Assembly (NCBI GenBank): GCA_903882805.1
Contig: CAIRYK010000003.1
Location: 20,769-84,768 of the forward strand
Origin: an uncultured Bacteroidota bacterium
Lineage (GTDB): Bacteria > Bacteroidota > Bacteroidia > Chitinophagales > Chitinophagaceae
Reading direction: 5' to 3'
DNA length: 64,000 bases
The position numbers and the translations under genes are program-made. Under the pieces are notes generated by a model, which saw only the letters and a list, made by a program, of their open reading frames with translations, was not told the DNA's origin and made no database searches. Below are positions 1 to 64,000 of the stretch, piece after piece. How positions within the stretch are numbered: the first letter of the stretch is position 1; each line of letters opens with the position of its first letter.

Positions 1-26
1 CTATTGGTTATCTGTATTAATATTTT

Positions 27-63
27 CCCTGAGCGTTATGTGCATAGCGTTCAGGGGTTTTTT
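27..63 (+). terminator. Rho-independent terminator of a gene left of the window
   Basis: A hairpin with 14-nt arms (CCCTGAGCGTTATG and CATAGCGTTCAGGG, two non-Watson-Crick positions) and a 2-nt loop is followed by G and six T residues. The T-run is on the plus strand, so it should end transcription of a plus-strand gene lying outside the window. It also sits just past the stop of the convergent MFS gene. Confidence 0.65.
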
Positions 64-86
64 ATGCCATTATCAAAACAGGGATG

Positions 87-1331
87 TTACAGTTTCTCTT
101 TATGAAGTCTGCGTTTTACCAGCTTATCAACTACATACACCACATAGATACCCAGCACAGATATACCCACAATAATATACCCCAGCGTATTGTAATGCTG
201 TATCGGGCTAAGTTTATCTTTTTGTACTACTATTAATCCGGCAAATGCGGCTGCTATGCCGCCTGATATTTGCTGCAGGGAAGTGTTGATGCTCATAAAT
301 GCCCCGCGGTCTTGCGGAGAGGGCATGGCGCTGGTGAGCGCTACCGATGGTATCATACGGCTCATAACGCCTGCCATCATGAGTATGTTATACACAACTA
401 CCAGCCACAATGGGGTTGGTCCAAGGTTGGTGTAGATCACTACCATTATCATCATCCAACCCGAGGCGATAGCAAATAGTTTGAATTTGTCTATTTTATC
501 GCTGTACTTGCCCACCAGCGGCATTATAACCAGCGAACTCAGGCCCGAAAGCATGAAAAGCATAGATAGGTCTTTGTTGGCCAGGTGAAGGTTGTTTACG
601 GCAAAAGCGCTGCCAAAGGGCATCATCATAAAGCCGCCCAGCGATAGCAGCGCAGTACTCAAAAAGCCAATACGGTATTCGCGGTTGGCAAGTGTGTGCC
701 ACAGATGGGCAATCGGGTCGCGGTCGCTTTTTTCGGCAAGGTGTTTATTTACCGGTTGTAGCTTCACGAAAATAAGGCCGGTAGTTACGGTAGCCATCAA
801 GGCAATGAGGATGAAGGGCGCCTGCCATCCAAAAAGGTAGGCTACATAGATGCTGATAGGAACGCCCAATACCTGACTGGCGCCAAAACCCATCTGCACA
901 AACCCCATTACACGACCTCGGTGCTGGATATCGAAAATGTCGGCAATTATGGCCATAGATATGGAGCCTATTACCCCGCCAAACAAACCTGTAATAATAC
1001 GCGCAGCAATAAGCAGCGGATAGGTATTGGCAAGGCCGCAAAATAACGTGCCCAACACAAAACCAGAATAGAAAAAGAGGAGTAGTTTTTTTCGATCGTA
1101 TTTGTCGGCAAAGCCTGCAGTGAGCAAACCGGATGCGCCCGCGCTAAGGGCGTAAGCAGAAACGGCTATTCCAAACTGCGAGGTGGTAAGGTTGAGCGAT
1201 TTCATAATCATATCGCCGATGGGCGACATAATCATAAAGTCGAGAATGACAGAAAATTGGGTAATTGCAAGGAGGAAAATGGCAAATTTCTGGTAGGGAG
1301 TGAAGGGTATTTTGGCGGTTTCAGGCTTCAT
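87..1331 (-). CDS. MFS transporter, drug/sugar efflux type
   Basis: A 414-residue inner-membrane carrier of the major facilitator superfamily, of usual length for a 12-helix member. Alternating hydrophobic segments fill the sequence, and the loop between helices 2 and 3 carries motif A as GFADKYDRKK (residues 73-82). A second pseudo-repeat starts near residue 215 (HTLANREYRIGF) after a charged central loop. The family exports or imports small molecules by proton coupling; the overall look is that of DHA1/arabinose-efflux-like permeases, but the substrate cannot be read from sequence. It starts at an ATG and has a good -7 promoter 42 bp upstream. It is a single-gene unit with no coupled regulator in the window. 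The family call is firm and the substrate unknown. Confidence 0.88.
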   Translation of the reverse strand: MKPETAKIPFTPYQKFAIFLLAITQFSVILDFMIMSPIGDMIMKSLNLTTSQFGIAVSAYALSAGASGLLTAGFADKYDRKKLLLFFYSGFVLGTLFCGLANTYPLLIAARIITGLFGGVIGSISMAIIADIFDIQHRGRVMGFVQMGFGASQVLGVPISIYVAYLFGWQAPFILIALMATVTTGLIFVKLQPVNKHLAEKSDRDPIAHLWHTLANREYRIGFLSTALLSLGGFMMMPFGSAFAVNNLHLANKDLSMLFMLSGLSSLVIMPLVGKYSDKIDKFKLFAIASGWMMIMVVIYTNLGPTPLWLVVVYNILMMAGVMSRMIPSVALTSAMPSPQDRGAFMSINTSLQQISGGIAAAFAGLIVVQKDKLSPIQHYNTLGYIIVGISVLGIYVVYVVDKLVKRRLHKEKL

Positions 1332-1372
1332 GATAGGGTTTTAATTCGTCTTATGTTGTTTTTTTGAACGGG

Positions 1373-1380
1373 CAAAAGTA
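1373..1380 (-). promoter_or_regulatory. Bacteroidota -7 promoter element for the MFS gene
   Basis: Read on the minus strand the site is TACTTTTG, an exact match to the Bacteroidota primary-sigma -7 consensus TAnnTTTG, about 42 bp upstream of the MFS start codon. No clear -33 TTG was found at the ideal spacing. Confidence 0.5.
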
Positions 1381-1689
1381 ACAGTTTTGTAGTAAGTGAT
1401 ACTATCTTATTTGTTTATTTTCCGTTAACAAGAAATGTGTATTTTGTTGCTTGAATTATGTTTTTGCGGTTTTTAGTCTATTTGTTGCGGCTTTTTATTG
1501 TCGGCGTTACAGTTCAATTTTGATTGATATTAACAAACAGATAAGTAATTGATTCGAAAATTATGGAAACATTAATTAATCCAACATGGTGCATATTTTT
1601 GAAACTATGTGTAACTTTGTATGCGTCAGTTTGATGTGTTGAAAATTTCGGCTGATAACGGACTAGTTATCTAATAAGAGGTTATCTTT

Positions 1690-1968
1690 ATGTTAATGAA
1701 CAGTTATTTACAGGTGAAACAAGTATCGAAAACGCAACAAGTCATAGACAAGTTGCTTGCGGGAAAAAGGTTTGGGTTATTTGGCGCTTCTATTGATTGT
1801 TATTTTGAGGATGGTACCAGAGTGAGCTACAATGATTTGTGGAAAGCCTTAAAAAAAATACATAATCTGGAGCCAGGGCATCAGCAGAAGTTGCAGGACT
1901 TGTGTCCGGATACTTATGCTGGTACGTATAGTTACAATTATTTCTGGCATCGCTGGAAGCGCAAGTAG
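1690..1968 (+). CDS. Small hypothetical protein
   Basis: A 92-residue ORF with no recognised domain, no signal peptide and no membrane segment. Composition is protein-like, with a mixed charged N-terminal half (residues 8-28 basic) and an aromatic-rich C-terminal end (YSYNYFWHRWKRK). It begins ATG-TTA-ATG, so the start could be codon 1 or 3. The competing minus-strand ORF (1790-2038) looks like a shadow. It stands alone between the divergent MFS gene and the DUF3857 cluster. It is accepted as a probable gene only because its residue composition is sensible and nothing better occupies the stretch. Confidence 0.45.
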   Translation: MLMNSYLQVKQVSKTQQVIDKLLAGKRFGLFGASIDCYFEDGTRVSYNDLWKALKKIHNLEPGHQQKLQDLCPDTYAGTYSYNYFWHRWKRK

Positions 1969-2231
1969 CTGCAGGCTGCATGGTTTCTTTTAGCGTTGCC
2001 GCAGGTTGGTAGGTGTTGTTATTGATTTGTCGTTTCAAGCGTTTGGTCCCCTATGCGATGGTGCAAGTTGTTCGATTTTTGCAGCTAAGAAATAGTTGCA
2101 AATAGGGCATAATATTGGCAGCAAGAATCGCATAGCCGTAATACGAAACAAAATATTTTTACAGCTTTAAGTAACAAATCAGCAGAATTGAATATTTTGC
2201 AGGATATTGTTTTACTATATCAACTCAGGGC

Positions 2232-4202
2232 ATGACAAAACCAAATACAATGCTTAAAAAATCCGTATGTCTTTTTGCCGCATTTTTGCTGCACGGGGGC
2301 ATTGTGCATAGCCAGAACAGAGATAAATATGATAGCATCGCCGCCAGATATAAAGACTATGATGCAGTGTATACCAACATGACGGAGCAGCTGGAGATAA
2401 GTGAAGAAGACGGGGAATTGAAGGCAGAAAGCCATGTGGTACTAGAAAAACTACTCTTATCAGACCGTTCTTTAAATACCTGCAATTCAGACTATTTCTC
2501 TTACAGCGATTTTCAGCGGCTTACCGACTACAACGGCGTTGCATATGTGCCTGAGAATGGCAAAACCTACAAGAAAACTACCTATGTAAGTTATGGCGAG
2601 GGTGTGCCTAGGAGTTTTGTATTCTATGCCGACAACAGGGTTGCAGTTGCCTACTACTCCAGTTTGCGCAAAAACTCAATTACAGAAACAAAATACTCTA
2701 TATGGCATAGGGATTTGCATATGTTGTCGGCGTTCGATTTTTACGATTACAACCATAACCTACCTATAGATAAAGCCACCTTCGAAATAACAGCGCCCAA
2801 CTACGTAAACCTCAATTTTATATTGAAGGGAGAGAATACCGGGATTATACAGCAAACCAAGGAGGAGAAAAATGGTAAGATGATATACCGCTTTACTGCT
2901 ACCAATATTTTGCCGTCAAAGAGCATTGGTAATGTGCCTTCATTGCTTTACGCAATACCGCATGTAATACCCTATATAAAATCTTACAGACTCGTAGGGG
3001 CGAAAAAGGACAGTAACTGGCTGCGTAATACAGATGATTTGTACAAATACCTGTATGGCTATGTGCGAAACATGAATATGAAGGAGGACAGCCTGATAAC
3101 AAAAACAGTAAAAGAAATAACCAAGAACGATGCGACTGCACGCGACAAAGCGGCGCATATATACAAATGGGTGCAAGACAATTTACATTACATAGCTTTC
3201 GAGAAAGGACTGGAAGGATGGAAGCCGCGCGAAGCAAGCCTGGTATACAAACGTAAATATGGCGATTGTAAAGACATGACCAGTATACTGGTTGCCATGT
3301 ATCGCAAAGCAGGTCTCGACGCTTACTTTACCTGGATAGGAACTGATATCTTGCCTTATACAAATGAAGAAACACCTATACCTTTTGTAAACAACCACAT
3401 GATATGCGCGCTGAAGCTGGGTAACGAATGGGTGTTCCCCGATGCTACAAGCTCAATTAATCCCTTTGGCGTAAACAGAGAGGATATTCAGGGCAAAGAA
3501 GCAATGATAGCAATTGATGAAAATACTTATAAAATAGTAACTATACCTGTAGTAGCCGCAGATAAGAACACCATAACGGATGTAACTACGCTTACTATGA
3601 ATGAAGGGAAAATTACAGGTTTCACGAAGGTGAGCTATGCAGGTTATCCGGCATGGGAAATGGCGCAGCTAAACAAATATGTGCGCAAAGACGATGAAAA
3701 AGAGAAAGCAATAAAAGCGCGCATAGGCAGAGGTTCTGCAAAATTTATGCTGGCAAAGTACGATTTAGAAACTCTGGAAACAGGGAATAAAGACGCTACG
3801 CTGAAAGCGACATTTGCGGTGGACGATTATGTGCAGCAGGTAGGTAAAAAGAGCTATGTAAATATGAATGTACTGCACACTATGGAAGATATGTGGATAG
3901 ATGCAGACAAAAGAAATGTAGCCTATTATACAGACTACAAACAAAAGAAAAAAGAGGTAGTGGAATTGGAAATACCAAAGGGTTACAAAGTAGCCTACCT
4001 GCCGGCAAGCGCCAAAGGGGGTGTAGACGGATTGTGGAACTATACAATTACCTACAAAGCCGACGCTAATAAAATAACCCTTACAAAAGTTTACGAATTC
4101 AATACGCTGGCTGTAACTCCCGCTCAGTTTGCCGCCAACAATAAAATGGTGGAGGAACTTAAAAAACAGTACAAAGAATCAGTGGCGCTAACGACCAAAT
4201 AA
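2232..4202 (+). CDS. Exported DUF3857 / transglutaminase-like protein
   Basis: A 656-residue secreted or periplasmic protein. A signal peptide (about residues 1-27, ending near HSQ) precedes a DUF3857 beta-rich N-terminal half and a transglutaminase core at about residues 300-410. The papain-like triad is intact: Cys346 in GDCKD, His389 in NNHMIC and Asp404 in FPDAT. The C-terminal part is a DUF2569/DUF3858-like beta region. Such proteins are common in Bacteroidota, and their real substrates are mostly unknown (peptide crosslinking or cleavage is inferred from the fold). The gene starts at an ATG and ends 9 bp before the next DUF3857 gene, so the two are almost certainly co-transcribed. Confidence 0.82.
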   Translation: MTKPNTMLKKSVCLFAAFLLHGGIVHSQNRDKYDSIAARYKDYDAVYTNMTEQLEISEEDGELKAESHVVLEKLLLSDRSLNTCNSDYFSYSDFQRLTDYNGVAYVPENGKTYKKTTYVSYGEGVPRSFVFYADNRVAVAYYSSLRKNSITETKYSIWHRDLHMLSAFDFYDYNHNLPIDKATFEITAPNYVNLNFILKGENTGIIQQTKEEKNGKMIYRFTATNILPSKSIGNVPSLLYAIPHVIPYIKSYRLVGAKKDSNWLRNTDDLYKYLYGYVRNMNMKEDSLITKTVKEITKNDATARDKAAHIYKWVQDNLHYIAFEKGLEGWKPREASLVYKRKYGDCKDMTSILVAMYRKAGLDAYFTWIGTDILPYTNEETPIPFVNNHMICALKLGNEWVFPDATSSINPFGVNREDIQGKEAMIAIDENTYKIVTIPVVAADKNTITDVTTLTMNEGKITGFTKVSYAGYPAWEMAQLNKYVRKDDEKEKAIKARIGRGSAKFMLAKYDLETLETGNKDATLKATFAVDDYVQQVGKKSYVNMNVLHTMEDMWIDADKRNVAYYTDYKQKKKEVVELEIPKGYKVAYLPASAKGGVDGLWNYTITYKADANKITLTKVYEFNTLAVTPAQFAANNKMVEELKKQYKESVALTTK

Positions 4203-4211
4203 TTAAAACAA

Positions 4212-6218
4212 ATGAAAAAACTTTCTGCATACCTAATGCTTTTTTTGGCTACGGGATTATCTGTTTCGGCACAAAAAAAGTTATCTCAGAAACCAAATTA
4301 TGTAGAGTGGGAGGAGAATCCGAAAGTGCATCCTGTGCCGCCGGAGTATGCCAAAGAACCTGCGATAATGTTGCTGTACGATGTAAGTCTGGATTACAGG
4401 TTTGAAGGAAGGCGGACGAATATGTATTATACCAAGCACAAATTAGTAAAGGTGCTGGACGACAGGGGTATAGAGGGCAATAACAAAATAAAAATACCAG
4501 TGGGCAGGTACACCCGGGTGCCGCTGATAAAAGCCCGCACCATACTGCCCGATGGTAAAGTAAAAGACATTGCTAAAGACATGATAAAAGTGACCAAGAA
4601 TGAATACGGTCAGAATACGATTGTGATAGCGATGGAAGGGGTAGAGAAAAATGCGGAAATAGAGCTGTTGATAAAGGCGATTAATCCGATGTACTATTTT
4701 GGTGCTGAGCAATTTCAGTTTTCTGTACCTATTGCAGAGGCCAGGTTCTCTATGTCGTTTCCTAAAGAGTTGGTATTTGAAGAAAAGGGTTACAATGGTT
4801 TTCCTACGGTGCGCGATACAATTATTCATAACCGGAGAAAAATTAATATTGTTCAAAACGACATTCCTGCTTACGTACCTGAGAAATATAGCTACAACGA
4901 CCTCTACACCAAAAGGGTGGAGTATAAACTGGTGAGGTTTGTAGACGAAAACGAAAATGACACAAAACCACTGCAAGGCGCCAACGAAATCGCATCAGGT
5001 ATTTATAACGACTACATAAAGCTGAATGAGAAGGAAAAGAAAGCAGTAAATAAATACCTTACCGAGCTGGGCGTAGCTGGTGCAGGTAATGAGTTAGAGA
5101 AAATAAAGAAAATAGAGAACGGTATAAAAAACAACATAGCGCTGTATGCAGATGTAGAAGGCGACGACAATGCGCTTGATTCGATGATAAATAAGAAATC
5201 GGCGACGGCAACAGGGTATATCAGGCTTTTTGCTGCTTGTTTTGCTCAAGCCGGTGTAGATTTTGAATTGGGTATGGCCGGCGATCGCAGAGAGCGCAAA
5301 TATGATGCTAAGTTTGAGAACTGGGGCAATATGGAAAATCAGGTGTTTTATTTTCCACACCACAAAAAGTTCTTAAGTCCAACAAATCTTTATTGCAGAT
5401 ATCCAATAGTAGATCAGGAAATTTTGACATCTAAAGGCGTTTTTTGCGCTATAAAGCCGGGTGAAGAGCCCAAAGGCATTACCACATCGGCTATTGCAGA
5501 TATTATTGCAATAGCGCCCCTGCCGGCAACGGAGAGTGTAGAAAATCTGGTAGCTAATGTGAGCCTTAACAAAGATATGGAGGCGAGAGTAGACGCTACT
5601 TATACCTATAGCGGGTACACTGCCACCGGCCTGAGGCAAGCAATTGCTACGGCAAGGCCAGAACAGAAAAAGGAACTGATGATGCGCCTTACGCCGCTGG
5701 CAGAAAAACCAGACCAGATACTTAAGCATACTGTTGCCAACGACGGATTTGAAAACTATTACAGCAATAAGCCGCTGGAAGTTTTTACAAGCGTAAATAC
5801 GCCCGACATGATTACGAAATCGGGAAGCGAATACTTGATGAAGATTGGTTCAGTAATTGGCCATCAAATCTCGTTGTATGGTAAGGAGCCGCGCCGTACG
5901 CCCGTCGATTTAGATTATCCGCATATGGTGAACCGCATAATAACAGTAGATATACCTAAAGGATATAAAATACTAAATCCGGAGCGGTTAAACATGCACG
6001 CAGATTTTGTTGACAAAGATGTAAATCCTGTTGCAGCGTTTTCGTCATCGTACGGGATTAAGACAGATAAAGTAAATGGTGATAAGCTGGTGGTGTATGT
6101 AAAGGAATACTACAAACAGATTCACTACAGCCTGCTCGAGTTTGAGCATTACCGTAGGGTAGTTAATACTGCGGCCGATTTTAGCGCAGTCACATTGGCT
6201 TTGGGTAAAAAGAAATAA
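4212..6218 (+). CDS. Exported DUF3857 protein with degenerate transglutaminase region
   Basis: A 668-residue paralogue-like partner of the preceding gene, with a signal peptide (residues 1-20, ending VSAQ) and a DUF3857 N-terminal domain. The segment matching the transglutaminase core (about residues 330-400) lacks the catalytic residues: where the neighbour has GDCKD this protein has SATATGY, and the His position falls in NMENQVFYF. It is therefore probably non-enzymatic. It starts with ATG after a 9-bp gap and is followed by a lipoprotein gene 38 bp downstream. The pairing of an active and an inactive copy suggests a complex or partner relation, but that is inference. Confidence 0.78.
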   Translation: MKKLSAYLMLFLATGLSVSAQKKLSQKPNYVEWEENPKVHPVPPEYAKEPAIMLLYDVSLDYRFEGRRTNMYYTKHKLVKVLDDRGIEGNNKIKIPVGRYTRVPLIKARTILPDGKVKDIAKDMIKVTKNEYGQNTIVIAMEGVEKNAEIELLIKAINPMYYFGAEQFQFSVPIAEARFSMSFPKELVFEEKGYNGFPTVRDTIIHNRRKINIVQNDIPAYVPEKYSYNDLYTKRVEYKLVRFVDENENDTKPLQGANEIASGIYNDYIKLNEKEKKAVNKYLTELGVAGAGNELEKIKKIENGIKNNIALYADVEGDDNALDSMINKKSATATGYIRLFAACFAQAGVDFELGMAGDRRERKYDAKFENWGNMENQVFYFPHHKKFLSPTNLYCRYPIVDQEILTSKGVFCAIKPGEEPKGITTSAIADIIAIAPLPATESVENLVANVSLNKDMEARVDATYTYSGYTATGLRQAIATARPEQKKELMMRLTPLAEKPDQILKHTVANDGFENYYSNKPLEVFTSVNTPDMITKSGSEYLMKIGSVIGHQISLYGKEPRRTPVDLDYPHMVNRIITVDIPKGYKILNPERLNMHADFVDKDVNPVAAFSSSYGIKTDKVNGDKLVVYVKEYYKQIHYSLLEFEHYRRVVNTAADFSAVTLALGKKK

Positions 6219-6256
6219 ATGAGCGAGCAACGACTGTAAAACAATAAGTATACACA

Positions 6257-6727
6257 ATGCGATTCCATCAGTCATTAAGATCAGGGACAAGCGCTATCCA
6301 TAAGTGGGTAGTTTGCTTGTCCCTCATTTTTGTCATAGGTTCCTGCACATCGGTCAATCCTGAAATGGAAATGGCCAAAAAACAATGCGATAAATACTAC
6401 AGATTCCTTAGGGAGCGGGAAGTAGATTCAACATTACAATTGTTTGGAGTACAGGCCGACATAAAGACCCGCAACCAATTGATAGCCGATCTGGATGCTA
6501 ACCGGAAGGCGCTGGGCAATATAGTGAGCGCAGAAAGGTATACTACAAAGGTGACCGTAACCACTAAAGATGGTAAACAAGATGAGCAAGTGGCAATAGT
6601 GTATAAAGTACAGTACGACTCAAGTTATTTATCGAAAGAGGTGTTTTACTTTCATACCGCTGGGGGCTTTGCCGGAAGAATAGATAGTATATCGTGCGAA
6701 GGCTGGGAAGAAGGTGAAAAAAAATAG
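6257..6727 (+). CDS. Small lipoprotein, hypothetical
   Basis: A 156-residue protein with a basic N-terminus, a hydrophobic stretch at residues 17-27 and a lipobox-like VIGSC, predicting lipidation at the Cys near residue 30. The mature part resembles small DUF4019/DUF3887-like folds (helix followed by a beta sheet with alternating VTVTTKDG and AIVYKVQYD strands), but I do not recognise a specific family. It is the last member of the DUF3857 cluster (38-bp gap) and is likely co-transcribed. No terminator is evident after it. Confidence 0.6.
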   Translation: MRFHQSLRSGTSAIHKWVVCLSLIFVIGSCTSVNPEMEMAKKQCDKYYRFLREREVDSTLQLFGVQADIKTRNQLIADLDANRKALGNIVSAERYTTKVTVTTKDGKQDEQVAIVYKVQYDSSYLSKEVFYFHTAGGFAGRIDSISCEGWEEGEKK

Positions 6728-7304
6728 TTAACTAATTGGGTATATTTTCGGCAGTGTATATTATTTTATTGGTGAGCAATAGTAATAACGCTTGATTTTC
6801 ATAGCAAAACAAAGCATAATAAAGCGCCATTGATACCCAACCATTACCATTATTTGAGTAGTCAATTATTATAACTGCATCAGGCAAGATGATTGATCTG
6901 CTATCTAATAGTAACTTTCAATAAAGCGTGACGAATAGAAGAAAAGTATAGAGGCTTTGCTGCAGGCAGTAGGTAAGAAAGATAGATTTGTAGAATTATA
7001 TTTTGTGTGTTTATAGTTGTAAAAGCAAAGGCATGAACGAAAAAAAACCGGAAATTATCTTAACTTTAGATTACTTTCGATGCCCGATTTAGTTTGTTTT
7101 TCAGGGTCGAGTTTGTTTTGCATGTGTATTATGCAGTAGTTCAAATAGCGTATGTTAGTTGACTATTGCGTGTTACGTGGTATTAGTTATTGCAAAACTT
7201 GCTTTTCTTGAAAAAATTAACGTATTTTTCGGTCGGTAATGCTTTTTTTAGTATGTTTACCATCCATTTTGAGTGAAATTGATTATTAAATTAAGGCTTG
7301 GCTT
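6728..7304 (+). other. Intergenic, 577 bp, AT-rich
   Basis: No ORF, RNA gene or strong hairpin was seen. The stretch is AT-rich and precedes the large surface-protein gene, so it probably holds that gene's promoter, but no exact TAnnTTTG element at a convincing distance was found. Confidence 0.4.
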
Positions 7305-10300
7305 ATGAAAAAATTGTCTTTACACTACCTATCAGATACTTGTTTTAGATTGCGAACTAATACGATGAAGATATTTTTTATCGGTCTGATGCTTTGCTGC
7401 ATCAGCATTTCGTCGTTTGCTCAGGTAACCGTTACGCCGGCTACAGGAGGCTCATCAGTTTGCCCTGAAACGGCTGTCAGCGGCCTTACGCCAGGTTGTA
7501 CAACATTAGGCCCTATTGTAATCAACGAGACTAATAACGGTGACTTTTCGGTAGGCGCTTCCTTCGATACTATGATATTGGTGCCACCAGCAGGCTGGCA
7601 GTTTAGCTGTGCAGCGCCAACAATTACAGCTTTAGGTGGCGGCGATATTACTGCCGTTTCAAGAATGTTGTTTGCCAACAGATTGATAATCAGCATTGCT
7701 TGTCCTACAAATACACGTCACGACCAAATAACCATATCCAGCTTACAGATACAACCATTAACTACCACTGCTCCTCCCGGATACATTAGCGACTCATTTG
7801 TAGTAGGCGTATTGGGCATTACAACAGGTCATGCAGGCACTAACTTTGGTAATTTACGTATTGCTTCTTTCGTTCTTGGCGTTTATACATTGTCTGGCGG
7901 CGGTAGCTATTGCTTAGGTAGTGGCGGCGTTCATATGTTCCTCAATGGCTCAGATACAGGTATGCAATACCTGGTAAGAATAGGTGGTGTTACAACTGCA
8001 ACAGTTACAGGTACAGGCGCATCGCCCCTCGATTTGGGCGCAATGACTACTGCGGGTACTTATACCGTAGTGGCTACAAATACTTGCGGCTCTACAGCCA
8101 ATCAGGGCGGCTCGGCAACAGTTACTGTATTGCCTTTGCCGATTCCGTACGCTATTACAGGCGGAGGTAACTACTGTTCAGGCGATACTGGCGTAGTTGT
8201 AGGTCAGGCTGGGTCAGATGTGGGCATTAGGTATTATTTATACAACGGACCAACGTTAATAGACAGCGTTGATGGCAGACCCGGCGGCGGTCCAATTAGC
8301 TTTGGTACAAGAACAACAACTGGCACGCATTCTGTTGTTGCAAAAGATTTAACAACCGGCTGTACCCGTAACATGACGGGTACCGTATCCATAGGTATAC
8401 TACCTTTACCAGCCGATTGCGCTGTTACCGGCGGCGGCAGGTATTGCGCAGGCGGCACAGGTGTGCACATCGGCTTGCTTTGTTCGTCTGTGGGTATCAA
8501 CTACCAGCTATATCAAGGTACTTCGCCAATAGGCGGGGCTCGCGCCGGTACTGGTACGGCAATAGATTTTGGATTATACACTGTAGCTGACACCTACACC
8601 GTTGTTGCTACAAATGCGGTAACAGGATGTCATCGCACAATGACAGGACGTGCAATAATTACCATAGATCCAAGAGCTCCGATTAGCGGAACTACAAGTT
8701 TGTGTCTTGGAGCATCAACTACACTCACCAATAGTATACCAGGCGGCGTTTGGAGCAGCAGCGCTGTGACAGTCGCTACAATCGGTTCGTTGACTGGAGT
8801 GGTTAATACATTTGCTACAGGCAATACAGTTATCAGCTATACAGACCTGACTACGGGTTGCGTTTCGACAACCACGGTTACCGTATCGTTATTGACACCG
8901 ATTACAGGTCCTACCCGCGTTTGTTTTGGCGATACAATTCGTCTTTCTAATATTACTACGGGCGGTACATGGGTTAGTAGCGATGTAACTAAGGCAACTG
9001 TAGATATTTCTACCGGCGTTGTTACTGGCGTCTCAGCAGGCCTTGTTACCATTACTTACAGCATAGGCGGTTGCGTTGGCACATATCCAGTAACGGTATT
9101 GCCTGCGGTGCCTGCAATAACGGGCGTAAATGACCTTTGCGCATGGTTCTTCAGAGATACAGTATGTAATGCCGATCCTACAGGATACTGGAGCAGTACA
9201 CTGGTAACAGTCACCAACATTGGTTCTGGCTGCGCTATGGTGTCGGCCTATCCTCCCGGAGCAGCTACAATAACTTACACACTTCCAACAGGTTGTTATA
9301 CTACGGCTACTCTTACAGTTAACCCTCAGCCTGCGCCAATAACTGGTATAGATACGGTGTGCGTAGGATTGACGACTGTTTTCAGCTCAGGACCGTTCGG
9401 CGGTCTATGGACAAGTAGTAATACTGGTGTAGCGACAGTGGTACCCGTGAGCGGCGATATCTTAGGTATCAATGCAGGTTCTGCTATCATTACTTATACG
9501 CTTCCTACTGGTTGTTTGCAGGTGAAAACAGTAAATGTGCGTCCGAATCCGGCTCCTATAGCAGGACCGAGTCGGCTTTGCTTTGGTACAACTATAAGGC
9601 TAACTGATTCAGTAGCCGGAGGTCGATGGACGAGCAGCGATCCCGGTGTGGCGCCTATAGGGTTCACTACAGGTATCTTAACCGGCTTATCGGTAGGTAC
9701 TGCAACTATTACATACAGATTGACAACAAGCTGTCTGGCAACGTATGATGTTACTGTAGATCCCGTGCCGGGTGCTATTTCAGGTCCTACAGAGTTATGT
9801 GAGGGCGCTACAATAGCATTGACTCAAAGTTCAACAGGCGGTTCATGGATAAGCAGTGATACAATGATCGCAACTATTGATTCGCTCACTGGCGTATTGA
9901 ATGGTGTAAGAGCAGGATCAGTTATTATCACCTATACTTTTGGAACAGGTTGCTATTCTACCTATGGCGTAACGGTTAACCCATTACCCACGCCTATTAC
10001 TGGCGATACCGTAGTATGCGTTGGTCGTTCGGTGGCATTGAGCAGCGGACCTGGAGCAGGTATCTGGACAAGCAGCGTACCTACCATTGCTTACATTGAT
10101 CCGGTAGGTGTCATCACCGGTATTTCTCCGGGCTCAGTTATTACTACTTTCACACTACCTACAGGTTGCCTTACTACTCGTGCGTTTACAGTTAATCCTA
10201 ATCCGGATGTAATAACAGGTATTACCTCTTTGTGCGTGGCTCAAACTGTTACACTCTCTGATGCTACTACCGGAGGATCGTGGATTAGTACCGACCCTGC

Positions 10301-13300
10301 TATTGCAACTATTGGTTCAGGAGATGGCCTCGTAACGGGTATTGCTCCAGGCACGGTTATTATTGATTATATATTGCCAACAGGTTGTTTTATATCTACA
10401 TTCGTCGTTATTCATCCTGTACCGGATACCATAGGCGGCCCACGTGAAGTGTGCGTTGGTCAGACAATAACACTTACCAATTCAGTGCCAGGCGGCAGAT
10501 GGTTGAGCCTCAATACATCTGTAGGCGATATTGATTCGTTAACAGGCGTATTTACCGGAGTATCTGCAGGTACGGTATTGGTGATGTATACTATAGCAAG
10601 CAGCTGTAGCGTATTGGTAAGTATCGACGTTCAGGCGCGTTCACCTATCACTGGTCCTACAGAAGTATGCGTTGGAAACACTATTGTGTTGGATAACGCT
10701 ACGCCAGGCGGTATATGGTCGAGCAGCAATGATGCTATCGGTAGTATTGATCCCGCAGGTAATGTATTGGGCGTTTCTGCAGGTACGGTGACCATAACCT
10801 ACACTACATCTACACTATTTGGCGGTTGCGTATCATTGTATACGGTAACGGTTTATCCGCTTGCGCCGATAGTTGGTCCACGCAATGTATGCGAGGGCTT
10901 AACCATAACACTTACTAATACAGTACCGGGAGGTAGCTGGTCGCTCGATGATCCTTCTATAGGAAGTATAGATACAGCAGGTGTGTTTACAGCGATTTTG
11001 AGAGGTACTACAATCGTTACTTATTTGTTGCCTACCGGTTGCTCAGATACATTCCTTGTAACAGTCGACCCATTGCCAGATCCAATCTATGGCGCAATTC
11101 CAATTTGTAAGTCAGATTCGATGACGCTTACAGACGCTACTACGGGTGGAGTATGGACTAGTAGTAACACAGCCGTTGCTACAGTCGATTCTTTCGGTGT
11201 AGTAACAGGAGTAGATGCAGGTACAGCGACAATAACGTACACATTGGCTACAGGATGTTTAACAACTACTACTGTTGAAATCTATCCTCACGAACCGATT
11301 ACAGGTGTTTTTGCAGTATGCGTAGGTTTGACAACAGATCTTAATAATACTGTGCCAGGCGGTACATGGAGCAGCAGCGATATTACCATAGGTAATGTAG
11401 ATACAGTTGGTATAGTAACAGGTGTTACTGCGGGCACTGTAACCATAACTTATTTAACTGCTAATGGCTGCCAGTCGATAGCGACAGTAACTGTTAATCC
11501 ATTGCCTGATACTATAGCAGGTACGCCGGTGGTATGTGAGTTTTCGCGGATAACGCTTACCGACGCAACGCCTGACGGTACATGGAGTAGCAGCAATATT
11601 ACCATTGCGACTATTGACACAGACGGTGTTGTAACAGGGGTGAGAGCAGGAACTTGTACTATTACCTATATGTTGGGTACAGGTTGTATTGCTACTACTT
11701 CACTCTTGGTTAATCCGGTACCATCGCCAATAACAGGCGTACGAGATGTGTGTATCACATTCAATACCCGTTTGTTTGATGCTACGCCAGGTGGACAATG
11801 GTCGAGCGACAGTACGCATATCGCTACAATCGACATTCTTTCCGGATATATAACAACTGTTTCGGTAGGTGTTGCTACAATATCTTACACATTACCGCTT
11901 ACAGGTTGTGCAGCAACTACTACCGTTACGGTACACGCTGCGCCAACTATAGTTGTTTCTCCATCATTGATGAAGTGTAAGGCCGAAACCAAACGCCTTA
12001 ATGCAAGCGGCGCCGGCCCAGGCGGTAGCTACCAATGGTCTCCATCGTATGGCCTTTCTTGTACGGCATGTACATCTCCCGATGCCACGCCAACAGTAAC
12101 TACAACTTACCGCGTAATAGCAACTAATGCAGCGGGCTGTAAGGATACTGGTTTCATAACAGTATTTATTGATTCTGCACTCGCAAATATGCGTATTGTT
12201 GGTCGCGATAGTATATGCGCAGGCACCTGCGACACACTTACAGCTACAGGCAGAGCGGGTACCTATTTTGAATGGAAGCCAGCACGCGCATTGTCTTGCA
12301 CTATCTGCGACAAGGTTATAGCATGTCCTGATTCTACACAGAAATACTGGGCTGTAGCTATTGACGACTGGGGTTGTAAAGACTCGGTATCATTTACAGT
12401 GCACGTAGATACATTACCTCGCATGAAGGTGTTACCATTCCCAACCATTGTTTGTCGCGGTACGCCACTGCAGATGTATGCCTTCGGATCTTACTCTTAT
12501 GTTTGGTCTCCGCCTTATGGTCTGTCTTGCGACTCATGTAGCAACCCTGTTTGTACAGATACATTCAACATGGTTTACAACCTTACAGGTTATACTAAAT
12601 TGGGTTGTGCTGATTCTATCAAAGTAAAAGTATCAGTGTTAGATACCAACCTGAATATAGTAAGTAATGATACTGTAATATGTATTGGCGGTAGCGCTAA
12701 ACTGAGCGCCTACAGTCATAGCCTTGTAGGTAATCTGGATATACCAACCTATATGTGGTTCCCATCTACCGGTCTTGATAATCCTAATATCGACAAGCCT
12801 ACCGCTACTCCTGATGTGACTACTGTTTATTCAGTAGTTATTACAGAGAACGTCTGCTTCAAGGATACGCAGGAAGTTGTAGTGGTAGTTGACCCAATAC
12901 CGAATATTACCATCACACCGCCTTCGCAAACAGTTATTGCGGGTACACAGGTACAGCTAACAGCTACCATCGATAACGGCGTAATATCTAAATACATATG
13001 GACTCCAGGTAACTCGTTGTCATGCGATACCTGCTACAATCCAATTGCTACGCCGTCTGTTAATACTACTTACAACGTAGTAGTGACTACAAATCATGGT
13101 TGCGTAAACTCTGATACTGTTTCTATACGCATCTATTGCGACAATAGTCAGGTGTTTATACCTAACACGTTTACACCAAACGGCGACGGTATGAATGATA
13201 GGTTCTATGTGAGCGCTAAGGGTATTAGTTTGATAACCAGAATGAGCGTTTACAACCGTTGGGGACAGTTAGTGTATGACGCACATAATATCCAGCCAAA

Positions 13301-13436
13301 TGATCCTGGCGCAGGTTGGGACGGTCAGTATAACGGATATGTTGTGGAACCCGATGTGTTTGTGTATATTGTGGATGCAGTATGTGAATTAGGTACTACT
13401 TACCACTATCAGGGTGACATTTCAATTGTGCGCTAA
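7305..13436 (+). CDS. Giant Ig-repeat surface protein with T9SS type B (CHU_C) C-terminal domain
   Basis: A 2043-residue secreted protein. The signal peptide ends at SSFAQ; a second Met at codon 21 gives a more ordinary signal peptide and is a plausible alternative start. Order: an N-terminal domain; three GGGxYC repeats (about residues 195-455); about 15 Big_2-like Ig repeats of about 72 residues (pattern ITG..xxC.G...L...GG.W.SS); about five PKD-like repeats with WSP.YGLSC motifs; and a final CHU_C domain beginning FIPNTFTPNGDG. That tail is the gliding-motility-associated C-terminal (type B T9SS) signal, so the protein should cross the outer membrane by T9SS and stay at the surface or be released. 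Its neighbour 30 bp downstream is a PorP/SprF protein, the usual partner of type B cargo. Role: probable adhesin (inferred). Confidence 0.85.
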   Translation: MKKLSLHYLSDTCFRLRTNTMKIFFIGLMLCCISISSFAQVTVTPATGGSSVCPETAVSGLTPGCTTLGPIVINETNNGDFSVGASFDTMILVPPAGWQFSCAAPTITALGGGDITAVSRMLFANRLIISIACPTNTRHDQITISSLQIQPLTTTAPPGYISDSFVVGVLGITTGHAGTNFGNLRIASFVLGVYTLSGGGSYCLGSGGVHMFLNGSDTGMQYLVRIGGVTTATVTGTGASPLDLGAMTTAGTYTVVATNTCGSTANQGGSATVTVLPLPIPYAITGGGNYCSGDTGVVVGQAGSDVGIRYYLYNGPTLIDSVDGRPGGGPISFGTRTTTGTHSVVAKDLTTGCTRNMTGTVSIGILPLPADCAVTGGGRYCAGGTGVHIGLLCSSVGINYQLYQGTSPIGGARAGTGTAIDFGLYTVADTYTVVATNAVTGCHRTMTGRAIITIDPRAPISGTTSLCLGASTTLTNSIPGGVWSSSAVTVATIGSLTGVVNTFATGNTVISYTDLTTGCVSTTTVTVSLLTPITGPTRVCFGDTIRLSNITTGGTWVSSDVTKATVDISTGVVTGVSAGLVTITYSIGGCVGTYPVTVLPAVPAITGVNDLCAWFFRDTVCNADPTGYWSSTLVTVTNIGSGCAMVSAYPPGAATITYTLPTGCYTTATLTVNPQPAPITGIDTVCVGLTTVFSSGPFGGLWTSSNTGVATVVPVSGDILGINAGSAIITYTLPTGCLQVKTVNVRPNPAPIAGPSRLCFGTTIRLTDSVAGGRWTSSDPGVAPIGFTTGILTGLSVGTATITYRLTTSCLATYDVTVDPVPGAISGPTELCEGATIALTQSSTGGSWISSDTMIATIDSLTGVLNGVRAGSVIITYTFGTGCYSTYGVTVNPLPTPITGDTVVCVGRSVALSSGPGAGIWTSSVPTIAYIDPVGVITGISPGSVITTFTLPTGCLTTRAFTVNPNPDVITGITSLCVAQTVTLSDATTGGSWISTDPAIATIGSGDGLVTGIAPGTVIIDYILPTGCFISTFVVIHPVPDTIGGPREVCVGQTITLTNSVPGGRWLSLNTSVGDIDSLTGVFTGVSAGTVLVMYTIASSCSVLVSIDVQARSPITGPTEVCVGNTIVLDNATPGGIWSSSNDAIGSIDPAGNVLGVSAGTVTITYTTSTLFGGCVSLYTVTVYPLAPIVGPRNVCEGLTITLTNTVPGGSWSLDDPSIGSIDTAGVFTAILRGTTIVTYLLPTGCSDTFLVTVDPLPDPIYGAIPICKSDSMTLTDATTGGVWTSSNTAVATVDSFGVVTGVDAGTATITYTLATGCLTTTTVEIYPHEPITGVFAVCVGLTTDLNNTVPGGTWSSSDITIGNVDTVGIVTGVTAGTVTITYLTANGCQSIATVTVNPLPDTIAGTPVVCEFSRITLTDATPDGTWSSSNITIATIDTDGVVTGVRAGTCTITYMLGTGCIATTSLLVNPVPSPITGVRDVCITFNTRLFDATPGGQWSSDSTHIATIDILSGYITTVSVGVATISYTLPLTGCAATTTVTVHAAPTIVVSPSLMKCKAETKRLNASGAGPGGSYQWSPSYGLSCTACTSPDATPTVTTTYRVIATNAAGCKDTGFITVFIDSALANMRIVGRDSICAGTCDTLTATGRAGTYFEWKPARALSCTICDKVIACPDSTQKYWAVAIDDWGCKDSVSFTVHVDTLPRMKVLPFPTIVCRGTPLQMYAFGSYSYVWSPPYGLSCDSCSNPVCTDTFNMVYNLTGYTKLGCADSIKVKVSVLDTNLNIVSNDTVICIGGSAKLSAYSHSLVGNLDIPTYMWFPSTGLDNPNIDKPTATPDVTTVYSVVITENVCFKDTQEVVVVVDPIPNITITPPSQTVIAGTQVQLTATIDNGVISKYIWTPGNSLSCDTCYNPIATPSVNTTYNVVVTTNHGCVNSDTVSIRIYCDNSQVFIPNTFTPNGDGMNDRFYVSAKGISLITRMSVYNRWGQLVYDAHNIQPNDPGAGWDGQYNGYVVEPDVFVYIVDAVCELGTTYHYQGDISIVR
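8673..11945 (+). repeat. Array of about 15 Big_2-like Ig repeats in coding sequence
   Basis: Units of roughly 70-75 codons follow a shared pattern: P-I-[TSA]-G, a Cys 5-6 residues later, TL, GG-x-W-x-S-S, ATI-D, TGV, AGT-x-TITY, T-GC, TVTV. One unit near 9120 is aberrant (CAWFFRDTV in place of the usual motif). The repeats have diverged at DNA level, so this is an old protein repeat and not a recent tandem DNA expansion. Confidence 0.8.
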
Positions 13437-13466
13437 AGTGTTATTTGAACATTAAAAAAAGAAAAG

Positions 13467-14540
13467 ATGAAACGTTATTTAACCATATTATCTGCCAGTG
13501 TTGCGCTCGCTTTTGGGGGCGCTGCATACGGTCAGGACATACACTTTTCGCAGTTTTATGAGAATGCCGTATTACGTAATCCTGCTCTAACAGGTATTTT
13601 TACCGGCGATTATAAAATTGGTATGGATTATCGTACACAATGGGGTAATTCATTTGTTCCTTATAATACGGTAATGGTTTCGGGTGAAACCCGTATACTG
13701 GTGAATCGTAATGTAGGCGATTATTTGAGTATAGGTCTTGTAGGCACTTACGATAAAGCCGGTACTATCAATTTTACAAGTACACAGTTGTATCCGGCAA
13801 TAAGTTTTAATAAAGCTTTGGAAGATCAGCACAACTCTTACCTTTCTGTCGGTTTTACCGGTGGTTATATCAACAGATCGGTAGATCAGAGCCTGATGAC
13901 AACAAGCTATCAGTGGCAGAACGGGCTGTTCAGTACGAACAATCCAACCGGAGAAACCAGTAACTTTAAAAGCTTTAGTCATTACGACCTTGGCGCTGGC
14001 GTTAGCTTGAATAGTTCACTCGATCAGTACGGTAAGTATAACTATTATCTGGGAGCAAGCGCATATCACATCAACAGAGCTACTCAGATATTCAGCGGTG
14101 GCGATGTATTGATTAAATTGCCGGTAAAATGGCAGTTCAGCGGCGGTATACACCTTCCGCTTAGTGAGCAGTTCACGTTCACAGCTCAGGCAAACTATAG
14201 TGTTATGCAGCCTTACAGCGAGTTTCTTGCCGGTGGTATGTTTACCTATAAGAGCATCCCTCCGGGATTGCCAAGTATTTTCGCTTTTAGCTTTGGTATG
14301 TACGTAAGGTCTCAAGATGCAGTTATACCTACATTCAAGATTGACTACAAAGATTTAGCCTTTGGTTTTTCTTACGATGTTAATAATTCGTCATTGTCTA
14401 CAGGCGCTAATGGCGCGAGCGCTACCGAAATTACCCTTTACCTTAAAGGCCATTACGAGCACAAAAAGAATCCTCGTGATCCAGTTATGTGTCCGAGATT
14501 TGAGGACGACATCAACCCCAACAATACATTCAGATACTAG
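13467..14540 (+). CDS. PorP/SprF family type IX secretion membrane protein
   Basis: A 357-residue outer-membrane protein with a signal peptide (residues 1-22, ending AAYGQ) and the family opening DIHFSQFYENAVLRNPALTG, seen in PorP/SprF proteins. The rest is amphipathic beta strands with aromatic residues, as in a beta-barrel. In gliding Bacteroidota SprF is needed for surface delivery of the adhesin SprB, and PorP/SprF paralogues sit beside type B T9SS cargo genes. Here it lies 30 bp after the CHU_C protein gene, so the pair should be co-transcribed and work together. It is ended by a strong terminator. The PorP/SprF call is firm; the cargo pairing is inferred from position. Confidence 0.88.
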   Translation: MKRYLTILSASVALAFGGAAYGQDIHFSQFYENAVLRNPALTGIFTGDYKIGMDYRTQWGNSFVPYNTVMVSGETRILVNRNVGDYLSIGLVGTYDKAGTINFTSTQLYPAISFNKALEDQHNSYLSVGFTGGYINRSVDQSLMTTSYQWQNGLFSTNNPTGETSNFKSFSHYDLGAGVSLNSSLDQYGKYNYYLGASAYHINRATQIFSGGDVLIKLPVKWQFSGGIHLPLSEQFTFTAQANYSVMQPYSEFLAGGMFTYKSIPPGLPSIFAFSFGMYVRSQDAVIPTFKIDYKDLAFGFSYDVNNSSLSTGANGASATEITLYLKGHYEHKKNPRDPVMCPRFEDDINPNNTFRY

Positions 14541-14559
14541 TTTTGTATAGCATATCAGG

Positions 14560-14596
14560 AACGGGAAAAGCGCAGATAAACGCTTTTCCCGTTTTT
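14560..14596 (+). terminator. Strong rho-independent terminator after the PorP/SprF gene
   Basis: A perfect 13-bp stem (AACGGGAAAAGCG with CGCTTTTCCCGTT) and an 8-nt loop, followed by a T-rich run. It ends the Ig-repeat protein/PorP operon 20 bp after the stop codon. Confidence 0.85.
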
Positions 14597-15041
14597 GGTT
14601 TTGGGGAGTGGTTATTATGCTTGAATTTGCACCAATTGTTTGCTCTGGACTATTGATTATTGTTTCCTAAGCGCGCGCATTATTAACGATGACTATTGGT
14701 TTCTAAATATTTATTCGTTTGTTAACTATATTGTGTTGTTAATCTGTGTATTTATCGTCGTTTTGTTTAAAGCAGAAGGCAATAAGGCAAGGCGATAGCG
14801 GTATAGACAGCATCGGGGTGCAGTTCAATACCTTTACTGAATGTTAGGATTGTGTGTATTGTCCTCTGTAAAAAAGGTATAGAAATAGTTCTCTTGTGCA
14901 CATAAAATGCTGTGTTCGTTGGTGGGCTTGACGTTCGTTAGTTATCCACCGTTGTTAATTTCTTTGCTTCAAAACGGGTACGCAAACACCTAATTTTACC
15001 ATCCCGATAAAATAAAATTCAACTTTTAAATACAGTTTTTT
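14597..15041 (+). other. Intergenic, 445 bp, upstream of nrdJ
   Basis: No ORF is supported. It must hold the nrdJ promoter; a near match TAATTTTA lies about 50 bp before the start codon. I looked for a cobalamin-riboswitch B12 box because nrdJ uses cobalamin and saw none. Confidence 0.4.
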
Positions 15042-18000
15042 ATGAGCGCCGCCACAAAAAAAGGACTTGCTTTCGCACGACATTATACCCGCGACGGAGT
15101 TAGTCCGTACGATATGTTTCAGTACGATTATCGTACTTCAGTGATACGTAACCCGAATGGAGAGAAGGTGTTTGAAATGACCAATGTGGAGGTTCCCAAT
15201 CACTGGTCGCAGATAGCTACAGATATACTTGCGCAGAAATATTTTCGTAAAGCAGGCGTTCCTCAACCAGATGGTACAACTGGAAGGGAAACATCTATTA
15301 AACAGGTTGCGCATCGTTTGGCCGATTGCTGGAGGATGTGGGGTTTTAAGAATGGTTACTTTGCTACTGAACAGGATGCTACCGTATTCTATGATGAGTT
15401 GGTATACAGCATATTGATGCAGAGCTGCGCACCTAATTCGCCTCAATGGTTCAACACCGGATTGCATAACTCTTACGGTATAGATGGTAAGGCGCAGGGC
15501 CATTATTATGTAGATGCAGTTACAGGTAAGCTGGAGCGTTCGCAAAATGCATATGAGCGTCCTCAACCACATGCTTGCTTCATATTGAGCGTGGATGATG
15601 ATTTGGTTAATGAAGGCGGCATTATGGATCTGTGGGTGCGTGAAGCGCGTATTTTCAAATATGGATCAGGAGTAGGTACTAACTATTCTAACATAAGGGC
15701 AGAAGGTGAAAAGCTCAGCGGCGGCGGAACATCGAGCGGCTTGATGAGCTTCCTGAAAATTGGCGACCGCGCTGCCGGCGCTATCAAAAGCGGAGGCACT
15801 ACGCGCCGCGCAGCTAAAATGGTTTGCCTTGATCTGGATCATCCGGAAGTAATCGACTTTATAGACTGGAAAGTAGAAGAAGAAAAGAAAGTCGCCGCGC
15901 TGATAGCTGCCGGTTATGCATCGGATTACGAAGGCGAAGCATACAAAACAGTTAGCGGACAGAACAGTAACAACTCTGTGCGTATACCAAACGAGTTTTT
16001 TGCTAAGCTGGATAACAATTCAGATTGGAATATGACTGCGCGCAGCACAGGCAAGATAATGCGCACAATACCTGCAAAAGACCTTTGGGATAAAATAGCT
16101 TATTCGGCATGGAGATGCGCAGACCCTGGCACTCAATATAATACTACTATCAATGAATGGCATACCTGTCCTGAGGGAGGTAGTATCAGAGCCTCTAACC
16201 CCTGCTCTGAATATATGTTCCTCGACAATACTGCTTGTAACCTGGCTTCGCTCAACCTCCGTCGTTTCTTTGATGAAGAGACAAGCAAGTTTGACGTAGC
16301 TGGTTTTGAATATATGGTCCGCTTATGGACAGTGGTGCTGGAAGTATCTGTGCTAATGGCGCAGTTTCCTTCGCCAGAGGTAGCACAGCTTAGCTACGAT
16401 TACCGTACGCTTGGCTTGGGTTTTGCAAACCTTGGCAGTATGCTGATGGTGAGCGGCATTGCTTACGATAGCGAACAGGCTAGAGCCATATCGGGCGCTA
16501 TATCGGCCATAATGAATGGCGTTGCTTACAAGACGTCGGCAGAGATGGCGGCAAGTCTGGGTACGTTCCCAAGGTTCCCGGAGAATAAAGAACATATGAT
16601 GCGTGTAATGCGCAACCACCGTGCAGCGGCATATGACGCGGCCGATGCGTTTGAAGGTTTGCAAATAAAACCCGTAGGCATCAATGCAAAATATTGCCCT
16701 GATTACCTGCTGAGCGCTGCTACAAAAGCATGGGACGACGCTGTGCAATATGGTGAGCTTTATGGTTACAGAAATGCACAGGCTACAGTTATTGCACCTA
16801 CCGGCACTATTGGCTTGGTAATGGATTGCGACACCACGGGCGTAGAGCCTGACTTTGCACTGGTGAAGTTCAAGAAACTATCCGGCGGCGGTTATTTCAA
16901 GATTATCAATCAGTCTATACCAGCAGCCTTGAAAAAGCTGGGTTATAAGGCAGAACAGATAGACGCGATTGTGAAGTATGCCAAGGGGCACGGCACATTT
17001 GTAGGCGCGCCTTACATCAACCATCAGACGCTTAGCGAAAAGGGCTTCATAGGCGAAGAACTGAAAAAGCTGGACACAGCGGTGTTGAGCGCTTTCGAAA
17101 TAGGCTTTGTGTTTAACGTATACAATCTTGGCGAAGAGTGCTTGCAGAGACTGGGCTTCAAGCCGGAACAATACTTTGCACCAGACTTTAATCTGCTGGA
17201 GGAACTGGGCTTCAATGACGATCAGATAGATGCAGCAAACGACTATGCTTGCGGTACTATGACAGTAGAAGGCGCCCCATTCCTGAAGAATGAGCACCTG
17301 AGCGTGTTTGACTGCGCTAACAAATGCGGTAAGAAAGGCGAAAGGTTTATACATGCGCATGGCCACATACGTATGATGGCGGCTGTGCAGCCTTTTATAA
17401 GCGGCGCTATATCAAAGACTATTAATTTGCCCAACGAGGCTAACATAGACGAGATTAAGGATTGTTATTACCTGAGCTGGCAGTTGGGTCTGAAAGCATG
17501 CGCACTGTACAGAGATGGCTCTAAACTGAGTCAGCCGCTGAGCAACAAAAGTGACAAGAAGAAGAAAGACGAACCGGCAAAAGCAGAAGCCCCTACGGCA
17601 ACGGCAATTCCCGAAGCAAGCCAGATAGTAGATATGAGCAAGCTGACCGTAACAGAATTGCTGGATGAGGTGAACCGCCGCGTGCAGGCCAGCCCCGATA
17701 CGCAACTGAAGCGCATGCTGAGCCGAATAGTGGAACGCAAGCAATTGCCGGCTAAACGCAGAGGCTACACCATAAAAGGTAAAGTAGGCGGACAAGCCCT
17801 CTTTTTACGCACAGGCGAATATGGTGATGGTACGCTGGGCGAGATATTCATAGATATGGCCAAGGAAGGCGCAACAATGCGTAGCTTACTGAATAGCTTT
17901 GCAATAGCAATATCGGTAGGGTTGCAGTATGGAGTGCCGCTGGAAGAGTATGTAGATAAGTTTATCTTCAGCAGATTTGAGCCATCGGGTATTGTAGATC

Positions 18001-18383
18001 ATCCGAATATAAAGACAGCTACCTCGGTGCTGGACTATATCTTCCGTTTGCTGGCATATGAATACCTGGACCGCGACGATCTTGTGCACGTACAAGACCC
18101 CAACAGGAAGCCGCATCAGGAAGAAGTAGAAGCATTGGCACAGGAACTGAGTCAGGTAAGGGTGACAGCTCCGCAAACAACTCCAGCAAGTCAGCCAGCG
18201 CAAAAGCCAAAGAGTAGCCTGGCGCCAGCAGCTGTAGGCATAAGCGCCAACACCAGCGAACTGAAAAAGCTAATGGGCACCAGCGCAGACGCGCCAGCAT
18301 GCCGGAGCTGTGGCAACATAACCATGCGCAACGGCACCTGCTATATGTGCCCCAATTGCGGCACCACCACTGGCTGCAGTTAG
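15042..18383 (+). CDS. nrdJ: Adenosylcobalamin-dependent (class II) ribonucleotide reductase
   Basis: A 1113-residue enzyme reducing ribonucleotides to deoxyribonucleotides with a cobalamin-generated thiyl radical, so it works with or without oxygen. The ten-stranded barrel core spans about residues 150-830. Recognisable segments are SGVGTNYSNIRAEGEKLSGGG, NPCSEYMFLDNTACNLASLNL with the redox Cys, and PTGTIG. A Pro/Ala/Lys-rich linker leads to a second domain, and the C-terminus is a Cys-rich tail (CRSCGNI, CYMCPNCG, GCS) that would bind zinc and act as the re-reducing thiol swing arm. Length and layout match Bacteroidota class II enzymes. It is a single gene with its own terminator. Confidence 0.93.
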   Translation: MSAATKKGLAFARHYTRDGVSPYDMFQYDYRTSVIRNPNGEKVFEMTNVEVPNHWSQIATDILAQKYFRKAGVPQPDGTTGRETSIKQVAHRLADCWRMWGFKNGYFATEQDATVFYDELVYSILMQSCAPNSPQWFNTGLHNSYGIDGKAQGHYYVDAVTGKLERSQNAYERPQPHACFILSVDDDLVNEGGIMDLWVREARIFKYGSGVGTNYSNIRAEGEKLSGGGTSSGLMSFLKIGDRAAGAIKSGGTTRRAAKMVCLDLDHPEVIDFIDWKVEEEKKVAALIAAGYASDYEGEAYKTVSGQNSNNSVRIPNEFFAKLDNNSDWNMTARSTGKIMRTIPAKDLWDKIAYSAWRCADPGTQYNTTINEWHTCPEGGSIRASNPCSEYMFLDNTACNLASLNLRRFFDEETSKFDVAGFEYMVRLWTVVLEVSVLMAQFPSPEVAQLSYDYRTLGLGFANLGSMLMVSGIAYDSEQARAISGAISAIMNGVAYKTSAEMAASLGTFPRFPENKEHMMRVMRNHRAAAYDAADAFEGLQIKPVGINAKYCPDYLLSAATKAWDDAVQYGELYGYRNAQATVIAPTGTIGLVMDCDTTGVEPDFALVKFKKLSGGGYFKIINQSIPAALKKLGYKAEQIDAIVKYAKGHGTFVGAPYINHQTLSEKGFIGEELKKLDTAVLSAFEIGFVFNVYNLGEECLQRLGFKPEQYFAPDFNLLEELGFNDDQIDAANDYACGTMTVEGAPFLKNEHLSVFDCANKCGKKGERFIHAHGHIRMMAAVQPFISGAISKTINLPNEANIDEIKDCYYLSWQLGLKACALYRDGSKLSQPLSNKSDKKKKDEPAKAEAPTATAIPEASQIVDMSKLTVTELLDEVNRRVQASPDTQLKRMLSRIVERKQLPAKRRGYTIKGKVGGQALFLRTGEYGDGTLGEIFIDMAKEGATMRSLLNSFAIAISVGLQYGVPLEEYVDKFIFSRFEPSGIVDHPNIKTATSVLDYIFRLLAYEYLDRDDLVHVQDPNRKPHQEEVEALAQELSQVRVTAPQTTPASQPAQKPKSSLAPAAVGISANTSELKKLMGTSADAPACRSCGNITMRNGTCYMCPNCGTTTGCS

Positions 18384-18457
18384 GTAAATGAATATTGATT
18401 CAAGAGTTTTTGAGTAGCATAGAGTACAATTGATTGTTTTATTATTTAGGCGAAAGG

Positions 18458-18484
18458 GCCATCGTGTTGAGCGATGGCTTTTTT
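18458..18484 (+). terminator. Rho-independent terminator of nrdJ
   Basis: A stem of GCCATCG and CGATGGC with a 7-nt loop is followed by six T residues, 75 bp after the nrdJ stop. Confidence 0.8.
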
Positions 18485-18600
18485 GTGTGTTGTAGCTATG
18501 TTTGTTGGTGAGGATCGTATGTAATGGTTTTGGAAAAATGGTTGGATATAGAGGTGGGTGGCAGTAGCGCACCTATAATACGTATTACCCAATATAATAA

Positions 18601-18626
18601 GCCCCCGAAACGACTGCTTCGAGGGC
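18601..18626 (-). terminator. Probable terminator of htpG
   Basis: Read on the minus strand, GCCCTCGAA pairs with TTCGGGGGC (one G-T pair) around a short loop and is followed by a TTATTATA stretch, 25 bp after the htpG stop. The T-run is imperfect. Confidence 0.6.
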
Positions 18627-18650
18627 CTATTTATTTAAAAAAATGACTGA

Positions 18651-20570
18651 TTAAATCATAGAGATGCTGCGCTGTACAAATTCTGTAAGCTCAGCGCCGG
18701 TGAGCATGCCTTGCGATAGCATTGCGAGGTCGAACGCTTGCTTAGCCAGTTGCGCCTGCGCCTGTTCGTTGTCGGCTTGCAGTATGCGCGCTATCAGCTT
18801 ATGATTGCCGTTTACGGCTACATTGTAGTTGTCGGGTAGCGAGCCGTAGAAGCTCATACCTCCGCCCAGTTGCGCCATGTCTTTCATACGACGCATAAAC
18901 TCGTCCATGGTTACGGTTACGGGCGCTTCGTCGGGGCTCAGGGCCTCAACGGTTACCTTCATAGAGGTGCGGTTGATAGCTTTATCGAAAATAGATTTCA
19001 CCTGCTCAGTTTCGGCAGTAGTGAGGGCTGTTTCTATCTTCACATCCTTGTCTATCAGCTTGTCGGCCACATCGGCGTCTACGCGCTTCAGTTTGGTTTT
19101 TTCCAGCTTGCTTTCCAGGTTGTGGATAAAGTGGTTATCCAGCGGCGAATTCATAAGCAGCACATCGTAGCCTTTTTTGTTGGCGCTTTGTATAAATGCG
19201 TCTTGCTTGGCAGGGTCGGTGGTGTAGAGATACACTACAGTACCGTCTTTATCGGTTTGTTCACCCTCTACTTTTGTGCGGTATTCAGGTAGGGTAGCAT
19301 ATTCTTTGTTGGTGTTGGTAAGCAGCGCAAAGTCTTTTGCTTTATCATAAAACTTGTCGTCGCTGATCATGCCGTATTTTACAAACAGACCTATATCATT
19401 CCATTTGTCTTCAAAGCCTTTACGATCAGCTTTAAACAGTTCCGCCAGTTTGTCTGCAACCTTGCGTGTTATGTAGCTGTTTATTTTCTTCACATTGCCA
19501 TCGGCTTGCAAGAAGCTACGCGACACGTTTAGCGGAATATCAGGAGAGTCGATAACGCCATGCAACAGCATCAGGAACTCAGGAACAATGTCTTTTACCT
19601 CGTCGGTAATAAACACCTGACGGCTAAACAATTTAATTTTATTGCGCTGCAGTTCCAGTTCGTTTTTCACGCGGGGGAAGTACAGAACGCCGGTAAGATT
19701 GAAGGGATAGTCTACATTGAGGTGTATCCAGAATAGCGGGTCTTCGCTCATAGGGTACAGCTCTCTGTAAAAAGCCAGATAGTCTTCGTCCTTAAGATCG
19801 GCAGGCATTTTTGTCCATATAGGCGAAGTAGTATTGATGATATTATCTACCTCTACCTCTATGGTTTTCTTTTTGCCGGTTTCTGCCACATCAGCATCGG
19901 CTATGTCTTCGTCGAGGGCTACTGCATCGTCTACATATTCTTTTTTTGTGCCAAATTTTATAGGTACAGGCAAGAATTTGCAATATTTGTCTAAGATGCC
20001 TTGTAGCTTGTATTTATCCAGAAACTCGAGCGATTCGCTGTTCAGGTGCAGAATAATATCTGTGCCGCGCTCTGTGCGTATGCCTTCTTTAATTTCGAAC
20101 TGAGTGCTGCCATCGCAAATCCAGTTGGCTGGGGCGGCGCCTTCCTGATAGCTGAGGGTTTGTATCTCTACCTGGTCGGCTACCATGAATGCTGAATAGA
20201 AACCAAGGCCAAACTTACCTATCAGTTCGTGCGCGTCTTTAGCTTCTTTAAATTTCTCTACAAATTCTTCTGCGCCCGAGAAAGCAATCTGGTTGATGTA
20301 TTTTTTTATTTCCTCGGCGGTCATGCCCAATCCGTTGTCGGATATGGTGATGGTTTTTTGTTCTTCGTTGAACGCTACCTCAACCAGCGGTTCGCCAACG
20401 CTACCGGCGTACTGACCCATAGACGCCAGACGCTGTATTTTCTTAACAGCATCTACTGCATTTGATACGAGCTCGCGAAGGAAAATCTCGTTATCGGAAT
20501 ATAAGAATTTCTTGATTATCGGAAATATGTTTTCCGTGTGAATTGAAATGGAGCCTTTTTCCTGGATCAT
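18651..20570 (-). CDS. htpG: Molecular chaperone HtpG (Hsp90)
   Basis: A cytoplasmic ATP-dependent Hsp90 chaperone of 639 residues. The N-terminal GHKL ATPase shows FLRELVSNAVDA (ATP-lid Glu/Asn), ISDNGLGM and IGKFGLGFYS. The middle domain carries SRSFLQADGNVKKI, with the Arg typical of ATP hydrolysis control, and a C-terminal dimerisation domain follows. The ORF track extends 23 codons further (MATLKVWNINC...), but the conserved start MIQEKGSISIHTENIFP fits the ATG at 20570, so the shorter start is chosen. It is transcribed alone, ending at its own terminator. Confidence 0.95.
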   Translation of the reverse strand: MIQEKGSISIHTENIFPIIKKFLYSDNEIFLRELVSNAVDAVKKIQRLASMGQYAGSVGEPLVEVAFNEEQKTITISDNGLGMTAEEIKKYINQIAFSGAEEFVEKFKEAKDAHELIGKFGLGFYSAFMVADQVEIQTLSYQEGAAPANWICDGSTQFEIKEGIRTERGTDIILHLNSESLEFLDKYKLQGILDKYCKFLPVPIKFGTKKEYVDDAVALDEDIADADVAETGKKKTIEVEVDNIINTTSPIWTKMPADLKDEDYLAFYRELYPMSEDPLFWIHLNVDYPFNLTGVLYFPRVKNELELQRNKIKLFSRQVFITDEVKDIVPEFLMLLHGVIDSPDIPLNVSRSFLQADGNVKKINSYITRKVADKLAELFKADRKGFEDKWNDIGLFVKYGMISDDKFYDKAKDFALLTNTNKEYATLPEYRTKVEGEQTDKDGTVVYLYTTDPAKQDAFIQSANKKGYDVLLMNSPLDNHFIHNLESKLEKTKLKRVDADVADKLIDKDVKIETALTTAETEQVKSIFDKAINRTSMKVTVEALSPDEAPVTVTMDEFMRRMKDMAQLGGGMSFYGSLPDNYNVAVNGNHKLIARILQADNEQAQAQLAKQAFDLAMLSQGMLTGAELTEFVQRSISMI

Positions 20571-20774
20571 AAATAATTTTATTTGTTTAATTCTTACCCA
20601 TACCCTGCAATTGATATTCCAAACTTTAAGAGTTGCCAAAATGTCAGGATTATAGGGTGTTGTGTGTCGTTTTTTATCGTTGTTTTCTTTTTGTTGTCAC
20701 CGAGTGCGGAATGGATACCGGATGTGCGAAGGTCATTTTTACCGTTGCCTCAATAAAAACTACCGTTTACTCAA

Positions 20775-20806
20775 TTGGGAGTTGATGAGCCGGGCAAATA
20801 GCTTTG
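20775..20806 (+). promoter_or_regulatory. Promoter of the candidate small RNA
   Basis: A TTG at 20775-20777 is followed after 21 nt by TAGCTTTG (20799-20806), matching the Bacteroidota -33/-7 arrangement. No ORF follows, but a strong terminator lies 140 bp downstream. Confidence 0.4.
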
Positions 20807-20808
20807 TT

Positions 20809-20980
20809 TTGCGAAGCGATTGCTGTTAACAAGTTGTTTGACTGTTTTGCAGCTTGTTTTGCTGTCCTACACTATAAACTGTACCAATGAAACGGGTTGA
20901 TTATAAAAGATGAAGTATAATAACCTGTCACCGTGAAACGAAAATATAAGGCGAAGCTGGCGGGCTTCGCCTTTTTATTT
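20809..20980 (+). ncRNA. Candidate small RNA between htpG and the EGF-like lipoprotein
   Basis: About 170 nt bounded by a promoter-like element (20775-20806) and a strong terminator (20948-20973 plus T-run), with no ORF of sensible composition inside. The 5' end carries GCGAAGC (20811-20817), the same heptamer as in the left arm of the terminator hairpin (20951-20957). The 5' end could therefore pair with the terminator's right arm GCTTCGC instead, giving a closed rod or a switch. I do not recognise a known RNA family; a 6S-like rod is one option. Expression is not shown. Confidence 0.35.
20948..20980 (+). terminator. Orphan rho-independent terminator
   Basis: A perfect 10-bp stem (AAGGCGAAGC with GCTTCGCCTT), a 6-nt loop TGGCGG and a T-rich run on the plus strand. 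No annotated plus-strand gene precedes it within 2.5 kb. Confidence 0.75.
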
Positions 20981-21088
20981 TTTTCGGCAACTTATTGTTA
21001 AACTATCGGCGGGGTAGCATCATTACCGTAATGTATTTGTTATTTTTACCAGCGCTTAAGTTGTTCACTTTTATTCAATTCTCTTCTT

Positions 21089-21598
21089 TTGAAACAGTTT
21101 TTACGTTTGTTGTTTTCTGTATTGCTTGTGGCGCTGGTAGCAACAGCGGCCGTTACTGTGGGCTGTAGCAAGGATAAGTGCGGCGGCACAACCTGCCAAA
21201 ACGGTGGCGCCTGCACCGACAGCAAGTGCGTATGCCCCACAGGCTACAGCGGCACAAGCTGCGATAAGGGCTGGAGCGATAAGGCATTGGGGTTGTATAA
21301 TTGTAGCCGCAGTTCGTGCAATCCGGCGGTGTCGGGGGTGAACGCGTGGAAAAGCTATGTAACCAAAAACTCTAAAAATGGCGGCTACATCATCAATATC
21401 TCCAATTTCGACAATTCTAATACCACGCTTGGCGCTACAATAGATAGTCTTGGCGCTATAAAAATCAGTCCTACATCGGGCGCCTATGGCGTAAACGCAT
21501 CGGGCAGTATCACCGGCAACACTATTCATTTGCTATTTACAACCAGCATAGCCGGCGGCGGCGGCTATGAGTGCCAAATGGAAATGGTGAAGGAGTAA
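21089..21598 (+). CDS. EGF-like-domain lipoprotein, hypothetical
   Basis: A 169-residue exported protein. A hydrophobic signal segment ends in AVTVGC, a lipobox-like site at the Cys near residue 26. Residues about 31-58 have the EGF-like Cys spacing (CGGTTCQNGGAC, then CVCPTGYSGTSC). The remaining 110 residues are a Gly/Ser/Thr-rich beta region with two further Cys. The only suitable start is TTG: the signal peptide begins directly at it and no in-frame ATG lies nearby upstream. Family relatives in Bacteroidota are small surface lipoproteins of unknown role. It stands alone between the candidate small RNA and a repeat element. Confidence 0.7.
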   Translation: MKQFLRLLFSVLLVALVATAAVTVGCSKDKCGGTTCQNGGACTDSKCVCPTGYSGTSCDKGWSDKALGLYNCSRSSCNPAVSGVNAWKSYVTKNSKNGGYIINISNFDNSNTTLGATIDSLGAIKISPTSGAYGVNASGSITGNTIHLLFTTSIAGGGGYECQMEMVKE

Positions 21599-21796
21599 GG
21601 GAATGTACTTGCCGGGCTTTGCTATTGTTGAATAACAACGGTCGTATTTGCATAAAAAATCGGGACGCAGATAGCAACAAAAAGGAGCACGAATGTGCAG
21701 CGTCTTGATATGCGTTAGCGGGTATGATTACCGTATAGTTCATAACATTATTCCTTCTTCGGGTAATTTACATTTTGCGAACCCTTCATGACGGCA

Positions 21797-21946
21797 ATAC
21801 CAAATCGACATTAAAATTCAGCGCCAAAGTATGTCATTGCGCCGTTAGGTGCAACAGGTTTGTAGTCGAGTAATGTATCATTTACAGGCTGCGCCCCGTA
21901 GGGTCGCAACAATCTCCGCATGGCGATTTTAATGTCCAAACGGTAT
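21797..21946 (+). repeat. 150-bp dispersed repeat with inverted ends, copy 1
   Basis: This stretch is strongly similar along its whole length to 50319-50469, sharing for example CGCCCCGTAGGGTCGCAACA and TAGGTGCAACAGGTTTGTAG. Its ends are imperfect inverted repeats: ATACC, 5 mismatched bases, then GACATTA at the left, and the same pattern on the reverse strand at the right. It lies between the convergent EGF-lipoprotein and gyrB genes. It contains no ORF, and the size and ends fit a MITE-like or REP-like non-coding element. Confidence 0.75.
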
Positions 21947-21971
21947 AAGTTCCATAATCGTTAAGCCACAC

Positions 21972-21997
21972 AAAAAAAGCGGTCGAATTCGACCGCT
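21972..21997 (-). terminator. Rho-independent terminator of gyrB
   Basis: A perfect palindromic stem (AGCGGTCGAA with TTCGACCGCT) is followed on the minus strand by seven T residues, 26 bp after the gyrB stop. Confidence 0.8.
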
Positions 21998-22023
21998 CCT
22001 TTATTATATATAACCAAACATTC

Positions 22024-24021
<1,998 letters not shown>

Positions 24022-24103
24022 TTAATTTCTTAGAGGAATGGTTAAAAACTACCATCGCAGACGGATGGCGCAATTCTATTGCTGAATATATTTTTTAACC
24101 TTA

Positions 24104-24134
24104 CAAAGATAGCGGAAATATAATTTTTAGACAA
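24104..24134 (-). promoter_or_regulatory. gyrB promoter
   Basis: On the minus strand a TTG (24132-24134) is followed after 20 nt by TATCTTTG (24104-24111), matching the Bacteroidota -33/-7 consensus TTG-N19-21-TAnnTTTG. The predicted leader is about 100 nt. Confidence 0.6.
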
Positions 24135-24254
24135 CTAAAAGAATACGCACCAGAGCCTGAAATGGCAGTCTGAAATGCACAATTGTGGATAAGTATAGCT
24201 CGGTAAACGCTGTTCCTGCGTTCATTTTACTTTTGTATTACAATAGGGGTATGG

Positions 24255-25421
24255 TCAGAATCCTATACCCATTCCTACCTCCCCAAGCTCTGCCACCGAC
24301 TGATGCACTTTAAGGAATGCAGAGAAAAATACTTCCTTCAGCGGGCCGCGCTCGCGCTGCAGTAAGTAGTACTGTCCGCCTATTTTCTGATACAAAGGGT
24401 CGAGCTTTATGGCCGACTGCTGGAGGTAGTAACCCACCTGCAGCGCAATGCCCAGGCGGCCAAGCATAAACTCGTTGCCTGCAAATACCGCGGTTTTGAT
24501 GGAGTTTACGCGCTCGCTACCGCGCAAGGAATCGGTGTTGCGGAGGAAGGCGTATATGTTTTCGTGATACGAGTAATCGATGCCAAAGTGGGCTTTTTTG
24601 TTGTTGCGCCACCGCTTGCTGGCATACGCAGTCCCTATATATACCGGCAATACAGGGCCGCCGGGCGTATAGCTCGATACCATGGCCATGCTCAGCCGCG
24701 CCTGCGCCAGCCACCTGCGGGGCAGTGTAGGCACAGTGCGCACTATGCGCCGCGGCTGCGAGGTAACCGGGAAGTAGCGCACCCCAATATGCCCTGCAAA
24801 CATATTTATACCGAGGTTAGGTTTACGAAATGAGGCATCGGATATATGGGTGAGGCTGCCGCCCAATTGTAGGTCCCAATGCTCGTTAACGTGGTAGCGG
24901 AGGTCGGTCATAAACATCCCGAAGTCGTTGATGTGGCTGCCTATGGCATTGTTTATGGTGTTTACAGGCGCAGTGCGCTGGTAGCGCTTGGTTACATAGC
25001 CTATGCCGTCGCCAAGGCGCAGATCCCACTGCATTTTTTTGCTCCTGTAGAGCGGCAGGGTGATATTGGGATACAAGCCTATGCACTGGCCGTATATGGA
25101 ATCTATACCATAGTTGATATAGGTTATCGCCAAGCCGAGAGTGGGGTAGCGGCACGCCTGCTCCCATTCTTTAGCGCCATAAGTGTGCAGCATAAAGTTG
25201 ATATCTACGCCGGTGGTAAGCGCAGGTATGGGTAGTTTGAATTTAGCTTCATGCTTTACCACCTTGCCCATTATAGGGTTCACCTCAATACCAAAACCCG
25301 ACCATGGCTTTATAGGCGCCAGCGAGTCTTGTGCCATGCACACACCTGCCGACAGCAGCCATGCCATAAGCGCCAGCGCTGGCAGCCTAAACCGGGAAAA
25401 CGTATGTGGAACGCTGAGCAT
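24255..25421 (-). CDS. Lipid A deacylase / acyloxyacyl hydrolase-like outer-membrane protein
   Basis: A 388-residue outer-membrane protein with a signal peptide ending near CMAQ. Residues about 30-220 form beta strands of the PagL-like family, including the segment LTHISDASFRKPNLGIN, which matches the PagL active-site region with its His and Ser. PagL-type enzymes remove an acyl chain from lipid A in the outer leaflet. The C-terminal 170 residues add further beta strands, as in longer Bacteroidota members. It starts at an ATG with a TAnnTTTG element 13 bp upstream. The family is fairly sure, the enzymatic activity inferred. Confidence 0.7.
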   Translation of the reverse strand: MLSVPHTFSRFRLPALALMAWLLSAGVCMAQDSLAPIKPWSGFGIEVNPIMGKVVKHEAKFKLPIPALTTGVDINFMLHTYGAKEWEQACRYPTLGLAITYINYGIDSIYGQCIGLYPNITLPLYRSKKMQWDLRLGDGIGYVTKRYQRTAPVNTINNAIGSHINDFGMFMTDLRYHVNEHWDLQLGGSLTHISDASFRKPNLGINMFAGHIGVRYFPVTSQPRRIVRTVPTLPRRWLAQARLSMAMVSSYTPGGPVLPVYIGTAYASKRWRNNKKAHFGIDYSYHENIYAFLRNTDSLRGSERVNSIKTAVFAGNEFMLGRLGIALQVGYYLQQSAIKLDPLYQKIGGQYYLLQRERGPLKEVFFSAFLKVHQSVAELGEVGMGIGF

Positions 25422-25433
25422 ATAAAATCAGCG

Positions 25434-25441
25434 CAAATGTA
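25434..25441 (-). promoter_or_regulatory. -7 promoter element of the lipid A deacylase-like gene
   Basis: On the minus strand TACATTTG, an exact TAnnTTTG match, 13 bp before the ATG, giving a very short leader. No clear -33 element. Confidence 0.45.
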
Positions 25442-25487
25442 GGGCAAAGTTTGGGGACGGGTGTGATATACGGAAATATCGGGTTGA

Positions 25488-25780
25488 TTACAAGGTATTC
25501 ACATCTTGAAAGTCACTCAATAGAGCTATTACGTAAACAGATTTTAACGAATAATCAACGGTAAAATGTAGTGCGTACGGGAAACGTTCAATTCGAGCAA
25601 GACGGACATCGTCGTAACGCACGGATCGGGTGAGGGGTGATTTTTTTAAACTGAGTAATTGTTTTCTAACGCCTTGCTTAAACTGCATCGAAACCTTCTT
25701 GATCTGATTGCATAGTAGTTAATCGCATTTTGAAGGTCTACTTCAAATTTAGCGTTAAATCGTAAAGTGAAGCCAGCCAT
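25488..25780 (-). pseudogene. RelE/ParE-type toxin, frameshifted remnant
   Basis: The intact C-terminal part (ORF 25488-25688) ends in VRYDDVRLARIERFPYALHF, typical of RelE/ParE toxins (the R...FPY..HF strand). The N-terminal part starts with MAGFTLRFNAKFEVDLQNAI at an ATG (25780) in another frame, and adding one base near GCA-AAT joins them into about 97 codons, the usual family length. The ATG overlaps the stop (TAATG) of an upstream reading frame ending in DESVIFNMLNPD, probably the tail of the antitoxin, which is itself cut off after about 28 codons near fold-back repeats at 25889. So the toxin-antitoxin pair is decayed. A sequencing error could explain the single frameshift, but not the missing antitoxin front. 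Confidence 0.6.
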
Positions 25781-25888
25781 TAATCGGGATTAAGCATATT
25801 GAAAATAACTGACTCATCAATTAATGTTGATGTATCTTTTATTGTTTCCTTTATTTGCCTTTTGCCACAGGCGAGTCTACCACCCCGC

Positions 25889-25951
25889 TTCGTGAGGAAC
25901 AGCTTCGCTAATTCCTCACGAACATCCCCTCCTAAAAAACAGGAGGGATGT
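25889..25951. repeat. Two adjacent hairpin (fold-back) repeats
   Basis: A perfect 11-bp inverted repeat (TTCGTGAGGAA with TTCCTCACGAA, 12-nt loop) is followed directly by a second one (ACATCCCCTCCT with AGGAGGGATGT, one bulge). They lie in the non-coding stretch upstream of the broken RelE/ParE locus. They look like the GC-rich fold-back intergenic repeats found in many Bacteroidota. Confidence 0.6.
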
Positions 25952-26048
25952 GTAATTTAAACAACTCATTTATTTACAGCATAATACGCAATGTAAATTT
26001 CAAAAACAAGGATAACAAACATCACAAACAAAGGAAACACCACCGAAA

Positions 26049-26127
26049 CACCACCCCTCCTGTTTGTAGGAGGGGACGTTTGATAGGGGACAGCGAAGCT
26101 GCACCCATATCAAACCGGGGTGGTTGC
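26049..26127. repeat. Nested fold-back repeat
   Basis: A perfect 8-bp hairpin CCCCTCCT/AGGAGGGG is followed by GTTTGATAGGG pairing imperfectly with CCCATATCAAAC, and the outer CCACCCC and GGGGTGG close the whole unit. The CCCCTCCT core is shared with the hairpin at 25922-25951, so the two are related. Nothing codes for protein in the rest of 25781-26267. Confidence 0.55.
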
Positions 26128-26267
26128 CTCGCGCATACGCTACACAACCATCCATTAAATAGGCGCTCATAAAATAAATCAATAAAAAAATTTGTTTGAT
26201 ATACACTTGCTTCATAAGTTCGCATAGTTGAAAAGCAGTATATTGCTGAAACCTTCCATCGTACCTT

Positions 26268-27608
26268 ATGAAAACCAGATTATTTTTTCTGCTCCTGCTG
26301 TTACCGTTAGTTTCCATTGCGCAAATTATTACTACCGTTGCGGGTGGTGGTAGTGGTGGTGGTGTAGGCGATGGCGGACCAGCGAGCAGTGCGAGAATTG
26401 AAAATCCCGGTGGTATGGTATTTAGTAAGACTGGAGAGTTATATATTGCTTCGGGTGGGTCTCACAGAATACGCAAAATAGATACTTGCGGTATCATAAC
26501 TACCATAGCAGGAAACGGTACTCCAGGGTATACTGGCGATGGCGCGGAAGCTACTGCTGCACTTATTAATTACCCCATTGGCATAGCACTTGATACTGTT
26601 GGCAATATTTATTTTTCAGAATTCCGTAATCACATTATTCGAAGGATAGACCATTCGACTGGCATTATCTCAACAATTGGAGGAAATGGAGCAGCGGGAT
26701 ATTCAGGCGATAATGGCGTTGCCACTGTAGCTCAGTTAGATTGCCCACAGAGTATATGTATGGATAATTCGGGTTCGGTTTTTATATCCGAAAATAATCA
26801 TGTCATAAGAAAAATTGACGCTGCCGGTATTATTACAACTATTGCAGGTACTCATGTTGCAGGTTATAATGGCGATGGTATACCTGCTACTGCTGCAAAA
26901 CTAAATTTTCCACAGGATGTAACAACAGATAGTAGAGGTAATGTGTATGTTTGCGATCAAGGTAATTCAAGAGTTAGGAAAATTAACCCGGCTGGATTTA
27001 TCTCCACAATCGCAGGTAATGGAGCTTATACCTATATAGGCGATGGAATACCTGCTACCAATGCGCAGTTTTTTCCAAATTTTATTAGGTTTGATTCTAC
27101 AGGTAATTTATTTATTGCTGGTGGTCAGCGGTGCTTTAAAGTTGACACTTTTGGTATTTTTCACACCATTGTGGGCAATGGCACTATGTCGACTACCGGT
27201 GATGGCGGCCCGGCTACCGCTGCTACTATAGACCACGCTGTGGGTGTAGCCTTAGATAGATGTGCCAATCCGTATTTTTCTACTATTGTTACTAATACCA
27301 TCCATAAAATAACGTACGATACTGGTTGTAAATATTGCAGCACGCCCACGCTGGGTAGTGCTGTGGTAAGCAGTAGCAGTACTATGCAGATTTTTCCCAA
27401 CCCCTTCCGGGAGGCATTTACAGTAACCTCCCCTAAGGTACTAAACAGCGTGCAGCTCTGCAACGCCATGGGGCAGGCTATCTATAACGAGCAATACTTT
27501 AGTACTGCGGCTACCATCAATACGGCAGGGTTGCCGGTAGGCTTGTACTTTGTGTACCTTACCTATGCCGATGGCACAAAGGCTGTGCAGAAAGTAGTAA
27601 AAGAGTAA
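26268..27608 (+). CDS. Secreted NHL-repeat protein with T9SS type A sorting domain
   Basis: A 446-residue secreted protein: signal peptide (residues 1-19, ending IAQ), then about six NHL-type beta-propeller blades (residues 20-360). The blades repeat ITTIAGNGT.GY.GDG.PAT.A.L and the strand motif GN.Y..D..N..IRKI. The C-terminal 75 residues are a Por-type (type A) sorting domain beginning MQIFPNPFREAF and ending VGLYFVYLTYADG..AVQKVVKE. That signal sends it through T9SS, after which it is cleaved and usually anchored to the surface. The function is unknown; NHL propellers bind proteins or glycans. It starts at an ATG and is a single gene. Confidence 0.85.
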   Translation: MKTRLFFLLLLLPLVSIAQIITTVAGGGSGGGVGDGGPASSARIENPGGMVFSKTGELYIASGGSHRIRKIDTCGIITTIAGNGTPGYTGDGAEATAALINYPIGIALDTVGNIYFSEFRNHIIRRIDHSTGIISTIGGNGAAGYSGDNGVATVAQLDCPQSICMDNSGSVFISENNHVIRKIDAAGIITTIAGTHVAGYNGDGIPATAAKLNFPQDVTTDSRGNVYVCDQGNSRVRKINPAGFISTIAGNGAYTYIGDGIPATNAQFFPNFIRFDSTGNLFIAGGQRCFKVDTFGIFHTIVGNGTMSTTGDGGPATAATIDHAVGVALDRCANPYFSTIVTNTIHKITYDTGCKYCSTPTLGSAVVSSSSTMQIFPNPFREAFTVTSPKVLNSVQLCNAMGQAIYNEQYFSTAATINTAGLPVGLYFVYLTYADGTKAVQKVVKE

Positions 27609-27777
27609 ATTGTTATTTAGGTGTATTGCAGTCTCTGGCTGGTGAAAATCCTTTTGTGGCGCAAGCTGTAAACGATAATACCGCACCCCCATTTATCAGT
27701 TCACAAAATCCCCATGCACACAAAACAAATGACCTTCTGCAAACATATTCTTCATTTTCCGTAAATACTGTTTTACG

Positions 27778-27785
27778 TACCTTTG
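27778..27785 (+). promoter_or_regulatory. -7 promoter element directly before the DUF502 start codon
   Basis: TACCTTTG is an exact TAnnTTTG match ending 4 bp before the ATG of the DUF502 gene, so transcription would start at or within a few bases of the start codon (a leaderless or near-leaderless mRNA). No clear -33 TTG. Confidence 0.4.
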
Positions 27786-27789
27786 CCGC

Positions 27790-28380
27790 ATGCGTCGTTT
27801 TGCGGTTGTATTGTTGCGGTCTTTCTTGCAGGGGCTAATATTGTTGAGTCCTATTGTGCTTACCATTTATTTGCTGTATTCTATTTTCATTAATGTAGAC
27901 CGTCTTGTGCCCTTTTTTCCTATGGGCATAGGTTTTCTGATCATTATTTGCGCTGTTACCATTATCGGTTATTTAGGCACGCGTTTCTTTATCGGCAAGT
28001 GGCTGTTCGATTCGTTTGCTTATCTGCTCGAGCATACGCCGGGCGTCAAGTTTATTTATTCGGCCATACGCGATGTCATCAAGTCGTTTGTGGGCGATAA
28101 AAAGCGGTTCAACAAGCCGGTATGGGTATGCGTAAACCAGAACCCCGAAGTGTGGCGTATAGGTTTTTTAACCCAGCGCGACATGGCGCATTTTGGTATG
28201 GGCGAGAAGGTGGCTGTATATATGCCGCATGCCTACGCCATATCGGGATGGGTGATAGTGATAGATAGTAAGCATGTGAAACCAGCCAAAGACATGACCG
28301 CCGGCGAGGCAATGAAATTTGCAGTGAGCGGCGGCGTGACCACCGAAGAAGAACCACAACCCGATGAAACGAAAAATTAA
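27790..28380 (+). CDS. DUF502 family membrane protein
   Basis: A 196-residue inner-membrane protein with two strong transmembrane helices (about residues 10-33 and 45-70), joined by a short loop, and a soluble C-terminal part. The DUF502 signature follows the second helix: the G-R-x(n)-TPGVKFIYSAIRDVIKSF segment and later VAVYMPHAYAISGWVIVI. The family is widespread and uncharacterised; no biochemical role can be stated. It overlaps serC by 17 bp, so the two are translationally linked. The acidic tail (EEEPQPDETKN) is encoded within the overlap. Confidence 0.85.
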   Translation: MRRFAVVLLRSFLQGLILLSPIVLTIYLLYSIFINVDRLVPFFPMGIGFLIIICAVTIIGYLGTRFFIGKWLFDSFAYLLEHTPGVKFIYSAIRDVIKSFVGDKKRFNKPVWVCVNQNPEVWRIGFLTQRDMAHFGMGEKVAVYMPHAYAISGWVIVIDSKHVKPAKDMTAGEAMKFAVSGGVTTEEEPQPDETKN

Positions 28381-29425
28381 CTTCAATGCAGGTCCGGCTA
28401 TGCTGCCGGCAGAGGTACTGGCGCAGGCGCAAGAGGCCATAATGGCGTATCAAAACACCGGTATGTCGGTGTTAGAGCTGCCGCACCGTAGTATGGAAGT
28501 AGCGGCCATGATAAGCGAATGCAATGCGCTGACAATGGAGCTGTGCGAACTGGATGACAATTACGAGGTGATATGGATGCAGGGCGGCGGCCGCATGCAG
28601 TTTTGCATGATACCTATGAATTTTTTGGCCGACAACGATACAGCAGGATTTATAGATAGCGGTTTCTGGGCAGAAGAGGCATTTAGCTATGCAACCTATT
28701 ACGGTCAGGTAAATCTGCTGGCAACATCAAAGGCCATCAACTATTGCCGCCTGCCCGAATGGCCCAAAGAAGTAAGCGACCAATTATCGTACCTGCACTT
28801 TACTACCAACAATACCATTTTCGGCACACAATGGCCCGAAATACCCGAATGCGATGTGCCGCTGATAGCCGACATGAGCAGCGATATTTTCAGCAGGCGG
28901 CGCAACTATAACCGCTGTGCGGTGTTTTATGCCGTTGCGCAAAAAAATGTGGGTATACCCGGGGCCACCATGGTGGCTATACGCAAGGATATGCTGGACC
29001 GCATAGTGCGTCCGCTGCCGCCCATGCTCAATTATAAAGAACATGTAAAAGAAAAATCTGTCCTCAACACTGCCAATGTGTTCAGCATTTACCTATCGTT
29101 GCTCATGCTGCGGTGGATAAAGGCAAAAGGCATAGACGCCATAGAAAAAGAAAATGCCGACAAAGCCAAACTACTCTACAAGGCCATAGACAACAGCGAG
29201 TTTTTTAAACCGCATGTAAAATACAAAGCCGACAGAAGCCTGATGAATGTGTGCTTTACGGCCAACACACCCGAAATAGAAAAGAACTTTCTGAAGCTAT
29301 GCGATGAAAATAACATAACCGGTATAAAAGGTCACCGGTCGGTGGGTGGGTTTAGGGCCTCGTTGTACAATGCTGTATCGCTTGCCGATGTTAAGGAACT
29401 GTTTCGGGTGATGGATGCGTTGTAG
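28364..29425 (+). CDS. serC: Phosphoserine aminotransferase
   Basis: A 353-residue PLP enzyme that converts 3-phosphohydroxypyruvate and glutamate to phosphoserine in serine synthesis (and can act in pyridoxal phosphate synthesis). Recognised segments: the start KINFNAGPAMLPAEVL, the HRSMEV loop, the cofactor-site QGGGRMQF, ADMSSDIFSR, the PLP Lys194 in AVAQKNVGIPG, and the end KGHRSVGGFRASLYNAV. It overlaps the DUF502 gene by 17 bp and starts at an ATG inside it. No serA or serB is next to it in the window. Confidence 0.93.
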   Translation: MKRKINFNAGPAMLPAEVLAQAQEAIMAYQNTGMSVLELPHRSMEVAAMISECNALTMELCELDDNYEVIWMQGGGRMQFCMIPMNFLADNDTAGFIDSGFWAEEAFSYATYYGQVNLLATSKAINYCRLPEWPKEVSDQLSYLHFTTNNTIFGTQWPEIPECDVPLIADMSSDIFSRRRNYNRCAVFYAVAQKNVGIPGATMVAIRKDMLDRIVRPLPPMLNYKEHVKEKSVLNTANVFSIYLSLLMLRWIKAKGIDAIEKENADKAKLLYKAIDNSEFFKPHVKYKADRSLMNVCFTANTPEIEKNFLKLCDENNITGIKGHRSVGGFRASLYNAVSLADVKELFRVMDAL

Positions 29426-29476
29426 CTTTTGTACATTGTTCCCGGCGCTAATCGGCGTAGTGTAGCGCCGTTTATT

Positions 29477-29484
29477 TACATTTG
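29477..29484 (+). promoter_or_regulatory. -7 promoter element of the 84-codon gene
   Basis: TACATTTG, an exact TAnnTTTG match, 23 bp upstream of the ATG at 29508. It supports the small ORF as a real transcription unit separate from serC. Confidence 0.45.
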
Positions 29485-29507
29485 CCGCCAAAATAAAATA
29501 GTAGTCG

Positions 29508-29762
29508 ATGTCGACAACCCCATTAGTACTAAAAGGAGCTATATACTTTAAAATTCGGTACAACACCATGCATGGCGATACCGATTTTTATTGGCGTGTG
29601 ATAATAGACGATGTGGAATACCTCGTGAAGAGTCTTGTATGCCAAGTGTCTACGTTTTCAGAGTCGTCGTTCGATAAAAAGGCTGGATCTGTAAAATACC
29701 ATATTGCCGGCCACTGCACGCAATTCAGCATCAACGACGAAGGTCAGGGCGTGTTTATATAA
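29508..29762 (+). CDS. Small hypothetical protein
   Basis: An 84-residue soluble protein without signal peptide or recognised domain. It looks like a small beta-rich fold (repeated alternating strands such as AIYFKIRYN, YWRVIIDDVEYLV, SVKYHIAGHC). It starts at an ATG with its own -7 element and ends 14 bp before a strong terminator, which argues that it is a real gene. The function is unknown. Confidence 0.6.
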   Translation: MSTTPLVLKGAIYFKIRYNTMHGDTDFYWRVIIDDVEYLVKSLVCQVSTFSESSFDKKAGSVKYHIAGHCTQFSINDEGQGVFI

Positions 29763-29776
29763 TATTCCTAATACAA

Positions 29777-29822
29777 GCGCCGCAGAGCATACATTGGCGT
29801 ATGGTCTGCGGCGCAGTTTTTT
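29777..29822 (+). terminator. Rho-independent terminator after the 84-codon gene
   Basis: A perfect 10-bp stem (GCGCCGCAGA with TCTGCGGCGC), an inner ATAC/GTAT pairing, then AG and a run of T. It sits between two convergent genes and could stop transcription from both sides, though the T-run is on the plus strand. Confidence 0.8.
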
Positions 29823-29839
29823 ATTACTTCAATAGCCTT

Positions 29840-30478
29840 TCAGCTCAAAAACGGATTGTGCATCATTTCCGACTCTATGGTTGTTACGGGACCGTGGCCT
29901 GAATATACCTTGGTAGCTCCTGGCAGTGTAAACAAGTGCGTGCGGATACTGTTGATGAGCGTGTCGAAGTTGCCGCCCGGCAGGTCGGTGCGACCGATGC
30001 CGCCATTAAACAACACATCGCCCGCTATTACCCATCCGCCCGCGGGATAGTAAAACGAAATGCTACCCGGCGAGTGTCCAGGGGTATTGAACACCGTAAT
30101 TTCATCGCCGCCCAGCATCAGCGGTTGGCCTGCCTTGATATAGCTATCGGGCGTGGGGCTTGCCGTAAATTCGAAGCCAAACATAGCAGCCGATTGCGCG
30201 CCCATTTTCAATACAGGCAGTTCCATTTCGTGCAGCGAAAAAGGGATGCTGTACTTATCCTTCATTGCCTGTACTCCAAAAATATGGTCTATGTGCGCAT
30301 GGGTGTTTATCACAGCCTGCGGCGTCAGGCCCTGTTGCGCTATGTAGTTGGTCAGTTGGTTTATTTCTTGCTGGCCATACATGCCGGGGTCTACTATCCA
30401 GCATTGTTTTTGGTCGTTGATAATGATGTAGGTGTTCTCCTGAAAAGCGTTGAACGAAAAAACGGCGAGCGTCAGCAT
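29840..30478 (-). CDS. MBL-fold metallo-hydrolase (glyoxalase II-like)
   Basis: A 212-residue cytoplasmic metallo-beta-lactamase-fold hydrolase. The metal-binding HAHIDH motif is at residues 60-65, with further ligands in TPGHSPGS, AGDVLFNGGIGRTDL and YSGHGPVTTI. Short single-domain proteins of this type are annotated as hydroxyacylglutathione hydrolase-like, but the C-terminal glutathione-binding domain of true glyoxalase II is absent, so the substrate is uncertain. ATG start with a -7 element 32 bp upstream. Confidence 0.87.
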   Translation of the reverse strand: MLTLAVFSFNAFQENTYIIINDQKQCWIVDPGMYGQQEINQLTNYIAQQGLTPQAVINTHAHIDHIFGVQAMKDKYSIPFSLHEMELPVLKMGAQSAAMFGFEFTASPTPDSYIKAGQPLMLGGDEITVFNTPGHSPGSISFYYPAGGWVIAGDVLFNGGIGRTDLPGGNFDTLINSIRTHLFTLPGATKVYSGHGPVTTIESEMMHNPFLS

Positions 30479-30509
30479 ACGGAATGGTATTTTAGATGGT
30501 TTGCTGCTG

Positions 30510-30517
30510 CAAAAGTA
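30510..30517 (-). promoter_or_regulatory. -7 promoter element of the MBL hydrolase gene
   Basis: TACTTTTG on the minus strand, an exact TAnnTTTG match 32 bp before the ATG. Confidence 0.45.
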
Positions 30518-30656
30518 AGCTATTGGCCCAAACGTTTTGTGAAAGCGCCGCTTTGCTCTTGTTCTGGCGCCCGTTTTGGTAATAAAATTATTGTAATTTT
30601 ACAATGATTTGCGGTTTTTACCGTTAGTCGGTATACCCTATGCCAAAACTCAGTTT

Positions 30657-33600
30657 ATGATGCAGTTGGTGAAGCATAATTTTATAGGTAGGTTGGTTGC
30701 GGCTGTATTGTTTATGGTTGCCTGCCCGGCGTTTACGCAGGCGCAAACCTATATCGAGACTTTTGGCCAAAACAGAATGCAGTTGCGCAAGTTCGACTGG
30801 AAGTTTTTCGACACCAAGCATTTCAGGGTATATCACTACGATCGCGCAGGGCGCCAGTTGGGGCGTTATGTTGCCGAGGAAGCCGAAAACAGTATTGCGA
30901 CGGTGGAGAAAAAACTGGGCGGCAAATTTCCTCAGCGGTTCAATATTATACTTTACAACTCTTACGACGAATACCGTCAAAGCAATATAGGCCTCAAAGA
31001 CGAGAGCCAAATGGCGATAAACACCAAGGCGGGCACACTAAATCTGGTAGGCGATAAGCTGGTGGTGTATTTTACAGGCGAGCATACCGACTTGCAACGC
31101 CAGCTCCGCACAGGCATGGCTACGGTGGTAATGCAGCGCATGATTTTTGGCGAGAATTTTAAGAAGATGGTCAAAAATGCCTTGTTGCTCAATCTACCGG
31201 AGTGGGTAACAACTGGCTACATTTCGTTTTTGGTAGATGGATGGGACACGCGCACCAACAGCGCCTGGAAGGGCATACTGGATGCGCAACCTAAAACCGG
31301 TTTTTTTGAAATAGCAGATCAGAATCCCGAAATTGCGGGCAAGGCATTCTGGAAATTTATCAATGACCAGTATGGCCCCGGCATGGTGAAAAACCTGCTG
31401 TATAGCATGCAGCAGAAAACGAGCCTGAACAAAGCCATGATGGAGCCGGCAAACCTGAATATGAAGGTGACGCAGGCCTACGACTCGTGCATAAAATACT
31501 ATAAAAATGTGTATGCCCGCGATGCCCGCAATCAGGAAACGCCCGATAGCGCTCACGGGCTTATAGGGCTAAAAGCGCCCAAGGGCAATACGGTATTGCG
31601 CAATATTATTGTGTCGCCGCGTGGCAGCGATGTGTGTTATGTGGCCTGGACAGATGGCCGGTACACGGTGTACAGTCAGAAAACAACAGGCGAGAAAGAA
31701 CTGTCGGTGATAGTAGAGGGCGGACAAAAAGACCTGACCGAACAAACCGACCTTAACTACCCAATGATAGCGTGGTCGGCTACAGGCTACAAACTGGCAG
31801 TGCTGTATAAGGAAGGCGAACAAACAAAACTGCGCATATATAATAGCCTGAGGGGAAGGATAGAAAATCTGGTAATACCGCCCAATCGCTGCGACCGCAT
31901 ATTGGGCATGAGCTTTATGGACGATGATGAGAAAATGATTTTCTCGGCCATAAAAAAAAGTCAGACCGACCTCTACATGTTTATAGCAAAGGGATCTAAA
32001 CTGGTGAACATCACCGACGACCCGTGGGACGACCTTGCACCGCAATATATAACCGGCGGCTCGCGCACAGGTATACTATTTTTGTCTAACCGTCCGGTTG
32101 CCAACATAGATGCGCCTATTGGCGTAAACGAACTGCCCACGGGAGCTAACAATCTGTTTTTTTACAACACCAAAACCATGAGCAAGGAGTTATTGCAGCT
32201 CACCGACTACAAAGGCGGCCATGGGGTCATTACCCAACCTATACAGTATGGCGCCGACAACTTTGCTTATCTGCTCGATTCAAACGGTATCAATAATAAG
32301 TATGTGGTGTTGTTTGCCCGCAACAGGAAAAACAAAGATTCGGCCTATTCCGTGCCGGTTACCAACTACAACTCAGGTATTATTAGCCATCAGTACAATG
32401 TAGCGAGCGGCGATGTGGCCGATGTGGTGCAGAACAAAGATAAGTATGTGGTATATTTTCATGAGCTGCAGTTGCCCGGTAAAGAAACTCCGGTGAAGAA
32501 ACTGATGCCTACCTATCTGTCTGCCGAAAAAACAAGGTACAAGAAACCGACTCAGGATACTGTGGCCGCGATATACAAAGGCATACTGGATAATAATACC
32601 GACGATGAGCCTGCGGAGCCGGAGATAAAGGGCGGCAATTTGTTTCAGTCGGAGTTTGCCGACGATGGTTCTGTCCGCAAGCACAAGGCGAAAGCCAAGC
32701 GCAATCCCGGGTTGCGGATAGGCGGCGCAGGTTCGGCTCCCGATAGCTCTCAGCTCAACGAGATTACCGATAGCGCCTATGTAAAAATGAAACCATCGCC
32801 CTATCGCCTTAGTTTTAAGCCCGACTTCCTGTCTATAAAACTCAATAACTGTGTGCTGTTCTCACAGTATCAGTCTATAGCCACTAACGGCGGCTTGTAT
32901 ACCAATCCTTCGTTGGGGGCCCTCACTACCCTGAGCCTGAACGAACTAATGGAAGACCACCGTATTACCGCCGGCTTTCAGTTGCCCATCAATACTTCGG
33001 GTTCCTCTTATTTTTTGCAGTACCAAAACTTCACCCATCGCATGGACTGGGGACTTATGTTTTTGCGTACCACCGACAAGCAAACCATGACAGTAGCCTA
33101 CATGGATGCGAACAACAAAGTACTGTTTACTCAAGACCAATTATTCAAGACTATCAATACAATGGTGCAGAGCGATTTCAGTTATCCGCTCGACAGGTTG
33201 CGCAGCGTGAGGTTTCATACGGCATTGCGTCAGGATAAGCTGATAGAGAAAGCTACAGATACGCTAAGCCTTACCAATGGTTTCCCTATTACCAATTCCT
33301 ATACATCGCTGAGCAGGATGGAATATGTGTTTGATAATACAGTTACTCCGGCGATGAACATTCTGAATGGTACGCGCTACAAGCTCTATACAGAATATAT
33401 ATACGGCCTTAACAATGGCAACAAAGGTTGCTACAACTTTGGGCTCGATTTCAGAAATTACCAGAAGATCTATAAGAATTTTATTCTTGCCAACAGACTG
33501 GCCTATGCACATTCCGACGGCACAGCCGAGGTGGAATATCTGGTGGGTGGGGTAGACAACTGGATAGGCGCGCAGAATGGGCCTAATGCAGGACAGGCTC

Positions 33601-34046
33601 CCGCGCCCAATTATGGTTTTCAGGCCATGACCACACCGCTGCGCGGCTACAAGCAGTACGCCCGCACAGGTAATAATTTTCTGGCGTTCAGTACCGAGTT
33701 GCGGTTGCCCATACTTACTACGTTCATGAAACGTCCTATCCAATCGGCGGTGCTGAAGAACCTGCAATTTGTGGCTTTTGCTGATGCAGCCGGCGCATGG
33801 AAAGGGTTTTTGCCCGATGCCGAGAGTATGAACTCTACCTACAATTATCCAGCCAATGGCTACACTCCGGGGTTAAACAACGTATTACTAACGCTAACGG
33901 TACCCAATAGCGGCGGTCTTGCGCTGGGCTACGGCGCAGGCTTGCGCACCATGCTATTTGGTTACTTTGCCCGCCTCGACTTTGCCTGGAACATAGACGG
34001 CAATCCCAAACCGATCGTGTATTTTGGATTGGGGACAGATTTTTAG
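30657..34046 (+). CDS. Large outer-membrane protein: peptidase-MA-like domain, PD40/TolB propeller and surface-antigen barrel
   Basis: A 1129-residue exported protein. The ORF track starts at TTG 30609; the ATG at 30657 (MMQLVKHNF) begins a proper signal peptide ending near TQAQ and is chosen. Order: residues about 30-290 look like a gluzincin (peptidase MA-like) domain, but the expected HExxH is replaced by LRTGMATVV. Residues about 300-640 are WD40/PD40 blades as in TolB (WTDGRYTVYSQ, DLAPQYITGGSRTGILFLSNR). The last 350 residues form a beta-barrel like the bacterial surface antigen family, with LRGYKQYARTGNNFLAFSTELRLPI. The role is unknown; the layout suggests an outer-membrane assembly or substrate-handling protein. 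Confidence 0.72.
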   Translation: MMQLVKHNFIGRLVAAVLFMVACPAFTQAQTYIETFGQNRMQLRKFDWKFFDTKHFRVYHYDRAGRQLGRYVAEEAENSIATVEKKLGGKFPQRFNIILYNSYDEYRQSNIGLKDESQMAINTKAGTLNLVGDKLVVYFTGEHTDLQRQLRTGMATVVMQRMIFGENFKKMVKNALLLNLPEWVTTGYISFLVDGWDTRTNSAWKGILDAQPKTGFFEIADQNPEIAGKAFWKFINDQYGPGMVKNLLYSMQQKTSLNKAMMEPANLNMKVTQAYDSCIKYYKNVYARDARNQETPDSAHGLIGLKAPKGNTVLRNIIVSPRGSDVCYVAWTDGRYTVYSQKTTGEKELSVIVEGGQKDLTEQTDLNYPMIAWSATGYKLAVLYKEGEQTKLRIYNSLRGRIENLVIPPNRCDRILGMSFMDDDEKMIFSAIKKSQTDLYMFIAKGSKLVNITDDPWDDLAPQYITGGSRTGILFLSNRPVANIDAPIGVNELPTGANNLFFYNTKTMSKELLQLTDYKGGHGVITQPIQYGADNFAYLLDSNGINNKYVVLFARNRKNKDSAYSVPVTNYNSGIISHQYNVASGDVADVVQNKDKYVVYFHELQLPGKETPVKKLMPTYLSAEKTRYKKPTQDTVAAIYKGILDNNTDDEPAEPEIKGGNLFQSEFADDGSVRKHKAKAKRNPGLRIGGAGSAPDSSQLNEITDSAYVKMKPSPYRLSFKPDFLSIKLNNCVLFSQYQSIATNGGLYTNPSLGALTTLSLNELMEDHRITAGFQLPINTSGSSYFLQYQNFTHRMDWGLMFLRTTDKQTMTVAYMDANNKVLFTQDQLFKTINTMVQSDFSYPLDRLRSVRFHTALRQDKLIEKATDTLSLTNGFPITNSYTSLSRMEYVFDNTVTPAMNILNGTRYKLYTEYIYGLNNGNKGCYNFGLDFRNYQKIYKNFILANRLAYAHSDGTAEVEYLVGGVDNWIGAQNGPNAGQAPAPNYGFQAMTTPLRGYKQYARTGNNFLAFSTELRLPILTTFMKRPIQSAVLKNLQFVAFADAAGAWKGFLPDAESMNSTYNYPANGYTPGLNNVLLTLTVPNSGGLALGYGAGLRTMLFGYFARLDFAWNIDGNPKPIVYFGLGTDF

Positions 34047-34133
34047 GTGTGGTATTTTATTGCTATTCTGGTTGGTGCGTTGTGTTTTATTACAAGCTAT
34101 GTAGGCGTCGTATCAAAGCGCAAAATTACATTC

Positions 34134-34196
34134 GATACCTACGGCATCGGTCGAAACGAAATGCGTAGGCTATAAACATTTGATGCCTACGGCATC
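34134..34196. repeat. Direct repeat with palindromic core CCTACGGCATC
   Basis: GATACCTACGGCATC (34134) and GATGCCTACGGCATC (34182) are 48 bp apart, and the second is a perfect palindrome GATGCC-TAC-GGCATC. It lies in the 281-bp gap between two convergent genes. A further hairpin (GGCAG and ACTGCC) follows near 34206-34228. No ORF is present. Confidence 0.55.
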
Positions 34197-34327
34197 ATTC
34201 AAAGGGTGGCAGCAGTTATTTACTGCCGGGTAAAATTGCTTTTTGGATAATCAAATCCTGAGACAAAATAGATAACCAACATACACGTATCACTGAAGAT
34301 AGACCATCATCCACGTTTAGTACCACG

Positions 34328-35590
34328 CTATGCCCTCATATCCTTCAGCGCAGCAACCAGCGCGTCCAGTTCGGCGGTGGTGGTATATACATTGGGGGTG
34401 ATTCGGCAACCGTGCACACCGGCGCCATCTATGGCTACGGTATATATTTTGTACTTATCCAGTAGTGTTTTGGCCATGTCGCCGGGCTTCATACCTTTTA
34501 TGCCCACATTGGCTATGGCGCACGAGCGGGCAGGGTCGGTGGGGGTATTTAGCTGCACATGGGGTAGGTTGCGCACTTTGTTGGTCCAGTAGTTTTGCAG
34601 ATAACGCAGGCGGGCTTCCTTGCGCTCAGCCCCTATTTTCTCAAAAAAGTCTATGGCGTCGGCAATGGTCAGGTCGGTGGCTACGGGTATGGTGCCCGTA
34701 TGGTTCAGCCGGCTTATATCGTCCTCGGCGCGTTCGCCTTCGGCAAACAATGGCCACACCTTTTTTATGTTGTCTTTTTTTACATATAGCATTCCGGCGC
34801 CCAGCGGCACACTCAGCCATTTGTGCAGACTGCAGCCGTAGTAGTCGCAGTTGAGGTCGGGTATTTTGAACTTGATGTGGGCAAAGGCATGTGCGCCATC
34901 TACCAATACCTGCACATTGTGGCGGTGCGCCATATCGCATATTTTACGGATGGGCAGTATATGTCCGGTAATGTTCATCATGTGGCACACCATCAACAGG
35001 CGCGTTTTGGGAGTAATGGCTTTTTCATACAGCGACACAATCTCGTCATCTGTTTTTGGGTCCATCGGCACGCTTACTATTTTGTTTACCACTCCGTGGC
35101 GTTTGGCTACCTGCTTAAACATTTCCAGCATAGCGCCATAGTCTTGCTCGGCCATTACAGCTTCATCGCCGGCCTTCCAGTCCAGCCCGGCAATTACCAT
35201 ATCCAGCGATTCGGTGGTGTTGCGGGTTATTATCAGTTCTTCGTCCGTGCAGCCTGCAAGTTGAGCCAGTTTTTGTGCAGCACGTTTTTTGTTATCAAAC
35301 TGTACGGTGCGCATATAGTATGCCCCATGCAGGTTCACCTCGCGCAGGTGCTCCAGGTAGCGGTCAAGTATCTCCTGCGGTTGTATACAGTAATAGCCGT
35401 TTTCCAGATTTATATAGTCGGGTTTCAGTCGGTAGCCTTTCCTTATTTCTGCCCAGAAATCCTCGTCCTTTGCCACCTCGCCGGCTGGCAGGTGCGCCAC
35501 AGCTTCTACCATTTTACCAATTGAAGAAAAACTAACGAGGCTACCAAGACCTACAAGCGACGTGTTTTTGAGAAAGGTACGTTTGTCCAT
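34328..35590 (-). CDS. Exported class V aminotransferase-fold PLP enzyme (isopenicillin N epimerase-like)
   Basis: A 420-residue fold-type I PLP protein. It starts at the ATG 35590 (MDKRTFLK); the ORF track's TTG two codons earlier is not needed. The N-terminus KRTFLKNTSLVGLGSLVSF is a Tat-like signal with Lys-Arg instead of Arg-Arg, so it is probably exported. The catalytic core shows VDGAHAFAH (Asp for the pyridine nitrogen) and CSLHKWLSVPLGAG, with the PLP Lys. Closest known style is class V enzymes of the cysteine desulfurase/isopenicillin N epimerase group. The substrate is unknown. It is convergent with the preceding outer-membrane gene. Confidence 0.8.
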   Translation of the reverse strand: MDKRTFLKNTSLVGLGSLVSFSSIGKMVEAVAHLPAGEVAKDEDFWAEIRKGYRLKPDYINLENGYYCIQPQEILDRYLEHLREVNLHGAYYMRTVQFDNKKRAAQKLAQLAGCTDEELIITRNTTESLDMVIAGLDWKAGDEAVMAEQDYGAMLEMFKQVAKRHGVVNKIVSVPMDPKTDDEIVSLYEKAITPKTRLLMVCHMMNITGHILPIRKICDMAHRHNVQVLVDGAHAFAHIKFKIPDLNCDYYGCSLHKWLSVPLGAGMLYVKKDNIKKVWPLFAEGERAEDDISRLNHTGTIPVATDLTIADAIDFFEKIGAERKEARLRYLQNYWTNKVRNLPHVQLNTPTDPARSCAIANVGIKGMKPGDMAKTLLDKYKIYTVAIDGAGVHGCRITPNVYTTTAELDALVAALKDMRA

Positions 35591-35773
35591 ATACAAGCTA
35601 TTACTTGTGTGAAAATAATAAAAACAATTATCCAGTCATCAAAAATATCCGAGCGCTCAATGCGGGTTTGCATTAGGTGGTAAGGGCAGAAGGTACAATG
35701 CTTATAGATTTCAGATTACTATCTTTCAGTTAATAATTTTGAGAACTGTTTTATTACGATTGTTAAACAAAAC

Positions 35774-35820
35774 TTGGCATTTCAACATGCCAAATCTCAC
35801 AGAAATTATAATTACTTTTA
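35774..35820 (+). promoter_or_regulatory. Inverted repeat and near-consensus promoter upstream of ugd
   Basis: A perfect 7-bp inverted repeat TTGGCAT-N6-ATGCCAA (35774-35793) lies just upstream of TACTTTTA (35813-35820), one base off TAnnTTTG, 23 bp before the ugd ATG. The repeat would sit near -40 from the predicted start, where an activator or repressor could bind. The regulator is unknown. Confidence 0.4.
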
Positions 35821-35843
35821 CCACCTAAATTATCTGCTGAAGG

Positions 35844-37184
35844 ATGCAAATAGCAATTATAGGCACTGGCTATGTAGGCTTGGTTACAGGCACATGTTTT
35901 GCCGAAACAGGCAACAATGTAATCTGTATAGACATCGACGAAAGAAAAATAAATAGCCTCAGGCAAGGCAAATCGCCCATTTATGAACCCGGGTTGGATG
36001 TATTGCTGGAGCGCAACATTAAAGATAAGCGACTTCATTTTACTACCAACCTTGCAGAGGGTATACAAGATGCCAGAGTTATTTTTCTGGCGTTACCCAC
36101 ACCTCCCGGCAAAGACGGCAGCGCCGATCTGCAGTACGTGCTCGACGTAGCAAAGTCGCTAAGCGGACTTATAACAAAGTATACTGTAATAGTTAATAAA
36201 AGCACAGTGCCTGTAGGCACCGCCGAAAAAGTACATAATGTATTGGCGCAGGGTCTCGATACTTCTTTATTCGATGTAGTATCAAACCCGGAGTTTTTGC
36301 GCGAGGGCGTGGCTGTAGATGATTTTCTGAAGCCTGACCGCGTAGTGATAGGCTCATCTTCAGAAAAAGCCCGCAAGGTGATGGACGAATTGTATCAGCC
36401 ATATGTGCGTCAGGGCAACCCGATACATTTTATGGACGAGCGTTCATCTGAAATGACTAAGTATGCAGCCAACAGTTATCTGGCAATGCGTATTTCGTTT
36501 ATGAACGAAATGGCCAACCTGTGCGAAAAAACCGGCGCTAATGTAGACTGGGTGCGTATAGGCATGGGTGGCGACAGCCGTATAGGCAAACGCTTTTTGT
36601 TTCCCGGTATAGGTTATGGCGGCAGTTGTTTCCCTAAAGATGTGAAGGCGTTGGCGCATACCGCGCTGGAAATGGATTACGATTACCAACTGGTGAATAC
36701 CGTTATGCAGGTAAACGAGCGCCAGAAGCTGGTTTTGGGCCGCAAGGTGAAAAATTATTTTGGCAGCGATTTATCGGGCTACACATTTGCTATATGGGGT
36801 CTGGCTTTCAAGCCCGAAACCGACGACATACGCGATGCGCCGGCGCTCAACCTGATTGATGAACTGACACAGGCAGGAGCGAAGTTGCGCGTTTTCGACC
36901 CCGAGGCAATGGCTAATGTAAAGCAACTGATGGGCGACAAAATATATTACGCTACCGATCAGTACGACGCCCTCGAAGGCGCGAGCGCTATGATAGTGGT
37001 AACAGAATGGAGCGCTTTCAGAAACCCTGATTTCGACCGCATATATACTATGCTGCAACATCCCGCTATTTTTGATGGTCGCAACGTATATTCTTTGGAA
37101 AGAATGCAAGAACTCAGTTTCTATTACGAAAGTATTGGTCGTAAAGTTGTTCACCCACAGGTTAGGGAAACGCTGGGCAGATAA
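35844..37184 (+). CDS. ugd: UDP-glucose 6-dehydrogenase
   Basis: A 446-residue enzyme oxidising UDP-glucose to UDP-glucuronate with two NAD+. It has the N-terminal NAD-binding GTGYVGLVTGTCFAETG (from residue 7), STVPVGTAEK, NPEFLREG, and the catalytic Cys262 in GYGGSCFPKD. The C-terminal UDP-binding domain includes WGLAFKPETDDIRDAPA. The gene downstream (92-bp gap) uses its product, so the pair makes UDP-xylose for surface glycans. An ATG start follows an AGG-containing stretch. A symbol is given because the family is unambiguous. Confidence 0.93.
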   Translation: MQIAIIGTGYVGLVTGTCFAETGNNVICIDIDERKINSLRQGKSPIYEPGLDVLLERNIKDKRLHFTTNLAEGIQDARVIFLALPTPPGKDGSADLQYVLDVAKSLSGLITKYTVIVNKSTVPVGTAEKVHNVLAQGLDTSLFDVVSNPEFLREGVAVDDFLKPDRVVIGSSSEKARKVMDELYQPYVRQGNPIHFMDERSSEMTKYAANSYLAMRISFMNEMANLCEKTGANVDWVRIGMGGDSRIGKRFLFPGIGYGGSCFPKDVKALAHTALEMDYDYQLVNTVMQVNERQKLVLGRKVKNYFGSDLSGYTFAIWGLAFKPETDDIRDAPALNLIDELTQAGAKLRVFDPEAMANVKQLMGDKIYYATDQYDALEGASAMIVVTEWSAFRNPDFDRIYTMLQHPAIFDGRNVYSLERMQELSFYYESIGRKVVHPQVRETLGR

Positions 37185-37276
37185 TAATCTGGTAGAAATG
37201 GTATTTTAAAGAGCTAAAATTGTTCAAATTCAGGCAACAGCAACATTGTTGATATGCTTGTACAATATAATAAGAA

Positions 37277-38212
37277 ATGGCCAAACGCATATTAATAGCC
37301 GGCGCCGCCGGTTTCCTTGGTTCGCACCTTTGCGATCGCTTTCTTAAAGAAGGCTACGAGGTAATAGGAATGGATAATCTATTAACGGGTAACATAAAGA
37401 ACATTGAGCACTTGTTTCCGCTACGTGATTTTCAATTTTATCATCACGATGTTACTAAGTTTGTTCACGTACCGGGGCCTATAGACTACATTTTGCACTT
37501 TGCATCTCCTGCTAGTCCCATAGATTATCTGAAAATGCCCATACAGACACTGAAAGTGGGCGCCTTGGGCACCCACAATTTGTTGGGTCTTGCCAAGTCT
37601 AAGGGCGCGCGCATTCTGGTGGCATCTACATCAGAGGTTTATGGCGATCCGCTCGTGCATCCCCAAACCGAGGAATATTGGGGTAACGTAAACCCTATTG
37701 GTCCACGCGGTGTGTATGATGAGGCAAAGCGTTTTATGGAGAGCATTACAACGGCTTACCATACCTTCCACAATCTCGAAACCAGAATCATCAGGATATT
37801 TAATACCTATGGTCCGCGTATGCGCCTCGATGATGGCCGTGCGCTACCTACATTTATGAGTCAGGCGCTGAGAGGCGAAGACGTTACGGTATACGGCGAT
37901 GGTTCGCAAACCCGTTCATTCTGCTATGTCGACGATCTGGTAGAAGGTATTTACCGTTTGCTATTATCTGACTATACCAAGCCGGTGAACATTGGTAACC
38001 CAAGTGAGATCACTTTGCTGGAATTTGCCGAAGAGGTGCTGAAGCTCACTGGTTCTCAATCTAAAATCGTTTTCGAACCGCTGCCGCAAGACGACCCCAA
38101 ACAACGCCAGCCCAACATTACAAAGGCAAAAGAGCTGCTGGGTTGGGAGCCTAAAGTAGACCGTCATGAAGGGCTGAAGCGTACGCTAGAGTATTTTAAA
38201 TTGCACATTTAA
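37277..38212 (+). CDS. UDP-glucuronate decarboxylase (UDP-xylose synthase, SDR family)
   Basis: A 311-residue extended short-chain dehydrogenase that decarboxylates UDP-glucuronate to UDP-xylose. The Rossmann motif is [12 protein letters not shown] (residues 9-20). The catalytic Ser/Tyr/Lys appear in STSEVYGDP and YDEAKR. The UXS-type segments [11 protein letters not shown]-like ([18 protein letters not shown]), NTYGPRM and [13 protein letters not shown] are all present. Its position after ugd and the length match bacterial UXS. It probably shares the ugd transcript and is followed by a terminator. Confidence 0.92.
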
Positions 38213-38267
38213 TTATATTTTCATACGCATTTCTTGTTTCGCGGTTATTAATTTATTATTTGTTCAT

Positions 38268-38308
38268 AAAGTTGCGCTGCTCCGAAAAGGGTGGCGCAAT
38301 TTTTTTTA
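38268..38308 (+). terminator. Rho-independent terminator after the UXS gene
   Basis: TTGCGC (38272) pairs with GCGCAA (38294) around a larger loop, followed by a run of nine T residues on the plus strand. The stem is short, but the T-run is strong. The remaining 300 bp to the adhesin gene show no ORF. Confidence 0.6.
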
Positions 38309-38614
38309 ATGTTTATTTAATAGCCGCTCAGTATATTTCTACTAATTTGCCTCAGTGTTTACTTAAAACGGCAGCGCCGGATATAGGTGTTTTGTACAAT
38401 TGTAATTTTCGGCTAATAAAAGGCCTTGGTTTTGTCAAATTGTAGTAAATAATATTCGACTTATGCTATTGTAATGCGTAAAATAAATTAATTTTAACCT
38501 TTGTTTGCCAATTGCTCCGCTTGCCGTAAGGCCAGAGGTATGCGATATTGTGCGCTTTTGTAGTGTTTTTGTATAGAAATTGAACGTTAGTTATAAAATA
38601 TTTAAGCTGTTTTT

Positions 38615-41600
38615 ATGAAGAATTGTATACCAACCTATTTGCGAAGAACCTTACTCCTTTGTCTGTTGTTTGTTGCAGGACATACAGCATTTGCCAACCA
38701 CATCAGAGGGGTAGATCTTAGCTATACATGGGTGAGCGGCAATACCTATAGGGTAACACTGGTTGCTTATGGCGACTGTGCGGTTACCTCGCCCAGCTTA
38801 ACATCCTCAAGACCCAAAATTTGCTTATTCGACGCTAATACGGCTGTGGATACCGTTTTATTGAATATTGAAGCCCCGACTACCGGCTTGAATGTGTCGC
38901 AGGTATGTGCCGCCGACTCTGCGCTGACAACTTGTACCAATACTTCCTTTACAATCCCCGGCACTAAAAAGTATGTTTATTCCAACACAATAACACTTCC
39001 TTATCGTTCGCACAACTGGCGGTTTATTTTCTGCGGCAGTATGTCTGGCAGCAATGCAGGTCGCTCAAACGCTATTACTAACATTACTCCTGTAGGCACA
39101 ACAATTATTCAGCTCGTAGACTCGCTCGATAACTTTTATCATGATAACTCGAGTCCTAACCTTTCGGTTATTCCTACACCTTATTATTGTACAAATAACC
39201 CCGACAACTACAACCCCGGAGCTATAGATCCCGATGCAGATAGTCTTAGCTTCTTTTTGGTGCCTGCCATCAACAATGGCCGCGCAAATTGTCAGGCTAC
39301 CAGCTCTGCGGGCGCTGTAACGTATACTGGCGGCACATCGGCTACTATTCCAATTCAGACACCCTCATCATTCTCCTTCAATAATGGTAATGGACAGATT
39401 AGTTTTGTAACGGCTACCACGCAAACATCGCTGGTGGTATATAATATACGCGAGTTCAGAAATGACACCTTTATAGGCAGCAGCCAGCGCGAAATGTCCT
39501 TTATCATACGCCCATGTACAGTGGCTCCCCCGACTGCGGTTATTTCAGGAGCAACTGCAGGACGTATTGCCGACTCTACCCATTTTGAGATTTGTCAGAA
39601 TTCGGGCGCTTTCTCGTTCAATATTAATCCAACGGAGCCAGATACTACCTATCACATTTTCGTATCTGCAACTGGTATTCCTCCCGGAGCAACCTTCACG
39701 GTTTTGGACGATAGTACCAACCATCCTACAACAACTTTTTCTTGGACATCTACGGCAGTTACTCCGGGTGTTTACACGTTCTACGTAACTTTTAAAGACA
39801 ACGCATGTAGCATTTCGGGTGTAAATACTGTAGCCTATACGGTAACTATCAACCGTCTGCCCACCTTTACAGGGCCAACACAGGTTTGTCAGGCATCATC
39901 TGTTACAATGTCGGCAACCCCAACTGGAGGTACTTGGACAAGCGGCAGCACTGGTATTGCTACCGTAGGTTCTTCAACAGGTATATTAACAGGCGTATCG
40001 GCAGGCACAGCTATAATTACTTACGGTTATACAGCGCTCAACTGTTTCTCAACTACTGCAGTTACAGTTAATCCGCTACCTAATGCAATTTCCGGTACTA
40101 CCGTAGTGTGCGCCGGGTCATCAACAATTCTTAGCGATATCACCGGAAGCGGCACATGGAGCAGCAGCAACACCGGCGTGGCTACAGTTGGGTCGGCTTC
40201 GGGTGTAGTTACCGGCGTTTCTGCGGGTACTACCACTATTACCTACCGACTGACCACCACAGGTTGCTTTGCAACTGTGGCAGTCACCGTTAACCCGTCG
40301 GCAGCAATAACCGGACCTTCAAACGTTTGCCAGGGAAATACCATAACCTTGGGCAACGTAAATAGCGGCGGCACGTGGACAAGCAGCAATACAGGTGTAG
40401 CTACAGTAGGTTCTAATACCGGAGTGGTTACAGGCGTAGGGGCGTCTACAGCTACTATAACGTATACATTACCAACAGGCTGTACGCAAATAAAACAGGT
40501 TACCGTCGATTCGACGCCGGTAAATATCGTAGGCGCAAATCTCTTGTGCGTAGGCGCTACCATCACACTTTCAGATGCAACATCGGGCGGTACATGGAGT
40601 AGCAGCAATACAGGCGTGGCTACCATAGGTTCTACAACTGGTATTGTTACCGGTGTTACTCCTGGTTCCAGCGTTATCAGCTATTCATTAGCTTCCGGTT
40701 GCGGTAAGTCTACAACGGTTACTGTAAATGCTGTCCCTGCAGATGTAACCGGAAGTGGTCCACTTTGCATTGGAGCTACAACTACATTTGGCAATACTAC
40801 TCCAGGAGGCACATGGATAAGCAGCAATGCTGGTATAGCTACCGTTGGTTCCTTATCCGGTTTGGTTACCGGTGTCGCTGCCGGCACAGCTACTATTACC
40901 TATTCTATAAGTAGCACTACTTGTTTCAAAACAAGGACAATTACCATATTGCAGACACCAACTGCTATAACTGGCTCGCCAAATATTTGCGTAGGAACGG
41001 TTACAACCTTTACCAACGGAACTCCCGGCGGCAACTGGACAAGCACAGTAACCGGTGTTGCTACTGTAGGTATCACCACCGGTACAGTTACCGGTATTGC
41101 TGCGGGAACAACAGTTATTTCATATACGCTCGGTAATGGTTGCGGCGTAGCATTGCCGCTTACCGTTAATCTTACTCCTGCGCCTATCACGGGGCCTACC
41201 CGCGTATGTTTGGGCGCCACAATAACCTTGAGTACTACCACTGGCGGCGGTACATGGAGCAGCAGCAATAGCGGCGTTTCGTCTATTGGTTCTACTTCTG
41301 GTATTGTTACAGGGGTTGCGGCGGGCAGCGCTACCATTACTTATTCATTAGCTGCAGGTTGCTTTGTTACCTATGCCGACACCGTGTTTGCAAATCCTGC
41401 TGCTATTACGCCCCCGGGTGCAGTAGCAATATGCGTGGGCGCTACGACCACTTTGGGCGATGCATCGCCAGGCGGTACTTGGACCAGCGGTAATACAGGC
41501 TTTGCTACGGTAGGCGCAAGTACAGGTGTGGTAACGGGCGTCGGCGCAGGTGTGGTAACAATATCTTACACCAATGCGGCGGGATGCTCGGCCCTGAAAA

Positions 41601-44600
41601 CTGTAACAGTAAATACCACCCCTGTTGCAACTACGCCTTCATCTGCATCCATATGCGCTGGTAATTCCACAACATTTAGTAATACTACCGGCGGCGGATT
41701 GTGGACCAGCAGCAATGGCGCGATTGCAACGATCGGCTCTGTAAGCGGCGTAGTAACAGGCGCGTCAGCTGGTTCAGCAACTATTTCTTATACAATTGGT
41801 TCGTGCTCGGCTCTGGCTACCGTAACTGTAAATGCAAACCCTGCAGCAATTACCCCTGGTGGTTCAGTCACAATTTGTGTTGGCTCTACAACTCTGTTAG
41901 GCAATGTTTCGGCAGGCACATGGAGCAGCGGCAACACAGGTATTGCTACAATAGGCTCAGTGACCGGTATTGTAACTGGAGTAGCTGCGGGCAATGTAAC
42001 TATATCATATACCAATGCCGCAGGCTGTTTTGCAATAAAAACAGTAACGGTTGCAGCTACGCCAACTGCGATATCTCCATCAAGTTCGCCACTATGTCAG
42101 GGAGCAACGCTTTCTATGACCAATGGTACAGCAGGCGGTAACTGGACTAGTAGTAACACAGGCGTTGCCACGGTAGGCGCTACAACGGGCGTTGTAAGCG
42201 GTGTAGCTACAGGCTCTGCTACTATATCTTATACAATCGGTTCTTGTTCTGCATTAGCTACAGTGACGGTGAATGCCAATCCTGCTGCGATTACGCCATC
42301 GGGCGCTGTTGCCGTTTGCATTGGGGTATCAACTACTCTTTCTAATGCTACACCAGGTGGTATCTGGACTTCGGGTAACACGTCGCTGGCTACTGTAGGT
42401 TCTACATCAGGGGTTGTAATAGGTACGGGCGCAGGTGTGGTAACTATATTCTACACCAATGCCGCAGGTTGTAGCGCTGCAAAAACGGTAACGGTAAATG
42501 TTACTCCATCTGCAATATCACCGTCGTCGGTTTCTATATGCAATGGTAACTCATCCACACTGACAAACGCAACAAGCGGCGGTGTATGGTCAAGTAGTAA
42601 TACGGCTATCGCAACAGTTGGTTCTATATCAGGTACTGTGACAGGCGTCGCAGTGGGAACAGCTATTGTTTCTTACACTATTGGCGGCTGCAGCGCAACA
42701 GCCAACGTTTCGATATCCGGACTTGCAAATGCGGGCATCATCACCGGTACGCCAAATATCTGCGTAGGTTCTACATCTACTTTTGTAGATGGCGCGCCAG
42801 GCGGCAGATGGAGCAGCAGCCTACCCGGTATTGCAACAGTAGGCTCATCATCGGGTGTGGTTACTGCTATAGCCGCAGGTACTGCGGTAATCAGCTATAC
42901 TGTTACCAACGGATGCGGATCGGCTTCTGCAACTTATACTGTTACCTCGGTGCCTACAGGCGTAGCCACAATAGTGGGTACATCGCTAATATGCGCCGGT
43001 ACAACTACCACCTACACCAATGCCACACCGGGCGGTGTATGGGTAAGTCGTAATACAGCGCTTGCTACAATAGTTTCGGGTACAGGGTTCCTTACCGCGA
43101 TTTCTTCAGGTTTAGATACTATTACCTATTCTGTTACCAATGCGTGCGGTACATCTGTTGCCAGCAAAACGGTAACCATAGGCGCTTTCCTTACAGCCGG
43201 CACCATATTGGGCAGCAGCAGCGTGTGCGAAGGCGCAACAATTACCCTTACAAATGGAGCGCCCGGCGGCACATGGAGCGCCTCGAACGCTAATGCAACC
43301 GTAGTAGGCGGCGTAGTAACCGGCGTTACAGCAGGAGTCGATACCATAATGTACACCACTACCAGCACATGCGGATCGGCTGTGGCCACTAAAACAATAA
43401 CTATCAATCCTGCCCCAAATGCAGGTACAATATCTGGTTCGTCATTGGTATGCGCAGGCGTTACCAGCCTTTACACAAATACAGCCACCGGCGGTACATG
43501 GAGCGTAACCAACTCACGAGCTACTATCAACAGCCTGGGTTTGCTGACGACGATAACTCCCGGCATAGATACAATTCGTTATACGCATACCAATAGTTGC
43601 GGTACAGCGGTTGCGTCTAAAACAGTTACCATTGGCGCTTATATTACTGCAGGTACCATAACCGGTTCAAGCAGCGTTTGCGTAGGAACAACAATAACAC
43701 TTAGCAATGGCACGACAGGCGGCGTATGGAGCAGCAGCAACACAACAGCTACAGTAGGTACTGGTTCGGGTATTGTAACGGGTGTATCGGCTGGTATAGA
43801 TACCATTTCATACACAGTATCGAGCAGTTGCGGATCGGTTTCAACAACTAAAACAATTACTGTAAATCCACAGCCCGATGCCGGCAACATTGTTGGTCCA
43901 TCTGTACTATGCGTAGGTTCTACATCAACATTCACTAACGCAGTATCGGGTGGAACATGGTCTATGACCAACAGCCGCGCTACTATATCGAGCGGCGGCG
44001 TGGCTACACCAGTTACCAATGGTCTTGACACAATTATATACAGAGTTACTAATGTATGTGGAACAGCCCGCGATACACAGATTGTTACTATTAACACTGC
44101 ACCGACCGCTGGTACTATATCTGGCGCATCAACTGTTTGTATAGGTATACCAGTTACTTTGTCGCACGGTACTCCGGGCGGCGTATGGAGCAGCAGCAGC
44201 ACAGCGGCGGCGGTAACAAGCGCCGGTGTTGTTTGGGGCGTAACAGTAGGAACAGCAACCATATCTTATACTATTACAAATAGTTGCGGCACTGCCGTAG
44301 CAACAAAGACAATGACCATCAACCCTGCTCTTGACCCAGGCACAATTTCTGGTACATCTGGCATTTGCACAGGCACAACTTATACTTATACCAACACTGT
44401 TTCTACTGGCTCTTGGAGTATGACAAACGCTCTTGCAACAGTTACTTCAGGAGGTGTGGTTACACCGCTGGCAACAGGCATTGACACTATAGTTTACACG
44501 GTAACTAGCGGATGCGGCACTGCAACTGCAATGAAAACGCTCACTATCAACCTTGCGCCAAATGCAGGAGCTATAAGCGGACCAACTTCGTTGTGTATAG

Positions 44601-47600
44601 GTACGCCGATAACATTGATCAACCCTGCGCCGGGCGGCGTATGGAGCAGCAGCAACTCAACAGCAACGGTTGTTGGCGGCGTGGTATCGGGTGTAAGTTC
44701 TGGCTTAGATACAATCTACTATACCGTAACTAACAGTTGCGGCGTAGCGGTGGCATCAAAAACAGTTGCTATAAACGCATTCCCTACTTCGGGCGTAATA
44801 CTAGGTCCAAACAGCGTTTGCGCTACTTCATTTACTATTTATACCGATTCAATACCGGGCGGTTCATGGTCGGTAACCAATACAACATTGGCAACCATCA
44901 CATCGGCGGGAGTTCTTACTGCTATTGCACCGGGTACAGATACTATCCTGTATACTGTTACCAACACTTGCGGCACAGTAATAGCCTCTAAGATTATTAC
45001 CATAGGCGCATCGCTAAGCGCAGGAACGATAACAGGGCCCGGCGGTGTGTGTGCAGGTTCAACCATAACCTTGAGCAATGCAACAGGCGGCGGTGTGTGG
45101 AGCAGCAGCAATACAGCAGTTGCCAGCATAGGGTCATCAACCGGAACCGTAACAGGCGTAGGCGCCGGTACAGCGTTTGTCACCTATGCGGTAACAGGTA
45201 GCTGCGGCACAGTTTATGATACTGCAATTGTTAGCGTTGGCGCACTGCCGGCAGTAGGCGTTATCACCGGCCCCTCAACCGTATGTGTGTCATCATTGAT
45301 ATTTATGTCGAACAGCGTATCGGGCGGCGTATGGAGCAGCCGTATAGGTAATGCAACCATTACTACCGCTGGCGTTGTAACCGGTATTACTCCTGGATTG
45401 GACACGATATACTACACGCTTACCAATGCATGTGGTACAGCCGCGGCTATCAAAGAAATAACCGTAAACGGCTTACCAACAATGGGCGCTATAGCCGGAC
45501 CGGTTAGTTTGTGTATTGGCGCTCCAATCACCTACACCAATCCAACAAGCGGTGGCTTGTGGAGCAGCAGCAATACAGGCGTTGCAACAATCGGTTCAAT
45601 ATCTGGTTTGGCAACAGGGATAACTACAGGTATTGCTGTTCTATCTTATACTATTGCAAACGGTTGCGGCACAGCACAGTCTACTACTACAGTGGCTGTA
45701 AATGCACTGCCAACTTCTGGCACAATTATAGGCCCTGCAAGCGTATGTTTGGGTTCAACAATATCATTGAGCGATGCGGTTCCCGGCGGTACATGGACAA
45801 CACGTACAGGTAATGTTTCAGTTACATCGGCTGGTATTGTTACAGGGCTCACACTTGGTCTTGATACCGTAAATTATACGGTATCTAACACCTGTGGTTC
45901 AGCAACCTCTATCAAGATCATTACAGTAAATCCTGTACCTGGCACTGGTACAATCAGTGGCCCTGCCAGTGTATGCGTGGGTGCATCGGTAACCCTTACG
46001 CACCCTGCTCCCGGCGGTATATGGAGCAGCAGTTCTCCTGCTATAGCAAGAATTGGTTCTACAACCGGTATCATAACAGGTGTTGGCGCTGGTACTGCAG
46101 TGCTTTCTTACAACATAACGACTACCTGCGGCAGCACATTGGCTACAGCAACCGTTGCTGTGAATCCACTGGCTAATTCGGGCACCATTATTGGTCCCGC
46201 CAATGTATGCGTAGGCGCTGTTATTCTATTGTCTAACGCGGCTCCGGGCGGCACATGGAGTACGCGTACAGGTAACGTAAGCATAACTTCGTTTGGTCTG
46301 GTAACGGGTCTGACAGCAGGTACTGATACCGTAAACTATACGGTGAGCAACTCCTGCGGCACAGCAACATCAATTAAGGTGCTTACTATCAACCCTGCTC
46401 CAACAGCGGGTGTAGTAAGTGGTCCTGCAAGTATTTGTATAGGTGGTAGCGATACTATGAGGAGCACAGTAAGCGGCGGTATCTGGAGTCGCAGCAACTT
46501 CAGCGCTACCGTTGGTTCGCTTTCAGGTATTGTTAGCGGCGTATCGGCCGGATCAGTAAATATCACCTACAGCGTCACCAATGCTTGTGGAACTGTTAGT
46601 TCGTTTGCCACAGTAATTGTAAACCCGCTGACAACAGCAGGAACAATTACGGGTTTGGACAGCGTATGTACTACTTCATCAATTACACTTGAAAATGCAA
46701 TACCTGGCGGCACATGGTCGGCAGGTAATGGCAATGCAATTGTATCGGGGGGATTGGTAATAGGCGTAGCTGAAGGCACAACCCCAATATCTTATACAGT
46801 TACCGGGGCATGCGGTACAGCGGTAGCTGTAAAAGTAATACACGTACTTACTTCGCCATATGCGGGTTTCATAACCGGCGGTCCTGGTATATGTTTGGGT
46901 TCATCAATAACTATGAGCGCAACAAATCCGGGCGGCGTTTGGAGTAGCGTCTTTGGCAATGCAGTAGTAACAGCTCCGGGAATTGTTTATGGCGCTACAT
47001 TGGGCGAAGACACTATTCATTATATTATCACTAACCTTTGCGGCGTGAGCAGCACATCGAAAGTGGTTACCATCAACCCACTGCCTGTAACTGCGCCGGT
47101 AACAGGAGCAACAAAACAGTGCGTTGGTTCTACCATCACAATGTCGAATGCAATACCCGGCGGTATATGGAGCAGCAGCGATGTTATCATTGCCTCTGTA
47201 GGTTCAACAACAGGTGTTGTTACCGGCGTTTTCCCCGGTACAGCAACTATTGCTTATACAATTGAGAATATCTATGGCTGCCGCGCTTCATCATCAGTAA
47301 CAGATACGGTTACAACAGTACCTGTTGTTCCGTCAATCACTGGCGGCAACAACGTTTGTCTGGGTTCAACAGTTACATTATCTGATTCATTATTATCAGG
47401 GACATGGACTACCAGCGACGCTACCATAGCTACCGTAGACGCAACTACAGGTGTTGTAACAGGCGTAGCATTAGGTACGGCTACTATCACCTATAGCGTA
47501 TCTACAAGTTGCGGCATTTATGGCGTAACTAATACCATCACCGTTAATCCGCTTACTACATTGCCTGCTATCGTTGGTCCTACACACCTTTGCGTAGGCG

Positions 47601-49906
47601 CTAACGTAACACTGATTAACCCTACGTCGGGTGGATCATGGACTACAACAGATAGCACGATAGCCGTGGTAGGCCGCTTAAGCGGTATTGTTACCGGCGT
47701 TGCTCCCGGTGTAGTTAATATTGTTTTCAGCTATACCAACGGTTTCGGTTGTACATCTACCACAACACAATCTGATACAATCAATGCATTGCCTGTTGTC
47801 GATCCTATTACAGGTATCACGCATCAGTGCTTTGGTACATCTACAACATTATCGAGCACAACTCCCGGCGGCGTGTGGACCAGCAGCGACCTTTTGGTTG
47901 CTACAGTTGGATCAACTACAGGTATTGTAACCGGCGTGTTCCCTGGGGTTGCAACAATAGGCTATTTTGTAACTAATAGCGATGGTTGTACTAATGCCGC
48001 AATAACGCTGGATACAGTGGGTATTCTTCCAACACTTGCCGGTATCGGCGGTATTACTCACCAATGTATAGGCACAGATATTACTCTGACCAATGATACG
48101 CTCGGCGGTGTATGGAGCAGCAGCGATACTACAATAGCTTTTGTAAATGCACTTACAGGCGTTGTTACAGGCAGAACAGCAGGTATAGCCACCATCTCTT
48201 ATACATTGGTTTCGCCTACAGGTTGCGCTGGTACTGTAACAGTGTTTGATACTGTTTATGCGCCTACAGCGTTACCCGCTATAACAGGAGTTACTCATCA
48301 GTGCGTTGGCGCAACATCTGTAATAACCAATGATACACTGGGTGGTAGATGGCTGAGCGGCGATACATCTATAGCAAGGGTTGGCGTAACATCAGGTATT
48401 GTTACAGGAGTTGTTCCTGGTATCGTAGATATCTATTATTTCTATACAAATGTTCATGGTTGTAACTCAACTACCCTGATTTCAGATACAGTTAATGCCT
48501 ACCCTGTAGTTGCGCCGATAACCGGTATTGCTCGTCAATGTATGGGCGCTTCCACAACGCTAAACGATAGTACGGTAGGCGGTGTTTGGAGTAGTAGCGA
48601 TCTTATAGTAGCATCTGTTGGATCGTCTACGGGCGTTGTAACCGGTGTGTTCCCTGGTTTGGCTACCATCAGCTATGCTGTAACCACCAATGGATGTACT
48701 ACAGTGGCTACGATTGCCGATACTGTACGTTCATTGCCTATGCCGTCGCCTATTACCGGCGCAACTAATGTGTGCATAGGCGCTACAACAGCGCTCGACA
48801 ATGCTGATTCTACCGGTATCTGGAGCAGTGGCAATATTTTGATTGCATCTGTAGGTTCTACGAGCGGCGTTGTAACTGGACTTACTGCTGGCTTTGCAAC
48901 TATCTACTACACGGTTGCTAACGAATGTGGATTTATAGTAGATACAGCAGTGGTTACTGTTAACCCCATACCAGTTGCCGGTACCATTTCGGCAACAGCT
49001 ACAAGTCTTTGCGCAGGCAATACCATTACGCTTACGCCATCAGTTATTGGCGGAACATGGTACAGCGCTGATACTACCATAGCGCGGGTAGACACTGCCG
49101 GTATAGTAACAGGTGTTGCAACAGGCGCGGTTACTGTTTACTACAGCATTACCAGCAGCGCAGGCTGTGTGGGCGTTACCTCTATCAATTTGTTTATTGG
49201 CGCTGCAATTCCTTCAATAGCTATTATCCCCGGTGGGTCGGCAACTCTCTGTCATGGTAATCCTGTAACGCTTGCTGTAGATACTGTTGCAGCAGGCATT
49301 ACTTATCAGTGGTTATATAATGGAGCAGTGATTCCAGGAGCTACATCGTCTGCATACACAACCCTTACATCCGGCGATTTCGCAGTGGTGGTAAGTAATG
49401 GTATATGCAACAGAACACTAACCAGAACAGTAGTAGTAGGTCCTCCGGATCCGGTTATTACCTTTACTTCGCCCGATATGTTGTCGACTGGTACATACAG
49501 TTATTATCAGTGGTACCGCAACGGCGTAGCATTAGTAGGCGATACTACGCAGATAATACATGTGTCAACAGGCGGTAATTATACCGTAGAGGTGCGTGAT
49601 GCTAATGGCTGCTCAGATACATCGTCAATATACATTGTGAGCGATAACGTAGGCAATGGTGTAACAGATGTAAATGTTGCAGCATCTATCAGCGTATTCC
49701 CTAACCCAGCAACAGCAGTACTGAATATACAATCGCCTATACTGGTGAATGTAAAAGTGATGAGCATAGATGGTAAAATACTGATGGAGAAAGCTAATGC
49801 ACGGAATATTGATATCAGTGCATTGGCGAATAGTCTGTACATGATTGCTATTTACGATCAGAACGATATGCTAATTAAGACAACAAGATTTGCTAAAAGC
49901 GAATAG
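38615..49906 (+). CDS. Giant surface adhesin with about 41 Big_2-like Ig repeats and T9SS type A sorting domain
   Basis: A 3763-residue secreted protein (11.3 kb). A signal peptide (residues 1-28, ending TAFA) is followed by an N-terminal domain (residues about 29-410) that opens NHIRGVDLSYTW. Then come about 41 Big_2-like repeats of about 72 residues, two Ig-like domains of a different type (YQWLYNGAVIPG and YQWYRNGVALVG), and a C-terminal Por-type sorting domain beginning ISVFPNPATAVLNIQ (last about 80 residues). The tail directs export through T9SS and cleavage or anchoring at the surface. The repeats suggest a long rod for adhesion, as in other giant Bacteroidota surface proteins. It is a single gene between an upstream terminator and a strong downstream one. 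Function is inferred from architecture. Confidence 0.87.
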   Translation: MKNCIPTYLRRTLLLCLLFVAGHTAFANHIRGVDLSYTWVSGNTYRVTLVAYGDCAVTSPSLTSSRPKICLFDANTAVDTVLLNIEAPTTGLNVSQVCAADSALTTCTNTSFTIPGTKKYVYSNTITLPYRSHNWRFIFCGSMSGSNAGRSNAITNITPVGTTIIQLVDSLDNFYHDNSSPNLSVIPTPYYCTNNPDNYNPGAIDPDADSLSFFLVPAINNGRANCQATSSAGAVTYTGGTSATIPIQTPSSFSFNNGNGQISFVTATTQTSLVVYNIREFRNDTFIGSSQREMSFIIRPCTVAPPTAVISGATAGRIADSTHFEICQNSGAFSFNINPTEPDTTYHIFVSATGIPPGATFTVLDDSTNHPTTTFSWTSTAVTPGVYTFYVTFKDNACSISGVNTVAYTVTINRLPTFTGPTQVCQASSVTMSATPTGGTWTSGSTGIATVGSSTGILTGVSAGTAIITYGYTALNCFSTTAVTVNPLPNAISGTTVVCAGSSTILSDITGSGTWSSSNTGVATVGSASGVVTGVSAGTTTITYRLTTTGCFATVAVTVNPSAAITGPSNVCQGNTITLGNVNSGGTWTSSNTGVATVGSNTGVVTGVGASTATITYTLPTGCTQIKQVTVDSTPVNIVGANLLCVGATITLSDATSGGTWSSSNTGVATIGSTTGIVTGVTPGSSVISYSLASGCGKSTTVTVNAVPADVTGSGPLCIGATTTFGNTTPGGTWISSNAGIATVGSLSGLVTGVAAGTATITYSISSTTCFKTRTITILQTPTAITGSPNICVGTVTTFTNGTPGGNWTSTVTGVATVGITTGTVTGIAAGTTVISYTLGNGCGVALPLTVNLTPAPITGPTRVCLGATITLSTTTGGGTWSSSNSGVSSIGSTSGIVTGVAAGSATITYSLAAGCFVTYADTVFANPAAITPPGAVAICVGATTTLGDASPGGTWTSGNTGFATVGASTGVVTGVGAGVVTISYTNAAGCSALKTVTVNTTPVATTPSSASICAGNSTTFSNTTGGGLWTSSNGAIATIGSVSGVVTGASAGSATISYTIGSCSALATVTVNANPAAITPGGSVTICVGSTTLLGNVSAGTWSSGNTGIATIGSVTGIVTGVAAGNVTISYTNAAGCFAIKTVTVAATPTAISPSSSPLCQGATLSMTNGTAGGNWTSSNTGVATVGATTGVVSGVATGSATISYTIGSCSALATVTVNANPAAITPSGAVAVCIGVSTTLSNATPGGIWTSGNTSLATVGSTSGVVIGTGAGVVTIFYTNAAGCSAAKTVTVNVTPSAISPSSVSICNGNSSTLTNATSGGVWSSSNTAIATVGSISGTVTGVAVGTAIVSYTIGGCSATANVSISGLANAGIITGTPNICVGSTSTFVDGAPGGRWSSSLPGIATVGSSSGVVTAIAAGTAVISYTVTNGCGSASATYTVTSVPTGVATIVGTSLICAGTTTTYTNATPGGVWVSRNTALATIVSGTGFLTAISSGLDTITYSVTNACGTSVASKTVTIGAFLTAGTILGSSSVCEGATITLTNGAPGGTWSASNANATVVGGVVTGVTAGVDTIMYTTTSTCGSAVATKTITINPAPNAGTISGSSLVCAGVTSLYTNTATGGTWSVTNSRATINSLGLLTTITPGIDTIRYTHTNSCGTAVASKTVTIGAYITAGTITGSSSVCVGTTITLSNGTTGGVWSSSNTTATVGTGSGIVTGVSAGIDTISYTVSSSCGSVSTTKTITVNPQPDAGNIVGPSVLCVGSTSTFTNAVSGGTWSMTNSRATISSGGVATPVTNGLDTIIYRVTNVCGTARDTQIVTINTAPTAGTISGASTVCIGIPVTLSHGTPGGVWSSSSTAAAVTSAGVVWGVTVGTATISYTITNSCGTAVATKTMTINPALDPGTISGTSGICTGTTYTYTNTVSTGSWSMTNALATVTSGGVVTPLATGIDTIVYTVTSGCGTATAMKTLTINLAPNAGAISGPTSLCIGTPITLINPAPGGVWSSSNSTATVVGGVVSGVSSGLDTIYYTVTNSCGVAVASKTVAINAFPTSGVILGPNSVCATSFTIYTDSIPGGSWSVTNTTLATITSAGVLTAIAPGTDTILYTVTNTCGTVIASKIITIGASLSAGTITGPGGVCAGSTITLSNATGGGVWSSSNTAVASIGSSTGTVTGVGAGTAFVTYAVTGSCGTVYDTAIVSVGALPAVGVITGPSTVCVSSLIFMSNSVSGGVWSSRIGNATITTAGVVTGITPGLDTIYYTLTNACGTAAAIKEITVNGLPTMGAIAGPVSLCIGAPITYTNPTSGGLWSSSNTGVATIGSISGLATGITTGIAVLSYTIANGCGTAQSTTTVAVNALPTSGTIIGPASVCLGSTISLSDAVPGGTWTTRTGNVSVTSAGIVTGLTLGLDTVNYTVSNTCGSATSIKIITVNPVPGTGTISGPASVCVGASVTLTHPAPGGIWSSSSPAIARIGSTTGIITGVGAGTAVLSYNITTTCGSTLATATVAVNPLANSGTIIGPANVCVGAVILLSNAAPGGTWSTRTGNVSITSFGLVTGLTAGTDTVNYTVSNSCGTATSIKVLTINPAPTAGVVSGPASICIGGSDTMRSTVSGGIWSRSNFSATVGSLSGIVSGVSAGSVNITYSVTNACGTVSSFATVIVNPLTTAGTITGLDSVCTTSSITLENAIPGGTWSAGNGNAIVSGGLVIGVAEGTTPISYTVTGACGTAVAVKVIHVLTSPYAGFITGGPGICLGSSITMSATNPGGVWSSVFGNAVVTAPGIVYGATLGEDTIHYIITNLCGVSSTSKVVTINPLPVTAPVTGATKQCVGSTITMSNAIPGGIWSSSDVIIASVGSTTGVVTGVFPGTATIAYTIENIYGCRASSSVTDTVTTVPVVPSITGGNNVCLGSTVTLSDSLLSGTWTTSDATIATVDATTGVVTGVALGTATITYSVSTSCGIYGVTNTITVNPLTTLPAIVGPTHLCVGANVTLINPTSGGSWTTTDSTIAVVGRLSGIVTGVAPGVVNIVFSYTNGFGCTSTTTQSDTINALPVVDPITGITHQCFGTSTTLSSTTPGGVWTSSDLLVATVGSTTGIVTGVFPGVATIGYFVTNSDGCTNAAITLDTVGILPTLAGIGGITHQCIGTDITLTNDTLGGVWSSSDTTIAFVNALTGVVTGRTAGIATISYTLVSPTGCAGTVTVFDTVYAPTALPAITGVTHQCVGATSVITNDTLGGRWLSGDTSIARVGVTSGIVTGVVPGIVDIYYFYTNVHGCNSTTLISDTVNAYPVVAPITGIARQCMGASTTLNDSTVGGVWSSSDLIVASVGSSTGVVTGVFPGLATISYAVTTNGCTTVATIADTVRSLPMPSPITGATNVCIGATTALDNADSTGIWSSGNILIASVGSTSGVVTGLTAGFATIYYTVANECGFIVDTAVVTVNPIPVAGTISATATSLCAGNTITLTPSVIGGTWYSADTTIARVDTAGIVTGVATGAVTVYYSITSSAGCVGVTSINLFIGAAIPSIAIIPGGSATLCHGNPVTLAVDTVAAGITYQWLYNGAVIPGATSSAYTTLTSGDFAVVVSNGICNRTLTRTVVVGPPDPVITFTSPDMLSTGTYSYYQWYRNGVALVGDTTQIIHVSTGGNYTVEVRDANGCSDTSSIYIVSDNVGNGVTDVNVAASISVFPNPATAVLNIQSPILVNVKVMSIDGKILMEKANARNIDISALANSLYMIAIYDQNDMLIKTTRFAKSE
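39853..49202 (+). repeat. Array of about 41 Ig-like repeats with dyad higher-order structure
   Basis: Units of about 72 codons carry the pattern ITG-x4-C-x-G, TL, GG-x-W-SSSN, AT-x-GS, TG-V-TGV, AGT, I-x-YT, CG, TVTV. In the middle, odd and even units differ consistently. Units 8-13 (about 41395-42720) alternate SYTNAAGC and SYTIGSCSA endings, and units 15-29 (about 42955-46390) alternate WSSSN-type with WSVTN/TTRTGN-type units. So the array grew partly by duplicating two-unit blocks of about 430 bp. Confidence 0.75.
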
Positions 49907-49926
49907 TTAGTAATAGCAGAATTTAA

Positions 49927-49957
49927 GAAAGCCGCCTCATCAGGCGGCTTTCTTTTT
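49927..49957 (+). terminator. Strong rho-independent terminator of the adhesin gene
   Basis: A perfect 11-bp stem (GAAAGCCGCCT with AGGCGGCTTTC), a 4-nt loop and TTTTT, 20 bp after the stop codon. Confidence 0.88.
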
Positions 49958-50318
49958 GTGCGAAACGTATGGTATAACAAAGTTGTTGGTTGTTGCCTAA
50001 AGTCGAGTAGTTCTGTGCATAAGTATCTATACCAAAGGGCATTCATTTTTCGGCATACTCCTATACACGATCAGGTAAGCAATTGTGCATAAAATGCAAC
50101 AGAGATTATTTGATATGCTTTGCAGGTAAAAGAAACGAATGGGCTTTGATAGGTATAGCCACTGAGCGCCCCGGCAAGCCACAGAACCTACCAAATCTGA
50201 AAAGAGGTGAACGTAGACAGTTTTGTAGGTTTTAAGGTTTATATATGCACAAACGACCTACTGGGTTGGAGTTCTTTTTTAATTATAATGCAGCTTTCGC
50301 CCTGGTTAAGCACATTTT

Positions 50319-50469
50319 ATACCAAATCGACATTATAATTCGGCGCCAACCCATGTCATTGCGCCTTTAGGTGCAACAGGTTTGTAGCTGATTTATGTAT
50401 TATTTATAGGCCGCGCCCCGTAGGGTCGCAACAATGTCCGCATGGCGATTTTTAATGTCAAAACGGTAT
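50319..50469 (+). repeat. 150-bp dispersed repeat with inverted ends, copy 2
   Basis: Same orientation and nearly the same length as 21797-21946, with point differences but an unbroken match from ATACCAAATCGACATTA to the AAACGGTAT end. Its ends form the same imperfect inverted repeat. It again lies in a convergent gap, between the adhesin gene and the PAS kinase-like gene. The rest of 49958-50551 holds no ORF. Confidence 0.75.
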
Positions 50470-50551
50470 TAGTCCTCTCGGGCTATGTGTATCCAACAAT
50501 CAAATGACAAACATTCAATATCAGTTTGCCGATTTTTGAAGGTATAATGGC

Positions 50552-53497
50552 TTATAAATTCGACACTGACTCTGATTTGCGGACAACCTCATGGATCACT
50601 TTATCCAGCGAGTTTGCTGACTGCATAATTTTCTCGACCAAGTCTATTTCATCGAGTTCCATTTGCTCACGTTCCTTGAACAGTGTCATCAGACCTAATA
50701 ATGTTGCCAATGGCGCTCGGATAACATGCGATTGTATCCATGCTATCTCCCTGAGTGATTCATTTTGTTTTTCAATTTTTAATCTACGCTCCACTGGTTC
50801 AGTAACGTCGGCAATAGCGCCGATGCCTCTGATTGCTTTACCATGTTCATCTCTGATGAAAGTACACCTGTTTTGTACGTAGGCTACCTGACCGTTTGCT
50901 TTCAGGAACCTGAACTCGGCGTAGAACATTTCCTTTGTGGGGTCGGCAATTGTTTTGTCCATAAGCTCCAACACCCAACCTTGGTCATCAGGATGTATGT
51001 TTCTAGACCATAGTGCATTGTCGTATTTGCTGAGGTCGTATCCAAAAAACTCTCTGAACCCATCGCCCCAAACAACGCTATCATTGATTATGTCCCAGTC
51101 TATAATGGCTTCGGCCGCGGCTTTCATTACTGTTCTGAAACGTTCGTTGCTAACTGTAAGTTGTTGCTTTTTTTCGTAGGTTTCGGTTGCATCTAACAGT
51201 ACTTCGTCAATGAACGCAACTTTTCCATCGTTACCCGCAATTGAGCGCCCATTGCCTTTCATCCATATTATATTGCCATCTCTGCGAATGATTCTGAATT
51301 CGAGTGAAAACGATGTGTCGGGTAGCATAGTCCGAACCGTGTTAACTTTGTTGTTTCTATCACTGGGGTGAATGAGGCTCTCAAAAGTTCTGACTGAATT
51401 ATTAATAAAGTCGGAGGCAGGATAACCAGTCAATCTCTCTATTTCGTCATTAACAAAAACTACTGGCCAGTCGCCTGAAGCTCGTCTGCGAATAGCAATG
51501 CCGGGGAGGTTTGTTATCACCGATTCAAATTGTTCTTTTGTAACTCTTACTTCCAATTCTGCCCTGTATTTTTCAATTTTGGCGGCAATGTTGGAAACGA
51601 GCGATTCAACAAACAATTTTTCATCATCTTCCCAAACTCGTTCGTTTTGGCAGTCGAAGAAGCCAAAAGCCCCATGCATTTGGTTGTCTAGGAATATCGG
51701 TTGCATGTATACCGTTTTTACACCGGCATATTCTAAAGCTTGTTTTATCCCTCCGGGCGGTACGGCAGAAATTGGGTTTTCTAACGGGATGCCATGATAT
51801 AGCTTATTTATAGCTTCTTTATTTTCGTTGAAATCGATTCGGTTAAAAGCTGGATATTGCTTTGCGCGTTCAGTTGTGTTTATTGCCCATTGTTGTTTTA
51901 GGCTTCCAAATGGCTCTCCGGTAATTTCATCTCTTTCTGCTTCGAAGTAAAATATTTTGTCGAGGTTTAGTGTCTTTGCTACAATTTCCATCGACTTGTC
52001 GAAAACTGTTACCCAGCTTTCGTTGGAAAGCAAACTGGCCGTAAATCTGTTTAATGCGTTGAGCAGGTTGCTTTTTCTAATTATTGCCTGCTCGTCATTT
52101 TTACGTTTCGTTATGTCAACGACTATCCCTTCGCGTTGCAGGATTTTGCCATTGTCAACGGTGAGTTTCACACGGCATAAATGCCATTTTTCAAGACCCG
52201 ACGGAGTGATTATTCGGTGTTCTATTTCGTATCCACCTGGCAACAGATACTTTTGTTCAAATTCATTGCTGTAAAGGTATTTGTCATCCTGATGAACAGC
52301 GCTAAAAATAGCTTCGAAATTTGGCGTGAAGGTTGCCGGGTCCCGATCGAAAATCTTATACATTTCGTCAGACCAATATATATTGTTTGTTTGCAAATCC
52401 TGACTCCAATAGCCAAGATTGGCAATTTCTTGGGCAAGTTTTAATTTATAGTTAGTGTCTTTGAGTTTGTCTTGTTGTGAAAGAAATTCTGTCATATCGA
52501 TAGCTAGCGCCATCCTGTAGGATTTCTTTTCTAAGTGAATAGAAATACTCTCTATTCGTACTATTATTTGTTCGCCGTTCTTTTTTACATGCTTGAATAG
52601 TTCCTTGTTGTCGTTGTGTTGCAACGTTTTAGCGCGACTCACAGCGTCCATAAGTCTGGGTAGTTCCTCTTTGGGTCTTATATCCGGCAGCGACATGTTT
52701 AAGAATTCGTTTCGGGTATATCCATAGTGAATTACTGCCGCTTCGTTTACATCAACAAATTTTAACGTAGCCACATCGTATATCCAAACAGTTAAAGGGT
52801 TGCTATTGAATAGTTTGGTGTACTTATCCTCAGATTTACGAAGTCTGTCCTCGGATTTTTTACGCTGATCAATGTTTCTGGCATTAATAATAATTCCGTT
52901 AATCTGGTAGTCTGCCAGATGGTTAGCCATTGAGCATTCCATCCATTGCAAATTGCCATTCGGGTCTATTATTCTGAATTCTACAATGCTCAGTTTACGC
53001 GGGTGAGCAATAATATTATCCCAACAACGGGTTATAAGTTCCAAATCTTCAGCAAAGACAAATTTGTCGGGCGGTGAATTGTTGAGAAATGTCGCAGTAT
53101 ATCCGGTAGCTTCTATTAAGTTATTGGAACAAAACACGACCTTGCCACTAAAATCTACTCTGATGATTACGTCGTTATTGTTTTCCAGCATTGCGCGATA
53201 CACTTTCTCCTGATCGAGTAGTGTATTGTTGTAGCGAGCTAGCGCCCTGAGATGTTGCCGGATAAGTAGAAAAAGAAGAATTGCAGATATGCCTACAAAG
53301 CCAATGCCTTTGTAGGTCTGTATTTTGCTTAACAGTATTAAGTCATTAACTGCTTGTTCAAGAAGGTAGTCGGAAAAGTATATGTAAATAATACTGACAA
53401 CAGTGTAGGTAAATACAATCCTGAAAGCGCTTTTGGTAATGCTTGATTGTCGGAAGGTCATAGGGGTATTGTAATTAAACAATTTAAGTATAGACAT
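50552..53497 (-). CDS. Multi-PAS/GAF membrane sensor protein with phospho-acceptor domain but no HATPase
   Basis: A 981-residue sensor. Two transmembrane helices (about residues 15-40 and 63-85) are followed by PAS1 (about 100-205), PAS2 (215-335), PAS3 (345-460), a GAF domain (about 470-640), PAS4 (655-775) and PAS5 (785-905). It ends in a helical hairpin with an H-box-like IQSHVIRAPLATLLGL. The protein stops about 50 residues later with no N-, G1- or G2-box, and no such coding sequence follows in any frame of the gap. So it can bind and sense signals, but is unlikely to phosphorylate itself. It may be phosphorylated by, or modulate, another kinase (inferred). ATG start at 53497; no response regulator is adjacent. 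Confidence 0.82.
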   Translation of the reverse strand: MSILKLFNYNTPMTFRQSSITKSAFRIVFTYTVVSIIYIYFSDYLLEQAVNDLILLSKIQTYKGIGFVGISAILLFLLIRQHLRALARYNNTLLDQEKVYRAMLENNNDVIIRVDFSGKVVFCSNNLIEATGYTATFLNNSPPDKFVFAEDLELITRCWDNIIAHPRKLSIVEFRIIDPNGNLQWMECSMANHLADYQINGIIINARNIDQRKKSEDRLRKSEDKYTKLFNSNPLTVWIYDVATLKFVDVNEAAVIHYGYTRNEFLNMSLPDIRPKEELPRLMDAVSRAKTLQHNDNKELFKHVKKNGEQIIVRIESISIHLEKKSYRMALAIDMTEFLSQQDKLKDTNYKLKLAQEIANLGYWSQDLQTNNIYWSDEMYKIFDRDPATFTPNFEAIFSAVHQDDKYLYSNEFEQKYLLPGGYEIEHRIITPSGLEKWHLCRVKLTVDNGKILQREGIVVDITKRKNDEQAIIRKSNLLNALNRFTASLLSNESWVTVFDKSMEIVAKTLNLDKIFYFEAERDEITGEPFGSLKQQWAINTTERAKQYPAFNRIDFNENKEAINKLYHGIPLENPISAVPPGGIKQALEYAGVKTVYMQPIFLDNQMHGAFGFFDCQNERVWEDDEKLFVESLVSNIAAKIEKYRAELEVRVTKEQFESVITNLPGIAIRRRASGDWPVVFVNDEIERLTGYPASDFINNSVRTFESLIHPSDRNNKVNTVRTMLPDTSFSLEFRIIRRDGNIIWMKGNGRSIAGNDGKVAFIDEVLLDATETYEKKQQLTVSNERFRTVMKAAAEAIIDWDIINDSVVWGDGFREFFGYDLSKYDNALWSRNIHPDDQGWVLELMDKTIADPTKEMFYAEFRFLKANGQVAYVQNRCTFIRDEHGKAIRGIGAIADVTEPVERRLKIEKQNESLREIAWIQSHVIRAPLATLLGLMTLFKEREQMELDEIDLVEKIMQSANSLDKVIHEVVRKSESVSNL

Positions 53498-53840
53498 TGA
53501 ATTTACAAGTGTCTCTGTTAATTAACAAATGATTTAAGTCAGTACTCAATAAAATGGGCTGTAATTCTTACTTTCTGTTTAACCTTTAGTAGGTTTTATG
53601 TGGTAAATTGTTGTTGGGGCGATATCAGAATGGCGCTACTTTTTATTTATTACATCAGTGTTTTTCTAAGGAACATACGTATATGTACAAAATTTAGGGA
53701 TAGTATTTGGCAAATATCGGGCTGATAGTGCAACTTATTGTGAAGTGGTTGCTGATGTCTTTTGGTAATGCTATTGCCAATACAATATTATTTTCATTAG
53801 TTAGATCGATTAGGAAAATTATTATCTTTATTGGTATAAT
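53498..53840 (+). other. Intergenic between divergent genes, 343 bp
   Basis: AT-rich divergent promoter region. A near match TATCTTTA lies 15-20 bp before the 53841 ATG. No ORF or hairpin of note. Confidence 0.35.
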
Positions 53841-54410
53841 ATGGAACATATGAGGCGTATTTATTTGTTGTTTGTATTGCTATTTTCGGGAACATATTGT
53901 GTTGCACAGGCTGAGAATCCTTTTAAGGTGTATGAGTATTTTCAGCAGTACACAGGTCTTTTTGCGCTCGATGAACATCCGTCTGTATTGGCAGATACAA
54001 ATTTGATTGCAATATGGAAAGTGGAGGAAGAGGAAGACATACACAATTATTTTGTAGTTGAGCGCGGCAGTATCAACGAATATGTTTTCACATATATGAA
54101 CCGCGGTGGAACAAACAGGACGTACGAAAATTTTACAGCCTTTATGTCGAAAATAGGCAATGTACTGTTTCTCAATGTTGGGTTATACAATTATGATACC
54201 CGTAAGCCCGAGTTTTTCTATCTCAAAGTAACCGATATCGACAATAGCGGTTGGCGGGCTACTTTGTCGTTAGTAACAGATACCACGCTCAAGACGCTCA
54301 CATCGCGCGAAGCAGTACGAGAGCGCATAGCACAGAATCTGAACAACCCTAAATTTTATCATCAGTCAGTGCATTTTCACAAGATATTGCCGTTATTGTA
54401 TTGCAAGTGA
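53841..54410 (+). CDS. Exported hypothetical protein
   Basis: A 189-residue protein with a signal peptide (hydrophobic residues 8-19, ending CVAQ), so it is periplasmic or secreted. The mature part has mixed alpha/beta character with aromatic-rich strands (EYVFTYMNRGG, VGLYNYDTRKPEFFYLKV). I do not recognise a family. It starts at the ATG 53841; a second Met at codon 4 is possible. It stands alone between the PAS protein (divergent) and the Crp/Fnr gene. Confidence 0.65.
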   Translation: MEHMRRIYLLFVLLFSGTYCVAQAENPFKVYEYFQQYTGLFALDEHPSVLADTNLIAIWKVEEEEDIHNYFVVERGSINEYVFTYMNRGGTNRTYENFTAFMSKIGNVLFLNVGLYNYDTRKPEFFYLKVTDIDNSGWRATLSLVTDTTLKTLTSREAVRERIAQNLNNPKFYHQSVHFHKILPLLYCK

Positions 54411-54802
54411 GCTGCAATCATCTCTACAGACTGACCAGAAGACTTGACGGCAATAGTATTTGCTTTGCAAACATATGCGTTTCAACAACCTATAGTAATA
54501 GGTACTCAAGGTTTCATAGATAAAGTTCAGCGGATGTCTCGTGTGCTCATTGACGTTAATAGAATTCGGGCGTAAGTCGGTATGGCAGGAAATGCAAATT
54601 AGAGGCAAGGTATAGAATGCGCTAATAAAGCTGATTGTATTTTTGATCATTGTTGGAGTATAAATCATTTGCTTACGATTGTTTATGCATATCTACAATT
54701 TGCGAATTTTTGATGATGGAGATAGAAACCAACGGATATTAGTTGCCTTTTTTGAGAAAGGGTCGATTTATAAGGCAGGTTAGGTTATTTTGCAGTAAAA
54801 AA
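54411..54802 (+). other. Intergenic, 392 bp
   Basis: The minus-strand ORF 54393-54668 here has an unusual Cys/His/Tyr-rich composition and overlaps the end of the preceding gene, so it was not accepted. TTATTTTG about 10 bp before the Crp/Fnr ATG is a weak promoter match. Confidence 0.35.
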
Positions 54803-55384
54803 ATGAACGCAGATCTATTTTTAAGCGCATTGCGTTCTCGGGTTATTGTTCCTGACGACGAGTTTCAGGAATATCTGGAAAAGGCTGAATTCAGGCATTT
54901 TAACAAAAACGAGCATTTATTCCGTCAAGGTGACATACCTCGCTTTAGCAGCTTTATAACCAAAGGGTGCATACGCACCTACTATATCAGCGACGACGGC
55001 TCCGAACGAACTACCTTATTTGCAGAGGAAGGTTACTGGACCGGTGATTTGGACAGTATGCGCTCCGGTAAGGCTACACAAATGAACATACAGGCGATGG
55101 AAGATACCGATGTCATCACTTTTTCTCGCGAAAAATGGGAATGGGGATATGAAAAATTTGAATGGAAAAGAACTGTTCATGCTATGGGGCAACAGCGGAG
55201 GGCTGCTAAGCTGGCAGAACATTTAGGACGCCTGCTTACCGATACCCCGGAATCTAACTACCTGCGCCTACAGCAAGAACGACCCAAACTTATGCAGCGC
55301 GTAGCGCAGTACCATATAGCCTCTTACCTGGGCGTTTCGCCCGAAACGCTTAGTCGCATTCGCAAAAAATTATCGGGCTCCTGA
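54803..55384 (+). CDS. Crp/Fnr family transcriptional regulator
   Basis: A 193-residue regulator: a cyclic-nucleotide-binding-type sensor domain (about residues 10-115, with FRQGDIPRFSSFITKGCIR) and a C-terminal winged helix (RVAQYHIASYLGVSPETLSRIRKKL). The recognition helix has E-x-x-S-R, the arrangement by which Fnr reads TTGAT. Only one Cys is present, so no Fe-S cluster is expected; the effector is unknown. The ORF track begins at a TTG 20 codons earlier, but the ATG at 54803 gives the usual length and is chosen. A perfect TTGAT-N4-ATCAA box starts 7 bp after its stop, in front of the next gene. Confidence 0.88.
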   Translation: MNADLFLSALRSRVIVPDDEFQEYLEKAEFRHFNKNEHLFRQGDIPRFSSFITKGCIRTYYISDDGSERTTLFAEEGYWTGDLDSMRSGKATQMNIQAMEDTDVITFSREKWEWGYEKFEWKRTVHAMGQQRRAAKLAEHLGRLLTDTPESNYLRLQQERPKLMQRVAQYHIASYLGVSPETLSRIRKKLSGS

Positions 55385-55390
55385 TGTTTC

Positions 55391-55404
55391 TTGATTTATA
55401 TCAA
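55391..55404 (+). promoter_or_regulatory. FNR-type operator box
   Basis: A perfect dyad TTGAT-TTAT-ATCAA, the Fnr/Anr consensus. Its centre lies about 40 bp upstream of the start predicted from the -7 element at 55427, which is the class II activator position. The Crp/Fnr gene next door has the matching recognition residues. Confidence 0.6.
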
Positions 55405-55426
55405 TGAACCGGCCTTCCATGCAGGG

Positions 55427-55434
55427 TACTTTTG
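55427..55434 (+). promoter_or_regulatory. -7 promoter element of the ABM-like gene
   Basis: TACTTTTG, an exact TAnnTTTG match 27 bp before the ATG 55461. It lies inside the longer ORF proposed from 55404, so the shorter start is favoured. Confidence 0.55.
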
Positions 55435-55460
55435 CCCTGTACTTAAAAACAATCAACATT

Positions 55461-55724
55461 ATGGTAACAGTAATCAACACTCACGAAGTACCTGACTTCG
55501 ATAAATGGAAAGAAATTTTTGACGCAAGCGCCGAAGGCCGTTCGCGTGCAGGTATCAATATCCTGAATGTATATTGCGACGTCAACAATAAGAATAAAGT
55601 AACGGTAATATCTGAGGTTGCAGATGCCGAATCTGCCAGAGCATTTATAGCCAACCTTCGTCCATTGCTGGAAAAAGGAGCAATATCTCAGCCGGAATTC
55701 ATGATACTTGAAAAAGTAATGTAG
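55461..55724 (+). CDS. Small ABM/dimeric alpha-beta barrel protein, hypothetical
   Basis: An 87-residue cytoplasmic protein with a ferredoxin-like alpha/beta layout (VTVINTHEVPDFDKW, helix, GINILNVYCDV, KVTVISEVADAESARAFI, EFMILEKV). This is the pattern of small antibiotic-biosynthesis-monooxygenase or cyclase-like dimers; no catalytic residues can be named. The track's 55404 start is rejected because a promoter and an FNR-type box sit between that codon and the ATG used here. Probably regulated by the adjacent Crp/Fnr protein (inferred). It is followed by a strong terminator. Confidence 0.7.
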   Translation: MVTVINTHEVPDFDKWKEIFDASAEGRSRAGINILNVYCDVNNKNKVTVISEVADAESARAFIANLRPLLEKGAISQPEFMILEKVM

Positions 55725-55758
55725 TACACGTAGGTGTACTGAACACAATACCATGTAA

Positions 55759-55799
55759 AACAGCAAAACCCGCTATTAGTGTGGGTTTTGCTGTTTTTG
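55759..55799 (+). terminator. Strong rho-independent terminator after the ABM-like gene
   Basis: A perfect 13-bp stem (AACAGCAAAACCC with GGGTTTTGCTGTT), an 11-nt loop and a T-run, 34 bp after the stop. Confidence 0.85.
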
Positions 55800-55858
55800 A
55801 GCGCATGGGTAACTAATCTTCGAACATGATTTTTGAAGATTTAAACGGCATAGAAACG

Positions 55859-56130
55859 TTAGTGCATTACGTCATTTACTACCGCATCCCTGAAAAATGC
55901 AATTACATCGTCAATACCCAATTGAAAACGCAAAGCGCTTACTATCTCATTCTGCTTTTCTTGGTTTCTAATAATGCCCAATTTTAAAGAAAGTCTTCGT
56001 TTATCAAGTGTTCTGATTTGATAACACAACACTATTGATTCATTAGGCAAACCTGAATTATCGGTTTCTAAAAGCGCTTCATTAGGATAAATCTGCCTGT
56101 TTTCTTTTCTGGTTGTTATAGTAAAACATT
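55859..56130 (-). pseudogene. MazF/PemK-type toxin, 5'-truncated remnant
   Basis: The minus-strand reading frame contains TITTRKENRQIYPNEALL and LCYQIRTLDKRRLSLKLG, the second half of MazF-family endoribonucleases (the QIRT.DK.RL motif is diagnostic). The first about 40 residues, with the start codon and the catalytic front part, are missing. The frame instead runs into unrelated sequence at about 56130, exactly where the brxC-like coding begins on the other strand. No antitoxin gene is present. The toxin is therefore not expected to be made. Confidence 0.65.
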
Positions 56131-56144
56131 TACAACGCTTAAAA

Positions 56145-58559
56145 GTGGAAAAGAAACCATCGGCTATAGCAAGTATTGATTCCAAATTGGATTCGTCGCT
56201 TGGTGAAATATCTAGGAATATGGAAGGTACTGTCTACGGTTATAGAACCGATGACAATGACACCTTGGTTGCCGACTACCCGTTGCTGCCATCGACAAGA
56301 AAATTCTGGAACAAAATGTTGCAGGTGATAGACACCGCCGGAACTTCAGGGCAGCTTAGAAATCAGCTTCGTATTATAGACGACAGCTTAAAGTCAGTTG
56401 CTGAATTGGAAATAGGTCAAATTGTTCCTGCCGATTTTATCTTTAACCAGAATCAAACACAGTTAATACAATCAGGGCTACTGCTAAATGAGACCAGTAC
56501 ATTGATTCAGGAACGCAAAGCAAAAGGCGGTGATTCAACTTTAGAAGGAAGAATATTAAGTGCTGTTTTTCTACTGGATAAATTAACAACTGACATACCC
56601 AACACCGGCCTCAAATGCAATGAGCAGTTTATTGCTGATTTACTTATTGACAACCTGAATACCAGTTCCGATACCTTCCGGTCAAAGATTAAGACCCTGA
56701 TCAAAAAGCTGATTGAAGAGAAAGTATTGATGCCGATCAGCGATGAGTATAAATTGCAGACTAAAATTGGCCAGGAATGGGAACAAGAGTTTACGAAACA
56801 ATATGTAAAACTCAACAATTCAGGTGATGACCAAATTCAAGGGCTAAGAAAGACTAAAATACTCTCCTTTTTTAAGGATAAAACAAAGGGGATTGTAGTA
56901 ACCCAAGGTATTGCCAAGCAGGGACGGGAATTTGAATTGTGGGATAAGGAGACCCTACCTAATACTGAACATAAATTAAACGTTTGGATAAGAGATGGCT
57001 GGTTTGAAAATGAGAATACCGTGCTTAATGAGATAAGAGCAGCCGGTAGTGATACTCCATTAGCGTATGTTTTCGTTAAGAAATTCAGAGACCCGGAACT
57101 GCGAACTGAAATACTAAAGTTCCTGGCTGCCGGGTTAACGCTTGATGCTAAAGGGCTTCCATCTACACAGGATGGAGAGAAGGCGAAGAAGAGCATGGAG
57201 ACCCGACAAGCAAATGCCAAAACAGAAATCGAGGCATTGATTGAAAAAATATGCTCTGAATCATTGGTTTATTATGCCGGAGGAAACAGCGTACAAAAAG
57301 GAGCAATAAAGGAAAACATTGAGGAAGTGTTAAGCGGTATCGCTGACAGGCAGTTTCCTGACTATAAAAGCAAGGCTGATTTCGCTAACTGGGGGCAAGT
57401 TTTAAATAAGGCTATAGCAGGTAATCCTGATGCGCTGAATGCAATACATTTTATGGGAGATGTGGCTACGCACCCTGTTGCTACCGAAATTCTGCGCTTT
57501 ATCGGCAATTCGACAAAGCAGGGTAAAGAAATACGCAATCATTTCTGGAAATCACCGTATGGCTGGAGCCAGGATGCTATAGATGCGATTTTGATACTGC
57601 TGAAGAATACGCAACACATATCTACCAGCGAACCTAACCTGATCGTTAGCCGGATAAATAATGCAACCTTCAAAAAGGAAATACACATTTTAGGTGTAAA
57701 GGATAAATTGAGCATTAAAGGCTTGTTCCAAAAAGCAGGTATCTCTTGCCCACCAAATCAGGAGATTTTCCCTTTCTCTAACATGTTTTTAGAGAAGCTG
57801 AAAACGCTTGCATTACAGGTGGGTGGAGATGCACCAAGACCAGATCCGATAAAAATTGATTTCATAAAAGATATAGAGAATAAGGAGGGCAATGAACGGC
57901 TGCTGGATATTCTTGAACAACAAACTGCATTACAAGCCGCATATGACGAATGGAGCGCAAAAGCTACGCTGGTAAGCACTCGTGAACCTTTATGGGATTT
58001 GCTGATTGAATTGACTAACCATGCGCCTGATGATGCGGATTTCGACCAGTTTAAAGACGAGGTAAAAGCTATTCGCGAGAATAGGTTATTGCTTCAGGAG
58101 CCAGACCCAATTCAGCCCAAACTGAATGATATTTCAGATAAGCTGAAAACACTTTTAAACAAGCTGAAGGAAAATTACATTAAGGAATACGATGAAAAAA
58201 TGGCGGAATTACAAGCCAACCAGTATTTCGCAAAACTGACACCGGAACAGAAACATCATATTTTAGGCAAACATCAGCTATTGGCAAAACCGGAGCTGAA
58301 ACCTTTAGATGCGCAGGCTCTTTCTTATCAGTTGCAGAAATTGCCGCTTTATGGATGGGACACCAAGATCGCTGCATTGAGTGGGCAATTTCATTCTGCG
58401 GTAGATGAAGCCATTACTTTATCTGCGCCCAAAGCCAAGACGTTTAATATACCCCGTAGAACAATTACCAATCAGGTAGAAATTGATGCGTATGTTGCTG
58501 AATTAAAAACCGAATTAGAGAATTTGCTTAAAGAATCCAGTTCCATCATATTGAGATAA
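56145..58559 (+). pseudogene. brxC: BREX protein BrxC, N-terminally truncated
   Basis: An ORF of 804 residues from a GTG, matching the C-terminal two thirds of BrxC, the large P-loop ATPase-like protein of BREX phage defence. Matching stretches are VADYPLLPSTRKFWNKML, TAGTSGQLRNQLRIIDDSL, IVPADFIFNQN and ILSAVFLLDKL. Full-length BrxC is about 1200 residues; the missing front carries the Walker A motif, and no P-loop is found here. Similarity runs right back to the junction with the truncated mazF (about 56130), so the gene lost its front and any upstream brxA/brxB. It is probably non-functional. The next gene starts 9 bp downstream. Confidence 0.75.
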
Positions 58560-58568
58560 ATAAAACTA

Positions 58569-59690
58569 ATGAGTAACGTATCGACAACTATGGTGCAGTA
58601 TAGCGAATTGCTTAACGAAATTAAATTGCATATTCGCTCTGCTCATGCAAAGGCGGCACTGGCGGTTAATTCCGCCATGATACAGCTATATTGGAATATG
58701 GGCAAGATGATTGCAAACAATCAGGCTTTATTTGAAGGCAGAAACAATTATGTGGAACAGCTTGCAAACGATTTGCGAACTGAGTTCCCGGATATGAAAG
58801 GGTTTTCGCGGTCTAACCTTTTTTATATCCGTAAGTTTTATCAATTTTATTCAGTTCGGCAGGCTGCTGAACTGAATAAAATTCTATTACAAAATAGTGA
58901 ACTCTCAGTCCAGCAAGTTGCTGGACTGAGTCCAACCGATGAAATTTCAGTGCAGCAAGTTGTTGCACTAAATAAGGAAATAGTCAGTGTTCCCTGGGGG
59001 CATCACATGATTTTATTAGATAAAACAAAGGCAATAGACGAAGCCATGTTTTATTTACAGCAGATCATTGAACATAATTGGAGCCGCACAATCCTGACAT
59101 TGCAAATTGAACAGAACTTATACGGGAGGCAGGGCAAAGCAATCACCAATTTCAATACAACCCTGCCGGAGCAACAAGCTCTATTAGCCAATCAGATATT
59201 AAAAGACCCATATAATTTTGGCTTTCTAACACTTGAAGCAAAAGTGCAGGAACTGGAAATAGAAAAACAATTAACCGAACATATCACCAAGTTTCTATTA
59301 GAACTCGGGAAGGGATTTGCCTTTATAGGTCGGCAATACCCTTTCAAAATTGGCGACAAAGATTACCGTATAGACTTGTTGTTTTATCATATCCGGCTGC
59401 GTTGTTTTGTGGTAATTGACCTTAAAACCGGAGAGTTTGAACCAGAGTTTGCTGGTAAAATGAACTTTTATCTCTCTGCCGTAGATGACCTTTTAAAAGC
59501 AGATACCGACCAGTCCTCTATAGGGATAATCTTATGTAAAAGCAAAAGCAAGCTGGAGGTGGAATATGCATTGCGGGGAATGAACAAACCCATAGGGGTA
59601 AGTGAGTTTACCCTGACGCAGGCGTTGCCAACCGAATTGAAAAGCACCTTGCCTACCATTGAAGAATTTGAAAACGAATTGAACAAATAA
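58569..59690 (+). CDS. DUF1016 / YhcG family PDDEXK nuclease
   Basis: A 373-residue protein: an N-terminal helical DNA-binding-type domain (YWNMGKMIANNQ, FSRSNLFYIRKFY), a variable linker (residues 95-135), the WGHHMILLDK and NWSRTILTLQIEQNLYGRQGKAITNF core, and a C-terminal PDDEXK nuclease domain. Acid and Lys residues lie in YRIDLLFYH and FVVIDLKTGEFEP (D-x(n)-D-x-K). The family is found in restriction and BREX-type defence loci. It sits 9 bp after brxC and 4 bp before the pglX start, so it shares their transcript. The linker contains three palindromic 27-nt units (see the repeat entry). The coding sequence appears intact. Confidence 0.85.
   Translation: MSNVSTTMVQYSELLNEIKLHIRSAHAKAALAVNSAMIQLYWNMGKMIANNQALFEGRNNYVEQLANDLRTEFPDMKGFSRSNLFYIRKFYQFYSVRQAAELNKILLQNSELSVQQVAGLSPTDEISVQQVVALNKEIVSVPWGHHMILLDKTKAIDEAMFYLQQIIEHNWSRTILTLQIEQNLYGRQGKAITNFNTTLPEQQALLANQILKDPYNFGFLTLEAKVQELEIEKQLTEHITKFLLELGKGFAFIGRQYPFKIGDKDYRIDLLFYHIRLRCFVVIDLKTGEFEPEFAGKMNFYLSAVDDLLKADTDQSSIGIILCKSKSKLEVEYALRGMNKPIGVSEFTLTQALPTELKSTLPTIEEFENELNK
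58851..58973 (+). repeat. Three in-frame palindromic 27-nt units in the DUF1016 gene
   Basis: Units start at 58851, 58905 and 58947, each in frame, encoding SVRQAAELN, SVQQVAGLS and SVQQVVALN. Each unit is a 12-bp dyad centred on one base. Unit 2 is perfect (TCAGTCCAGCAA paired with TTGCTGGACTGA); units 1 and 3 have one wobble and one wobble plus one mismatch. Arm position 6 and its partner are T-A, C-G and G-C in the three units, so changes are compensated. Spacers are 27 and 15 nt. Confidence 0.8.
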
Positions 59691-59694
59691 TACT

Positions 59695-59955
59695 ATGCCC
59701 GTACTCACCCCTCAACAAAGAAGCACACTGGAGACCGCCGTAAAGCAGGCAAGAAAAATTGCAGAAACAGGCGCAATAAATGCCCTGCATGGTCTGGCAG
59801 TGGACAATCCTGAGCCGTACCCGCATATGAAGCCGGAGCAAAGGGCATTACGTAATAGTCTGCGTAATAAAGCAAGACTGCTGGGAGATCTGCTGCCGGA
59901 AAAGGGAACACAAAACATTAAAAACCTAGCCTATGAGCTGGCTTACGAAACCTGA
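59695..59955 (+). CDS. PglX-type methyltransferase, N-terminal fragment before an in-frame TGA
   Basis: The first 86 codons of the pglX-like gene (LTPQQRSTLETAVKQARKI ... NLAYELAYET), ending in TGA (59953-59955). The next ORF continues in the same frame after TGA-CAT-AAA-ATG. In relatives this region reads AYE-x-W-H-x-M-L-F-A-x-F-L, so the TGA replaces an expected Trp codon (TGG). The fragment is a helical N-terminal piece without catalytic motifs. Confidence 0.7.
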   Translation: MPVLTPQQRSTLETAVKQARKIAETGAINALHGLAVDNPEPYPHMKPEQRALRNSLRNKARLLGDLLPEKGTQNIKNLAYELAYET

Positions 59956-59961
59956 CATAAA

Positions 59962-62937
59962 ATGTTGTTTGCCATGTTCCTTGAAGCCAACGGCTTGCTG
60001 ATGCACCCGGATGGTGTAGCGGTGACTATGGAAGACTGCGAAGAGCTGGCACGGGATGAAAAATATATAGACAAATGGGATGCTGCTGCAACGTACGCCT
60101 CTAAAATGCTCCCAGCAATTTTCAGGGTTGATGATCCTTTGATGCAGATAGCGTTCGCTACTGATGAGCGTATAAAGCTGGAGGAACTAATAGATGGTTT
60201 AGAGCGTCACATTTTTGCAGCTGACGATGCTCTCGGATGGGTCTATCAATATTGGCAAAGCGAAGCAAAAAAACAAGTTGAAGATGAGGAAAAAAGTGGT
60301 CAGAAAATTGACGGAGCCCGACTTCCGGCCAAGACTCAATTATTTACTGAACCATACATGGTTCACTTCCTAATAGACAATACAATCGGATCTTGGTGGG
60401 TTAATAACAATCCGGGAATTAAAACTCCCGTTAAATTTGAATACTTACAATTGCGTGAAGATGGTCGTCCTATTGCAGAAAAAATAGAGGGATGGCCAGA
60501 TAAAACAGCCGATATAACTGCACTCGATCCATGCATGGGGTCAGGACACTTTGTGGCGTCCTTATTTCCTGTTTTTGCAAAATTGAGAATGCATGAAGAG
60601 GACCTTACGAAAGAGGAGGCAACGGGTAAAGTTATTACTGAAAATCTGTTTGGTCTTGAGCTAGATGCCCGCTGCACACAAATAGCAGCCTTTAACCTTG
60701 CACTCACTGCATGGAAATTTTGTGGGCATTATATGGAACTACCTGAAATGAACTTGGCCTGTAGCGGAATCGCTCCAAAAGGGAAAATGGAAGATTGGGT
60801 GAAATTGGTAAGTAATGTAGACAGTGTTGACAAGGCTAGGATGGAGAATGGAATGCGTGAGTTATACAACCATTTTCAATTAGCACCCGAATTGGGGAGT
60901 CTGATAGACCCCTCTTCGATTAAAGCAGATGCATACACGGCAAATTTCGATCAACTACAGCCAATTCTTGATAGAGCTTTAAATAGTGAAGTTGATAGTG
61001 ATCAACTTGAAAGAGGTGTACTGGCTGCTGGAATAGCTAAAGCAGGGCAAATATTAGCAAAGAAATATACCCTACAAGTTACTAATGTTCCGTATTTGGG
61101 ACGAAAAAATCAAGATACAGTCTTGCTTGATTTTTGTGAAAAAAACAATCCTGACGCAAAAGTCGATTTGGCAACGGTTTTTCTTGATAAAATGCTTAAA
61201 TCAAATGTTTACGGCGGGATTTCTTGTTGCGTAATCCCTCAAAACTGGCTTTTTTTAACTTCATATAAAAAATTTCGAGAAAAGCTATTGAAAAATGAAA
61301 GTTGGACGATGGTTGCAAGACTAGGACCTAAAAGCTTTCAAACTCCTATGTGGGATTTTAATGTCATGCTTATCATTATGCAGCATAAAAGACCCGTAAA
61401 CACGCAACTAATATACGGTATAGATGTATCAGATTTTTCAAGTGCTACTGCAAAGGAAGACGCATTGAAAACCGCTGAAATTAAATCCGTAAAACAGTTA
61501 GAACAATTAAAGAATCCCGATGCAAGAATAGTAATGAGTGAAAATATCGGCGGGCATCTTTTAAGTAAGTACGCTAATTCACTTCAAGGTATCGCCACTG
61601 GAGATTATTCAAGATACGGCCGTGTCTTAGTGGAATTGCCAAATATTGATGGTTCAAATTGGGTATTTCAGCAATCCACTTTCCCTAAAAACAAACTATA
61701 TGCAGGCAAAGAAAGCGCAATATATTGGGAGAATGGTGAGGGTTCTCTTCATAGTTCAGATGGTGCAAGAATTCAGGGAAATAATGCTTGGAGAAAAAAG
61801 GGTGTAGTAGTTAGCCTAATGGGAAGTTTGCCTGTTAGCTTATACCTAGGCGAGTATTTTGACATTAGTTGTGCCTCCATAGTTCCAATAAATGAAGGCG
61901 ATATTTTAGCAGTATGGTGCTTTTGTAGTAGCCCTTCTTTTAATGAAGAAGTAAGGAAAATTGATCAAAAGTTAAATGTAACAACCGGTACATTGTCCAA
62001 AGTGCCATTTGATTTAGATTACTGGCAGCAAGTAGCTGCGGAGAAATATCCAAATGGCTTACCTAAATCGTATAGCGATGATGCCACACAATGGCTATTT
62101 CATGGAAACCCAACACTAACGGATAATCCATTACAGGTGGCAATGGCTCGCCTGCTTGGGTATCGCTGGCCTGCCGAAAGTGATACAGAAATGGAGTTGG
62201 CGGATGAAGCAAGAGAATTAATAGCCGCCATACAGCCTTTTAACAGCCATACAGATGATGATGGCATTATGTGTCTTCCTGCCATAAACGGAGAGCTACA
62301 AGCAGCTGAGCGCTGCCGGGAATTCCTGATGGCTGTATGGGGAGAAGACTGGAGCAATAGTACGCTGCAAAAACTACTGCAAAAAGAAGACGCAAAGAAA
62401 ACTACTCTGGATGAGTGGCTGCGAGATGAGTTTATTGATCAGCACAACAAGCTGTTTCAAAACCGGCCTTTTATCTGGCAGATATGGGATGGAAGAAAAG
62501 ATGGATTTTCGGCATTGGTCAACTACCACAAACTAAACAAGGAAAATTTATCTAAGCTCATATATACATACCTGGGCGATTGGATACGCATGTGCGAAGC
62601 CAAAGTGAAAGCCGGAGAAAGTGGAGCAGAAGGCTTGCGCAGTGCTGCGCTAAAGCTAAAAGAAAAGCTAGAAGCAATATTGCAAGGCGAAGCGCCCTAC
62701 GACATTTTTGTGCGCTGGAAAACCCTTGACCAACAACCAGTTGGCTGGGAGCCTGACTTAAATGATGGTGTACGCCTAAACATTCGTCCGTTTATTCTGG
62801 CTGATGTACTGCGCAAAAAGCCCAATATAAAATGGGGAGTTGACAGAGGCAAAAATCCTCCCGGCACCCCGTGGGGAACTGAACGGGATAATGACATGCA
62901 TTTGAGTTTGGAAGAGAAGGGGAAGTCAAGGAAGTGA
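59962..62937 (+). CDS. pglX: BREX-type adenine-specific DNA methyltransferase PglX, main part
   Basis: A 991-residue continuation of the preceding fragment, in frame. The methyltransferase domain has TQLFTEPYMVHFLIDNTIG, SAM-binding motif I DPCMGSGHFVASLF (about residues 190-205) and the motif IV variant VTNVPYLGRKNQ in place of NPPY, as is usual in this subfamily. A long C-terminal target-recognition and helical region follows. In BREX, PglX adds methyl groups to adenine in the host recognition sequence to mark self. An ATG 6 nt after the TGA could allow re-initiation, so the large part may still be made. It is flanked by the DUF1016 gene and an McrB-like gene. Confidence 0.78.
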   Translation: MLFAMFLEANGLLMHPDGVAVTMEDCEELARDEKYIDKWDAAATYASKMLPAIFRVDDPLMQIAFATDERIKLEELIDGLERHIFAADDALGWVYQYWQSEAKKQVEDEEKSGQKIDGARLPAKTQLFTEPYMVHFLIDNTIGSWWVNNNPGIKTPVKFEYLQLREDGRPIAEKIEGWPDKTADITALDPCMGSGHFVASLFPVFAKLRMHEEDLTKEEATGKVITENLFGLELDARCTQIAAFNLALTAWKFCGHYMELPEMNLACSGIAPKGKMEDWVKLVSNVDSVDKARMENGMRELYNHFQLAPELGSLIDPSSIKADAYTANFDQLQPILDRALNSEVDSDQLERGVLAAGIAKAGQILAKKYTLQVTNVPYLGRKNQDTVLLDFCEKNNPDAKVDLATVFLDKMLKSNVYGGISCCVIPQNWLFLTSYKKFREKLLKNESWTMVARLGPKSFQTPMWDFNVMLIIMQHKRPVNTQLIYGIDVSDFSSATAKEDALKTAEIKSVKQLEQLKNPDARIVMSENIGGHLLSKYANSLQGIATGDYSRYGRVLVELPNIDGSNWVFQQSTFPKNKLYAGKESAIYWENGEGSLHSSDGARIQGNNAWRKKGVVVSLMGSLPVSLYLGEYFDISCASIVPINEGDILAVWCFCSSPSFNEEVRKIDQKLNVTTGTLSKVPFDLDYWQQVAAEKYPNGLPKSYSDDATQWLFHGNPTLTDNPLQVAMARLLGYRWPAESDTEMELADEARELIAAIQPFNSHTDDDGIMCLPAINGELQAAERCREFLMAVWGEDWSNSTLQKLLQKEDAKKTTLDEWLRDEFIDQHNKLFQNRPFIWQIWDGRKDGFSALVNYHKLNKENLSKLIYTYLGDWIRMCEAKVKAGESGAEGLRSAALKLKEKLEAILQGEAPYDIFVRWKTLDQQPVGWEPDLNDGVRLNIRPFILADVLRKKPNIKWGVDRGKNPPGTPWGTERDNDMHLSLEEKGKSRK

Positions 62938-62956
62938 TAAAAGACTAAAGTAAGTT

Positions 62957-64000
62957 ATGCTGGATACGAAATTGCCTAGATTTAAGGAGTTATACACCGC
63001 CTTCCGGCAGACGGAAAGCTATGCGAATAGAGTTAAGCAATCGGCTATTGCTCCTGTAAACAGATCTATAATTAAAGCTACGCTATTAAATGAGCCAATT
63101 ACAAGCGAACATTTGACCGGACTTATCCAAATGTTCAAATATGGTGTAACCGATGAAACTTTCGATTACTATCTAGAACAAAATGTGCCGGATGAAGAAC
63201 AACGTTCTGAAATATCTGAAAGAGCGTATGAGGTAAATGAGTATGGATACACTGGTGCTGGATTAAATTCAATTGCAGACCTTAACGACGAACAACTAAG
63301 TTTGGTCAAAGCATTTTTACTTGATGCCTTTGAAGTTACTAATGTTAAACAGGCACAAGATTTATGTACAAGGTTCGAAGCGGAGAATATACCGTTGGTA
63401 AAGTCGGGTATTTATTCCCCTTGGCTTTATTACATACAGCCGAGTATTTTCCCAATTCTCAATAATTCGCACGATAAATTCAGGCAATGGCTTGATATTC
63501 CAAAGGACTATCCAATTTGTATAGAGGCATTTAGTGAACTTAGGCGCACAGTAAATGAAATTGATTTGGGCTTATTAGACATATTTGCTCATAACTTCAA
63601 AACGGAATCTGTGAAAAGAAATATCGATGAATACCTTGAGCTCCTTCATCGTAGATTTAGAAATATTTGGAGATGTGCGACTTCTGGGAAGTGGCATTTT
63701 TTTAAAGAGCAGGATGTTTTATCACTTGATTGGCTTGCTCCTAATGTTGATTACTCTAAAGTAGATGTAAAATCGAAAATTGGGCTAAATCGTTGGGTAA
63801 ATAGACTTAGAAAGGGAGACCTAATAGTCGTCCTCGACAAATACAATTACTTTGGAATGGCAATCGCTCACTCCAAATATGTGTATCATTCAAATGATAA
63901 GAATCTAGGTGGAGATGTAAGGCCATGTGTAGATGTACAATTCATTCACAAGCTTGAAACTTATGCTCCTCATCATTTGAATATAACGCATACTAATCCC
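62957..64000 (+). CDS. McrB-like protein (EVE-like N-terminal domain), 5' part, runs off the window
   Basis: An ORF of at least 348 codons without a stop, not in the supplied track because it is open at the window end. It starts at ATG 62957, 19 bp after pglX. Residues about 1-230 are helical and unrecognised. Residues about 232-348 look like the EVE/PUA-like domain (NIWRCATSGKWHFFKEQDVL, NRWVNRLRKGDLIVVLDKYN, FGMAIAHSKYVYHSN). That domain is found before the AAA+ GTPase of McrB-type restriction proteins, which bind modified DNA. The AAA+ motor would lie beyond the window, so the call rests on the front end and on BREX context. Confidence 0.6.
   Translation, partial: MLDTKLPRFKELYTAFRQTESYANRVKQSAIAPVNRSIIKATLLNEPITSEHLTGLIQMFKYGVTDETFDYYLEQNVPDEEQRSEISERAYEVNEYGYTGAGLNSIADLNDEQLSLVKAFLLDAFEVTNVKQAQDLCTRFEAENIPLVKSGIYSPWLYYIQPSIFPILNNSHDKFRQWLDIPKDYPICIEAFSELRRTVNEIDLGLLDIFAHNFKTESVKRNIDEYLELLHRRFRNIWRCATSGKWHFFKEQDVLSLDWLAPNVDYSKVDVKSKIGLNRWVNRLRKGDLIVVLDKYNYFGMAIAHSKYVYHSNDKNLGGDVRPCVDVQFIHKLETYAPHHLNITHTNP

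Follow-up and report, generated by a model that had tools for sequence, protein, structure and literature searches.

A predicted cognate DNA site within the coding sequence of DUF1016/YhcG nuclease genes

The genes of the DUF1016/YhcG nuclease family carry a palindromic DNA unit in their coding sequence, and because the bases of this palindrome change in step with particular residues of the encoded protein, it is very probable (we put it at roughly 85%) that the nuclease recognizes a cognate DNA site within its own gene; there are no binding, cleavage or expression data. Specifically, we propose that the protein encoded by each gene has this palindrome as its cognate site on double-stranded DNA, with a homodimer, itself an inference, reading the two half-sites and AATT serving as a constant flank. 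The first turn of a predicted helix spanning residues 81-112 would read the outer pairs 5-9 by means of residues 82, 85 and 86, and a segment around residues 142-174 would read the inner pairs 2-3. The site would thus be flanked, within the ORF, by the sequences coding for its two reading segments and, given this placement, reader and site would be inherited and evolve together.

The palindromic units of the window gene and their spread in the family

The gene on the forward strand at 58569..59690 of the window (the whole 64-kb stretch of DNA that was analyzed) was identified as a DUF1016/YhcG nuclease gene from Pfam, PADLOC and an AlphaFold model. Its product of 373 residues combines DUF1016_N with a YhcG_C PD-(D/E)XK domain, and matches to PF17761 and PF06250 (E=3e-31 and 4e-65) satisfy membership of the YhcG/DUF1016 family; the gene is also matched by PADLOC PDC-S02. 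The PD-(D/E)XK core, delineated from Pfam and the alignment, runs from Asp269 to Lys286 (59373..59426, + strand), and both D269 and K286 are invariant in an alignment of 95 sequences. BrxC-like and PglX-like genes flank the window gene. These BREX genes, at 56145-58559 and 59695-62937 of the window, appear decayed; the profile match of the BrxC ORF begins only at profile position 340, and pglX is broken by an in-frame TGA at 59953-59955. A second DUF1016 gene in the same genome (L002, C4:17422-18330), which is without the long linker, follows an hsdM-like DNA methylase gene, and on a Citrobacter plasmid (L346) a site-specific integrase gene lies directly 5' of the DUF1016 gene.

The sequence-only reading of this DNA had described three in-frame palindromic units in the window gene, and we recovered all three, with centers at 58863, 58917 and 58959 and the peptides SVRQAAELN, SVQQVAGLS and SVQQVVALN in units 1, 2 and 3, respectively; the varying pair, which it had numbered 6/20, is pair 7 as counted from the center (T-A, C-G and G-C). 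Unit 1 (27-nt core 58850-58876; arms GTT-CGGCA) lies within a dyad of 20-nt arms (58843..58883), the single mismatch of which is a G-T at pair 5. Unit 2 (58904..58930; arms GTC-CAGCA) is perfect over 13 pairs, and unit 3 (58946..58972; arms GTG-CAGCA) has mismatches at pairs 4 and 11; none of the three is assigned a strand. No further dyad with at least 11/12 pairs was found in the 64-kb window. A search for the dyad outside the gene, with a pattern covering the three units and 0-2 mismatches, gave no match elsewhere in the whole genome, the matches being confined to the window gene.

Homologues within the same taxonomic family display palindromes of different sequences at the homologous place, with unit peptides such as IVQQAVAQL, IGQQPVAQL, FGQQPVDQI, ILQVPLAKL and IWQQAVAKL, in which the residues change as base complementarity requires. 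Palindromes at that place, changing in like manner, are also present in Cyanobacteria, Planctomycetes, Proteobacteria, Elusimicrobia, Actinomycetota, Fusobacteriota and viral-contig homologues, an occurrence much wider than had earlier been reported, and yhcG of E. coli K-12 itself contains three units (palindrome AATTCGCCAGACAGTGTCTGGCGAATT). A dyad with at least 10/12 pairs was detected in 233/274 distinct DUF1016 genes as against 87/825 neighboring control ORFs, and its center coincides with the first base of a codon in 231 of these 233 strong-dyad genes, as opposed to the control ORFs, which show no phase preference. The remaining 41 genes, which fall short of this threshold, include several with incomplete N termini and others whose dyads are weaker. 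Two or more candidate units were found in 97 genes, and the per-position likeness of units is about 0.6-0.7 within a gene versus 0.35 between genes, which implies that most extra units are of the gene's own kind.

Pairing of the arms and covariation with protein residues

Conservation at the level of DNA is directly observed in a set of 222 units. Here, complementary bases are found at pairs 2 to 13 in 72-97% of the units, whereas shuffling the arms among genes gives 43-76%; pair 1 lies close to background, and from pair 14 outward the values match background or stay close to it. The same bounded profile emerged when the unit was anchored by its distance to a conserved tryptophan rather than by score. 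Redrawing codons synonymously from each gene's own usage yielded a mean of only 5.8/12 pairs compared to the observed 10.7/12, and 96% of the units beat their own synonymous null at p<0.05. The bounded profile and the synonymous null together define the unit as AATT-N8-nnn-N8'-AATT. Thus, the earlier contention that the pairing is kept while the sequence changes, and that selection on the protein alone would not suffice for this, now extends to hundreds of genes. The outcome that would have overturned it, namely palindromes resulting from codon choice only, is excluded by the synonymous redraws. We accordingly attach practically no weight to a purely codon- or protein-level effect; the unit peptide is indeed semi-conserved, but neither the deficit of pairs in the redraws nor the palindromes of one gene that persist outside the coding sequence (L208, see below) can be reconciled with it.

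The observed pairing is also strict: the 1856 cells of pairs 2-9 comprise 1769 Watson-Crick pairs, 14 G-T, 44 A-C and 29 other mismatches, and third codon positions with a partner G are occupied by C 190 times and by T 3 times. This strict Watson-Crick pairing without G-U tolerance points to selection on the DNA rather than on an mRNA hairpin. A hairpin in the coding sequence of the mRNA, either bound by the encoded protein or pacing translation, would be compatible with the strong folding of every unit as RNA (z -3.4 to -8.8); however, G-U is no commoner than A-C mismatches (14 vs 44) and is avoided at silent positions, making such a hairpin quite improbable. The site on mRNA, which had been among the roles first entertained for the units, is accordingly disfavored. 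A structured RNA element was likewise rejected, there being no tolerance of G-U pairs and no Rfam match to the palindromic units.

Each column of the alignment was compared with the bases of the arms, and the columns given here lie outside the unit's own codons. Pair 7 is tied to residue 82, with a mutual information of 0.70 (0.465 after correction, against 0.098 for the next column); residue 85 covaries with pairs 8 and 9, residue 86 with pairs 5 and 6, and residues 144, 142, 173 and 174 with the inner pairs 2 and 3. In the AlphaFold model, residues 82, 85 and 86 form the first turn of the predicted helix 81-112 and are spaced i, i+3, i+4, as in a recognition helix. The codons of this helix, as delimited by the model and the covariation, lie at 58809..58904 of the window, with the proposed base readers at 58812-58814 (residue 82) and 58821-58826 (residues 85 and 86); the second segment, which bears residues 142, 144 and 173/174, is encoded by 58992..59090 (all on the + strand). 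No relative in the PDB was available to confirm the DNA-binding mode of the DUF1016_N fold; there were no PDB relatives by sequence, and those by fold pertained only to the nuclease domain, which is NucS/EndoMS-like.

These links amount to a partly readable code. Arginine reading guanine is a classic contact, and Arg82 occurs with G at pair 7 in 109/110 training genes, as against a G there in only 14/115 other genes; in held-out genes, which share under 85% identity with every training gene, the combination recurs in 49/50. Comparable agreement is seen for Trp85 with CT (13/14 training, 17/19 held-out), Gly85 with TT (7/8 and 10/10), Tyr86 with CA (67/77 and 36/36) and Lys173 with CC (6/7 and 15/16). 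When the bases were predicted from the residue, the correct predictions among 86 numbered 67 for residue 82, 52 for residue 85, 68 for residue 86 and 65 for residue 173, versus 53, 24, 51 and 37, respectively, for a majority guess. Phylogenetic independence between the training and held-out sets is incomplete. In a sister-pair test of 111 independent, non-overlapping pairs, residue 82 was the top of all columns for pair 7 (p=1e-11), residue 86 the top column outside the unit for pairs 5-6 (4e-8), and residues 144 and 173 the top ones outside the unit for pairs 2-3 (3e-6 and 1e-5). The weakest link is that of residue 85 with pairs 8-9 (2e-4), where it was not the top column outside the unit, and pair 4 had no clear reader residue in this test. 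Of the roles first suggested for the palindromes, that of a DNA site bound by the nuclease thus gains support from covariation that is position-specific and replicated, albeit without binding data.

The same covariation bears on the idea that the palindromes have no function and that an old palindrome is merely kept perfect by template-switch correction, a process established for bacterial quasi-palindromes and by which compensatory changes are possible in a single step. Correction of this kind is contradicted by the covariation with residues about 30 codons away and fails to account for the fixed length and place across phyla or the constant AATT; hence, we consider it scarcely credible.

Returning to the recognition of an own site, residues S82, F85 and Y86 of the window protein predict the arms GTC-CA, which are those of unit 2, the perfect unit; this unit is therefore the predicted cognate site, a prediction resting on the residue-to-base correspondences alone. 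Units 1 and 3 of the window gene depart from the predicted pair 7. Arrays of units with differing pair 7-9 triplets and one shared core were observed in L010, L037 and at 58843-58972 of the window, an example being GTG, GGG, AGT and TGG, all with CAACA. Such mixed arrays are unexplained by a model with a single cognate site.

Sites beyond the unit, allelic variation and possible functions

Near-uniqueness of the site is observed in the other genomes searched: at up to 2 mismatches it is unique in two of them, and a third has one extra site with 1 mismatch. Some genes do have additional exact copies of their own arms: immediately 5' of the start in L026, L027 and L282, farther upstream in L107 and just past the stop in L006. 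A spreading fold-back element, as the sequence-only reading had considered, is disfavored by this near-confinement of exact copies to DUF1016 genes and their edges. A dispersed mobile element was rejected on the same grounds, with sites essentially limited to DUF1016 genes in the genome of the window and three others. In viral contigs we also looked for three sequences, namely the commonest site, the E. coli site and a control palindrome, and the AATT-flanked matches were mostly DUF1016 genes; a phage target was accordingly rejected, the exception being one phage tRNA cluster. In this phage contig, AATTGTGCAACAGCCTGTTGCACAAATT lies between tRNA genes near position 5052 of L470, with no DUF1016 gene nearby. 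L208 has lost its internal unit, but nearly identical palindromes (AATTCCCTAAACAGTGTCTAGGGAATT) recur roughly every 60 nt in the stretch about 76-250 nt past the gene end, suggesting that it is the site, and not the peptide, which is kept.

Sites upstream of the start are found in L026, L027, L056, L187 and L282, and are suggestive of a role as an autoregulator. We infer that the most likely function is a portable autoregulation, although we hold this only tentatively and at somewhat under even odds. In such a scheme, the bound protein would block transcription through its own gene ahead of the nuclease domain, and this could work behind any promoter at which the gene lands, be it in BREX loci, hsd operons or as a stand-alone gene. 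Autoregulation is favored by the presence of the gene behind many unrelated promoters and of a site near the promoter in some members; nevertheless, it rests on few examples, since most DUF1016 genes lack a promoter-proximal copy.

The E. coli yhcG alleles, which occupy one locus between gltD and nanQ, combine K82 with CGC arms, R82 with GTG and S82 with CTC. Between the two main allele groups, the gene flanks mostly share 95-100% identity, and in the cassette formed by the helix, the units and the following segment the core identity drops to 53-80%. The number of units ranges from one (O157) to three (K-12), the second unit of the group-2 alleles bears the arms of the other alleles' first unit, and a related site is found 27 nt past the yhcG stop in all four E. 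coli alleles checked. Hence, the suggestion of a hypervariable linker used to change specificity stands insofar as the cassette is hypervariable within E. coli, but what varies is a coupled reader and site. Several separate yhcG lesions fall inside the palindrome array at about nt 327-406 (L163, L164, L165 and L307), among them deletions of 78 bp and 80 bp and truncations at nt 406 and, beside IS1, at nt 385.

This variability raises the possibility of self-targeting or homing, wherein the palindrome, either within the nuclease's own gene or within sister alleles, would be cleaved by the nuclease and the ensuing repair would cause the units and the specificity cassette to turn over. The invariance of the catalytic residues alongside the site, the variation of unit number and specificity among E. 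coli alleles whose cassette flanks are 98-100% identical, the arms that the group-2 second unit has in common with the first unit of other alleles, and the several deletions and breaks in the array are all consistent with it. However, with its cognate site left intact, every allele would be exposed to self-cleavage, for which there are no data, and palindromes are prone to deletion even without a dedicated nuclease. The homing-endonuclease criterion of a site absent or disrupted in the gene-bearing allele is not met, the intact site lying inside the gene. We regard self-targeting as unlikely without dismissing it. More doubtful still, though likewise in contention, is a sink or license, in which the gene-borne site holds the nuclease inactive until loss or degradation of the DNA releases it in a defense or addiction role. 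The near-uniqueness of the cognate site in the genome, the conserved active site and the presence of family members in BREX and hsd loci and among candidate defense genes would fit, but the proposal is purely inferential and one site per genome would hold few molecules.

Comparison with known systems

An earlier account of the YhcG family (COG4804, PF06250) predicted the C-terminal nuclease and found no known relation for the N-terminal domain (PMC1189080); that half was left without a function and the DNA site went unnoticed there. A layout resembling that inferred for the DUF1016 genes is seen in phage lambda O, which binds, via its amino-terminal half, sites inside its own coding sequence (PMC4488673). 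For DUF1016, placement of the binding site within the binder's own gene is inferred from the strong covariation of residues and site bases. Lambda O, however, is unrelated and initiates replication, and its ori-lambda iterons are four repeats of 19 bp in a single phage, whereas the DUF1016 proteins are PD-(D/E)XK nucleases without a known origin function, and their genes, with the 27-nt dyad, come from many phyla. Nor are the lambda O-like criteria of homology to O and an adjacent helicase-loader gene met by the window gene, with its DUF1016 and PD-(D/E)XK domains and its BrxC and PglX neighbors. The Rickettsia palindromic elements, which are mobile repeats about 100-150 nt long that have dispersed to numerous loci (PMC4316617), are likewise palindromic DNA read in frame inside genes. 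Unlike them, the DUF1016 palindrome is restricted to one homologous place in one family and is not dispersed, and the RPE/REP-like criterion of many dispersed copies was not met in the genomes searched.

Our literature search found no report linking DUF1016/YhcG to a palindromic site of its own, or describing a self-borne site in a nuclease family. A self-borne cognate site in a nuclease family thus appears to be new, though less so if the lambda O layout alone is taken to define the kind. It is conceivable, if not something we would assert, that these genes represent a bacteria-wide class of nucleases with their own gene as target, for which binding or cutting of that gene is the working principle, either self-limiting or self-licensing; specificity in such a class would shift by coupled change of the reader residues and the site. 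The YhcG/DUF1016 proteins occur in E. coli K-12 and many phyla, often in BREX and type I restriction loci, and their function is unknown. The family-wide site, along with the partly readable residue-to-base code, renders them directly testable as DNA-binding nucleases and offers a natural library of matched protein-site pairs for studies of recognition. They also present a rare case of one DNA stretch apparently selected both as the code for a protein and as the binding site of that protein. A further parallel is furnished by the autoregulatory operators of restriction-modification controllers and toxin-antitoxin systems, in which a dimer binds a palindromic site near its own gene and specificity coevolves. 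Those operators are normally situated at the promoter and not in the coding sequence, whereas the DUF1016 site lies in the coding sequence, between the two parts of its putative reader.
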